A stretch of 64,000 nt of DNA, taken from contig MZZL01000389.1 in assembly GCA_002749535.1 (NCBI GenBank), positions 322,461-386,460 of the forward strand, in the 5' to 3' direction. Of the stretch, positions 1 through 64,000 are shown one piece after another. How positions within the stretch are numbered: position 1 is the first letter of the stretch; each line of letters starts with the position of its first letter. The notes under the pieces are model-generated. The model was not told where the DNA came from. It searched no databases and was given only the letters and a program-made list of their open reading frames with translations. A program made the position numbers and the translations under genes. The DNA is from Apophysomyces variabilis (Eukaryota; Mucoromycota; Mucoromycetes; Mucorales; Mucoraceae).

Positions 1-2980
1 ATTTTCAGAATGCTTGCAAAATAATGGGATGCATCCGATATTTTACAAGATAAGTTAAGAGCGTGTTGGAGCATCTTAATGGCTGATTCCGGATCGCCAT
101 CTTCCTATTGGTCATGGTTAAGCTTGTTCTACTTCGTCACTAAATCATTCAGTGATGTTTACCAGGTATACGTGAGCTTGAGAAACAGAATTATCAGCCA
201 ATGCAGATACATATCCAGCTGTTTCCAAACATGTTCGAGATTCTTCAAGGATTCGGAGACACTAAATGTGTTGTTTAAGAACAATTTAGAGGCTACGGTC
301 CTTCCCTTTGTATAATCCGCAAATGAAAACAGCCTATATTTACCTCTGCAGGATCATCCTGCTCATATAGTTGAATGGCCTGTTGATGAAGCGCATAAAA
401 TGCTTGCTCCACATCCTCGGGATTCGTTAATGCCAGAATATTTTCTTGCCCTTGCACTTGAACCTGCATGGAAGCTTCACTGTAAAAGCAAAGACGAGAA
501 CCTAAAATAAGAGAAGAAAAAGATGAAGGGTGTCTAACAGGATTTACCGTGCCCGGCCCATTTTACGTCGTAGTCTGGCTAGAGTCTGTTTCCATGGTAT
601 AGATAGCTCGCAAAGGTAGGTATGCTTCTTCTTGAACGCCTCCAAAGCTGCCAGTGCCATTTGATATTTTCCACTGGCCATAAACTAAATACCGAGAAGA
701 TCAGGAGATCAGTCTCTTAAGACCATTTCGTTGACTATCTACCTTTTCAGCAGCAAAAATGCAAGATTTCTCAACCACATCGATCGATCCATCTTCCGTA
801 GCCAGGGCCATGTCCATATATACGTTAGAGAGATCCCCAACGCCTAGATATACATAAAAAGATAAAAGAAGAAGTTAGTTTTGCTAGGAAATGGAACTCA
901 TTATGTACTTTACCGTAGTATTGAAAAATCAATGCTTTCATGAGATGTTGAGTTTGTGTTAAGGCGTTCACATTATGTGCTGTTGTCTGGACTGCACTTC
1001 GGGAAATGGCCTCCAGAACAGATTTCGGCGAGGCACCCTTGAGTTAGAGGTAAAAATCTATGTTATAATGTATTTTACTAGAAGTAAGAAAAAGGAATAC
1101 TCACACAGCGAATCATATCTTGTGCCTGAGCAATCTTATGCAGACTCTGAAGGTAATTGACGTTGGATTCTTCTGTTGTATCATCACTGGCGATATAGGG
1201 TGGATCTTGTATACTTGAACCGACGCCTTTGATGTACCTACTCCAGCTGACAAAGGCATAAAATGGTGAGTCCTCCAATAGCAATGAGGTATACCGATTT
1301 CATGTGTCGCACCTCAAAACCTCGTTAATACAATTTTGATCATTTGCTTCACGTGCCACTTCTAGCGCTTCGTCGAGAGCCTATATTGTTTATTGATAAC
1401 TTGAGTATTTTAACGTAGAACTTTCTTACCAACCGTGCTTGTTGTACATGGCCGAACTTTGTTTCTAAGATACCCAAGTGAAGAAGTACGTATTGGTACA
1501 TTGGACTACGCAGTATTTGGTAAGCTTGGTATGTTAACCAAAAAAGGAAGAGATGGTGACATACACGTCCTGATCCGATAGACAATAGTCAAAAAATCGA
1601 TGTAAACTAGACAAAGCACCTTCGTATTCATTGGTACGAATATAATTGATAAATCTAAATAACAAACAGTTGATCGACGTCCATGAGACAAATGGGACAA
1701 TATAACGGTTAGATACATACCGTAGTTGATGTACTTTTGCTAGTTCTGGGGCTTGTTTTTGTATTAAATTAAGGTAGTTATCGAGTAACGCAGGCGAAAC
1801 ATCGCTATCTCCAGTCTCTAACCAGACGAGAAAAAAGAATTAATGTTGGTAAAACCTTATGAGAAACTAAATGGCTCGAAAAGGCTTACTCTCGATCATT
1901 TCCACTTGCGTGTTAAACACGTGTTCTAAACGGTGCCAGGACAGCCATCGCGGCTCTTTCGCTGGACATTCTGAACGCATCTTTTTACTCTCTCGCGTTT
2001 GATCTGAACCAGCTGAAAGAGGTCGTTTAGCAGGAACAGGAACCGACATGGATTCTATTTCTTGTTCTTCAGCCGTGCCGTCCACGTAAGCTCTATAGAC
2101 TTCGAATAATCGACAGGTCTGCTCAAAGCTCGATCGGAGATATTCGATCCGGCATCGCCGCACAAACTCACTAAAGATACCATGTTTGTCCTAGTATGAC
2201 AGTGCCCAGCATTTGAGAACGACATTAATTTGTGTAACCACTTCACTGACCATGATGACCCTTTCCATTTCGGTGTCCTTTGATGTTGTGTTTGTGTGAG
2301 GATAAGATAAATGATATGCAGAAACCTAATATTTTTACCTCGCCCTCGCCTTCCTCTACCACACTGATGAGCACTGTGTGTAGCGTGAATAGGACAAAAA
2401 AAGGAAAGGCAAAAAGAAGGAATAGATAGAACGTTTGTTATGACAAATGAAAGGCCACGGATCGATATAACAATGACTTGCCTTCAAAGAATTCGTTAAG
2501 ATTATCCGGATTTTGGATTTGCCGTGTCTGTTCCAAAGAAGAAAGCAATTGCATGAGTTGCCACATAGGGCAATGTAATGCAAGAGAAACAAAGCGTTAT
2601 GGACATACGACTTGATCCAGGGAACGAAGTACTGCAGGCTCATCAAAATGACTTAAGGACTGACGTAATTTTTCCATGGATGGATCAGGTTGGATTTCAC
2701 TATCCTGAATAAACCCCATCATGACAAGGGGTTAGAGAGAAGCAAAACAATAATCAGTTTCAGGGTATTTCAAGGTGGGGTGTTGGGTGTCATTTCGTTC
2801 AGGATCTTTGCGTAATGACAAGCGTGAACTACTGACCAATATGTTGTCGGCTAAAAAGATGGCCATTTGATGGTCGACATCGGGACCAAACTCAGATCGA
2901 CAGAAACATACAACCAACTGCAAGAGTACGATTTTATACGGTGTAAGGTGTTTTGTCCATACGATTCCCGTTGGTGGCAT
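1..2980 (-). CDS. APC5: Anaphase-promoting complex subunit 5 (APC5), partial
   Basis: Scaffold subunit of the APC/C ubiquitin ligase, which drives mitotic exit in the nucleus. The start at 2978-2980 puts WTKHLTPYKIVLLQL at the N-terminus, matching the conserved 'TPYKI' start of APC5. At about 1500-1320 the peptide SPMYQYVLLHLGILETKFGH continues into QQARLALDEALEVAREANDQ, the signature TPR block of the family. Further TPR-like helices follow downstream (for example LTQTQHLMKALIFQYYG near 980-890, and LALTNPEDVEQAFYALHQQA near 440). A dozen or more short introns split the gene. The last readable exon (about 1-90, DPESAIKMLQHALNL) runs off the left edge, so the C-terminus is missing. The identification rests on motif recall and order rather than an alignment, but several blocks agree. 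Two other overlapping reading frames near 2934-3206 do not carry the TPYKI motif. Confidence 0.85.
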
Positions 2981-4625
2981 TGGAGTGATCCTGAATGGCA
3001 AGTTTGAGGCAACTTCCTTTGAACACATCCAACGCGCTTTGGCTGGCTTTGAATTGTGCTGGTTGAAGCACCGCCAACAATGGGCACGGGCAATTTTCAG
3101 CCGTCGGGGTATGATTCTCATCGATGAGGAACGTCAGGAACGATTCTTGGGATGGAAGAAGGAAATGAGTTCTAAACTCGCCAAACTTCACCCTTTTCTT
3201 TTTCATATGACAGTGAATACAATTAAATAAACAGTTGCATAGGAAGTGAAGTGATGACCTTTTAGAGTAGCGTAATACACACTAGTTCAGCTAGAGGGAA
3301 ATTCATTTTCTACAACGTATTCCCTATCAAAGCAGGTCATCGTGATGCAACTTAATGTTCAAATTTGCTTAGACTACAAACAACCGTCAATGGATTTGTG
3401 GAGCCTAGTTAGCACCTTTTTTTTTTTCAGTATATCGGGAATAACGACCATTCAACTCACCTTATAGGAGGGCTGCTGTGGTTATGGTTGTGGCGAATTC
3501 AAAGCGCATCTCTTGCTATGACAATGTTATAAGGTAGCAAACTCGTCTCCAAATTGATATTATCTCTCGACTGCGGAAGTTAGAGCTTATAAGCTCTCCA
3601 TATATAGTATACTCGTTGTGACGGTATCTACGTTAAATGGTTTTTGTTTATTGTGTCCATTGATGCTAGCCCATCATTTGATACGCATGATATAGGTAAC
3701 GGATGCCATCAGGACCATTCACTATCTGGGGCTTTCGTCTAATTTCAAACGTGCGTATGTATCATTTTCTCACATTTAGCGTCCGATTTAACGAAAAAGT
3801 TTAGGTGCAGTATTGCTAGGTAAATAAACCAACATTTAAAGAAGATTAGGCATCTGTAAGTTTATTGGTGCGTCGTATGATCATAATGACCGGGTCTCGA
3901 GATCAATAGAGTTCCAGATAAACTTCTGTGGGAACCCGTTGTTTTAGGCTTTAATCGTTTCGGGAAGTTTCCAGGAGGGAAGGGGCCATTTGCCGTAGGA
4001 TGCCGCGGATAGTTGGTAAAATATTTGCTTACTAAAGCGCCCATCCCAAGAACGCGAGTCTAAGTAGCCTGTTTCCTCTTTGACACAACATGTTAACACT
4101 CCGAAACATCATTTGGCTTTGATCTGCTCTCTAAGGAACAAGATATTGAAAGTTGAATGCTGATGTATGCAGTAAGATTCTGTTTGAGTCTGAGCTTTTG
4201 GACTGAAGATGATCTTGAAATATCGAAAATGAGGCGCAATAGGTTACATTTCTTGACCCCAACAATCATCGGCTGGTTTTTTATAGTACGAATGATTGGA
4301 TGATTTTTCCGAAAGTCTTTTCGGATGATCCCAACATGGATACTAGAGATCAATATCAAGGGAACAGATCTGGATCGTTCATTCCGGTGAACGAAAACAG
4401 TAGAAAAAAGAAGAGTCTCCGCTTCTAGTGATGTCAAATTTTAAGTACTTGAGAAGAGTTCCGCAACGGAGAAACCACTAAAAATTAGAAAAATATTCGA
4501 ATTCCTTTTTGGCGGGAAACTTCTTGGAGACTAGGAAGAAAAAACAGAACGTCGCGATGCATTTGATATATGTAAAGGAAAAGGTTTAACTTTTTATGGA
4601 AAGAAAATAAAACTCAAGAATAGTG
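2981..4625. other. Intergenic, no recognised gene
   Basis: 1.6 kb between the APC5 start and the next minus-strand gene. It should contain the APC5 promoter. Short open frames (60-114 codons) occur on both strands, but none shows a recognisable domain or consistent splice signals. No repeat or RNA gene was seen. Confidence 0.5.
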
Positions 4626-4994
4626 CTAATGTACATGAGATGAGGAATGTTGTTGTGATTGGTCTTTGGCACATGGAGGACAAGTTTTGTTATGACCAGC
4701 ATCTTGAACTCTATAGAGACCATGTTCTTTGCATTTGTGAAAGCAGCGTTCACAGTAATCGTTTGGATCTGTTGTCAATGCTCTGTTGCAATGAGGACAG
4801 TTTCGTCTGCACTGATCACATTGCCAACCGGAAGTGAGAACCCGCCCACATCCGCAAATGGATTCGTCGAATTGGCTGTAGTTGTCTTCTTCTTCTTCTT
4901 CTTCTTCGACATAGGGTTGTGACATTGAAGAGTAGGGGTGATAGAAGTTATGGACGATGCTTGCATGATGAGATGATTTTAGAAGGACAGGCAT
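4626..4994 (-). CDS. Small cysteine-rich CxxC protein, unknown
   Basis: I do not recognise this protein. The frame is open to 5099, but that upstream part would start at GTG; the first ATG is at 4994, giving 122 residues. The N-terminal third is unstructured and contains an acidic run of seven Glu. The C-terminal two thirds holds closely spaced cysteine pairs: CGCG, then CDQC, CPHC, CERC, a lone Cys-His segment and CPPC. This suggests two or three zinc ribbons or treble-clef-like knuckles. The tail is rich in Ser, Gln and His. An alternative start is the second ATG (MSQPYV), just before the acidic run. If the GTG-initiated extension were instead joined to an upstream exon, its Leu/Ser-rich stretch would resemble a signal peptide. 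Upstream lies GA/GT simple sequence that may be its promoter. Confidence 0.5.
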   Translation of the reverse strand: MPVLLKSSHHASIVHNFYHPYSSMSQPYVEEEEEEEDNYSQFDESICGCGRVLTSGWQCDQCRRNCPHCNRALTTDPNDYCERCFHKCKEHGLYRVQDAGHNKTCPPCAKDQSQQHSSSHVH

Positions 4995-5055
4995 TACATT
5001 GATGCTTGGCCGTGGGAAAACAACGGCGGAATCAGAATTTACAAGAATGGCGGAT

Positions 5056-5270
5056 AAGATGAAAGAGAGGGAAAGAGTAAGGGAGAGAGAGATAGACACT
5101 TGTGTATGTTTGTTATACGTTTGAGTGTATAGTACGTGTGTGTGTGTAACAGAGAAAGTGTGTATATATGAGGGTGAGAGTGGATGAATAAGCGAGCGGG
5201 TGGATAAGACAATAAAAGGAAAAAAAAAGAGAGAGAGAGAGAGAAAGGAAGAAGAAAGAGAGAGAGAGTC
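5056..5270. repeat. GA-rich and GT-rich simple sequence
   Basis: Purine tract with (GA)n runs at about 5060-5095 and 5228-5270, separated by a (GT)n run near 5130-5145. It lies directly upstream of the cysteine-rich gene on the minus strand, where it reads as a CT-rich leader or promoter. CT-rich leaders also precede other genes here, for example near 42590-42630. Confidence 0.7.
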
Positions 5271-6707
5271 TTTTAGTTTTCAATCAGCGAAAAAGATGGG
5301 ATTCCCCTTTTTAACCAAAAAAACGAAAAGCCGACCGTTAATTGACTGCCATAAGCCAAATCCTAAAATGTAAAACCTTAAAGTGATCATCAATGCTTAT
5401 TTGGGTATACTCTTCCCTGATCCCAATCTAAATCGTTACTTTGTTCTCGAACAACTCCTTCTATTCCTCTATTATTGGATAAGTTCCAAATCTACACTCG
5501 ATGATTACATAATAGGTATAAAGGGTCCAACAAAGAGATCATCCATTCCCACCCCTCTTCCTCCCCCTTTATTACTCACTTGGAAATCACAAAGCCTATT
5601 ATCTAATCTGCAATTGAAATGGAATATGATATTAAGGACAATACCAAACACAAAGCTTAGTGCTTTCTAATCTATCCCTCTATCCTATAGACTCGTTTTG
5701 CTAGGAATAGATAAAAAGGAACAACACCATCGATTTGATGAAACAACGCAGACTTAATGTCATCACATACACATAGAACGAAAAAATGGTCTCGATTCTG
5801 TTTTACTTCTTTTCTCTACCGCCGAGCTTTGGAGTCGGACCTCTGATCCACGTGCAAATGCCACGGCAAGCTGCATGCCGTATATACCAAACCCTAAATT
5901 ATTATTACTTTAACTTATCAAAGCATGCATATCCCTTGCATATCATATGGGAAAAACCAAAAAGGTCGCGCGAGAAAAACAAAAAAGAACCCTTCATTTC
6001 CTATCCTCTTTCTCTTTGGCAGATCAAATTACGGCATGATCTCCCTTAAATGATGTACAACAGATTACGGTTGATTTTTCTACCGGCAGGTAAAACCATT
6101 TTGGGTTTTTATCGAGATTGCCGGTTTCCCCGCTCTGAATCTAAGAACAGAAACAAAGAAAGGGGCCGCCATTCAATTGCCCATGACCCAGCTTCGCAAA
6201 GGAATCAAAAGTGAAAAAAAATTGGCTTACTCCTAAAACCATAACTAGAGAACGGTATTCTTGGAAAACAATGCTAAGGTAACCTCCACCATGTGTTCCC
6301 TTGGATTCTGCGCTTTGTGTTCCACCCTAACAACCAGTTCGGCTGAGCTGTGAAAGGTAGGCGGACCCTGAAATTCAGAGTGACACGACTTCATGCACTC
6401 CGCCACGCTGATGTTTCTGCAACCGCTTCCCTTATTTCTGCAAATGGAGCGGTCTCGCATTCAGCTAACGATCTCCTTTATAAAAAAAACCAATGAACCC
6501 GTCATTCACATGAAAACTAATTAGTTAGCGCTAACTTTATTACATAAACAACGCAATCAATCAGTTGCAAGTTCTCAGCCTCCTTCTTTTCTCTTGCTCA
6601 ACTAAGAGAGACAATCGGACTGCTCATTTCTTTCAATCATTGTGTATCTTGTACTAAAGTCAGGATATTTCCGATTTGTACCAGCAAATTGTGCTCAATG
6701 AGCTCTG

Positions 6708-7065
6708 TAAATATTGTGCAAACCATGGACATCAAGCAGTTCAATGATCTGCGCAGTTTGTTATTGGCATTGTAGCTAAACGATAGATCAACTTAACGCA
6801 TAGTTGCTGTAGACTGCATTGCTGTTTTCCTCTAAAGATATAGCCAGAATTATAATACAAAGAAAACAAACTTTAAATGGGGAATGGAGAAACACCAATA
6901 AACAATGGACGAAGTAAAGCAGTAAACTAGACGAATAGCAACATAAGAATGGACAAAGTAGATAAAACATTAGTCACAATCCTATGATATGGGTATATCG
7001 ATATCTACAACTGTAGAGCCAGAGATATTAACTATCTGCAGAAAGTAAAAAAAAAAAAAATGCTT
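6708..7065. repeat. First copy of exact 358-bp duplication
   Basis: Begins TAAATATTGTGCAAACC and ends in A14 followed by TGCTT. It is identical by eye to 7076-7433 (offset 368), including the A14 tract. No coding potential beyond a shared 60-codon frame. Confidence 0.9.
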
Positions 7066-7074
7066 TCGTATAAA

Positions 7075-7075
7075 N
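7075..7075. other. Single ambiguous base (N) at a repeat junction
   Basis: The only N in the window. It falls exactly between the two identical 358-bp copies, which suggests two contig ends were abutted without merging their overlap. Confidence 0.85.
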
Positions 7076-7433
7076 TAAATATTGTGCAAACCATGGACAT
7101 CAAGCAGTTCAATGATCTGCGCAGTTTGTTATTGGCATTGTAGCTAAACGATAGATCAACTTAACGCATAGTTGCTGTAGACTGCATTGCTGTTTTCCTC
7201 TAAAGATATAGCCAGAATTATAATACAAAGAAAACAAACTTTAAATGGGGAATGGAGAAACACCAATAAACAATGGACGAAGTAAAGCAGTAAACTAGAC
7301 GAATAGCAACATAAGAATGGACAAAGTAGATAAAACATTAGTCACAATCCTATGATATGGGTATATCGATATCTACAACTGTAGAGCCAGAGATATTAAC
7401 TATCTGCAGAAAGTAAAAAAAAAAAAAATGCTT
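7076..7433. repeat. Second copy of exact 358-bp duplication
   Basis: Identical to 6708-7065 by eye and begins one base after the N. Unique sequence (GGCCGGCTATC) resumes after the copy. Most simply an unresolved assembly overlap rather than a biological tandem repeat. Confidence 0.9.
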
Positions 7434-9718
7434 GGCCGGCTATCACGGTAGATGGTGCTATAACATACAGTGTAGTTGCAACAAAAATATCCGACACACC
7501 AAGGATCAGCACACCATATCTTCATATACGACATTTCCCATCTTTTGAAGTCCTCGGGTGTTATGTCGTGCAGTTTTTCTTCTTCGTCATCAATTTGTTT
7601 GCGCAAAGCACGGATGTGGTATATCTTTAGGTAGTAAATTAACCAGAAAATAAGGAGTTCTTTTGAAGTTGATCACCACTATAAAGTGAAGTTGCTAATT
7701 TGATATTTACTCGTAAGCGCACATCAAAAGGATGGCCTTGCGTAGGTCAATTATATGACGGATTTTATTTACTGCTACCGTGCGTGGTTGCATAAGGTGG
7801 TGTAATGCAGCATGTCGAAGTAAAGTTTCACAGTTTTAGTTATCGAACACGACATACTTTCTGGTAAAACCAGGTTTGGGTACCACATTAAGCTGGTATA
7901 ACCAAGAAGTTCATCAAAATGGTTTTTATTTCATGGATTAATAAGTTTGTATAGTCTAACAAAACATGTTGCCTCTACGACGAGATACCTAATGTCCAAT
8001 CTTTTCAGTCTGCGTCGTCTTATAAGAGCTTGAAGCCGTCTAATCTATAACTTCAGATCATCCAATAAATTATAAAGAATTCTCTCATTAGCAAGTTAAA
8101 CTATTGTAATAGCTCACTGTCATATAGATTGGTTTTTTGTAAGTCGAAGATGCCAATCGGAACGGTAATGTTCCTTCTGTATTGAACCTGAGAATATTTC
8201 CTCTTTATCTGCTGTAACCTCTTCTTCTTTGTACGTTAGATACGTCAGGCAAAGTCATTTCCTGACGTTCAATATTCGTGAAATGACATCGCTGCCCATA
8301 GACATTTCTAGCTGTAGCAGCGAGTCAATTGCCCCACTACTGACATTATGTGGCTACGGACAAAAAAAATACTCTTGTTCAAGATTTCATAATCTTACAT
8401 TCACCCTTTGTTGTCTGCAGAGCAAAATAAGACTTTCTCTTGCCGCGAACGCCCAACAGCCTCCAAGTCGATCGGTTTTAACGATATTGAAGCTGGAAAG
8501 TACTTCATTCTCAGCATCCAGACGTATAACTAAGTCATGGCTTTTTCATTTCTGCGTGTTCAATTTGAACATTATTTAACAAATCCTATTGGGAAATTTT
8601 AGCCTTTCTCACGTTCATGGTAGTTTGTGCTGTGGAATGGGAACTGCACTTATAAAATTGGTTTACAGGTTGAACCAAGGCTGTTGAAGCACAAAATCCC
8701 TGCGCATTCCGTTGCTATTTATAACCAGCGTGGGAATTTTTCCTTACCTAATTGCACATCTTCTTCTTCTCAGGTTCAGTTCTCTCATCTAGTTATCTTA
8801 CAACATACGAGTCGCATAAGAATACTGAAAAAGCGGATGTGTGGCTGGTTTCACACATACGCATTGCCTCGGTTAACGGAACAGTACCTCTTGCTACATT
8901 CCATCTTTTACTTGTAATGAGTTTACTTTAACTACCTGCCCGTGTAGATCCACGTCCTTCATAGCCTATTTCGAGTTATTTGTGTTGATTTATATGTTTC
9001 TGCCCAAGTGACAAATGTGGTTTTATGAAACAGGCATAGCAATAATAAAACACAATAATGCGAACGGTTAAAGTCTCAGCTACTTTGAGCTTGGGAGCGT
9101 TAATAGAAAAAATGTGCTCAACGCGTGAAGGACACTCTCAACGGAGATCGTTTGATCAGATTGCATTACCTTAATTTAGGCACAGCGGGCTCATCAGTTT
9201 CTGCCTCAACAAGCTTGCTAGGCAAAACGTGCTATATCATGTGATAAACAAAAGATGAAAATTATTAAGCTAAAGTGACCTAAAAATGAAAAGCGGATTT
9301 TCGTAGAAAATACAAACAAAGCGATAGAGACAACAAGAACCTATTTATTATAGAACATCGGGCCCTTGAGGAAGCGCAAACGTGAGCTTCCTTTAATTCT
9401 CTACTATAACCTTGCAACTCAGGTTTGGCCCGTATGTCATTTCATGGCTCATTGTACTCGTCCTCTTGCTCTAAACATTCTCCTGATATGTTATACATTG
9501 ATGTTATCGACATGGATACGCATTCCTTCTCATGATATCCGTTTTTGTGCGCCAACAAAAAGAACAGGTGACTGGGTCGCTTTGAACGTGGAAACTTCGC
9601 CTCATCCCTTTTCCCGTCGTAGTCATAGACTTGCAGATATGCGGAGTTTTTTCGGGCACTTATATCCTTCTATGGAAGTGACCGCCATCTCATGGCTTAC
9701 CGCACCCAATCCGCACCG

Positions 9719-9726
9719 TATAAATA
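9719..9726 (+). promoter_or_regulatory. TATA box of the first PPxY gene
   Basis: TATAAATA, 53 bp upstream of the ATG at 9779. The second PPxY gene has a TATA-like element at nearly the same spacing. Confidence 0.55.
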
Positions 9727-9778
9727 CGAAAACGTTGTTGTTTTCCATAGTTTATCTTTCTATTTATTTATCTACGCT

Positions 9779-10243
9779 ATGAGTTCCAAAAAAGAACTGC
9801 AACATATCCATTCTAGCGACTGTGATTTGCCGCCCTCTTACGAACATGCTGTTGCTAGCAGCTCAGCAAATGCATCTGTGGCCACTTCTCCTAGCGTCCC
9901 GCCAGTTGAAGCAGACCTTGGTTCATCTCCTTATCCACGGTCAAAGCCCACGGTGATCAAGACGGTTGGCAACACGGTCATGGACGAATTTCACACTTAC
10001 ATGGAGCACAAACACTTTAAACGTCAAAGACCAAGCATCTATACGACACTGTATATGGAAGGCTACCGAGCTTGGTTAAAGAATCAACCAAGGCACATGT
10101 TGACAGAAAGCCAACTACGCTCGATATCCAAAGCCGAGACAACCTGTTCATGCTTTGCTTGTCAAAGACAACTACATATGGCCACCTGCAACCGTAACCA
10201 TGACGAGACACATCGCCTCCAGTGCGAATTTAGATACGCATAA
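9779..10243 (+). CDS. Small PPxY protein, tandem paralogue A
   Basis: 154 residues, apparently intronless, no recognised family. The start is the ATG at 9779, because the upstream in-frame extension overlaps the TATA box. The N-terminus carries DLPPSYEHAV, a PPxY motif that in known proteins binds WW domains of NEDD4/Rsp5-type ubiquitin ligases. The centre is Ser/Pro-rich. The C-terminal half is basic and aromatic (RPSIYTTLYMEGYRAWL) and ends in a Cys cluster (CSCFACQ) and further Cys/His residues. It pairs with the next gene: both have an acidic PPSY N-terminus, then a block I/VK-x-I/V-G, then Y-A/T-TLY. I infer a duplicated adaptor-like or regulatory family; function unknown. Confidence 0.6.
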   Translation: MSSKKELQHIHSSDCDLPPSYEHAVASSSANASVATSPSVPPVEADLGSSPYPRSKPTVIKTVGNTVMDEFHTYMEHKHFKRQRPSIYTTLYMEGYRAWLKNQPRHMLTESQLRSISKAETTCSCFACQRQLHMATCNRNHDETHRLQCEFRYA

Positions 10244-10578
10244 TTCCATCTGCAACCCCTATTTTATCTTATTTCCCTGTTTTTCTTTTGTTGATTTTTG
10301 TTATTTTTTTTATCGTTGTAAATATACTAGCATTTTCATAAAGATTGTTTAGCATATCTTCATTTGATTACCAAGCATTCCATGACAAGCTCAGCATTAC
10401 GAGTTAAGGTGTAAGACATGTTAGCAGGGATAGTTATCGTTGCACAAGCATCATGCCGTATGTCTCAGCAAATCTTGGCAAATTTTGGCACGTCAAGCCT
10501 CAATCACAGATCGGCTTTCGGCTCTTTTCCGCTAAAAATGGAAAGGTTTGCAGGAGGCACGGGAGAATCCTTCCGACC

Positions 10579-10586
10579 TATTATAA
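10579..10586 (+). promoter_or_regulatory. TATA-like element of the second PPxY gene
   Basis: TATTATAA, about 50 bp upstream of the ATG at 10635, nearly the same spacing as the TATA box before the upstream paralogue. Confidence 0.4.
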
Positions 10587-10634
10587 GAACCAACCAGGCA
10601 AAGGAAGAAAAAAGTTTCCTCAGAAACAGCAACC

Positions 10635-11297
10635 ATGTCCACAATGCAACTGCAAAAGCCTGACGAACTATCGGAAATAGACATGCCTCCTCCTTCTTAT
10701 CGAGAGGCTATGGCCGGCCATCCTGTTTTTTCGATGCCATTGTTCACCGGAGATATGTCCGACGAAAGCCCTTCCATGCAAGAAGAAAACACACGTACTC
10801 AGCAGGCATTCAGGTCACTGCATATCCCTAATGAACATGATCCAAGCAAGTCTACCCCAGGTTACTTTCCTGATGCGTACAATAGAAGCCAATCTCCGCC
10901 AACCAATCCGAAAAGTAGGACGGACCCATCCATGGACGATCCTTATCAACACGGGGAGACATTGGCTGCTAAGCATAGCAAACTGTCCCGTGTAAAAGCT
11001 ATCGGCGTGAGTTTGTTGAGCCGCGTCCATTCAAGGTTGGAGACGACCTATTGCGATCGTTCTGATCCGCTGAGCATGGTGTACGCCACTCTTTATGAGT
11101 CCCACAAGTACAATCCTTATGAACCACGATTCTCGGACTCGATATCATCTGATCCGACGTGTCACTGCAGGCATCCTTTCTTCTTCTCGTCCTACTATGG
11201 CGACCCTTGTAGAACCCCATCCCTCCGATCACCTTGGCGCGGTTGCTCAAGAGCTCGTGACCGCAAACAGTGCTGGACAAGACGTCTGCAGCACTAA
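10635..11297 (+). CDS. Small PPxY protein, tandem paralogue B
   Basis: 220 residues if intronless. It opens with ELSEIDMPPPSYREAM, so the PPxY motif lies within the first 25 residues, as in the upstream gene. Ser/Pro-rich linker follows, then VKAIGVSLLSRVHSRLE and MVYATLYESHKYNPYEPR, which align with the corresponding block of the upstream protein. The Cys motif here is TCHCRHP. The last 35 residues are Arg-rich and unconvincing: the +1 frame is open to 11337 and reads more like protein, so a small unrecognised intron or a frameshift near 11170-11220 may change the C-terminus. Function unknown; a ubiquitin-ligase docking protein is the most natural inference from the motif. Confidence 0.6.
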   Translation: MSTMQLQKPDELSEIDMPPPSYREAMAGHPVFSMPLFTGDMSDESPSMQEENTRTQQAFRSLHIPNEHDPSKSTPGYFPDAYNRSQSPPTNPKSRTDPSMDDPYQHGETLAAKHSKLSRVKAIGVSLLSRVHSRLETTYCDRSDPLSMVYATLYESHKYNPYEPRFSDSISSDPTCHCRHPFFFSSYYGDPCRTPSLRSPWRGCSRARDRKQCWTRRLQH

Positions 11298-11844
11298 GCT
11301 GTGCTTTGCCACACTTTTCGATGCAATACTCCGATAGAACAAATTTCACCTTGTCCCATTTCGTGTTGTATTGTTGTGTATACTTTTTATTTTAGTATAA
11401 CATTACTTGCGCTGAGGTTCCAAATGCAAACAGGACAAGAAGTGCAAACTCTGTAATATATAGGAATATTAATGGCCCATATACCGATAAAGGGATAGTC
11501 GCCTCATTAAACATGCTTTTTCTGCGGTTTTCACTAAAGGTTCCATATAAATATAAATGGTTCAAAATTTACAATATCTCCGTTGAAAAATGCAACTAAC
11601 AGTTATTCGAGGCAGGGGCCCGGTTAAAATGATAGTCAAGCAAGTCTTCAAAGACACTGTGCACCCTTTCTATCATTTTTAGAGGAAACATAGCATGACA
11701 TTAAGGATTTAGTCAACATTATATTATTTAGGAATGATGTGAAATAGCATGTATTTTAAGAAATAAGATAAAGAAGACTTTGAGAGAGATGTACACAATA
11801 GAAAGAAAAGGAAGATGAATGACTTTATATGCTTTTATAGGTTA
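11298..11844. other. Intergenic between convergent genes
   Basis: Contains the 3' regions of the PPxY gene (plus) and RRP12 (minus). AT-rich; nothing else seen. Confidence 0.6.
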
Positions 11845-14800
11845 TCATTTTCGGATTTTGCCGGTGTAGGTCATACGAGGTCCCTTCTTGCCCTTCTTCT
11901 TGATGACCTTGGCTAATGGCACATAAGCATAGGGGTCAGCTTGGCCCTTCTTCTTAACATCACCGCTGGCTCTCTGTAACATAGCAAAGTTAATATATTC
12001 CATCCAGCCATTCTTTTCGTCGGTCCAATTGTCTTACCTTTGCTCGGTATTCCTTGCCAATGTACTCAAACTTCTGTTGAGGCTTCTTCTTTTTCTTCCC
12101 CTCAGCGCCTTCATCAAGATCCATGGCATCGTCATCTGCGCTCTGTTTACCCTTCTTAAACTTGATTCGGTTACGTTTGTCGCGCACAAAGCCATCTGCG
12201 CTTCGTTGTGCTTGTAAGTAATAATCCTCCTCTGCTTCATCGCTCTCTTCCTCTTCTTCATCGCCAGACTCGTTGATCACCATACGACCATCAGCATCCT
12301 CGCCAAAGTTAGCGGCACTAACGGCGCTCTTGATTTTACGCTGTACAGGCTTGGATGCTAAAAAATTGATTAGAAAAACCGATATCAATCATGTTATTTT
12401 CCCAAAACTTGAAAATGAAAAGCCCAGAAACTCACATGAAATTCGGCCCAAAGCAGAGCGATCGAGGAAATCGAGAGGACCACTTTCTTCATCTTCTCGA
12501 ATGTAAGTCTCGCCGCCCATTGACTTCTTCTGTATTGTCATGAAACGTATCTTAGTTTTGGTCACCTCGTAGAATGTGCTACCTAATATTTACCTTCTTC
12601 TTTTTCTCGCTGTTAGCCACTGCCGTTTTAGCCATTTCGAGGGTTTCGTCATCGGAGCCTTCCAATTCACTTTCGCTACCGTAGAGTACCTCTTCATAGG
12701 CGTCATTGAAGGCTCCCATTTTATTGGCACTCTGCCGACCGCCAGCTTCCATTTCTTCCTCTTCATCGCTCTCGCCAGCCGCGTTCTCTTTCTTTCTCTT
12801 GGCACGCAAGCGGCGCTTCTGAATGTTCGAGATAAGCTTCTTGTCATCCTCAGGTACCAGCTGCACGATGGTCTCATATCTAAGTTACACACAGCATTTA
12901 GCCTTCCGCTTGAAACTATATTGTCCCAAAAGTAAAGCTTACCCAAACCGTCGAATAAGGCGTTCAAAGATATGTCGGATTTTAACTTTAAAGTGACTTC
13001 GGTGTTGATGACTGCACTTCAGCAGGTTGTTGATGAGGGGTGACAGTTCGGAGTGCAGGGTCAGATCGTCCAAAACCACAACGCAAACTTTGACATAACC
13101 AAGAGCAGATCGGACAATTTCACGGTTATTGGATCCTACCAGCACAATAATGGCCTGGAGCAATTCGGAAGCCAGTTCTGACGAAAGATCCTCTTCATTC
13201 CAGGTTTAGTTACCACGGAAACACTTTGCCTTCTTTTCCGATTTACCTCTGAATTCAAAAAAGATACGTGACAATGCAGTGATTGTTGCACTGATCATAT
13301 GGGCCGTTGTACCAGCCAAACCAGCGGAGACCATCATGAAATACTCACTAATACTGGCAGCGGCTATCGATGGGAAGTTCAAAAATCAGCAACAGGAATA
13401 AGCAAAGACAATCCGATCTAGCAAAGTTATTTACCATCAGGGACACTCTCGTCCATGCCTTGCAGTTTGCTATTTTTCACAACACCTCCTTCTTTCATCT
13501 TCTTTCCCATGTCTACTAAGAGGGTAAAGGCGAAACTGCGAGTCTTTTCGTTGTTATCCTTCGAGCTGATGACAGCTTCCGACAGAATGGCAGGGATAAA
13601 ATGCAGATCAGACGAAGGAAGCAAACGAACCACATGCATCAGCGTCTTCACGCGGTCCTTCTTAGCGGAGACAGTGCAAGTGCCTGTAGCTTCAAGCATT
13701 CGGTTCTGAAGATCATCGAGGTGCTTCAATGCTACTTGGCTACCGGCAGGGCAGTCCATCAAGTGATTCAAGATTTTGTATCCCTTTTTCTGCAATGTTG
13801 GTTCGTCTTCCTTTCCGATCAAGGAAGTGACTGTACCGTTGTACAGCAATTCAGCGGACTCCAAATCCAAAAAGGGGACCATAATGATCGAGAGATCTAA
13901 CATAGTGTGTGACATAGGTGCCGGTGCAGATGGATCGTTGCCAGGTAATGCTGGGCCGGGAGACTCCAGGGCTTGTGATAGCAAACCCAAAACCTTTTTG
14001 AAGGTAGCATTCACATCCTGCGGAATAAAGTGAATAAAAGGAACACAGGATATATTCACTTTTGTACTTACTTGTGCCGTGGTAATACTTAAATAGCACT
14101 TAATCACATCTCCCATAAATCCTCGGAAAGCAGGCACGATTTGACTATAGACGTTGAAAAAGACAGCCAAGTAGTTCACAGCAAACTTGCTCATATGTTC
14201 CAGGTTTAATGCGGCCTCCGCTTTGGTGATGGCATAGGCTTTCTGAAGATGCTCATCGTCTGCAGCCGATTTAACCAGTGCCTGGTTCTTTTCTACTAGT
14301 TGTTGAAGAGCTTGGCTAATGGTGGGACGTAAATCAGGTTGAGTGTAAAGTAAGGAACTAAATCGTTCTGCCACCTCGTCATTGAAGGCAGTTCGCAAGT
14401 CGTAAGGTAAATCACAAAATCCAGGGACCAAGCTCCAAATCTGATTCACCAAAGTCTCATACAATTTCGCCTGCAAGGCCAGTTCTCGGTTGGCTGCCTC
14501 CTGAGCCCTCTGTGCAAGACGATCTCCCAAAGGCATCAGCACGTTCACAAAATAAGCCAGCGAAGTGTTGGTGGTATAAGTTTTCAGCAATGGAAGAAGG
14601 AAGGCACGACCGATTTCTGATGATCCTCCCGTCGTTTCCAAGTTGAGTGGCAATACGTTCAAAAAGTTTTCAGGTCCCATGGTGGCAATAGCAGCGCCCA
14701 GCGTTTTGTCCAATTGTTCCTTGTAAGTTTCAGAAGAAGAGAGACGAAGCTCACCCAAAGCAGCAAGACAGCCGTTCATCAATGGGGAAGAAGCGCGATG

Positions 14801-16437
14801 AAGTTTTCTGAAGAGAGCCTGATGAACCGTCATCACATGAATCCATGCTGGTTGATAATGAACGCCCAAACCGCTTTCAGCCGTGTCGATAATTTGTAAC
14901 AGACCATTGACTTTTCCCGTGTGCGCCTCGGTGATCATCTCTTCTGTAACGCAGTAGTCGATCAACGTACTCAAGCAATTAGCTATCTGGCGATAGCATC
15001 GAGATTCTTGATGAAAATCGTTGAAGATAAGGCGAAAAACGTCGATCATCTCGGTGGCACAATGAGACGGATTCAACCTGTGAGGAAACGAATCGTGCTA
15101 TTTAATATCTTATCCAAAACGACTGCGTATAATCAACTTACTTGGCATAAGCAGGATAGGCCTTGCTAACGATCATTAACCACGTCGGCAGCAAACGTTC
15201 ATCAATAGCAGCTGGTTTAAGTTCGCAGATAGCCTAAAAAAACCGTGAACAATTAATACATTACCCAATCCGAGTAAATATGCTAAGCGTTTACCAAAAG
15301 TAAACTGACGAATTTCTCTTCATCAATGTCGGTTTCCTGGGCATCGAATAGTGTCTGGAAAACATCAAATGCAGCTTTGGTAAGGAAAATGTTATTAAAC
15401 TTTGGAAGCTGAAGCAAGGCTTGACAAAGATTCGTAAATTGCTGCATTTTCGGGAATCTGGTGAGCAAATGCTGATAATGAAACCTGAGAACTACTTACA
15501 TTAGGAGGCCAGTATGGTACAATGGACTGAAGCAAGGCGAGCGTTTGTTGTGCGGCATGTTGGTCGGATTTGGTAGTCTCATACAAAACGCGAAGGGTGA
15601 ATTCAGCAGTAAGACCTGCAGCAGGGTGAACAAAAGCGGGTGGTGGTGGTCTGGATAAAATGACTCGGACGGCATCATGTGCTCTCTTACGGGCCTACAT
15701 ATGTAATCCCATGCTGTGTTTAACACCTTCTTTCCAATCCCCCGATTGCGTTTACCTTTGGTTGAGCATTGGCACTCAAAATCAGCAGCAATTGATATGC
15801 TTTTTTTACGGTAGGCATGTTCCATGTAGCACTGTCCTGTGCAGCCAGCAATTCCTGGAGACATCCGATGATGGATCGCACAACAGGCTGTTCGGCTTTG
15901 TGCTGTTCGTAGGCGTTTTCGAGAACGGGCATGATGACACCAAACTTCGATCGGAGGACAGTTTGCGGCAGACTAGTTAAGATAGCTTTTGTTAGAGATC
16001 CTGTCGATTCGGGAAGGCAAGGATCTACCTTGGGAAAATTTGATCGAGTAGATAAAGAATTGCACCTGTCACATCGTTTGCTCCTTCTACCGATTGCAAA
16101 GTAGACATCTAAAAAAATTCACAATGCGTTTGTTCCTGTTTTCCTAAAATGGTATTCTTACCATCGCAGCAAAATAAGTAGTCGGCGTAAGAGACCCATT
16201 CTGTTCCCGTATTGTCTAAGTAAAATACAGGTTAGTCAGTCCTGTCGGATACTAAGTATTCTTTAGGCATTTCTACCTCTTCAACTGCGAGCAATGTTTG
16301 GCCGTACTACAAGACAAAGAGTCGGTTAACTTTCACGATCGAGGGACGATCTATGGATTTTAGAGGTAATTTACCAGCTTTTGGTTCTCCAATTTGGAGT
16401 TGGCCTGTTTTCTAATCTTGTCCAACGTGGCCTCCAT
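11845..16437 (-). CDS. RRP12: Ribosomal RNA processing protein RRP12
   Basis: HEAT/ARM-repeat protein needed for nuclear export and maturation of both pre-ribosomal subunits, acting in the nucleolus and nucleoplasm. The start at 16435-16437 gives MEATLDKIRKQANSKLENQK, matching the 'LDKIRxQxxSKLxNQK' N-terminus of fungal RRP12. The longest exon (about 13427-15076) encodes continuous helical repeats typical of the NUC173 region, including PENFLNVLPLNLE and NEVAERFSSLL. Downstream exons encode more repeats, then an acidic stretch (NESGDEEEEESDEAEEDYY), a Lys-rich segment, and a basic tail ending GKKGPRMTYTGKIRK before TGA at 11845-11847. About a dozen short introns. Overall size fits the family (roughly 1,200-1,300 residues). 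The 5' end faces the divergent anillin-like gene. Confidence 0.88.
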
Positions 16438-17560
16438 GGAATCGTGTCGTCCCAAACGAAGCTTCTAAGGTCGTTCGTGCTTGAAACTGGCCTTCGAGGG
16501 AAAAAAAAATTCTTTTGGCATTGTCGGACTGTTTGTGACCATCCTACAGCTGGCCATGACCAAAAAAGAAAAAATTGAATCTCCTTCCCAAGTTTTGTCG
16601 GATAAGCACGCAAGACGTACGGGATTTTAGCGAGGAACTCTCCAACGGGGCACTCCAGGTCTCCAGAATATGAGACCTTCTTGAAATAAGCTCATGATAA
16701 TTGCTATAAATAGGCGGAGTATAGTACGGAAATAGCGGAGTGTTGTGTACTGCAGTGTCTCATAGTGGTAATATCGGCAGTAATTGCCTTTCAGGATGTT
16801 GACAGTATCGTTAACTATATTTTGGCGTTAGGAAAAAAAGGCATCATTCGCCTTCTATAAACAAAACAATGCTTGTTTACGAAATAGGGATTGTACAGCA
16901 ATTATCGATTGTCTACTAGCAAATCTATCTATGTTACATACTGTGGAATTGCAATCTGTATAAAGGGAGAAACTATTCCCAATAGCTTTATTGTTTAAAC
17001 AGTTCTAGGACATACTTAGTAAGTAATGGAAATACAGTAACTGCCATATGTATATACTACGTTGAAGCAGGGAAAGTAATCAGGTAATGTCCTTGGCAGT
17101 GAAACGTTGCTATTTCGACTTGCCAAAACAACCCAAGAATGTTTAGCACTTTTTAAAATTTGGGATGAGGCACATTGATACTTTACACAGAGTATGGGGT
17201 TGGCTATGATTGTTACTAGCTATCGAAGCGCTTCTTGCTTTGGCACTTTCCGCTTTCTCTCTCTTTTGCTGTCTTACACACACTCCTTCTTGTTATCTTC
17301 TTCCTTTGTTACGATATTATCTGAGTCTCTACTCTTAACCATGTTTCAATTTGTTCTTTAGTCTTTCGTTTAACTAGTCATATTAAAATCAGTGTTTAAT
17401 AAAGCGTACGTTTCCAACCATGGGCGAATTTCATGTGTGACTTGCCGTTCATGCGTTCCTGAATCCTTTTCCACTTCCTTCCATCCTTTCCTTCCATCGC
17501 CGTTTCAAAGCTGAACTTTTTCTTTGACCTCTTGTTTCTCTTCTCTTCCTTCCAGTGGTA
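16438..17560. other. Divergent promoter region
   Basis: 1.1 kb between the start codons of RRP12 (minus) and the C2-PH gene (plus). The right part (17240-17550) is a long pyrimidine-rich tract typical of fungal core promoters or leaders. No gene seen. Confidence 0.55.
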
Positions 17561-19558
17561 ATGCAGCCATACACAACTATTAGGAATCCTCTACTACCAA
17601 GCCCACCCGCTCCGCGTCGATTTCATTCGCGCATGTTGAGTAATTTATCCACTACCTCCTCTGTAAAGTCATCCCTTTCTACCACCTCCTTCCGAAGCTT
17701 CATTAGCCGTTCATTTTCTACTGCAGGTTCCCACATTAGGTTGCCTACACATAAAAGGGTAATGCCAACTGCAGGGCCCGTTACCCAATCCAAACAAGAG
17801 ACCAAAAAACATAAGCAAAAAACAGCAACAGAACCCACCGTCCACTACAATGGCCCTTTCCATACTTTAGAACAGCTTCCAGAGGAAAAGTTAGCCTGGA
17901 TCAAACAAGAGACAAGCAATCTGGGTCATCCTCTGGCTAACTGCACTCAATCTGTAGTGATGCATAAGCCGCATATACGAAGTCAGACTTTGTAAGTACA
18001 CATTAAATATACTCGCCAATCTTTTTTTCATTACGAAACAAACAAAAAAGCCCCATGTTACGCCATCCTATGGTGAAAGCCATGAAACCAAAGGCCATGT
18101 TCTATTTACGAGGTAAGAAATCAAATAGAAAAAGGTTCCATGGGAACGGTGGAACGATGCACGGATCTGGATTTACTCTCTTTTTCTTCCTCACATACAC
18201 ACGTATGTATCCATTTTCATTTTTCATTTGCATTTAGTGCTCCAAGTCACAAGCAAAGATTCTTCAAAAGGTATTCCAAACTGGCACTGAATCGCTTTTT
18301 GGGCTTACATTTGCCCTTATTTCTTTCTTATTTGCGTCTTAGTGCGTACATTCCGCTGCAGTGCTCAGGTGGACGATCAAATCTGCGTTAGTGCACATGC
18401 ACCTGTCGAAAAGTGCGGAAAACGATGTGTAGAAGCCAACTTTGATGAGATTTTTCTATTGTAAAATCTTGAAAAATTTGGTTTGATTGAACTTTAACCC
18501 TATTTTAGTGATGTAGATAAGCCCACGACAGCCGTATTAACCGTGTACGCTCAGATACGGTCATCTGGCATGTTTAACTCGCGCACCCAGGATAAATGTA
18601 TCGGAAAAGAAACTTTCAAGATTACCATGTGCGCACAGCAGAAACAGCTGCAGCGTTTCACTATTAATAATCATGCACAGCCGAATCAAAGTAACACATA
18701 CCAAATCCTGGTTGTGTACGGTACATTTGTCAGCCGCCGTGCACAGACACTCCTAAACAAAACCACGCTCCTTCAAGACTTTGTCACAATTTATGTCCGC
18801 GGACGGACATCACCGGTAAAAGGAAGAAAAGCCCAACAACACCAAAAGAAGAAAAGGCGAAAGTGACTTTCTCCAGAATACTACTAAACTCTCTTTTCCG
18901 AAACTTGTTTTAGCGATGGGATCGTTATTGGGCTGTATTACGCGGCGTTCAACTTGAGTTATACGATTTCCAATATCGTGAGGTAAGATTATAACCTTTT
19001 CAAAAAGAACAAACAAAGTTTGAGCAGGTATGTATTCATTTGTTACTTTTTTCTTAGTCGCATCCACCTCAGTATATATTCCCTTTACAATCTCTTGTGA
19101 GAGCTGTGTATCCCGCGACCGATGATGAAGCCGAGCGACAGATTGACATTGGGTCTCGTGGATTGGCTTTGGAATTTTCTGAACAAGTACTAGATCGTCG
19201 TCACCGGTTACTCGATGATCCCGAGTTTGAATGCCGGATGTATCTTTTACCAGACAGCCTAGTTAAAGCACGCGAATGGGAAAAGGCATTTACATATGTG
19301 ACCACCATCTTTCATGAACTTCAACAGGAAGACGAGGAGGATACTGTCGATCATGACGATGAAGACGAAGGAGACTTTTCATGCAGTAGCACAGCGAGCG
19401 ATTATAGCGAAGAAGAAGAAGAAGAGGAAGAGGACGAGGAGGAGGACGAGGAAGAGTGTCGTTTCTATGAAAGTGATGATAGTGAATTATCCCGAAAACT
19501 TGCCCATACGGTCCTTGGCAACCGTTCGAAAACCGTGCCGTCGAAATTTCTATGGTAG
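17561..19558 (+). CDS. Anillin-like C2 + PH domain protein
   Basis: The first ATG of the long first exon is 17561. The N-terminal 100 residues are Ser/Thr-rich and basic. Spliced exons then give MFYLRVLQVTSKDSS, a Cys-containing strand region, EANFDEIFLLDVDKP and AVLTVYAQIRSSGMF, which has the beta-strand pattern of the C2-like part of an anillin homology domain. A PH domain follows: RWDRYWAVLRGVQLELYDF, PPQYIFPLQSLVRAVYP, and the closing helix VKAREWEKAFTYVTTIFHEL. A Glu/Asp-rich tract precedes the stop. C2 followed by a C-terminal PH is the architecture of Mid1/Bud4-type anillin-like proteins that organise septins and the contractile ring at the cortex. At about 500 residues it is much shorter than those proteins, so the family assignment is tentative; the PH domain is firm. 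Introns are bounded by GTAAGT-type donors. Confidence 0.6.
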
Positions 19559-19907
19559 ATGATCAGATAAATTATAGGAGGTCGGCCAAAAATAAAAAGC
19601 AGATCTGATGTGTGTTTTGGCAAATCATAACATTGCTGAAATGATGTGAATAGAGTTTCATCCTTAAGATGTCAATAAATTTACATCTATTTCCCTGCGT
19701 GAGAAAAGATAACGTTCTACAAAAGAGAAAAATCCCGCATGAAAACGAAAGGTACGAAAATCAAGAGAGATAGAAAAAATTTTACCTTTCTCGGTCGAAG
19801 CTGCGGAATAATATTTCACTCGTTTTCCTTTTATCCTTCGTTCTGTCTTCCCTTTTTGTTGTTATATCTCTTTCTCTCTTTCTTCTTTCTTCTTTCTTCT
19901 ACGCAAC

Positions 19908-20698
19908 ATGACATACGTGACAAATCAACACGTTAATTGCATGTCAACATCACCCCTGGGTCGCATGGTGGCCAGCATTGAAACCATGGCAACCCCTCTT
20001 CGGTTCCTTATTCTTGACAGTCCGACAGAGTCCACCCTTGGTCATTATTTAGGTGAATTTATCCAACAAGACGTCAGTGTCGTCGTCCGATGTTGTCAAC
20101 CAACGTATAACCATCAGCGACTCCTGGATCAGGATATTGATGTGATCGATCTGCCTTTTAAGGATGGTGGCGTGGTAAGATTTGTGCATTTTTGGTCCAG
20201 GAACCAAGAGGAGAGAAGAAAAAATCACCGTTCGTTTTTTATTTCTTTTTTGGCTCATACTCTCTTGCTTTTCATGTAGCCTTCAAGTGCCATTGTTTGT
20301 GAATGGCTTAATTTAGTTCGATCGAAAAAATGTACCAGAACAACCATTGCTGTGCACTGTGTAGCTGGATTGGGTCGTGCTCCCGTCCTAGTAGCGATTG
20401 CCTTGATTGAGCTGGGAATGCAACCTTTGGATGCTGTCGCCTTTATTCGCAGAAAACGACCAGGTGCTTTTAATAAAACCCAGATTGCTTACTTGGTAAG
20501 TCGAAAAAGAAGAAACGATGGAAAAGGAAAGAAACTGAAGTCATCTAAATCTAATTTTTTTCCCGCTTTTAGGATGGTTATAAACGAGTTCTCAAGACCA
20601 AATCATCCCATGGCTCCTCTTTCCGATCTTCCTTGGGACGGGTTTTCCGTTTAGGATGGCATCCGAAATGGCGAACCACGACCACTGTGTCGCACTGA
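19908..20698 (+). CDS. PRL-type (PTP4A) tyrosine phosphatase
   Basis: Dual-specificity-like phosphatase of the PRL/PTP4A family. The catalytic loop [12 protein letters not shown] (20355-20390) contains the CX5R motif with the PRL-specific Ala after Arg. The general-acid loop reads LPFKDGG, keeping the second Asp of the usual [19 protein letters not shown] corresponds to the redox-active Cys region, and [19 protein letters not shown] matches the family's Q-loop segment. Three exons: 19908 to about 20172, 20281 to about 20491, and 20574-20698. The start could also be the later ATG (MSTSPLG). The protein ends WRTTTTVSH: the C-terminal CaaX box that prenylates animal PRLs is absent, so membrane anchoring is not predicted. 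Confidence 0.85.
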
Positions 20699-20753
20699 AT
20701 ATATGGTAGTGCCTATACTCCTTCACTAGACAAAAGAAAAAACAGGATACATT

Positions 20754-21392
20754 TCAATTTTGTTCATATATGGTTGTTATACGAGTGGTTCTACATAAAG
20801 ACGGGTTCACACAAGAAGAAGAAGGGAACGAAAAGCAGTGCATATTGGGTGTGTATGCAGGAGGGGGAAATTCAAGCGCAAGACAATGGTGACACCGTGC
20901 ATGGCCCATGTCGGAATGTGTTTGATACGCTTCTATATCTTTCATAGAAGGGGCCGATGGTGTAGGCACCGGAAGTGATGATGATGACGGACAGCAAGGG
21001 ACCGCTAATTCGGACGACAAGGATATTTTTGCAGTTGAAGAAAATGGATGAGGTGGCTCAAGCGAAACATAAGCTTCTCTCTCTGTTCGTCCATCTAGCT
21101 CTGTTTCTGGTACTACTACTTCTTCTTCATCAGTGTAATGGATACCTCGCCCTTGTCGATGTTGCTGGATTGTTGTTTCTTTGCCATGGCCACGGCGTTG
21201 TTTGCGACGTTTGTACTGCCGACAGGTCCAGTAAATATAAATACCAACACCCAAGATGAAGGATAAAGCGAGACCGCCCGCTAAGGATAGCACAATGGCC
21301 AAGGATCGCAGCGCTCGTTCATTGATATGAAGATTATGTAATAGAGTCGCTGAGGGAGTGGTGCTGACAGTGGTTATGGTTGTGGATGCCAT
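20754..21392 (-). CDS. Single-pass membrane protein with PPxY cytosolic tail
   Basis: 212 residues from the ATG at 21392 (the frame extends 6 codons further with TTG). A short Ser/Thr-rich N-terminus is followed by one strong hydrophobic segment, about residues 31-57 (ending GVGIYIYWTC). A basic stop-transfer cluster (RQYKRRKQRR) then puts the C-terminus in the cytosol. The tail has a YxxL-like segment (EAYVSL), Ser/Pro-rich low complexity, a Cys/His pair (CHHC) and FPPPAYTPN, a PPxY motif near residue 178. No homologue recognised. By analogy, small single-pass PPxY proteins act as membrane adaptors for Rsp5-type ubiquitin ligases; that role is inference. The 3' end lies 55 bp from the convergent PRL gene. 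Confidence 0.65.
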   Translation of the reverse strand: MASTTITTVSTTPSATLLHNLHINERALRSLAIVLSLAGGLALSFILGVGIYIYWTCRQYKRRKQRRGHGKETTIQQHRQGRGIHYTDEEEVVVPETELDGRTEREAYVSLEPPHPFSSTAKISLSSELAVPCCPSSSSLPVPTPSAPSMKDIEAYQTHSDMGHARCHHCLALEFPPPAYTPNMHCFSFPSSSCVNPSLCRTTRITTIYEQN

Positions 21393-21667
21393 AAAGCAAG
21401 AAGAATCCAAAACTTTAATATTTTATGCGTTATTGGCGCTTGGTCCCTTTTTTTAGCACACAGAATTGTCCATCGGTTCTTTTGACCAACCCCCTTGCAC
21501 CTTCCTTCTCCTGTATTAGCCAAATTACCTGCTGTTGATCTGTCCATGTCCAAAACAAAGCTGCCAGCATCAACCCAGCACGCATGGCGTGATAACGAAC
21601 AGTTGATGTACCATGAGGAAGAAAAACGAAATGTTGACAGCGAATTTTATTTGTATCTGCCACCATT

Positions 21668-23403
<1,736 letters not shown>

Positions 23404-23469
23404 TTATGTTGGATATGGACGGCAGGAAGCTGGAATCTGAGCTGAAAGGATATACGCGATTTGAGATTC

Positions 23470-24862
23470 ACAAATGGGCACCGTGACGTCATTAACTGAT
23501 TGCGTAAGTCTCCGCACTGCCAAACTGGTGCATTTGTATTGCTTTGTTCCTGAATCCTGTCACCGTTTTCATTTATTGCGATCATGCTTAATGCTACTTT
23601 CAAGTGAAAAGTTGATCTGCGCCTTAACACCATCACTTATGCAAGCAAAAACGGATTTGTTATATGTACTCTCCGTAGCAATGATAGTCAAATTAGTCTT
23701 GTCTGTAAGCCTTCCGGAGAGTATCGTGCTGCCAAAGGCAATAAGAAGGTATAACATTATGAATAAGAGTCAATCTATTGTCTTGACCGAAGAACAGAAG
23801 AAGGGCGCAAAAAGATTAAGAATGAAATGTACACAATGTTTCGATCGTCCTTTTATTATGGAAGCGAAACGGAAGAAGACCGCTGGATAATATGACTATC
23901 AACAAAGAGCACAACCATGTTATGACCTATAATATTAGCATATATTATTAGCATAGAATTTTTGGCGAAGAGACCAGAAAGAATGTGCGAGACATGTTGA
24001 ATGCTGGTGCAAGTAACAGAATTATTTACAATCATTTACAAGGAACTGGCGTTCATAATGTTACGATCAAGGATATTGCCAACTTAAGACAGCAATTGTT
24101 CAAGAATTAGTCGGACTATGCAATCTACGACTTCATTACAAAACTTGAAAAAGCAAGAATACGTTGTAGATTGGAGGAATTTATTTCTCGCATAAAAATA
24201 CAATGCTGTTGGCAAGAAGATTTTCTGAACTGGTTCTCATTGACACCACTTACAAAACCATTCGGCATGAAATGCCATTTGTCAACGGCACTGCAGTAAG
24301 CAATCTCGGGTACAAATCGTTAAGGACGATTGCAGTTGCAGGTGCTTGGATTGCCGATGAAAAGGGAGATATGTATCAATGGGACGTAAAAATGTTACAC
24401 GACATCATTTGGCCATCAAACGTTCAGCAACCGGGTTTATTTGTTACCGATAACGAGCAGGCACTTATGACAGCATTGCAGATCCTTTCCCCTGATCCTC
24501 GCAAGATCCAATGCATAGCACACATCAAGCGAAACTTCAGGGTTAATTTACGCAAGTTGTTCCAAGTTAAAGACGAGTATGAGGAGCTGAAAAGTTCTAT
24601 CGATCAGTTGTTCAATTGCTGGACATATCAAGAGTATGATAGTGCAATAGATGCACACAAAGTTGCTTCTAAGAAAAGCAATAGTCCAGAAATAGCAGTC
24701 GAATATCTATTTGGCCGTGATCCACTTTTATCTAAGAATCATATTATATGCCTTCAAGATATACAAGCCAAAGTTTCACGCTTTGTAATTGACAAAGTCA
24801 AAACAGAATTGGATCTTACATTTGCCTATGATACGTATGGCCAATGTTTATGTCCTAAATGA
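23470..24862 (+). pseudogene. Degenerate MULE/FAR1-type transposase
   Basis: The longest open part (24203-24862) encodes LVLIDTTYKTIRHEMPF, VAGAWIADEKGD, and FVTDNEQALMTALQ with a following CIAHIKRNF. This is the pattern of the MULE (Mutator-like) DDE domain, with Asp in the first and second motifs. The left part contains a FAR1-like Cys segment (LRMKCTQCFDRPFIMEAKRK, near 23815-23880). Between them, several stops and frame changes interrupt frames that still read as a helical linker (for example MLNAGASNRIIYNHLQGTGV and DYAIYDFITKLEKARIRCRL). After 24862 the domain is not continued. It is an inactivated, truncated copy lying about 70 bp from the RPT4 start. No terminal inverted repeats were identified. 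Confidence 0.7.
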
Positions 24863-26598
24863 GTTAATTTCGGGATTCCATGCCGCCATTTACTTCTGTA
24901 TACTGGTCAGCGGGGACCAGGTTCTCTGTCCAAGCGCCCGTGCTCTGATGATACGACGAAAATAGAATGTGTATATTCCATAGCATCTGTCCTCTCACAA
25001 CGGTTTATGGTGCACTTCACGCGGATAGGATAATCGACAACTTGCAAGTTGTACAAGCACATCGCCTTTATTATGCAGCGCTACCCCCAGGTTAGCTGGT
25101 GTAACGTGAACAAGAAGCAATAAATACTTTATCTGTTTATTGCATGTTTTGCACAGTGTATCTATTATGCGCATAGACATAGATAGGATCCATGGGCCAC
25201 GTGGCAAACAGCGCATCATCATCAAACACGCGTTTGGAAAGAAGAGGAAAAGAGACGACAAAACAAAATTTGACAGCACTTCACGTCTTTCCTTCCTTCG
25301 TAAGACGCTTTGAGAGTAATCAGAGTGTACCGTTCAGAGGTTATGAATAAGCTGATGACACTTCCTGGACTATGATGTACATTTACTTATAATGGGTCTT
25401 CCTCGGCGGGTTAACTAAGTCGAGGTCTTGATAACTTGAGTGACACTATTGCCCAAAAGAGTCTTTCAGCAGAAAGAGTCGATTTCATAAAATCACCTGA
25501 AGAAATTTCAGACAATCATTTTTCCGCTTTGTGTTCTTCTTTACTCTTCCTTCCTTCCTCTCTTAGATTTCCTTCTATTTTAATTTCTCTTAAGCAGGTG
25601 ATACGTACAAAAGCCTTTCACGATCACTTGTTTCCGGTAAGGAGACAAACACTACCCGCAGCTGGTGAAACCCCCGATTTCGGGGAATCAAGTGTAAAGG
25701 ATTTTTTCAGCTGGATATGTGGCGCGTTTGTACCTTGCTTTGAATTGGAGAGATGTTATGACAGGGTTACTAATAGCATGAACCTGGGAAATCACAAGTA
25801 CTGTCCTAAAATATACTTTTTCCGTATATGCGTATAATATTCGCGCTATGTGAGCAAAATGCCCATACTGTTGCATAAAAAAACCTAGCAACTGGTTTCT
25901 AATTTTGTAGTATTGATTCTCTACATTATTATCTGACTTGCCATTTCCTGTCAAAGCTTAAAGTCTTATGTTAATAGATCTAACAGTATTCGACTGGAAA
26001 TTATATCTCCTTTCAATAACAGTACTACCTTTTGATTATCACCTTCCTAGATTTTCATCATCTTTATCCTTAGCGTAGTCCAACTTGCGAATGATGCGAA
26101 AATCGGTCTGCTGTTATGAATCAGTGTCTTTCGCACCTTTCCGTAGGCTTTGACATGAATAGCAAAAAGCTATCCCACTGAAAGGCACGGACAGATAAAC
26201 TATAATACAATCATACGTCTCATAGCTTAAACAAACTTAATAAGGACTTTGTCGTCTTCCAATATGGCCGTTTGAATAGTAATTGTTTCAATTAAGTAAT
26301 AGTTACGTACCTCTTACAGGCTTCTATAGCGATTATTTTCTGGCAACCAATGATTATCGTAGAGTCTTCAAACAAATACCTGGGGGGCCAGGATAATGTT
26401 TCATCCTATTGCATTGTCTTCTTGGATGAATAAACAGCTGTAGACGTAATGTAAAGGGCAAGGTATGCTTTGATAGAAGTGGGTTAACATTTTCTCACAA
26501 ATCTGACCCTAAAAAGTGTCTTGATGTGATTGGAAGATTTTCCGTACTTTTGAGCCAAGATTTTTCGAGTTTTTTGATATCCAGGGGAGGAATCCAGC
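24863..26598. other. Intergenic, probable transposon debris
   Basis: 1.7 kb without a recognisable gene. A plus-strand frame (25436-25837) and a minus-strand frame (24995-25279) lack domains. The segment may include the lost 3' part of the MULE copy and the promoter of the mannosidase. Confidence 0.4.
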
Positions 26599-28699
26599 AT
26601 GCTACCAACTCATCGTGACATGCCGAGCAATTACGATGGTTACGATGATGACAAATATCAAAAGCATGACAAATCCGAGGTGATGGTTGCTAAGAAACCA
26701 GAAAAGGGCAGCTTATTTAAATAACGCTACAGAGGAGGTTCAGTAGACGTTTCGTACGCAATTTCTGTCTAGCAACGATAGGCATTTTGGTTTATCTGGC
26801 ATGCTTCCATTACAAGGCGAAAAACTTAGAAGATCAAGTAAATGATGCTGCTGCTCGCTTTGACAGCTATAAAGCACCCGAAAGACCCGGATACAACGCA
26901 GAGGAGCTGTTACCAGGTTATAACGAGCAAAAGCAAATACCCGTAGCTGCACCCTCTCGATCCTATCTTTTCACACAACATCCACCTCCTAAACAACTCA
27001 CGCCAAGCGACCCTCTTACTGCGGAACGCCAAAAACGCGTCGTTGATGCGTTTCGTCATGCTTGGAAAGGCTATTCTCGCGATGCGTTTGGTCGGGACGA
27101 ATACCAGCCTCTTACCCATTCTGGCCACAACTGGGCACCAGGAGGCATTGGATTAATGATTGTAGACGCATTAGACACGATTCAGCTGATGAATTTAGAA
27201 GAAGAATATAAGGAAGCACGAGAATGGATAGCCACTAAACTCGATTTCGATAAACCACAACAAGTCAATCTGTTCGAAACGACGATTCGTGTTCTTGGCG
27301 GTCTGCTATCTGCTTACCACTTATCTGATAATGACCCGCTCTATCTTCAAAAAGCCCAAGATCTTGGGAATCGGCTACTTGGTGCATTTGATAGCGAATC
27401 CGGTGTGCCATATCCCATGGTCACTTTATCGACTGGCATGGCATTTAAACGTGAAACAGTTAGTAGTACAGCTGAAACAACGACTGTTCAACTGGAGTTC
27501 AAGTATCTGAGCCAAATAACGGGCGATCCTAAATATAAAAATGCAGCCGTGCGTGTTATGGAAAGGTTCGACCAGCTAGTGAGAAATAACGAGACTCTGG
27601 ACGGATTGGTTCCAATCCATATCAGGTAAAGCAAAATCGGGAGGGATTTTGGCGTTCCTTTTTTTTTTCTCATGATTTGTACCCATATCAAGCGCCACAT
27701 CTGGAAGTTTCATCGGGCGGTTGATCCGTCTTGGTTCTCGTGGCGACAGTTACTATGGTAATATCCGGATCGAAAATAGCTTTCAAAAGAATTATCCTAA
27801 CTTGCTATTTCTGTGCAGAATATTTGCTCAAGCAGTATTTACAAACAGACAAGACCGAAAAAAGATACCGCGAGATGTATGATCACGCGGTTCAAGGAAT
27901 TAAGGACCACTTAGTGGCAGAGAGTTATCCTAATCAATTGTCGTATATTGGTGAACTTTTGGACGGTGACCCAGCCCACCTTTCTCCAAAGATGGATCAT
28001 CTTGTCTGTTTCATGGCGGGAAGTCTGGCACTCGGTGCTACCGAAGGTCTGACGGTCGCTAACAAACCGCCTATGAATGACCGCGACGAAAGTGATCTGG
28101 AGCTGGGCAAGAAAATTACGCGTACTTGCTATGAGATGTATAACTTTACCGCAACCGGCCTGGCTAGTGAGATTGTGTATTTCAACAATAACCCAGCCAG
28201 CTCGCTGGATGACCCAGATATGAGCATCAAATTAGCAGATCGACATAATCTGTTACGTCCGGAAACCTTGGAGAGTATATTTTTACTGTGGAGGATCACA
28301 GGTGATCCGATCTACCGGTAAAGTTTAGATGATTCTACAAATTCTAGATTCAAAAAAGGAGAGATTTTGATTTACCCAACTTGTAGGGATTGGGGCTGGA
28401 AGATCTTTGAATCCTTCGAAGCATATACCAAACTAAGCGACGGTGGCTACAGCGCTTTGAAAGATGTTACTACAATTCCACCTATCAAAGATGACCGAAT
28501 GGATACCTTTTTCTTGGTAAGTCATTTCCGTTATTCGTTTCCCCTCTATATTGAACCTTTTTTTTGTCATTTCTTCAAGGCTGAAACTTTGAAGTACCTC
28601 TATCTTTTGTTCAGTCCAGATGATATTTTGCCATTGGATAAGTATGTTTTGAATACAGAAGCGCATCCTTTACCCATTTTCAAACCCTTGTGGCAATAA
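26599..28699 (+). CDS. GH47 alpha-1,2-mannosidase (ER/Golgi)
   Basis: Class I mannosidase that trims alpha-1,2-mannose from N-glycans in the ER or Golgi lumen. The start at 26599 (MLPTHRDMPSNYDGYDDD) is a short cytosolic tail. A 53-bp intron (GTGATG...CTACAG) then joins it to RRFVRNFCLATIGILVYLAC, a type II signal anchor. GH47 blocks follow in order: DAFRHAWKGYSRDAFGRDEY, GGIGLMIVDALDTIQLM, FETTIRVLGGLLSAYHL, YPMVTLSTGM, PKMDHLVCFMAGSLALGA, LLRPETLESIFLLWRITGD, and DDRMDTFFLAETLKYLYLLF, ending NTEAHPLPIF before the stop. The conserved Glu of ETTIR and the RPET block are intact. About five introns, some read as small frame changes. The stop is 120 bp from the convergent chitin synthase stop. 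Confidence 0.9.
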
Positions 28700-28819
28700 A
28701 AGGAATCTGTCTATCATTATTTGCTTTCATTTATCCTTGGAAAGGAAAGAAATGAAAAGAAATTTGCATACTCTTTTTAAGGATAAGAAAATTACAAGGA
28801 AAAAAAAAAAAATCTCGGT

Positions 28820-31800
28820 CTATAACCTCTCTGCCAACAATTCCTCGATACATTGATTGATGAAGTCGCGTTTGACCTCCATATCCACGCCAAAATGATG
28901 CGATAGAGCGTCACGGACCTGCTTTTTAGTGAGTTGCATTAGATCATGCTCGTCAAGTATCTGCTCGATGGCCTGAATCATTTCTGTGTCAGTCGGGAAA
29001 TAAGCCATCAGTTCTTCTGAAGGACAACTGCATGTCATTTGGTCATCATATATCCGGGGATCTTCGTCCTCAGAGCAAGACATGTCTTTTTTCTCCCATT
29101 CTCGCTCGTGTTCCGACCAGCGTTTTGTGGGCACCGTAGAGGGATCAAATGTGCCCTCTTCCGGACCAACTGCCTTGCGCTGACCCTTCTCACCCACCAC
29201 AATACGGGTATTTCCCCAAGAAAAGTCATCGAAATGCCAAAAGGCATAAATAGGAATCAAAAACGAAAATACCGGGATGGCTAGGACATATACTATCATC
29301 CAACCTACGTGCTCCCACTAAAAAGAGATGCGAATAAATTAGAAACTTCTCAACAATAAGCCAACGGTGATTGTTTAACCCACCTTACGCCGAAGAATGA
29401 AAATAACGGCCTGCAAACCATAGACACCAGCAAGGGTGATAATGGACATCATAGGAACCTGACTCGTGTTTGTGCAAAGTTGATAAATCAGATAACCAAG
29501 GTAACAAACGACAGCTGGCATTACTAAGGTGCTAAGTAAATCAAGCATCACAACGAATCGCATGGAAAAACAGCAGAAACCGCAAAGCTCCGGCAAGAAC
29601 ATCAATTCACCGAGATTATGGACGGTTGAATTGATCCATCGTCGCCTCTGTGACAGTAGCACTGGCCATCGATCTGGTGCATTCGTCATGCAAGCTGCGT
29701 CCGGCGTGAATTTCGTCTTGTAGTTCGGGAAATGTTTGAGGATCAAAGTTGTCAAATAGCGATCCTCACCGAGATGGAGGAGATTTTTCTTATGCAGCGT
29801 ATCAACGCTATTTTCTGCATAATCTTCAATAACTTGGTTAGATGCCAACAAGGGCTGATTGCGTACAGTGGACCGGATGCGATACATGCAAAAGCAACCA
29901 GGAAGACATGTTACACTGCCGAAGAGCGATTCAAATGCCTTGGCAAGATGATGTGAAATATAGTATTCATACACTTGGATCATGGTTACCCATGTATCCT
30001 TCTCGTTCGACAACATGGTTTCGCCACAGAGACCGACAATCTTTGGGTCATGGACAAAACAGGATACCATACGGTTCAATGAATCGGGCAAGACTTCTGT
30101 ATCAGCGTCCACCATCAGCACGAATTCGTAAAAACTAGGATTCACACCAATCACGTTCTTGAGCTGGTGATGCATCTCGAGTTCCAGTGGTGTCATTGGT
30201 GCATCAAAGTGAACTTTGTTCAGGAATCGCATCAAGACCATTTGTGAATCCCGTTTACCACGGTTGCCGGGCTTCTGGCGCTCTTGAGGTGTGCCCACTT
30301 TCACGACAACAATATAAGGTACCACATGGCCAGCACATTCGTATAGGCCAGAATAAACCTTACCCATATTATGCTGCTTTCTACCCTCACCAAGCGAGAG
30401 GAAAGACATGGGTTCAGGGTCGACGTTCGGATCAGCCCCAAGAATATCCAATACAATACGAGGGGTTGAGCGATCATTGCCACTACCGACAATCATTCCG
30501 TCCGCCACAAGGAAGAGTAGTTTACGTTTATCGTCGTACCGCATGATGGTCAATGAATCGATGGTCTTTCGCAAGGATTCTTCGCCTTCTGTGTAGCAAG
30601 GGACCTGACAGATGATGAATTTGTCGTATTCTTCGATGGGGTGTTTGATATTGGGTCTTAGCGCTGCAAGGAATTTGAACAAGATGACACTGCATAAAAA
30701 CCCTGTGATGAGCAGCAAAAGATATTCTGACAAAAGACATTGGAACGAGTTACGTGTGTCTACTTTGCCAACAAAGAATAAATTACGCATGCATGTCAAC
30801 TGCCGATCACGCATGGCACGGTCCATAGGAAGCGCATCAAAATGCGTTGTAATGTCTGTGCCTGCTAGCTGACGAAACAGCTCGGTGATGGAGTTGTCAA
30901 TGAAATCGGTACTAATATGCACTGGCTGTTGCTGCTTTGCGGCGAGACCTCCGTTCACAGCATTGGCAGATCCAGGACTGATGGTGGTCGAATTGGCATC
31001 AGTCGTATTGTTGCTGCTCGTTGACAAGATGGGTTCTGGCCGACCACCCAACATATAAGACGTGAGATCATACACATCATCATGGACAATGGCCCATAGC
31101 CGTTTCGTATTAATACCGCCCAGTTGGACTGGATACGACGCTTGGTTTTTGACATCCACAGGGTCATAGCCCATGAAACCGAGTCGGTAATTCTTCCGCA
31201 AGTAAACCATTTGTTCAAAATACCAATCTGGTCTATAATCGTCTTTCCCGTACCGAAAATCGTGATAGAAGGAATTGGAGTCCGTCATATTTATATGCGA
31301 ATTCAACATCACCTCCTTAGGAACAGTACCATCAATACCATCGCATAGAGCCGAGACCTGCACAGGAAAAAGACCACTCGCGTCCTGACCAGCATATTGA
31401 AAAAGAGCACCCGTAGGAATCACCTGGGAGGCCCAATGGCGAGGCGCAAAAGACGTAAGATCAAAAACTTCGCCTCGAATGGCAACATAAGCATTGTCTT
31501 TATCGCTTTTGGCCTGAAGTTCGGACTGTGTAAAAAGATCCTGATGCGGACAAACGAGCTGGCCGAAGAAGGCAATAAACCACACCATGACCGCACAGAG
31601 AAGAAAGATCAGGCAACAGAGGGTGACTTTTTCACGCCATGCCATACGGATGTCGACCCGACGCATCCCACCTATCCAATTCATTAAGAAACTCGGGATC
31701 CACCAAGTACATAGCCAGGTGAGAGTCACCCACACTATGCGGGACGTGGATGTCTTTTTCTTTTTTGGCTGTGATCCCGTTCCAGCTGCTGCTGTTGTTG

Positions 31801-34534
31801 TCGCTGTGGGAGTGAGCGGTGTGGATGAGGAAGCAAATTTCGTGCTATCCTGAATTGAGGTAGTTTCCATATGCTGGTGATGAATACAACTGTCTCCATC
31901 GCAAAGGTGGGAGCAAACCGATTCCGTTTCGGTATAACAGTGGACGATATTGTAACAGTCATCAACAGAATACATTGAACCTGTATCTATCATGGACTGA
32001 CCATAGCAAGACAAGGGATGTGAACAGGATGGGGTCATGCCTCTGTTAACGACGGTGCCACTTCCTCCTCCTTCGTCTCCTTCTTGCTCTTCTACAGCAT
32101 TGAAAATGACGTGTTAGACATTTCTTAGGAAAAACTAGCAAACGCTTCGTCCTCGTTCTCTTCTTTACCGAAAGGGATGCCTTTGGCAATACAACGTTGT
32201 CTTCGTTGTTCTCGTTTTTCCATTCCTCGTTGCTTATTTTCTAAGATCATCCATGCTAAAGCATTTAGTCGGACCTATTTGTTTAAACATGTTGATGAGT
32301 AACTTTGAAGAGAAAAAGGTGGAATAGCAAGAATTGGCTTACTCACCTTTTCATCTTCTACAACCATCATCGATACGTCCCATTCATAATGAGCTGAAAG
32401 AGCAAGACTTTTTGCTATCGGTTCTGCGTCCAATTCAACAGCTGTGGTTTGGATCAGATTGGCGTAACGTTCGCAAAACTCAGAGACGCTGTATTGCATA
32501 GTATACTCGTGCTTGGATCGTTGGCAGAGCTGCAGGATCTGGAACATTTTGATCTGGGCCAATATCTTTTTGGCATCACAAGAGCTAGGCAACAACAAGT
32601 CGTTTGGCTTAAGACAGATAACCCACCAACACTTTGTTTGCTCGAGCGTTGCTAGCAGATCGTCAATGGCCTCCACCACTTGATGAACTGCTGGTGGATT
32701 TTCTTTAGCAGCGTTGGACGATGATGGTGCTTGCTTCTTGGCATCTTTGGGTCGCCGCAAGGAAGGAGATCGTCGTGGTTTCGAAGACTGTTGAGCTGCG
32801 ACAATCATGGTGTTCTTAGGGTGGGATTCGGTGGCGATTGTCTTTTGCGCAAAGATCTTTCTGGCCAAATCGTTTGTTTGAATGGATGCATCCTCTTCTT
32901 CTTCCTCACGTCCATCTCGTCGGAACAGCGAAATGAAGTCAGCACTCATTGTATCCGATGTGGTTCCAAAGGAGGCCACATGGTACACAACCGGACCAGT
33001 AAAGTGTTGGATAGTGAAGGGCGATTTTTTCGTATTCAAGCATGGATTCTGTCGGTTGGCGGATAAAAACGTGCTGAGTGCTTCTTGTCGCTTCTCTTCT
33101 TGTTGAAGCATGCGAATGAGGCCATGATTACGGTCCGTTAGAAGTTGGACGCAATTATTAGTGTCATTGTTCGGTTGGGATAATGGCTCATTAGCGGTTG
33201 GGATGGGTCCATGGATCAAGAATTGCTGTAAACGTTCGTTGGCTAGGTGGACGCAAAGTTGTTCGAAAGACTGAACGGCGGCATCGTTGCCGGGAAAATC
33301 GACAATGCCGATAAAGTTATGGAAGCTGGATTTACAAAGCTTTTTGTTCAGTGCTTCGATGATCCAGTCAAACAACAAGGAATAAAGCGTCTGTGAAAGG
33401 TGGTCGCGCTGAACCATGGCCTGCTCAGCATTTAGAAAGATTGTCGTCAAATCGCGCTTGATTAGCTTGGTCTGGTAGGTCAAGACTTGTTCCAAGGCTC
33501 TGGCTTCCACACCGAGTAGTCCAGCCGCTATATCAAGAGTTGCCGTGTTTCGCACAACAGCTGCATCCTGCGTCTGATCGTCCAGGAATTGTAGCTGGTT
33601 TAAGTGCAGAATGGCTGCCAAAATCTGGGTTAGCTGTATCCATTTCGATTTACTGATTCCTAGCGCTTTGAGGTGACTATGAAGTTCGACCCACTTTTCA
33701 TCCTCGTCGACCACCACATGATCTCGCTTAGCCATATCCTGGATACAAAGCGCGGCCTTTTCTTCGGGCGATGTACCATGCAAGAGATAGTATATCACGT
33801 GGAAGGGTCTTTCGTCGGTCATAACCCGGGTGATTCTTGATTTCTCGAGCATGTAGTTTAAGAATTTGGCACCGATCATTCGTCCTCGTTCGTTGAACTG
33901 CAACTCGAGGTATTTCCCAAATCGGGAAGCATTGTCGTTAACAAGGGTTTTGGCGTGCCCAAAAGCTTCGATGATGCTGTATGCTTTCTGGACGAGCTGA
34001 GGTACTTTGGATGATTTTTTATTATTATTATTGTTACTGTTGTTGTTATTATGGCCGCTGCTGAGAGTGACCAGATGATATAGAATCCATTGATGCATCT
34101 CTGACTTGCCACTTCCACTCAAGCCACTGTTTTAATTCGACAAGCGTTGGAAATGAGTTATTTTGGAATGGAAGCAAAGAGGAAGAAAAAGATAAAACAT
34201 GCCTGAGAATCATCGATTGATCTTGACCTGTTCTTCTCATATGGAAATAGGCCTGATTGACATGTTGGAAGATGTGAGGATCGAGGCGGTCGTCAGGACT
34301 CTCTGTGTCCTTATATTCTCCCAGATATTTCTCGCTTGTTGTTTGGATGGTTTCTGGTGAAGTAGCTTTGTAGGAATTTATAACCATCAAGACAGAATGA
34401 TGTAGACGGGTATACATTTGGTCTTGCAAGAACCGTGCTCGCAAGGTCGCCACGATCAAATCCTCCGTCAACGGTTCGATCTCGGTCAGATCATTATGTG
34501 TGATCGTTGGTGGCGGTGCAGGTACCCTCTGCAT
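28820..34534 (-). CDS. Chitin synthase with N-terminal myosin motor (class V/VII)
   Basis: Membrane enzyme polymerising UDP-GlcNAc to chitin, fused to a myosin head that links it to actin during polar growth. Order: start at 34534 (MQRVPAPPPTITHND); motor domain with LTEDLIVATLRARF, P-loop ILSGLSGSGKSEM, switch I NDNASRFGKYLEL and a degenerate switch II (GIVDFPGND); basic linker; membrane segments; cytochrome-b5-like region (AIRGEVFDLTSFAPRHW); chitin synthase 2 domain with FVLMVDADTEVLPDS, GEDRYLTTLILKHF and LLSQRRRWINST; further membrane spans; C-terminal DEK_C domain (MIQAIEQILDEHDLMQL). Exons join across 32038-32275, so head and synthase are one gene. The two largest exons are 29375-32038 and 32275 to about 34126. 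The P-loop has Leu where myosins have Glu (GESGSGKT). One intron (34127-34202) appears to be GC-AG. Length about 1,800 residues, as in the class. Confidence 0.9.
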
Positions 34535-35349
34535 CTCGTTTATATTGTAGGCTGCTCACTCGTACACACTTTTGTATGTTGTCGTTGCTGCTTTTCTTTT
34601 TTGGTGCCTGGACCGTAAAATAACAAACTTCTGCTTTGAATGAAAGGAAAGGGAAAAGGAAATGATAATAATAATAATAAAGAGAGCGAAAATGCTCTAC
34701 CCGCAATTCACCCCCTTTCTCTTTTACATGTTGTGCTGTTCTCGACTCCTAACGCAAGAATAACCCCTCTCTCTCTTTTCGTCTATCTCTCCCCCAAAGT
34801 TCTCCTCCTTCTTGATTCAGTTCATCTGCTTAACCCCTCTTCTATCTTTAACCCCTTATTTCTGTCTTCATCCGCGACATACTGCCCCTTATTCTGGTCT
34901 TTTTTCTTCCTACTTCTTGAACTCTTGGTTGATTTTAATCGATATCACGGTTTTATCCACCTCGAGAATGACGCTATTTGGTCACTTTTTCATCTACGAG
35001 TTTAATAGATGTGGTAAGCGTACGAAAACAAAAACAGAGACGTTTTGGCAATTGAACCACAGATAACCCAAATCAAGATAAGAGAAAATAAAATGGCTGC
35101 AAAATATCCACATGAAAGTAAATCATATAACTGTGCTTCCATCGGAGTATGCAAAGAGAAGCTAATGTAGAAACCTTACTTCGATACCCCATCGGCGGTC
35201 TTGGGAACCAACAGTATTGCCCATTTCCACACCTCGGATCGGAGAAACAAAAAAAGACCAGATGAGGGAATGCTAATACAAGCAGCGAGGCAGGACGACA
35301 AACGCGCTTCATTTTCTTTCCTTTTAACCTATCCGTTGCTTTGTACAGC
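34535..35349. other. Divergent promoter region
   Basis: 0.8 kb between the start codons of the chitin synthase (minus) and the carrier gene (plus). It holds an (ATA/AAT)n run near 34660-34680 and a long CT-rich block at 34710-34910. No gene seen. Confidence 0.55.
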
Positions 35350-36765
35350 ATGACTCTGACGGCCTACTTGGGTTTGCTATCTTTAGGTAGCTCAATCCAT
35401 AGTCGACAGAGTGTAATCGATGCCATGCTTGAGCAACAGGATCTCGATCGTCGACGAGAAATGAATGATGCCGTAGCCAATGCCGAAGTTGATATTGTAT
35501 CTTCCATCAGCCAGCAAAGAGGTCTGACCGAACCTAAAGGTTGGCATTATAATGCTTTTGTGAAGTGCTTCCAGTCTAAAACAGAAGGGACCACGCACAA
35601 AACGAACCTTCATGTGATTTAGAAACGGCCGAGAATATTGCTGGCGTTACCTTGGCGATTGGAGCAATGGTGGCCAACTACACATTATGCTTCCCTATTG
35701 TCGTCGCGCGCCATAGAATCCAAGCCTTACCTGCAGCGTATCGTAATATCTACATAGATTCTCCTCTCGGATTTTGCCAAGCCCTTCGAACAAATTATCG
35801 CCAATATGGCCTTCGAGCCATGTACCCGGGCTTCGGTTTGGGTATGTTTGGTCAGGCGATCAGTGCGATTTACGAATCGTTGGTTAATGAGGTTCTCCTG
35901 TCTTTTGATACCTCTCAGTGGAACTGGGGTCTACGATTGCTGGCCAATGCAGGCACAAAATGGTAGGGAAAAGCTCTTGGGCTAAAACGAAAGGAGACGG
36001 ATTTGTCTAACAGAGTATATTTTGAATAGCATGCTATGGGCAATCAATGTGCCAATGTTTCCTCTGTATCGCAATGCACTGATTTTACGAGTCCAGACGG
36101 ATTCGGCCACGACGCGTAGATGTATTTTTTCCTTCCGTGGATTTTTGGCCGCGTATCGACGAGACCTATTACGTTTCCTTCCCTGGCGACGCCAACAGAT
36201 CGAAACAACTTTGCCATTGAGCAGCGTTTTCATACCTTCCTGCATTTTTAATATCTTGACCGAAAGCTTGCTCACATTTCTCTATAAACGCGTTTATCAG
36301 GCTTTTACATCGCCTTCTTTCCGCGAACGACGCCATCATCGGCGATCTTCATCACGACGACAGGGGGAAAAGAACAAGAATGCCAATGTGGGGATGTTAC
36401 ATACATTCTATCCCGAAATTGCGTGTAGCGTAGCGAGTAGTATCATTACTCGCATTGTCAGTTATCCAGCTGATACTATTCTTTTCAAATTGATGATGCA
36501 AGACAGTGGAGTACATGAAATTAATACAGATTATACCGGCTTCTTTGACTGTGTTATCCGGACCTGGAGAGACGAAGGTGGCTGGAAGGCTTTTTTTGCC
36601 GGGTGGAGTGCAGGAATTCTCGAGACCGCTGGCGGTTATCTCGTTTTGGAAGCAGCTTGGTGGGCTTATCGGCTGGTAGATTGGAAACTAAGTACTTACC
36701 CTACCAACGAGATCCGAACAGTGAGGAAAGCACGACGCTTGAGAGAAAGGATGGAAGGCGTATAA
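35350..36765 (+). CDS. Mitochondrial carrier-like protein (SLC25A46/Ugo1-like)
   Basis: The start ATG at 35350 gives MTLTAYLGLLSLGSSIHS. Three exons: 35350 to about 35540, about 35625-35963, and about 36030-36765. The first intron has a weak GTTGGC donor and the second a GTAGGG donor. The last third carries solute-carrier repeats: YPADTILFKLMMQ (degenerate PxD/E motif) followed by DYTGFFDCVIRTWRDEGGWK and AFFAGWSAGILETAGGY. Earlier segments (VARHRIQALPAAYRNIY, QYGLRAMYPGFGLGMFGQ) resemble a second degenerate repeat. Partial carrier signatures and a charged insert (RERRHHRRSSSRR) fit the outer-membrane fusion/fission factors SLC25A46 or Ugo1 better than a metabolite transporter. The choice between them is inference. 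Confidence 0.65.
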
Positions 36766-37033
36766 GTTGGAACTACTTTACCTGGAGAGCTGAAAGTACT
36801 GGTTGCCTACGCTCCGCAACATAGCAGCGACAGATATGTCACTCGAAAAATGAATTATGTACCATAGAGACAAAAATTAAGCAGCATACAGCAAACTTTA
36901 GACTTTATTTCAATGACAAACAATGTGAGACCCGTATTGGATATTGTTTGGTGAATTACACACGTCTGTCTCTTATTAACTTGCAAGGCAAAGGTTGATA
37001 AATGGCAAGCATTTTCATGCACGATATATTTCG

Positions 37034-39711
37034 TCAAGAATCCTGGGTTTCCGTCTCTTGCTTCACTGCTTCCCAAATGCGGTCTTCTATCTTTGCCCGA
37101 CAGAGTGGACTTGACAACGAATAAGCAAATGTGAATAAAGCAAAAACGGAAAAAAGCAAATTTATGTATTACCATGAGTCTAGTGCTTCTGCACATCGTC
37201 GTCCCCAGCCCCCATGACCGCAGGGTATGAGCGCGGTATTTTTGGGCTCGGAGAAACAGATTGTGCAGAAAGGGCCATCCCAATCTAGCTCGCTGTTATC
37301 GACGTAGGAAGCAAGCGTCCGTCTCGCCCGAACAAAACGAGTAAGGCGTTGTTTAAAAGAGTCGCTTAAATGTCCAGCTTTGCTAATGCCTCTGTATCGA
37401 ACGCTGAGAGGAGGTGGATAGAGCCATGGTCGATCGCCAAAGTTGACCATGACGTGCTGATGCCGAGTTAGGCTAATAGCAGGGTACAGATCTAGACACT
37501 TTTCCATCATCTGAACGAGTGTTGCAGACGATGAGAAACGATTTATGCCAGGAAAGAAGCTTCCTTCCCCTTCCTCTTTTTCTATTTCTTTATGTTCGCG
37601 TAGCATCCCCGCTTGATAGGCATTTTGGATCTGTTTTCCATAATTGGGAAAGGCCACTGTTAATCCCAAGTCCACGCCATTGATAAAGAAAGAGCAAAAT
37701 CCACGATCAAGATCGATAAAGCTGCCTAGGACATCACCAGCTATGCACCTGACTGATGGCATACCTTGCGGATATATTGCCGTACCGTTGGCCTAAACAG
37801 ACGTGCGCATACTCGAGCTGTTACTTCCTTACCTTGTTCACCTATTGTTCACTTACCCAAATAGCCGCTCGATAAGTATCAAAACCAAAACCGTTCTGAT
37901 AAAAGAAAAAGCCGTTATGGAACCAGCATGTTTGCCTATTCCTCTTTACTCTCTTTCTATTCTTACCTCATCATCGCCTACACCATAGCCTTCCTCAGGC
38001 TCAAACTGGCATTGCTTTGTTGCCCAGCCGATTTGCATGACACCATCGCTCAGAAGCAGTGTTTCATAGTACCATTTCCCTGTTCTTACTCCAACGCTGG
38101 CACGTATAGACTCGAAATGCGGTCTATCGTTGCGGATCTAAAATAGTCAGAGTAGAATTAGAACATCAACGAAAAACAAAAACAGAAAATAGAGCAATTT
38201 CCTACCTCAAGGCCATTACCACCGATTTTCCAATGAAATGTGGCATCAAACGGATTAAGAACAACGTTGAGATAGCTTAAATCCCAGGTTGTGATACTCT
38301 ATTAAAAAAAAGAGACAAAGAAAAGAAAAAGGGAGAGAATACAATGCATTTTGCTTCGTATCGACGAACCTATTGATAGGCAATGTCTGTTTTACCTCTT
38401 TGTCATCGTTTCCTAAAGAAAATTGTCAGAACAGAGAGCTCTAAAGTACTCGTCGTTCTGTTTTCTCATTACCAAAGACACGTTCTAATGCCCATCTTGC
38501 ACAATGGGCTAACTGAAGGTATTTTGCCCACTCTTGTCGGACATCTTCAGGAGGAAGGACACCGGTGTCAAACACGCTCAAACTGGCGTATTTGGATGCA
38601 AAAATGGACCGGCCTTTAATACCGTCTTCAGATGGCCGATAAGTCGTCTTGCGTCGGCCTAAGTGATGCAGGCTATGCCATCGCTCCATCCAAGCTTCGG
38701 TCACGGAACGTCGCAACCGTTTCCACAGCCCTCCTGATATCTTTCGTCGTAAAGGTCCTTGTTTCTTTTCTGTTAAAGCACCGGTGGGTGACCACAGGAA
38801 ATCGGACAAACGGTAATCGGCCATTTCACAATCATGCAGCACGGATCGCAAAATGCGTTGGATATCAAATGGGTGTTTCTGTATCTCGAGTCGTATGGGC
38901 CCTTGGAAGAGGTAGAAAAAAAGTCAGTATGCCATGGAACGTTCCCTTTTCTGTGTATTCCATTTTTCCTCTATATGGGTCCTTTTTTGTTACCTGTTAT
39001 TGCAAAGTTCTCTAGAGCAAGTAAAGCATGGGTTCTTATGACCGTTTCTTCATGCGAATCGGCTAAAAGCTGTATTAACAATGTAGCTACGTCGTCCGAC
39101 CACATGGCTTGACTAATATCGCCAGCGAACTTTTCGGCCAACAAGGACCACAGTACGACGGCGTTGAGCTTAATCCTCGGATCCGCAGCGCGTCTTCGCG
39201 ATGACAGACGGCGACGTGAATGACATCCACCAAGGGTCCATAGCCGGCCGCCGTATATTTTCTGCATGATGACAGGTGAGATTCGGGCCATCACGTCACG
39301 GCCATGAAGCGCTGAACGGTCGACGAGATGGCTCAAGAATACCATGGCTACTGGGTCTGCCGGGTTGAGCTGGTTCAGAATAGCCACGATAAAGGAAAGG
39401 TATCCATTGCCTGTAAAATATAATGTGCGTAGATAAGGGTTGTGTAAGCGTGTATAGAGCGAATAATTGTTCTTTTCTTCCAATAAAATACCACTGCTTG
39501 CTGTGTAGATTGTATCTAATGCTTCGGCCATCCTTCGCTCATGTTCATAGACGGGTGACATGAATCGGTCGTGCTGTTGGCCAGAATTGGTTGCTGTTGT
39601 TTGATTGTCATCGTTTTCGTTTTCAACTTCGTTCCGCGCTATGGCTAGTACTTTATTCCACATTTCTTCCACAGTACGTATACGATGAGTTTCTGGACGT
39701 GCTGCAGACAT
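37034..39711 (-). CDS. SPRY + RING E3 ubiquitin ligase, RSPRY1-like
   Basis: The start MSAARPETHRIRTVEEMWNK at 39711 is chosen because the upstream in-frame extension is a hydrophobic translation of the pyrimidine-rich leader. The N-terminal half is helical, ARM-like (GNGYLSFIVAILNQLNPADP, TVIRTHALLALENFAITGN). A SPRY domain follows across several exons (RNDRPHFESIRASVGVRTGK, GVGDDENGFGFDTYRAAIWA, SFIDLDRGFCSFFINGVDLG). The C-terminal RING is CTICFSEPKNTALIPCGHGG, then CAEAL, and after a short intron CPLCRAKI, ending at TGA 37034-37036. ARM-like plus SPRY plus C-terminal RING is the RSPRY1 layout. Zinc ligands are complete: C-x2-C, C-x-H, C, then C-x2-C. Expected activity is E3 ubiquitin ligation; substrate unknown. 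Confidence 0.78.
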
Positions 39712-40176
39712 TGTATGCAGAGAGAAGAAAAAAAAGGAAACGCTTTGTAATAATATCAATAACAATAAGTGAAAGTCTATAATGACAGAAAGAAATGAAA
39801 GCGTTGGAAAAGGGAATAAACCAAGTAAGAACAACCAAAGCGTAATGAAGACGATTGAGTGAGTGAGTCAGACATGTAAAACTTATGAACATGCTGGAGA
39901 AAAAAAAAAAGGCGAGCTGGGACCAAAGGAACGTGCGGTAGCGCCAGGTCAGCTTCGATGAAAGGTGGTCCCAGCGAGGCGAATTGTTTTTGGCACTGAC
40001 AGAAACACCTGGTGTGTTTGTTTGAATTCTGCTTGTGTTGTTTTTTGTTCTCTTTGTATTTGTAAAGTGCATCTACGTTCCGCCTTCATGTTTTATAACC
40101 TTTATTTATTGTTGACAATCGTATCACGGATTTATTCGCTTTCCAATCATTAACTTGAGATGATACTAAGTAAGAT
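39712..40176. other. Intergenic, RSPRY1 promoter and subtilase 3' side
   Basis: 465 bp. The left half reads as a pyrimidine-rich leader of the RSPRY1-like gene on the minus strand. Nothing else seen. Confidence 0.5.
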
Positions 40177-41815
40177 TTAGGCGGGATTATACGCCAAACG
40201 GTTGAAATTGGGTTCAGGAGCAAAGAAAGGAAACGAAAGTACGTTTTTGGTGGACTCTGTGATCAAAGCTTTGTACACATGCTTAGCCGATGGGTAGTCA
40301 TGTTTGGCCATGAGAGTGGCTGCGATGCCTGTTACGTGAGGGTTGGACATGCTAAAAGATATATTTTTGGTAAATGCTAGCATTTGCTTTTCCGTTGATC
40401 CACTTTTTTTTTGCCTTTCGAAATGATTACCTCGTCCCGTCCTTGACCTTGATGGCATTGGGTCCTCCAATCCAGGTACTTGTGATATCTGATCCAGGAG
40501 CATAGAGTTGGACACATTCTCCTGTGTCTGAGTATGAGGGTACTCCATCATCGATATCCGAAGCCCCAACAGCAAACACATCAGGGTTTCTTCCGGGAGA
40601 GAACATGCAAGCGTCCGTTCCGGAATTACCTGAGGCGACAAAAACAGGGATACCTAGCCGATTCACCATCATACTGATCACATCATCTAACATGGCAGAA
40701 GGAGGTCCAGCTAAAGAAAGATTGACGATGGATTTTCCAGGTGTAGCCACACTACTAACATGAGCAATGCCTAGAAAATAATAACACGTTAAATGTTTTG
40801 CTTCCTACTTGTGTCTACCTTTGAGCAGATTTGTCGTATCGCCGCTCCCTTTCGCATCTAAAATCTTGACCGCTTTGATATTGGCTCCTTTGGCTACTCC
40901 ATAGATCCTGCCTGCGATCTTTCCAGCCACATGAGTGCCTACCAAAGGATGAGCGGGCCTCTTGGGTAAATGGATACTCTAGGTTTCTCTTTTTTATAAT
41001 ACCGTGGCCAGCATGATCCCTCTCATCTTCATTTCGGACAAAATTAGCACTGATTTCTGCTCGACCTTCGAAGTCATTGTGCTCTACGTATACACCTGTG
41101 TCCAAGACATAGACATCAATGCCAGACCTGCGAGGAAAAGGATTAAATAAAATATATAGGTCTTTCGTCTATTTCTCTCTGTTTTACTCTTTTCCTTGGC
41201 TACGAATATCCGCGCGTTACCTTACCCTGCTGAGTCATTAAAGGTATACCGCTCATAACTGCCTGCTTTCCGTTGACGGATGCGAGCCAAACCCCAGTTA
41301 GGAGCAACAGCTACCTTGAGTGCCTCTGATCTAGGTAAGACTACTGCAGCCGTATAGATTTGGTTTGGTTCGACATAATCAATGTAGGGTTGTTTCTCTA
41401 GATAACTGATGAATTGCGCATCCGGAAATTCGCCCGTGACAGCCATGAAATCGGAATCAATCTTGATATAATCCAGGCCGAGCTGTTGATTTGCCTGCTC
41501 CAAGGCTTGCGTGGTGATCATGGTTGGATCTCCCTTGTTCATGGCCAACTGGAACTCACGATGACGAGCGAAGATCAACCGATGAGCTTGGATAAAGTAC
41601 GAAATTCAAATTGAGAATGAGATGATACACATGGTAAACAAGGATAGGCGATCTGCTATTGCTCCATTTCCGGCTAACAGACAATAGCAATCAGATTGAG
41701 GCAATTTACCTGTGTCGCCATCGATTGGTCCTTTGAATTTGATCAGATGAGTGGGAGCAGCATAGATCCCTATGTCAAAAAGTATTCCTATGAATAATGT
41801 CGCCGATAACTTCAT
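40177..41815 (-). CDS. Secreted subtilisin-like serine protease (S8A)
   Basis: Proteinase K-like extracellular protease. The start at 41815 gives [20 protein letters not shown], a signal peptide. Exon 2 onward encodes an I9 inhibitor propeptide ([33 protein letters not shown]). The catalytic triad is complete: Asp in [11 protein letters not shown], His in [12 protein letters not shown] (created by splicing out a roughly 70-bp intron at about 40945-41020), and Ser in [16 protein letters not shown], again split by an intron. The oxyanion Asn is in [11 protein letters not shown]. The protein ends FNRLAYNPA. About six short introns. Length about 420-450 residues, normal for the family. Single copy here with no neighbours of related function. 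Confidence 0.9.
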
Positions 41816-42640
41816 GATAAAGAAGTAAAGAGCAAGTTAGAGAATGTCGTTTTTTTACTTGTTTTCTTTTCATCTTTCTGGCTGAATGGTACGTCATTCC
41901 CAGTTTCTCTCTTTTTTCCACGCCGTTAACCGATCCGGGATTTTCTTTTGGAGCGATTTGAAATTGAATGGTAAAGATCTTAATTATCCGTCTCCGTGTA
42001 CTATCTCAATGGCTTGAAAGGCGGTAGGGAAAAAGTCCGATGCCATCTATCAATACAGGTCTTATTATAATAAGTTCGAATGCATCAAACATAAACAAGG
42101 AGCCTTCTCTCGATTATAAACTAAAAAGGAGAAACGTCGTAGATCTTGAGATGCAATGAGTGTCGATTTGGTCAATTCCCGTTGATCTCCCGCTAAATGT
42201 TGAAATCGCTGAGACTAATATAGGTCGTCGTTCTTCCTCGTTGAATATCACGTGCATACAATATGTTTATGCTCTTTCTTGACTTTACAGTCTCTCAGTA
42301 GCACAGAGTTTTGATGATCTTTACTAAGGTCAGTTATCATGTTGTAATAGAATTAGACAAAAATAGATTGACGAAATTTGAAGTATCTAGCACCTGCTGA
42401 CTGCAACTTATAATGGGATATTAATTGCAAGTTGTTAATGAGCTGTCAATGCAAAACTGAGAATGTGTGTAACCTTCGCCTTTCGGCATCTGGAACCCAG
42501 AATCACAAGACCCTTTCAGATCACGAAATGGAAATCCTCGAAGAAGTGAATAATAAAAAGGCATTGATAGAGCGATAGGAAGTTATTTATCTCTCTTTCT
42601 CTCTCTCTCTCCCTTTTCTGCTATTTGTCTTTTTTAAAAC
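41816..42640. other. Divergent promoter region
   Basis: 0.8 kb between the subtilase start (minus) and the small orphan gene (plus). It includes a (CT)n tract at 42590-42620 just upstream of the plus-strand ATG. No gene seen. Confidence 0.55.
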
Positions 42641-43086
42641 ATGAACTCTCGTTATCCCTCATGGCACCATTGTCCTGGATTCGTTACCATGGCCGAGAAT
42701 GAGATTGATGAACGCTGCGATGACGATCTATTCCAGATCCAATCTTCAGGTTACTCTTATGATTCCGAAAAAGAGGTGAGGTTCTAGCCAGCACAGAATG
42801 AAGCCAGAGAAGAATGGAAAAGTGGGAAAAAAGGAAAACTGACTGTGATACTTCTCCGCAGCGGGCCATGCTCAGTTTGACAAGTTTATCCCCGCCGGCT
42901 AATCCGCCGCCGTCGCAGAAATTTCGGTCCGTGGTGGAAGATAAACCAACTACAGACGCTAGATCAACTCGCAATTACCACCAATCCCTGTCAGAAAGAT
43001 ACAGTCAATATTTACTGCATGTGAAAACCCCAAAACTGTTACCTAGCATTTACCAGAATCAGATCTCAAGGCTACATGCAAACTAA
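42641..43086 (+). CDS. Small two-exon orphan protein
   Basis: 119 residues; not recognised. Exon 1 is 42641-42775 (MNSRYPSWHHCPGFVTMAEN and on to an acidic DSEKE). An 86-bp intron has GTGAG donor and CCGCAG acceptor. Exon 2 is 42862-43086. The splice keeps frame and removes an in-frame stop just after the donor, which supports the model. Exon 2 is Ser/Pro-rich (SPPANPPPSQKF), then basic and aromatic (SLSERYSQYLLHVKTPKLLP), and ends RLHAN. No membrane segment or zinc motif. The (CT)n tract upstream resembles other leaders in this window. Could be a lineage-specific regulatory peptide; function unknown. Confidence 0.6.
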
Positions 43087-43795
43087 CCACAACCAAACGA
43101 ATATAACCCCCCTTTCTCCTAGCTAAGATCACCTTTTTAGTATCTTAATACTTTGTAAATATATCCATAACTGTCCTTCTTGCTCCTATTGAAACATATT
43201 CCGTGTATTAGCGAGAAGCAAAAAAGAAAATGGTAACTTCACTGTAGTTGCTGCTCGTACTTTTTAGTATGATGTATGTACCTAATCATGATGCGCAACC
43301 AGAGTTCATACCAACCCCACCTCTTGCGCTCTGGATACAAACATCGTATTGTAAGCCATGGTTTAAAATTTTGTCTAAGTTAATGTTCCCTTTCATCCAA
43401 TCTCGCTGTCAATGCAAAACAATTACTCTGCCTTTCAAAGTTCTGCTCACGCTATCAGCTTCTGATTTACATACAGGATCTATCAATCCTCCTGGAAGAC
43501 TTCTCTACTTTAGAGCTAGCTCTTAGTGCGCGACTCGACCCGCTAGCCATACACCATACGTGTAGATCGCATTTTTTGGCGCCGTTATCCATAGCTCACT
43601 GTGCATGGTAATTTTCATGTAGTGCAGATTACCATATACGGAATCGGGAAAAGCAGATTACAGTCAATGAAGGAATGGACTGTTTAACTTTCTCTTCTTT
43701 TTTTTTGTTGTTGTCTAAAGCAAGTAAAGGTAAGTATAAAAGAAAATAAATTTGTCTTTGCATTTCAATAACGCCCAAGCTATTATCTACTTTAG
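43087..43795. other. Intergenic, no gene seen
   Basis: 0.7 kb between two plus-strand genes. An open frame at 43248-43526 has no domain and no supporting splice signals. Confidence 0.5.
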
Positions 43796-44988
43796 ATGGG
43801 AAGGCTTGAAGGAAAAAACGTGTTTATGTAAATGGATTTCCTACTTCTTTTATGATAAGCCTGCTCTGTAGCATGCTTGCTTATATTGTTGCCTTATCCT
43901 ATATAGTACCGGTGCCTCCGCAGGGATTGGTGAAGCCTGTGCATACGAGTTTGCTAAGGAAGGATCCAACTTGGTACGAGCCTAGTTACCTTCTTTGTAT
44001 TCTTTTTTCTCACGCCCCAGTCTCTCCTCTTCTGTCACGGTAGATCTTGGCTGCTCGTCGTGTAGAAAGATTAGATGCCATTCGACAGACCATTGCAACA
44101 AAATATCCCCAAGTGGCTATTCATGTCGTGGCTCTAGACGTGCGTCATAAGCAACAAATCGACCAAGTGGTCTCGGAATTGCCTGATTCGTTCAAGCACA
44201 TCGACGTGCTCGTGAATAATGCTGGCATGGTGCTCGGTTTGGACCATCTTGTAGATGTCAACGAAGAGGAATTCGATACCATGTTTGCTACGAATGTCAA
44301 AGGCCTTGTTTTCCTTACGCAAGCTATTCTTCCCGGAATGAAGGCCCGCCAGACGGGCCATATTATTAATATTGGTTCCGTTGCAGGTACGGGAAGAAGG
44401 GGTAGGAAGAAAAAAAAGCCTTTTCTCATTGATGGTATCATATTACAGGCAAGCAGAGCTATCCTGGAGGAAGTATTTATTGCGGTAAGCGATGCTTGCA
44501 CAAAAAGAGAAGTGAACTTTGACAGGGGGAATGGGAAAAAAAAAAGCAACCAAACATGCCGTGGATGCTATCACCAAGGCATTGACATACGAACTTGTGG
44601 ATACGCCTATTCGAGTCAGTCAGATTTGTCCTGGTTTGGTTGATACCGAGTTCTCCACTGTCCGATTCCGTGGTGATAAAGAAAAGGCAGACAACGTCTA
44701 TAAAGGGATGCAACCGCTTGTTGGTCAGGATATTGGTAATGCAAATTGAAGCTCGGCTTTTTCTCTTTCTTCTGCCTGTATATAACTCATCCACGTGAAT
44801 AGCCGAGCTTGTTGTCTTTACTGCCTCGCGTCCTCCTCATGTGAATATCTGTGATATGCTTGGTAAGAAATTAGAAAAACAAAAAGGCGATGGTGCAGTA
44901 ATCAATGACACTAAGGATGTATTTTGCTTTCTTAGTGTTCCCAACAGCACAAGCAGATGCTCGGACAGTTAGCCGACGGGAATCATAA
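43796..44988 (+). CDS. Short-chain dehydrogenase/reductase (YMR226C-like)
   Basis: Classical SDR, NADP-dependent oxidoreductase. Splicing a tiny first exon (MGRLEGKNVFI, 43796 to about 43828) to the next gives the cofactor motif TGASAGIGEACAYEF. The core follows: ILAARRVERLDAI, LDVRHKQQIDQVV, VLVNNAGMVLGLDH, NATNVKGLV-type helix, and HIINIGSVAGK. The catalytic YxxxK arises across an intron as SIYCATKHAVDAITKALTYE, and PGLVDTEFSTVRFRGD is the substrate-loop region. The last exon encodes VFPTAQADARTVSRRES before TAA at 44986-44988. The sequence resembles yeast YMR226C/serine 3-dehydrogenase-type enzymes acting on 3-hydroxy acids; substrate is inferred only. About six introns, one with an A-rich acceptor (A9G). 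Confidence 0.85.
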
Positions 44989-45158
44989 TAACGCATGTGA
45001 ACAAAAATTGAGATTAAAAACATTGGGTATATGTTTACAGCAAGTGCGGCAAAACATTGATTCGATCCGCTTCCTCTTGCCATGTTTATATATTTTTCTT
45101 CTTTTTTGGTTTGCTTATTCGTAAACCTTGCCTACGACCGTATTGAAGTTCTACGTCT

Positions 45159-46130
45159 TCTCTCTATAAGTATACTGTATTTTCGAGTAATTTTTGCGCG
45201 CGAAAACGTTTTGCCGGTATTACAACCAGTTTCTTGCAAGCTGATTCGACCGTAGTACTCTTCAGTTGATATATAGAAGTCTTTAGTTAGGAGAAAAGAG
45301 TACGTCCAGCAATGAATTAGAGGAATAAATTCGTCTTAGATATTATCTGACGCTTTCCAACAAAGCTCAAGGAGTCGAGTTGCTCTGAGTAGCAATTTAA
45401 CAGGTGGGTGCAATCTTTGATGTGTGGGTCAAGAAAGTTGAGCTGCAATAAGTGGGTAGAAGATATTGCAAAGGATAGTTAAATAGGCATTCGTGTAAAG
45501 ATTTCAGCAGTAGTGAGATGGGTCAAGTGCTTTCAAGGTGCAGCGAGTAGTTGCAATATATTGTCTAATTGACCTCCATCCGTTTTATATACGATAAAAA
45601 TGCTCAATAATAGGATCTTATATGGAGGACTATTGCTTTGTTCCTAGAGACATGTACCTTCAGTGAACACTGTCAATTTATCTCTGTTTCTTACATATTC
45701 TATTACCAACAGAAGTAACCATTCCTATGCTAACTTTGTCCTTCGTCTGTAATTTTTTAACGTAAGATCAAGGTTCAGAACTTATGTTATACGAGGTAGG
45801 TACTTAGGCTTCAAACATCCATTCTGCTCTTTTTTTTTGCCTATCTGAAATCGTTGCCCACAAGAGATACTGGCTTATTTATGTTCTTATGCCTCCTGAT
45901 CGTTTTTGGCGCTTTAAACTATTTATCTTAATTGGTGCATCTTTATTTCCCAACACCATATCATATCAGTCACTTACGTACACCTCTTGAATATCTTGCA
46001 TAAAATAAGGGCTTCATTTTTAGCAATATATTATGTTACCGTAAACATACGCTAGAAATCGCCAAAAATTCATTTCCTGCAGCCGCGTGCGGCTGCAACG
46101 GAACGAGCGAAGCGAGTGCAGAAGGAATAG
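45159..46130 (+). mobile_element. Non-autonomous Helitron, copy 1
   Basis: 972 bp with no transposase. The 5' end TCTCTCTATAAGTATACTG and following sequence match the 5' end of the autonomous element next to it and of the inverted copy at 53173-54147. Near the 3' end is a hairpin (AGCCGC-GT-GCGGCT at 46081-46094) followed by AACGGAACGAGCGAAGCGAG. The final four bases are ATAG where the other two copies have CTAG. The interior is about 90 percent identical by eye to the reverse complement of copy 2. No terminal inverted repeats, which fits Helitrons. The autonomous element begins at the very next base. Confidence 0.75.
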
Positions 46131-46300
46131 TCACTCTATTAGTATACTGTATTTTCGATAAATTTTTGCGCGCAAAAACATTTTGCCGATTTCTATTTTC
46201 GAAAAAAGGCAGATTCTTTTCTGATTGTTTCTACTCCTCTACTCTTTTCCATTTTTCGATCGTTCTTCTGCTTTTCACATCGTAGATACAGAATTGAACA

Positions 46301-49300
46301 ATGGCAAATACTAATAATAACAATAAATGTTCTAAATGTAAACAACTTTTGATACCAGACCGAGGTAACATGGCATAGCTCTACTCTGAACAACAACCAG
46401 GAACAACACCTAGCAAACCGAACGCTAACAGTTACGACCATTAGATGACAGTAGAAAAACATGCTATCCATGCAGGTTGCGCAGCCGTGCTTGGCATTAT
46501 CGTAAACGTCAAAGAAAATCAGATGAAGCACAATCAGATTCCTCAGGCCCTGTTACTCAGCGTCGTCGTCCTGGCCCTGAAGATTCCCATGTCCCCACTA
46601 ATGACGTCGGCAATGCTGATGCTGATCATTTGATCGCTGATGGTCATCTGACGCCTGACAATGATCTTAGAGAAGTTGAACAATACGTGAACAGTGAAAC
46701 ACGACGACGTCGACTTCCCCTGGCATTCCGATCTCGACTAGCAAACTTCATGCCGTTAGATCTTGGTCGAATGACTGTAGAATGTCCTGACTGTCAAGCA
46801 TTGCATTGGCTTGCTGAGCATGATTCCCGTTCTTCGGACGGGGACCCGAGATTTGAAAGCTGCTGCAAGAGAAATGCTGTGAGCCTACATTTACTGCAGG
46901 ACCCTCCAGACTACCTTAAAAGTCTGTATGATGGGACACACCCTCTTTCTTCTCATTTTCTGAAAAACATACGAAGGTTCAATGCAGCCTTTGCGTTTAC
47001 ATCTCTTGGATGTCAAATTGAAACTTCATTGAACGATGGGCGCGGTCCTACAGTTTTCCAGGTTCACGGAGAAGTATATCATCTCCAAGGACAGCTTCTT
47101 CCTGAGGAAGGCTCACCTCCTTCCTTTACTCAATTTTACATATATGACCCTTCATATGCCAGCATTGCTCGCTCTGCACAATACGCCGAGCTTGATAGTC
47201 AAATCATTCGACGTTTGACTGAGATGCTTCATGAGATCAATAACCCTTTTATTCGCGTCTATAAGACAGCGTTCGAAGTTTTACAGGAGCATCATCATAG
47301 GTTTGAAAGAGGGGAGAGTGCTCATGTTACCATCAGCCCTTCAATGAGGATGCAGCTTATCCAAGGTTCAGATCAACGCACGGAAAACCTACCTACAGCT
47401 GATGAAGTTGCTGCGATAGTGCCTGAACAAGTTGCAAATTTCAAAGCGGGATCTCAGAGCACCGGATCTTATAGAGACATCATTGTCAGATATCGAAGCA
47501 CTGATGGCCAACCAAGTTTGACTCAAATAAATCAGACTCACGGTGCATACATGCCATTGCACTCGTGCTGCTTTTCCCCCATGGGGAGTTTGGTTGGACA
47601 TGGGGACTTACACTTAATGCAATTGAAACTGCTGATGGTACTCAGCGTCAGCGTATGCGGCTAGGGCAGCGAGCATATTACCGTTTTCGTCTACACTTGC
47701 GGAGCGGAGAGTTCTCGACAATATTTTATGCTCGACGGCTGTTCCAGCAATTTCTGGTAGATGCATGGGCTATATGCGACCAGACAAAACTTGAGTGGTT
47801 TCGCAAAAATCAAAACAAGATTCGAGTCGATCTTTACAATGGCTTGGCTGATGTACTGGTGCAGGACGACGTAGATGTTTCTGCTGTTGGCCGACGGTTT
47901 GTGTTACCCAGCAGTTATCATGGTGGCCCGAGGTTCATGGCACAGCTGTTTCAGAATTCCATGGCAATCGTGCGCCATTTAGGCAAGCCATCCCTGTTTA
48001 TCACTTTCACAGCAAATCCAAGGTGGAGTGAAATCACTGCAGAATTGTTTCCTGGCCAGTCTGCTGCTGACAGGCCCGATCTAATTGCCAGAGTTTTCAA
48101 CTTAAAGCTGCATGAATTACTACATGATCTGAAGACAAAGAACGTTTTCGGAAAATTCAAAGGCATAGTGCGGACCATTGAGTTTCAGAAACGAGGTCTT
48201 CCGCACGTGCATATTCTACTTTTTGTCGACAACAAATTCAACGATATCGATGATATTGATGAGATCATCAGTGCCGAGCTTCCTGATGCAGATGAGGACC
48301 GTGAGCTGTATGAAATAGTAACATCCTGCATGATCCATGGACCATGTGGGTCAACTGTGAACCCAAAACCTCCATGTATGAAAGAAAATGCTGCGAGGCC
48401 GGGAGGACTTATTTGTTCTAAGAAGTATCCTAAACCTTTCCAATCTGAGACGCGGTTAGGGACAGATGGCTATCCACTGTATCGTCGACGTGATAATGGA
48501 GTGAGACATGCTGTTCGCCATCCGTCTCATTCAGGAGAAACGTTCTACATCGACAATACGTGGGTCGTACCATACAATGCTTATTTGCTCAAGAAGTACA
48601 AGGCACACATTAATGTGGAAGTCTGTGCAACAATTAAGAGTATCAAATACGTTAACAAGTACGTTTATAAGGGACCTGACCGCACTAGCTTGGAAATCAG
48701 GAATGAACATGACGAGATCCAGCGGTACCTGAGTGGTAGGTACATTGGTCCGACAGAAGCAGCATGGAATCTTTTCGAATTCCCTTTCCATGAAGAGTTT
48801 CCACCTGTGCTTCATCTTAGCGTACATCTTCCTGGAGAACAGCCCGTATATTTTGACCAAGATGGCAACCGAGAAGAGATTGCACAAAGGATGGAGAATA
48901 GTCGCACAACGCTTATGAGCTACTTTGACTATTATCGACAAAACCCTGATGCGATCAAGTACCTTTACCATGATTTTCCTGCTCATTTTCGCTGGGATCA
49001 CCGCAGACGAGTTTGGCTTCAGCGAAAACAAGGGTATCAGATTGGCAGAATGTACCATTGCAGCCCTTTTGCTGGCGAAAGGTACTACCTACGGATGCTG
49101 TTGACAGTTGTACCTGGTCCTTCTTCTTTTGAAGATCTGCGCACTACGACAGACGGCCAAGGTAGACGTATAGTACACCCTACCTTTAAGCAGGCATGTG
49201 TTGCTCGAGGTCTTCTACAGAATGATCAAAATTGGATCCTCTGCTTTAATGAAGCTATCCATGTCTGCTCGGGAAACAGCTTGAGACGGCTCTTCATTTT

Positions 49301-51032
49301 AGCACTAATTCATGGAGACATGACAGATCCTGCAAATATGTGGGAGAGATTCAAATGTCAAATTTGTGATGATCTTCGGGAAGAATCCCTACACAGGGAG
49401 TATGAGAGATCCAATCAGAACGATTCAGGCGCTCCATTCTTTGAAGAACTCGAGAATCCTGCAAGCGATTATGGACTTTATCTGATCCAAAGAGAACTCG
49501 AAGATATGGGTTATGATGTAAAGCAGTATGGACTCCCATCCCCTTGCTATAACTGGACATTTCAGTCTTCAGGCAACCAGATGATAGACAACGAACAGCA
49601 ACAGTATGATACCCGCCAGGAAGCCAGTGCTTTTGAAAGCATGTATAACAAACTGAATTTAGATCAAGAAGTTGCCTTTGGAACAGTCGTGTCACAGATA
49701 CAGTCATCGTCTGAATCTGCACAGTTTTTTCTGCAAGGCCCAGCAGGCACAGGAAAGACCTTTCTATACAAGACGTTGTGCAGCTACTTCCGGCGAAACA
49801 ATCAGATAGTAATCTGCGTAGCGTCATCTGGTATTGCGGCCCTTCTACTTCCTGGTGGAAGGACATCTCACTCCCGTTTCAAGATCTCACTGAATGTCGA
49901 AGAAAGCTCGATAACTGGAATCAAAGCTAACTCCCAGCTGGCTGACTTGATTCGTCATGCAGTTCTAATTATATGGGATGAGGTTCCTATGCAGCATCGC
50001 TTTTGCTTTGAGGCCTTTGACAAAACTATGCGAGACATCTGCCAACGCAATAAGCTATTTGGCGGTAAGGCAGTGATTCTCGGAGGAGACTTTGCCCAGA
50101 TATCTCCTGTCGTCCGTGGCAATAGATCTCAAACAGTTGAAGCATCATTGACCAGTTCGTATATTTGGCCTCAACTGCAGAAACTCAACCTTCGCATCAA
50201 TATGCGCATTTGTTCAGCTTCAGATACTGACAAGCAATTTGCAAAATGGGTTGGGACGTTGCCATACGACCCATCTTTATATGGCAACCTTCTTCTTCCG
50301 TCATACATCCGTTGTACTGAATCTGAGCAGGAACTGATTCAAAGCATATATCCGGCGGATGAGCTCATAAATGCCGATCCTTTGGAATTTTTCAAGGGAA
50401 GGGCTATTCTGGCCTCAACCAATGAAAAGGTTGATGCTTTAAATGAAATAATGTTGTCCAGAATTGATGGTCAGCAGATTTCAATTTTGTCCTCGGACTC
50501 TTGCGATGTCAACGAGGAAGAGAGTATTGATGAGATCGCCCAAGAGTCTCTTCGAAGCTTCAACACTCCGGGGCTTCCTCCTGCTCAGCTCAACTTGAAG
50601 GTTGGCGCACCTATCATCTTATTGCGCAATCTTTATCCGCGGGATGGCCTCTGTAATGGAACCCGTATGATTGTCCGAAGGGTTTCACAAAACCTTTTGA
50701 CAGCGTCCATCATAGGACATCAGCACCATGGAAAAGTGGTTTCTATTCCCAAAATAGTTCTTTCTAGCAATGATGAGCTGCCGTTCATGCTCAAAAGGCG
50801 CCAATTTCCAGTAAGGCTTTCTTTCGCCATGACAGTTAACAAGTCCCAGGGCCAATCATTGTCCAGCGTCGGTATTGATCTTCGTGAACCAGTATTTACT
50901 CATGGCCAGCTTTATGTCGCAATGTCCAGAGTTACCAGCAGTTCAGGGCTCATAGTGGTATTACCAGAAGATTCTCGACGTATAACCAAAAACGTTGTAT
51001 ACCCAGAATTACTACTATCCCATGCATCTTAA
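46301..51032 (+). CDS. Helitron RepHel (HUH replicase + PIF1-like helicase), frameshifted
   Basis: Rolling-circle transposase. The likely start at 46301 (MANTNNNNKCSKCKQLL) is separated from the main frame by an intron or indel. The main frame runs about 46460-47600: a Cys/His segment (VECPDCQALHWLAEHD) and the Helitron-like N-terminal domain. A one-base frameshift near 47567 then leads to the long frame 47565-51032. Rep domain: SLFITFTANPRWSEI, the HUH motif RGLPHVHILLF, and the two-tyrosine motif KYVNKYVYKGPD. Helicase: Walker A FLQGPAGTGKTFLYK, Walker B IIWDEVPMQH, and C-terminal motif MTVNKSQGQSLSSVGI. The end is ELLLSHAS. Apart from the frame change near 47567 and the uncertain 5' end, the gene is full length, so the loss of activity may be recent or the shift may be a sequencing error. 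Confidence 0.88.
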
Positions 51033-51336
51033 CATTAGTAAGATTATGTTACAAATACATTCTTACGCCTTTTATTCCTTATAGTCTTCATAGTTTTATC
51101 CTTATCTGTCCCTCTATATGTTCTATATATCCTACATCCTTCTTGATCCTTTTGATACAGACTTTTTGTTATGCTTTATCATCTCTGACATATCTCAGCT
51201 TACAATCGGTTCATGTATATCTCTCTCTCATCAATACGATTAATAGCAATCTTAAAATCTTTTTCTATTGTAAATATATGCCATTATTTAATATTCCCAG
51301 AAAAGGAACTGCTAGAAACAACCAAGTTCACCTTCC

Positions 51337-51386
51337 AGCCGCGTGCGGCTGCAACGGAACGAGCGAAGCGAGTGGAGAAAGGCTAG
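51337..51386 (+). other. Helitron 3' terminus: hairpin and CTAG
   Basis: Six-base-pair hairpin AGCCGC-GT-GCGGCT (51337-51350) about 32 bp before the terminal CTAG. The same hairpin and spacer occur at 46079-46130 and, inverted, at 53173-53224. Confidence 0.8.
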
Positions 51387-53172
51387 TTGGAACTAGTACT
51401 GTGTTTTTCCTATATGTTTGCGCATTTCATTTTTTTCATTTGCGGACTAGGATTTAAGTTTTTGCGGTTCCGATGTTGCTGCGTGTTGTCCAAAGATAGA
51501 TGCCCCTAAAAAGGATGTTCCTAGCTATACTTTGAAGTAGAAACGTAAATTTGTCAATGCCTTGCTATGATCCAATTTAAAAAAAAGCTTGTGTTTTATT
51601 AGGCTTCCTCTGAAAAGCCATAACGTCTTCATGCATTTTTAGCATTAGCCTTCTTGACTCTTTCGTTCATTTGCATGCGATTTCAACTCTCTGTTAACAT
51701 AATCTTGACTGTGCAACTTAGGAAACGACTCCATATACTTCAGAGTAATAAAGTTGTACACCTGTTGTCTCGAGCTGCATCTTTTCAAGCAATCGGCACC
51801 GTTTGCTACGTTTACTCCAAAAAGAAATGTCTCGTACCAACTCCTAGGTTCAAGGAAACGGATCAACTTTTCCAATGTCATATGAATAACAATACATGAT
51901 TTTGCGACAGATAATGTTCTCGTGGCTTCATGAATTGATTTACACTGTTAATCGTGATAACCTTAAGTTTAATCTTTCAGAGTCATGACTTTGTCAACGT
52001 ACGAGCAACTACTGGTCAACTAGAGGAATCCGTATCTAGTAGCAGTCATTGTTCGAACGACATCTTCGGTTCCACGGAACTTGAGACATCGAATGACAAC
52101 AATTTCCCTATCCACGCGACTACCCCAACATTAACGCATCACGTTATGATGCGCCCCTTCATTGATAAGACGACGTGTTGCCCCTTTTCATCCTTTCTTT
52201 TGGCTTTATCTTTTGCTGCAGTTTCGATTAAGCGATCTATTGGTACCTTTATCAATCTGATGTGTGAAAAAAGTACCTGCTAAGTCAAAGCGTACAGACA
52301 TAACAAAGTTATCTAACCGCATGATTCTTGTATGCTAGACCAATCTTCCATGTATGAAATCAGAAGAGTACAGAATGACATGCTGGACTCTCAACGGAAA
52401 GGTAATTTCCTACTACTACAAAAATTATCATTTAATAACACGATCTCTTCCACAAAATGCACACAACTGTGAACAAAAAGTATGCACAAGGCATCTTTCA
52501 AGAGAAGCATTGGGTGAAACAAGGTACGACAAGATTGAATGTTGTTATTATTATGCAGACATCTAATCTCAGGACACAATAGCTCTCGGACAACATATTA
52601 CAAATGCCTCTCATTGTACACTCTGTTCTGGTCAATTACAGCCAGTATCCGTCTCTGACAGCAAGGACAACATACACTTACGGACATTCAAGACAACCTG
52701 AAACATGGGGTGATTTCGGACAGATGAAATCCATCAAAGCGGTAAGACAATAAACCAGACAAAATGCTGTCTTGATTCCTAACTTTGATTCTTCTGTACT
52801 CTAACGGCGCAGGCAAGCAAAACATTCTCCATAGGGTGGGTGGGTGGGCTTATGCGCCGTACGACACATTCCCGGACTTCTTGTTCTTTGGGCCCACGCC
52901 CAGCCGGGTGCTGGTATACACTTCGGGAGTAAGTAGAAGACATCAATTATACCACTCCCATTTACTAACCATGAATTGTATTTCACGCTACTCGAATGAA
53001 TTTTGCGTCCATTGGAGGATCAAGTTCATGTAAGTAAAATGTACTGCCTGCATAAACCATTCACTAATAATGCATACTGTCTTATCCTTCAGCACAAACT
53101 TGGTTCTTTCGTCGACAAAAAATTCGTTTCAAAATAGCGCAAAATATAATTCAATAAACAGTACTAAGGATA
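51387..53172. other. Unassigned DNA between two Helitrons
   Basis: 1.8 kb. A minus-strand frame at 51645-51881 (SWYETFLFGVNVANGADCLK) and plus-strand fragments such as HITNASHCTLCSGQLQPV near 52590-52650 look protein-like but are short and broken. They may be exons of a disrupted host gene or an older element; no family recognised. Confidence 0.35.
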
Positions 53173-54147
53173 CTAGTCCTTCTGCACTCGCTTCGCTCGT
53201 TTCGTTACAGCCACGTGCGGCTGCAGTAAATGGATTTGTGGCCATTTTTAGCATACGTTTACGGTAACAGAAAATATTGCTGAAAATGAAGTCCTCATTT
53301 CAGTGTAAGATATTCACGAGGTGTACGTAAGTGACTGATATGATATGGTGTTGGGAAATAAAGATGCACCAATTAAGATAAATAGTCTAAAGCGCCAAAA
53401 ACGATCAGGAGGCATAAGAACATAAATAAGCCAGTATCTCTTGTGGGCAACGATTTCAGATAGGCAAAAAAAAAAGAGCAGAATGGATGTTTGAAGCCTA
53501 AGTACCTACCTCGTATAACATAAGTTCTGAACCTTGATCTTACGTTAAAAAATTACAGACGAAGGACAAAGTTAGCATAGGAATGGTTACTTCTGTTGGT
53601 AATAGAATATGTAAGAAACAGAGATAAATTGACAGTGTTCGATGAAGGTACATGTTTCTAGGAACAAAGCAATAGTCCTCCATATAAGGATCCTATCATT
53701 GAGCAATCTGGTCATATACAAAACGGGTGGAGGTCAATCAGACAGTATATTCAACCACTCACTACACTTCGGAAAGCACTTGGCCCTTCTCACTGCTGCG
53801 GAAGTTTCTACACCAATGCCTATTTAATGATCTTCTTAATATTCTTCTACCCACTTATTGCAGCTCAACTTTCTTGACCCACACATCAAAGATTGCACCC
53901 ACCTATTAAATTGCTACTTAGAGCAACTCGACTCCTTGAGCCTTGTTGGAAAGCGTCAGATAATATCTAAGACGAATTTATTCCTCTAATTCATTGCTGG
54001 ACGTACTCTTTTCTCCTAACTAAAGACTTCTATATATCAACTGAAGAGTACTACGGTCGAATCAGCTTGCAAGAAACTGGTTGTAATACCGGCAAAACGT
54101 TTTCGCGCGCAAAAATTACTCGAAAATACAGTATACTAATAGAGAGA
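53173..54147 (-). mobile_element. Non-autonomous Helitron, copy 2 (inverted)
   Basis: 975 bp on the minus strand. The 5' end (54147, TCTCTCTATTAGTATACTG) is preceded by host A. The 3' end is CTAG at 53176-53173, followed by T, which is a perfect A^T insertion signature. It carries the hairpin and GAGCGAAGCGAG motif near its 3' end. It is the reverse complement of copy 1 with scattered substitutions and small indels. Confidence 0.8.
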
Positions 54148-54873
54148 TTTCCCAATGTATGCATGATTAGCAACGCCACAGACTCCACTTTGTTTGATGC
54201 CATTTCAAGAATCTTGGTGACTTTGGAGTGTCGCGATTTAGTTTCATGTCGCTGCACTTTAGAGCAACGCTGAAAGTGTGAGGGCTCGAAAATCACCAAG
54301 GTTGGATAAACCAAAGCAAAATTTTTAATGACTTGCTTCAGTATCATTTGAAAGTGGAATAGATGATTGAGAGTACCTTTCGGAACATTTGCTGTAGACA
54401 TATGCTATCTCTTATCCAATATTGACGTTGCATTGTGCACCCTTTGCTAAAACTGGAGATTGTTCCAGACCAATGAAACCACAGCGTAATGGTGTTTTGT
54501 GTTTCCGAAAACGCCATTAAACCTTTCGATTTCCTTTCTTTCACTTTCTGTACTGTACTTCATTTCATGGTTGCTGACACACGAATGCAACAAGGCATAG
54601 CGAGAGAACATCCGGTAAATCCCATATATGCAAGATAAATTTTGGTCTTCTTTAACTTGAGACAAACAAGGAATGGGTTCTACCTCGATTATGCCAACAG
54701 AAAGCTTATAAAACCGGAACTTACATGGCCAGTGAGTCATTCTACCTTACACTAGCGTAATTCAATCGAGCACAGAAAAGGATTAAACTGTAGTCTAGTA
54801 TTTACAGGTCTAGCAACAAGTAGGATGAGAACATAAACAAGGAAAACGACATTTTCATTGTTTATTTATATAG
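54148..54873. other. Unassigned DNA right of the Helitron cluster
   Basis: About 0.7 kb. Minus-strand frames (54051-54401, 54447-54740) contain protein-like stretches but overlap the Helitron end or lack domains. Nothing assigned. Confidence 0.35.
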
Positions 54874-55097
54874 TCCCAATCGCAAGACGATTTGGTCTAG
54901 ACAAAAACAGGACCACTTTCGCTGCTCTTGGTAAGATGCCCTCATTTATCGAGCTAGGCCGAAAACTAACTGACAGCCGTGTTCTCGAAGCATTATCAGC
55001 CATAGGAGGCTATTTCGTTTCTCAGTATACCTATGAACAATGCAGGGAAACCCACGGGTTTTTTGAAGCCATGAAGCATATCGATACCAAACAATAG
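54874..55097 (+). CDS. Possible 3' exon of unrecognised protein
   Basis: The frame opens after a TATATAG acceptor-like site. It reads ARRFGLDKNRTTFAALGKMP and LEALSAIGGYFVSQYTYEQC, and closes ETHGFFEAMKHIDTKQ before TAG. Composition is convincingly protein-like, and the end looks like a natural C-terminus. The first in-frame ATG is at 54936, which would leave only 53 residues. It lies between the Helitron cluster and Trs65, so it could be the surviving 3' exon of a gene cut by transposons, or a small two-exon gene whose first exon I cannot find. Not recognised as any family. Confidence 0.3.
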
Positions 55098-55150
55098 CTA
55101 GTTTTGTTCCCCTTTCTTTTTCTCGTTCTCTCTGATTCTTTCCTACCGTC

Positions 55151-57867
55151 ATGTTTGATTCATCGAGTTGCCATGTTCGTATTTGAATGCATGTGTACGT
55201 CATTTCGTGAACTGCAAGGACTTAGTCCAGGTCTTTGTTGTTGAATTACCATCTGTGTTTCGTTTTTACTTCAAGGTCAAGCAAACCCTGTCAATGTGTT
55301 TAAAGAAAGAAATGTGAGACTTGCCATTTTCGCACCAGGTTACACCAACTCTCTTGAGGTTGTCGCTGGTTTTCGCTTTTCTGTACTGACAAAGATATGG
55401 TTCAATATGGAACCAAACATATCACCAGAACTCTTCTTTAACGAAACCGATATACGTGTATTAATACCAAACTTACCAGGCTCAGAACTCGCCTCATCTT
55501 ACCAAGACATCCTCACAGCAAAACCACGTTCATTTGCATTTTATGGTACATGGCCTTTCTCTTTCTTTTTTTCTTTACCCCGTTTGCAATACTCTTTTTC
55601 GTTGCTTTACGTTTAACATGGTTACCGAAAAGATGAACCACTTCAAGTATATCTCTATGCTCGAATCGGACACCAAGTGACCGGCACCGGTGAAGAAGTA
55701 ACAACGGCCATAAGTGCCTTTTACAACCAGCTGGATGTCCATGTCGAAGCATCTGTCATCGAAGCTATTCAGCCTCCATCTTATGCACCTCCCAATCCTC
55801 ACCGTTCCCTCTCTTCAAAAGTAAGCTCCCTTCCATCATCTGTTCCCTCATCGCCAAAAATGCACGCTGCCCACAAACGAGATACGAGCCGTAGCACCGC
55901 CGAAACACTGCCTTTCTTCACACACACCTACAACAGTCGTGGCAAAGACCCGGAACCTATGGTGTTTGAGCATGAGAACGCCTACTGTTGTATCTATCCG
56001 TTGACCATTCCCATAGGTAAAAAAAAATAGACAGCATGGCAACGGGATTTTTACTAAATTGGTCCGTCATCATCATTTAGTTTATGTAAAAACTAGAGGA
56101 CCTCATCCTCAGCTATCTATCAACCTCAACTTCGCTTACAGACCTTTGCCAAATCATCGAACCACTGTTGAAACCAACGAAACGGACGATGCGGAATATG
56201 ATACTGATCTCTTCGAGACTGTGGATCTTTTAAGTGGACTGGCTGAAGGTAAGGTTTGCTTTTTGAACTATACAAAAAATGATGGGAGTTCAATTCTTGA
56301 CCCTTATAGACCCTATGTTCGCGTCTGAATCGCAAAAACCACTCCAGCGGTTTGTAATGGAAAGCCAGGCACGGCAGCCTATGGGCAGTTTTTTGCAAGC
56401 TAGCCAGTCGAGTTCTCAGCTATTGACGCTACGCAAGCATGTTCGTGAAACAATACCTGTGCGATCTGGTCTTATTGTTAAAATGCGTACAACCAATGCT
56501 TCTGTAACTGACAAGATGGTGATGATGTCGGTAGAGTTGGAGAACCCACCGGATGCTGGGTGTGAGTTTATTGTAGAAAAAATGGATGTTCAAGTATCCC
56601 ATGCCGTCGTATCAATGGCTTTCTCAAAGGAGGTATGTATATGGTTGTGTGCGCGTGCGTGCTTTTCTTTTTATCCCCCCCCTTGGCACGTATTGTTATC
56701 GCCGCAGAGGACGGTCTGTACTCATGGCACAGACGGTAGACACCTTTCCCTGTGAGTTTAAATACCTCGGATCAAATGGTTCTTTTGTACGATGTTACCC
56801 TACTTGAAGATGGATCTGTCAAACCACCTACTCAACCTCAGCGGATGTTCCCTTCGCGTCGTGCTGCTGCACCTGCTGCTCCCCATCCATCCCATTATCA
56901 GGACGAACGTCTGCAACCTCAACGAGTTTCTATAGTTGTCCACGGAACGCCTGTAATTGATGGTGTTGCAGCAGCGCTGATGCGATCGAAATGGAATACG
57001 ATGCTAGATGTAACAGGTATCCGACAGAAAAAGGAAGATCCAAACCCGCCGGATCCCAGATTTTCGTCGCTGTTGGCGTCTTCCACACCATCGTACCTCA
57101 CTCGGTCCACTTCCTTGTCTACAAGCGTGTCTGTTTCACCAGGTGCACGCTCAGTCGGTAGTCCAGTAAGCCAAATTACCAGTATTGATGGGATTGCTGG
57201 CAAAAAAAGGATGGTGTTGAACATGCCTCCTGCTGCGCGTGATCATCCAGGAGCACGCCGAGCGCCCGAGGTAGAAATTGCTGACGGCATTGTAGTCTCT
57301 TTCACTGTTCCTGAGCCGATCTACGTTGGCAAAATATTTCCGCTGCATATCTTCATTGTCAATCGGTCCAAACACACGCGTCGATTTCAGGTCATGGTGC
57401 CCAACAGGAAGCGACATACACCAGAGACGTTCAATAATTCAACCAAAACCATCCTTCCTCCCTTGCCTATAGATCAACCACCCATCGATCCTTTCATGGA
57501 TGAAGCAGGTATAAATGAAACAAAGATAATCAGCCTGTATACAGTGAAACTCAACTTTATTTGCGGGTTTACTAGAATTTCTTCGTCAATATTTCGAAAA
57601 CGAAACCCACGAAGCCGATATTGTGTGTTTAGAGAATAATGTTCGGTTAAGGTATAAAAACAATGTGTATTGTGTTTGTCCATGTCCTCATCATGCCCTG
57701 TTTTTTCTAGTCCGCTTGGTCCGTTTACTTCGCAGACTGTAGATATTCGATTTATTGCCGTGAAGGAAAAGTTACATACAATCGACCTTATTCAACTTGT
57801 AGATCAAGACACAGGTTTTGTCACGAACCTTCGACACGTTTTGGAAATATTTGTAGAGCAAGCATAA
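55151..57867 (+). CDS. TRS65: TRAPP-II complex subunit Trs65-like
   Basis: Fungal-specific TRAPPII subunit that bridges the complex activating Rab GTPases at the late Golgi. The proposed start at 55151 (MFDSSSCHV) splices at GTATTT...TTCAAG to RQANPVNVFKERNVRLAIFA. Later exons give RSFAFYDEPLQVYLYARIGH, whose 'FYDExLxVYL' block is typical of Trs65. Then come Ser/Pro-rich linkers, the immunoglobulin-like strands GLIVKMRTTNASVTDKMVMM and SFTVPEPIYVGKIFPLHIFI, and the C-terminal FTSQTVDIRFIAVKEKLHTI DLIQLVD-type block, ending LEIFVEQA at 57867. The splice at 56635-56731 uses GTATGT with an ACGGTAG acceptor, the only nearby choice that keeps the frame open. Eight or so exons. The paralogue-like TRAPPC13 is excluded by the C-terminal block. 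Confidence 0.72.
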
Positions 57868-59150
57868 AGCAAAATTCGAAATACACATATTCATTATTCT
57901 TCAACTTTGCTATGGTCCAATGAGCAAGGCCGTATGTGAATTATGGTTTAAGAAAACAGAACCCAAATGGTCAGGTTGAGACCTTGTGCAGTACAATGTT
58001 GGATACGAATTAACTGGTATTGGTAAAGATATATCAAGGCCATTTACTTTCCCTGTATAGCGACGAAGATTCGATCAGAATTGTTGGCAATAAGCACTTG
58101 GACGAATACTTGGCAATATTTAGCAAAATCAAAGATAATACAGTACGATTGCAAAACGCGAAGTTCATTTGTTTCAAATAGTATTTTACTTTGTTACGCT
58201 TTTCTACCTAATTCTATCCTATCTTCGTACTTCCCTGTTGTTCCTCACGGATAAAGATTGTCATCATATTGCAAAACAATCCAGAACGGTAAGACTTATA
58301 TATACCATCCTAAGCAGAAAGGAAAACCGTTCGTTAGTTTCACTGAACAATATTTCCAAATCATTTTTCGCTTCTCCCGCATATCCGAACACTTTTTTTT
58401 CAGAATGTGTTTTTTCCGTCACGTTGAATTCCGTGTTAGCATAGAATTTTTAATTGTTGTTCATCATAAAAAAGTATGTATATCTCTCCCCACAACATAA
58501 CCACACGAAAGTAATCTGCCTAGATAACTCACCTATCCCTTTCTCAAAAGAAAGGAACCCACAAGACCAACCATGAACTTGAATAATCTACAAACATCAA
58601 TACGATGGGTAAGTTTCTTTGTTCATAGGAGATATATAAAAAACAAAGAGGAGGTATTGTAGGATTATGTATTCAGAAATAATAAAGGGTAAGAGCTGCA
58701 TTGTTTCGACACAAACTTTCCGCCTGGGGCGGCAGCGTTCATCATGGATACAAAACAAGAAGAATAAATAATAGGAAGGGAATATTTACCTTGTTTGTGT
58801 TCTCATAGAGAAACAAAAAAAGAAAGATGTCTCGAAATAACGCTTTCGGGAAAGTGAGGCTTAAATAGAGATTTTAAACATAAAAAAATTTTTGCAATTG
58901 GTGTGACTTGGTAAAAAAGCTGGACCTTTGGCAATGGGGTCGAAAAGGGGCGTCTACTGTTTATTGCATAGTAATTTGCGTTAATAGACGAAACAAGTTT
59001 GCGTCGACTGGAAATAATATAGATAAGGGGCTTGTGAGAACATTGCTTTTGTAGGATAACATTTTTTTTACTTACCCAGATGATATGCACAAGAAAAAGT
59101 TGGGCAAGGTGAAAAGACCAGTCGTTAGAAAAAGGTGATTTAAAAAATAT
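57868..59150. other. Intergenic, no gene seen
   Basis: 1.3 kb between Trs65 and the Fanzor locus. AT-rich, with short domainless frames on both strands. One edge of the Fanzor element should lie here, but I could not fix it. Confidence 0.4.
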
Positions 59151-59240
59151 TGAACTTACCGTTCAAGACGTATATATCTGAATCACTGCTACCTAAGGTA
59201 ACAGGAAGCCACATTCGTAGTGGTGATGTCAAAAAATAAA
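59151..59240 (-). ncRNA. Candidate omega-RNA-like structured region downstream of Fanzor
   Basis: Three small hairpins lie in the 90 bases after the Fanzor stop: CCAC/GTGG around 59209-59223, a six-pair stem GTTACC/GGTAGC at 59188-59202 (one wobble pair), and TGAAC/GTTCA at 59151-59165. Known Fanzor and TnpB omega RNAs come from the 3' end of the nuclease gene and adjacent element end. Position fits; identity is inference. Confidence 0.25.
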
Positions 59241-61670
59241 CTACTGCGGTCGACGAAATTCTTCAGGGCGTCCAAGTCCACGCCACACCGAGTCAGCGAT
59301 GTGATACATCGATTTAGCCGAGTTGACATCTCTTTGCCACAGTATATGACAGTTTTTGCATACTGATATACCGTGGTGTGAAACACCGTCGGCTGTAATG
59401 ACCTTGGTCAAGTCTTTTCTCATGCATGCATGACAAACCTGGATATATCGCTCCATAAAGCCGAACATAACATAAGATGCACTAACCATGTGAAGTATTA
59501 AATTCATCTATAGTCACAGCGATCAGGTCACCACGACGCTCTCTTCTTTTAAGTGTCTTCCATAACTTGTTGACCACCGCTGCTCTTTTTCCCTTCCTTG
59601 AAGCGTGCCCTTTTGCTCCGAACATTCCCGCTCCGAACACAATCAATGGTATTTTTCCCGTCGTTCGAAAAGGACATGGATGCCACTTTCGTGTCTGTGG
59701 ATGTGGTTTGTTCACAGTCGATCTCAAAGTAGATTCTCTTGGACTGAAATAAGAAACTTTCGTTAATGTTTACGCTTGTATCCATATGCCACCACTCACC
59801 TGGAACGCCACTGCAACTTCTTTTGTTCTTTGCGCTTATATCTTCGCTTTCTTCTTTTCTTCCGATTACGCCTCGTGTTCGCTCGCCGTCTTTTAGAATA
59901 TTTTTTTACCTCCATTTACAAGTATGTTTACGAGTTCCTCTGGAGCTCGCTGTGTGCCCTGGTAGTTCCTGAACCGTATTTTTGCCATGCAAGGTCCATA
60001 AAACCTTGCTAGCGAGGGAAATTTCTTAAGAAAGCATGCAACGAATTCATGGTGGCGTTGGGATAATGCGGTTTTGCATGTAATCATATTTGTTTCTATT
60101 GTCGTAATACCATGCGTGTCTTTGTCTTTCTGCAATGTTTTTGCTCTCCTTTCTGACCCGGTCATCGCATAATATTCCTTGTTGGAAACCCGTCGTACTT
60201 GATGCGACTTGGAACCACTTCCATCCACAGCAATAAATACTTGGTTATGGCCAGGATCAACGGCCCATGGCTCGAAATATCGGTTCACCTCATCGAGGCT
60301 GAAATCTTCCAATTCAAGTTCGGTATCTAGTGTACCTTCCCTCGCCCTTCTTGCAAAGAGTAAATTGACTGCAAATCCGTCCGTGAGGATTCGACAAGCA
60401 AAGCGATGATTAACATTCTGCGTAAAGTCGTCTAAACTAGGAACATATAATAAAATGATAGCATTTAGCATAGTGGGGTTAAATTCGATAGAATATGTAC
60501 CTGTTAAATCCAAACGGGATAAGTCAAGCACTTGGAAAAACACTGTGCAATACTCGCTTGGTTGCTGTGGTCTCCTTAAGGAGGCTAAACTGACCATCAG
60601 TTCGGCGTTAATGGACACAAATCGCCATGGAGCACTTGGCTTCGGAGAAATAGAAAAGAGTTGAGGTAGTGATGTGTCATCAGACCGGTTTTCCGTCATG
60701 ACCCTTTGATGCTCTTCTTCGTAGTAGGAAAGAATGTACTTTAGTACTGGCAAATAGGAACCGGGGGAAGCAGAAATAGTCTCTTAGGAGGCAGGTTTTG
60801 GTACGAGGGCTTCTAGGTCATCGCATAAACCATCAGTAAGAGCTACCAAAGGCAAAGTTGGCTCTATCCCATCCGGCCATTCAGGAGTACCGCCACCAAT
60901 ACGTTCAAATATGTATTTTGAAGCCATATCCATAGCTTCCTTTTTGCTAAGTGTCTACGAATAATTGATGAGCAAAAGTCTGTTTGTACAGAAATTGTAC
61001 ATACTGGGAACCACGAAGTAAGCCTGTACTGGACAAATGAACAAATCCTTGACTCCAAGTTCTCGACAATATTGTTGCTGTACGATGTCGCAAGTAAAAC
61101 ACAAGCCTCTGTTAACACGTCTGAAGCACGTAGTGTTGTTCTTGGAGGATTAAGCAAAACAGGATGTATGTGAGTGAATGCCTGCCAAGACTTTTCGAGA
61201 TCTATACGCATATTATCGTTCTTTGCCGTTATTGATCGACCAAGTACTAGCTGCATGATCAAATAAAGGAAATTCTGGGTAAAACAAATTGCTGGTATGA
61301 CGTCGTGGTCAATGATATGTTGATTGACGAATAGCTGTGTTTTTGTCACTACCAGTCTCAAGTATCACGACAGCTCTTCAATCTTAGTTCGAGCTTGGTC
61401 GCGATACTCCTCACGAACAACTGCATCAAACGCAATTTTACGAGTGTAAAATTCGGGGTTTTTCCCCAGAGCTGCTTCCAAAAGCTCGTTGGTAGACTGT
61501 TTGTGCGCGGTACAGCTCTTTACTCTCGTGTTTCAGTGTTCAGTTGAACCGCATCCTGGACAAGGACGGGGAGTAGATGGTGTCTTTGCAGCGGTTTGCT
61601 GCTTGCGCTGTCGGCCACGTTCTCGCGAGAAATCGGAGGTAGTACGATGACATTCTTGGTTAATAATAGG
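59241..61670 (-). pseudogene. Fanzor (eukaryotic TnpB-like RNA-guided nuclease), decayed
   Basis: Reads 5' to 3' on the minus strand: zinc-knuckle-like CPGCGSTEH, then ELLEAALGKNPEFYTRKIAF, TKTQLFVNQHIID, ACVLLATSYSNNIVENLESR, and after a 50-bp intron (60955-61004) KKEAMDMASKYIFERIGGGT. RuvC-I is WAVDPGHNQVFIAVDG (Asp codon 60258-60256), followed by VRRVSNKEYYAMTG and FYGPCMAKIRFRNYQGTQRA. RuvC-II is LIAVTIDEFNTS (Glu codon 59505-59503). The zinc finger is CHAC...CKNC, and RuvC-III is HILWQRDVNSAKSM (Asp codon 59330-59328), ending GLGRPEEFRRPQ. All three acidic residues and four Cys are present. Breaks: in-frame TGA at 61533-61535 and 61366-61368, TAA at 60784-60786, and a one-base shift at an A7 run near 59907. 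The splice at the RuvC-II/zinc-finger join is off by one base. The motifs resemble Fanzor1-type proteins of Mucorales. Confidence 0.88.
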
Positions 61671-61721
61671 CTAAAAGATCCGATTTTCCCTCAGTGAATT
61701 ATAGCAAGGCTAACATCATAA

Positions 61722-62696
61722 AGATGGCCAAATTATTGTTCGGGGGCCAATGACCCAGGAAACGTTGATTTATACACTTATGCTTTTTTCACAAACCAAC
61801 AAATTTATGAAAGGCTCGAAAAGGTCTTTCCAGATCTTCCGAAGCACTATTCACAAAAGCAGGTTTCAACTTGGCTGACTGCGGAGCACCTTCATTTCGG
61901 TAGTCAGAAGACCCAACGGATCAACAATTTAGCTCAAAGAGGTCGGTGGTTGTGGCTCTGCACTGCGAAGACGACAGGTAAAAGCACAGCAAAGGTATCA
62001 GCATGAGAGCTAATCTTTAATTCTATTCCCTTGTAGGGGCACTGCAAGAAACGGATGGTTTATTTCCATTCCATTGCAGCAGTGCCATAGGTGACTGGAT
62101 GAACGTAGGATACGTACGCAAATCGCGTACGAGTGAGTCTGAAGAAAATAGGATCCGCCTTTTGCAAGCAATGATGACAAGGCTAGTCAATCGGTGTTTG
62201 TGCACCAGGTTGTTTGCGTCTCCTTGCTCTTCATCAACTGAACGATTGCTAGAGCGAGATTGCCCCAAACCTGACATATTGGCAAAATTGAATGGCTGTG
62301 ATGGTGACACTCAAGGTATGCAGCGAAATATCGTCTCTTCTGCATCTGATCACTTTCACAGACTTGTTTGCCTTCTTATCTACGTGCACAAAAAAAGTTA
62401 GGCTTTGCATAATCGACTATGCAGGCTTATCGAATGACCCTGACGATGTGCAAAATTTTTTGAAGACGATGACCGGACAGAAGAAACGAGGACATCACAC
62501 ATACTAGTTATCGTCTCCTAGATTACATCGCAATATCAAGGAAGTTGCTATTGACCATGGTAACTCGATTGAGCTGCTGAATAGATACTCACTTCTACAC
62601 GGTGATAAGAAAATAACAAAGTTTAAAAGTCGTGTCGGATCAGTGAGGGGTTCAAAAGTTGGATCTCTATTAAAATGCACAGTTAATTGCTGGTGA
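61722..62696 (+). pseudogene. IS607 TnpA-like serine recombinase partner, decayed
   Basis: Exons 61722-61977, 62037-62315 and from 62362. The first carries LEKVFPDLPKHYSQKQVSTW and QRINNLAQRGRWLWLCTA, an HTH-like start. The second has DWMNVGYVRKSRTSESEENR, where Y-x-R-x-S followed by Glu-rich helix and LLQAMMTRL resembles the catalytic start of serine recombinases (YxRxS). The third has VRLCIIDYAGLSNDPDDVQN. HTH then YxRxS is the IS607 TnpA layout. A TAG at 62505-62507 interrupts the frame, which otherwise runs through EVAIDHGNSIELLNRYSLLH and KFKSRVGSVRG to TGA at 62694-62696. No ATG was found in frame at the 5' end. The typical Arg-rich second recombinase motif is not obvious, so the family assignment is tentative. 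Confidence 0.5.
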
Positions 62697-62722
62697 GGCA
62701 TTGTTGGCATGGCATGAAATGC

Positions 62723-62803
62723 TGATCTCTGTTGAAGCGATGCACATCTCTGTTGAAGTGATGCACATCTCTGTTGAATGATGCACATCTGTGTTCAAGT
62801 GCT
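62723..62803. repeat. Short minisatellite, about 20-bp unit
   Basis: Roughly four tandem copies of GATGCACATCTCTGTTGAAG with single-base changes, from a partial first unit (GATCTCTGTTGAAGC) to a diverged last unit. It lies just past the recombinase-like gene. Spacers between units are absent, so this is not a CRISPR array. Confidence 0.75.
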
Positions 62804-63137
62804 GTTAAGGTGAATGAGAAGGAGAGACAGGTCAACTACCAAGTAAACTGTGTGTTGTTGACGAGAGAGGTTTCAACGTGGATATCATATGGAACTATGT
62901 AAGGGCAAGAAAAAAAGAGCCAACAAAGGTCATTCTTACTGGTTGGCACGGTGTATGAGTTCTAATCCTGAATGCAATGTCTTCTGCAGATATCTGTTAC
63001 AGAAGAAAAAAGAGAAAAAAAAAATGCAAACGATGAAGAAAAGATCGAATCACATAGCGGCAGAAAAGCAGACGACCTCCTACAGACTACCAAACGAAAA
63101 GTTAAAGTGAACTCTACTTGTTTACCGCGAACTCTGC
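62804..63137. other. Unassigned junction DNA
   Basis: About 330 bp between the minisatellite and the IS630-like copy. Fragments such as IIWNYVRARKKEPTKVIL near 62880-62940 look transposon-derived, but no family was assigned. A purine-rich, Lys-coding run lies at 63005-63060. Confidence 0.35.
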
Positions 63138-64000
63138 TTACAGATTGTGCTCTTCGTTTTTACAACGTGGAAAGAACGTTACAGCGTGTCGAATCCACGC
63201 TTGGCAATCTGATCTGGTCACTTTGTTTACTGAATTACAGATCCGATCCGTAAGTCTGTCATCAGCTTTCAGTGCATTTCTCTTGATACCTGCTTTTACC
63301 TTTTACCAAAATTCTTCAATGGGATTTAGAAACGGGGAATATGGTGGTAAGTACAGACATTTATAACCTCTGCTCTCAATCAGATTGCGAACAGTTGTTG
63401 GTGTGTGTATTGGAGCATTGTTCATCACGATATAATGGCCTTTCATATCATGTTTATCCAGGACGTCCATTACATTTGATATATAAGACAGAAAGTGTTC
63501 TGTTCGCGTACCGATCCTACCATTGACTGTCTTCGCTTTCTTTTCATGAAGTTTTGTCTTTTTGGACACAGATGCAGCTTGAGGCTTTCTCAAAGATATA
63601 TCTATCACTCCAGCCTCAGATATGGCACCTAATATAGTAATCGTTACTCCCTTTCTAGTTGGTACAGTGCCTTTAGCTGGTGTTCCTCTCAAAGAACGAC
63701 CAAAATTTCTTTGAGTATGCAAGTTGAAACCAGCTTCATCGATAAAGACACAATTCTTAGTGAAATCCACGTCTTGCATCCTTTCCCACTCTTCAACTTT
63801 CTCCTTTCGCAAAGCTACCACTCGGTCAGAATTCCTTGATGCGGGAAGCTTTTCCAACTTTTTCATAGTTACATAGCATCTATTGACTAAATGTCTATGC
63901 AATGCTGATTCTGAGATAGTCAAGTCTTCAAATGCTTCACAAAGTCTTTTCTTTATATCAACCAGGATAGAAGTCGGATTTTTATCAAGGTAATCTACAA
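63138..64000 (-). pseudogene. IS630/Tc1-mariner-type transposase, inactive, partial
   Basis: Runs off the right edge. HTH-like upstream part (SESALHRHLVNRCYVTMKKL), then the first catalytic motif CVFIDEAGFNLHTQRN, the second motif HYIVMNNAPIHTP, and the third LPPYSPFLNPIEEFW. The second motif normally reads DNAxxH; here the catalytic Asp is Asn (codon 63422-63420, AAC), which should abolish cleavage. A TAA follows EFW at 63300-63302, beyond which the frame still reads VKAGIKRNALKADDRLTDRI to about 63138. Two independent lesions mark it as dead. No terminal inverted repeat was identified in the window. Confidence 0.85.

Follow-up and report, generated by a model that had tools for sequence, protein, structure and literature searches.

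A decayed Fanzor1 relic in Apophysomyces variabilis and a candidate omega RNA module in its lineage

Fanzors are eukaryotic cousins of the bacterial RNA-guided DNA cutters. The window analysed here, a stretch of 64,000 nucleotides from Apophysomyces variabilis, carries on its minus strand (61622-59241) a Fanzor1 gene with four short introns in which all three RuvC catalytic positions are present. As a single locus this copy is ordinary, a truncated and dead Fanzor relic; it also points to its host genome, in which about 104 Fanzor loci (fragments counted) occur, the element ends are sharp and a young family has at least one unbroken frame. We consider it likely that the locus is the 5′-truncated, decayed remnant of a Fanzor1-carrying DNA transposon, and that in its lineage a conserved 3′ module and the DNA flanking the element would together provide a guide RNA for the nuclease.

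A Fanzor1 gene on the minus strand and its decay

The initial annotation had described a Fanzor nuclease gene with intact RuvC residues. The motifs that it listed, WAVDPGHNQ (RuvC-I), TIDEFNTS (RuvC-II), a CxxC...CxxC finger, which reads CHAC...CKNC, and WQRDVNSAKS (RuvC-III), are all encoded on the minus strand as claimed (Table 1). Its assignment to Fanzor1 was borne out by a profile built from five relative proteins (alignment A1), which in a search of the PDB matched SpuFz1 of Spizellomyces punctatus (8gkh, E 2.5e-9) and Guillardia theta Fanzor1, GtFz1 (9cer, E 7.3e-8). A significant Fanzor match, the absence of which had been named beforehand as grounds for abandoning the assignment, was thus found at the sequence level. 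The three invariant acids of the profile align with residues 777, 935 and 1000 of the 8gkh chain (counted by hand on the printed alignment), which a constant numbering offset of 394 turns into D383, E541 and D606 of SpuFz1, all of them among the metal ligands named in PMC10432273. Single-sequence PDB searches, with either the window piece or its spliced relative L031, gave no match. The Pfam model PF07282 matches all five members of alignment A1 at E values up to 0.1 (best 1.7e-11); spliced L031 lies just above its cut-off (26.4 against 26.3 bits), and the raw open frame of the window (59507-59241) falls below it (18.5 against 26.3 bits, E 0.0022).

The Fanzor signature given in PMC10711439 consists of a DPG at RuvC-I and a displaced glutamate just before the zinc finger. 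When the window copy is read across the frame break near 59490, it shows DPG and then E-x6-CxxC...CxxC-x6-D, with the glutamate six residues ahead of the first zinc-finger cysteine. The distance of 232 from DPG to this glutamate and the 21 residues between the CxxC pairs both exceed the bacterial TnpB pattern of the same source. The locus is beyond chance, with copies of 85-94% protein identity elsewhere in the same genome. In the protein database, no homolog was found with spliced L031 as query, and a profile search found five relatives, four of which are named Rhizopus and are 32-35% identical to the family-C protein described below; a Fanzor search of viral contigs found none.

The gene structure was resolved using a purpose-written spliced protein-to-genome aligner with L031 as the reference. 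At least five exons and introns of 50-65 bp had been proposed, and the alignment agrees with this, showing five visible exons separated by introns of 50, 64, 56 and 48 nt, all GT..AG. We take these exons and intron sizes to be right because L031 and seven siblings (L002, L003, L004, L006, L011, L014 and L019; L032, also compared, duplicates L014 and leaves the count at seven) have GT..AG at these borders too. The relatives possess at least one further upstream exon with a CCHC zinc knuckle, whereas the window copy has no start codon, no first zinc-knuckle exon and no left end of the element.

The RuvC residues are therefore present as initially annotated, but a working nuclease is unsupported because the copy is truncated at its 5′ end and carries three in-register stops and three single-base frame breaks (Table 1). 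Homology to sibling elements stops abruptly at 61622, and the adjoining stretch 61670-61623 is not recognisable as Fanzor. Further stops and one insertion reported by the aligner upstream of 61622 were left out of the lesion count because family homology ends at this point. The DNA upstream of the break has a second occurrence at C27, which extends as far as the equivalent of 61671 and has no Fanzor after it. That the window copy is functional, its stops and frame breaks being sequencing errors or recoded, is hardly credible: all three frame breaks are indeed single-base and one lies in an A run, but they coincide with three stops and a lost 5′ end, and each of the eight close siblings scanned has stops or frame breaks as well. 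Recoding of in-frame TAG codons in copies of family B was considered separately and rejected, as in one of them (L008) the TAGs vanish on intron removal.

Table 1. Positions of the Fanzor1 relic, its 3′ module and the neighbouring transposase in the window
Feature	Position	Strand	Remarks
Neighbouring transposase relic (DDE_3)	63151..64000	-	cut by contig end; different repeat family
Fanzor exon relic with second zinc knuckle (CPGCGSTEH...C) and REC region	61005..61622	-	truncated at 61622; stops TGA 61535-61533 and TGA 61367-61365
First visible intron, 50 nt, GT..AG	60955..61004	-	borders conserved in siblings
Fanzor exon	60501..60954	-	in-frame TAA 60786-60784; frame break near 60515
Second visible intron, 64 nt	60437..60500	-	spliced alignment
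Fanzor exon with RuvC-I, DPG	59800..60436	-	D codon 60258-60256; frame break near 59907 in A run
Third visible intron, 56 nt	59744..59799	-	spliced alignment
Fanzor exon with RuvC-II, displaced glutamate	59487..59743	-	E codon 59505-59503; frame break near 59490
Fourth visible intron, 48 nt	59439..59486	-	spliced alignment
Last exon: CxxC...CxxC finger, RuvC-III	59241..59438	-	D codon 59330-59328; stop TAG 59243-59241
3′ module hairpin 1, CCAC-TACGAAT-GTGG	59209..59223	-	
3′ module hairpin 2, CTGTTACC-TTA-GGTAGCAG	59186..59204	-	
Conserved 3′ block to element right end; candidate omega RNA scaffold	58955..59185	-	83-88% identical to family B
Intron-like stretch within 3′ block, GTAAGT..TTTCCAG, 68 nt	59008..59075	-	
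Right terminus TATGCAATAAACAG-TA	58955..58970	-	flank (would-be guide) from 58954

The transposase relic upstream of the Fanzor gene contains an in-frame TAA. A search with 61640-64000 returned at least 44 matching pieces, and C27 shares the transposase region together with much of the stretch down to 61671. Since the two genes lie on the same strand, 1.5 kb apart, and Mariner/Fanzor1 elements have been described (Bao and Jurka 2013, PMC3627910), they might be thought to form one composite element of this kind. We rejected this as very unlikely: the full copy L031 has no transposase-like frame by eye (frames of 80 codons or more), further copies of the transposase region stand without a Fanzor at the loci read, and the homology break at 61671-61622 falls between both genes. 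No second transposase-Fanzor junction was found among the 44 matches listed. Elsewhere in the window, a Helitron on the plus strand (46429-51032; Helitron_like_N and PIF1 helicase) has a 1175-codon open frame at 47505-51032, and a shorter frame at 46429-47664 overlaps it in another register, suggesting one frame break near the Helitron start. The minus strand at 29375-34131 contains tandem myosin-head and chitin-synthase open frames, the chitin synthase having a cytochrome b5 domain. One host protein encoded in the window shows 87% identity to a protein of Apophysomyces sp. BC1034 and, as a single protein, places the host near Apophysomyces within Mucorales.

Fanzor families and element ends in the genome

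Searching the assembly (38.7 Mb, 126 contigs) gave at least 138 Fanzor-matching pieces, which a 3-kb merging rule reduces to about 104 loci on 50 contigs; this figure includes fragments, counts a gene split by a long insertion twice and derives from search counts that are lower bounds. All nine close family-A copies scanned, the window copy among them (L001-L006, L011, L014 and L019), have at least one stop or frame break, and three more distant loci that fit family A best (L024-L026) are all broken. All 17 family-B copies scanned have at least one event in the aligner output; in L008 the sole event, a two-base slip beside an intron border, is possibly an artefact of the aligner. Family C is a young Fanzor family with at least one copy without breaks. 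Eight of its pieces share one score in the genome search, and two equally scoring copies are 99.0% identical over 4269 bases while their flanks beyond the common right end differ, as expected of recent insertions. Two full family-C copies were found. One (L035) has a single frame break; the other (L036) is free of stops and frame breaks throughout the 793 residues examined, which begin at the zinc-knuckle exon and finish with the last RP.

The ends of families A and B were compared in 20 copies selected from 40 right-end matches. All 20 right ends finish in AGTA, reading ...ATGCAATAAACAGTA with slight variation, and the bases beyond them differ between copies with the exception of one pair, which has about 280 bp in common. 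In this pair, the family-B copies L027 and L013, the left flanks differ and the common stretch beyond the right end finishes in ...AAACGTAC, as if a copy had moved together with downstream DNA. The left ends are mostly TACAGTTTATTGAATTATATTTTGCG, with some TACTG..., and of 20 left ends examined 19 could be read (L054 having no readable terminus); the window copy retains the right end only. L031 and L032 have a common 5′ limit, AACTGTAGG..., which was dropped as an element end because in two copies of family A, L003 and L019, the left end of family B is present about 280 bp beyond it. Comparison with L033 shows that in eight family-B copies the sequence directly inward of the left end is inverted relative to the terminal 67 bp. 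TA adjoins both ends in the Fanzor-bearing elements, one Fanzor left end (L051) being CA and not TA. With regard to a Tc1/mariner assignment, TA was thus found at both ends, no transposase was seen in L031 and no empty site appeared among the matches listed. In four further loci (L121-L124) a left end like that of the Fanzor elements occurs, but a recognisable Fanzor does not; L122 has a length of about 1.7 kb and the right end AAAACACTGTA, and L121 has, about 1.8 kb from its left end, a transposase frame 40% identical to that of the window, which is a candidate for the content of the element.

The two bases preceding the left TA are strongly biased in Fanzor elements, being TC in 10, CC in 2 and TG in 1 of the 13 examined (YC in 12/13, with the CA end of L051 included). 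At six other elements, whose left ends are a slightly different variant (TACTG/TACCG as against mostly TACAG), these bases are CG, AC, AC, CC, TG and AG (YC in 1/6). Four of these six, read 5 kb further, contain no recognisable Fanzor, their alignment scores of 102-163 comparing with 75-80 in one shuffled control and above 1000 for real Fanzor copies. TC precedes 456 of the 7772 TA dinucleotides in the window, so that 10 of 13 has a P of about 1e-10 if the copies are independent. A conserved CA precedes the inverted repeat of SpuFz1, and the measured TAM is CATA (PMC10432273); following the same logic, we predict TCTA as the TAM of families A and B. TC might instead be part of the left end of these families and not a target sequence, a possible but clearly less probable reading. 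It would account for the near fixation of YC, and for the 13 joined flank pairs no empty site was found among the matches listed, which comprised occupied copies, a dispersed repeat starting in one 3′ flank and a short match at C98. However, the bases do vary among the Fanzor elements and vary freely in the six others, and SpuFz1 has the same layout with a CA that recurs in its TAM.

The 3′ module as a candidate omega RNA

The 231-bp block preceding the right end is 83-88% identical between families A and B, whose proteins are about 60% identical. Upstream of it, hairpin 1 lies around the stop codon and has the loop TACGAAT or one near it in examples of families A, B, C, D, F and G, with stems that include CCAC/GTGG, CCGT/ACGG, CTGT/ACAG and CCGC/GCGG among others; the family-E example has other spacing, and single copies have mismatches or deletions. 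Hairpin 2 occurs at the same place with family-specific stems in seven lineages (p 0.0135 to 0.23, combined 6e-5, by segment shuffles), these p values being post hoc, as the segments were picked after looking. This two-hairpin module around the stop codon in seven Fanzor lineages is a candidate for the start of the omega RNA.

Structural support in the C/D/E/F-type regions is modest. We aligned 18 sequences, namely 14 of 20 fetched regions plus L030, L036, L037 and L038, leaving out L101 and L120 (insertions), L103 and L111 (no recognisable region) and L104 and L105 (without the same end). A four-helix model, laid on the alignment after the alignment had been seen, pairs in 90.4% of cells, compared with a maximum of 44.7% when slid. 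The covariation score is 0.190 against 0.169 in shuffles (14 of 500 shuffles reach 0.190); double changes were found in only 3 of 18 pairs, which 273 of 500 shuffles equal or surpass, and for further pair types the observed number is attained in 499 of 500. The A/B block shows no covariation in its consensus fold (double change in 0 of 31 pairs, covariation term +0.68), and Rfam gave no match on 58900-59400. We discarded the idea that no family translates the conserved sequence following the RP motif: by our reading, the frame of C/D/E-type families continues to the TAG of TTTAG, so that in these families coding may account for part of the conservation of the hairpins.

The 3′ block and the preceding TC could also be signals for transposition only, that is transposase-binding ends and an insertion-site preference, with no guide RNA involved. 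We are doubtful of this, giving it some weight because the block abuts the right end and is retained where the genes are broken, because its A/B version is devoid of covariation and because the left end is common to elements where no Fanzor was found. On the other hand, the start of the module near the stop codon is about 250 nt away from the end, far beyond a short terminal repeat, hairpin 2 recurs with different stems in seven lineages (albeit post hoc), and TC is absent from all six other elements.

Fanzor1 omega RNAs of 75, 90 and 150 nt have been described (PMC11423790), and the 3′ region here would be longer than these unless it is shortened, for example by splicing. In the module the hairpins surrounding the stop codon come first. 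They are followed by a stretch that resembles an intron, has good splice signals and measures 67 nt in L031 (family A), 60 nt in L036 (family C) and 68 nt in the window copy, and the part adjoining the would-be guide comes last. Shuffling of the 3′ regions produces the strict splice-signal pattern in 0.55% of cases for A and 0.75% for C, and its halves are kept in 16/20 and 19/20 A/B copies; it is missing in four of the six examples tested (L033 of family B, and those of D, E and F). On this pattern, a spliceosomal intron might split the omega RNA, such that maturation of the guide RNA would need splicing of the nuclease's own mRNA, an arrangement that we regard as quite unlikely.

The better kept relatives combine short inverted ends beside TA with a spliced gene for a zinc-knuckle and RuvC/zinc-finger nuclease and a structured 3′ module that starts near the stop codon and reaches the right end. 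According to the mechanism that we propose for the lineage, the module and some of the flanking DNA would be transcribed as an omega RNA in which the flank acts as the guide, the nuclease would cut flank-matching DNA preceded by TCTA, which corresponds to the empty insertion site, and such cutting would favour retention or re-copying of the element. This leads to concrete predictions, the target motif TCTA for families A and B and a guide made up of the flank after CAGTA. How Fanzors serve their transposons in eukaryotes could then be tested in strain comparisons of sites with and without an insertion.

Comparison with known Fanzor systems

One of the closest known systems is SpuFz1 (Saito et al. 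2023, PMC10432273), which has in common with the elements here the D/E/D acids in register, inverted ends, a conserved pair of bases ahead of the left end, numerous copies both full and partial, and a conserved 3′ region adjoining the right end. The differences are that the window copy has at least four introns as against a single ORF in SpuFz1, that YC rather than CA precedes the left end and that the 3′ module is longer. In GtFz1 the omega RNA overlaps the last 17 codons (PMC10432273), and by our reading of the frames the module likewise overlaps the last codons of the C/D/E-type families; the GtFz1 locus, as presented in that source, seems to be without inverted ends, unlike the elements here.

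Among Mucorales, PpFz1 of Parasitella parasitica is a studied Fanzor1 with an omega RNA (Xu et al. 2024, PMC11423790), for which a TAM of ATN and a 75-nt RNA are given, whereas the TAM predicted here is TCTA. No chain named for PpFz1 was present among the five PDB matches of our profile, which suggests that PpFz1 may represent a lineage other than that of the window copy. In the open-licence literature we found no report on Fanzor in Apophysomyces or under Mucoromycota, nor on an intron or splicing in a Fanzor omega RNA; Fanzor is mentioned in the context of Rhizopus in PMC11423790 and PMC3627910. Fanzor1 families have been listed for Rhizopus (4), Phycomyces (3) and Mucor (10) by Bao and Jurka (2013, PMC3627910), and the elements here resemble them in being Fanzor1 in Mucorales, with the four Rhizopus proteins noted above as relatives of family C. 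Families described there include MuDR-like ones, whose duplications are 9 bp long, and unclassified ones with duplications of 6 or 11/12 bp, whereas here the ends adjoin TA. Fanzor1 has thus been known in Mucorales since 2013 (PMC3627910), and the present locus adds another member.
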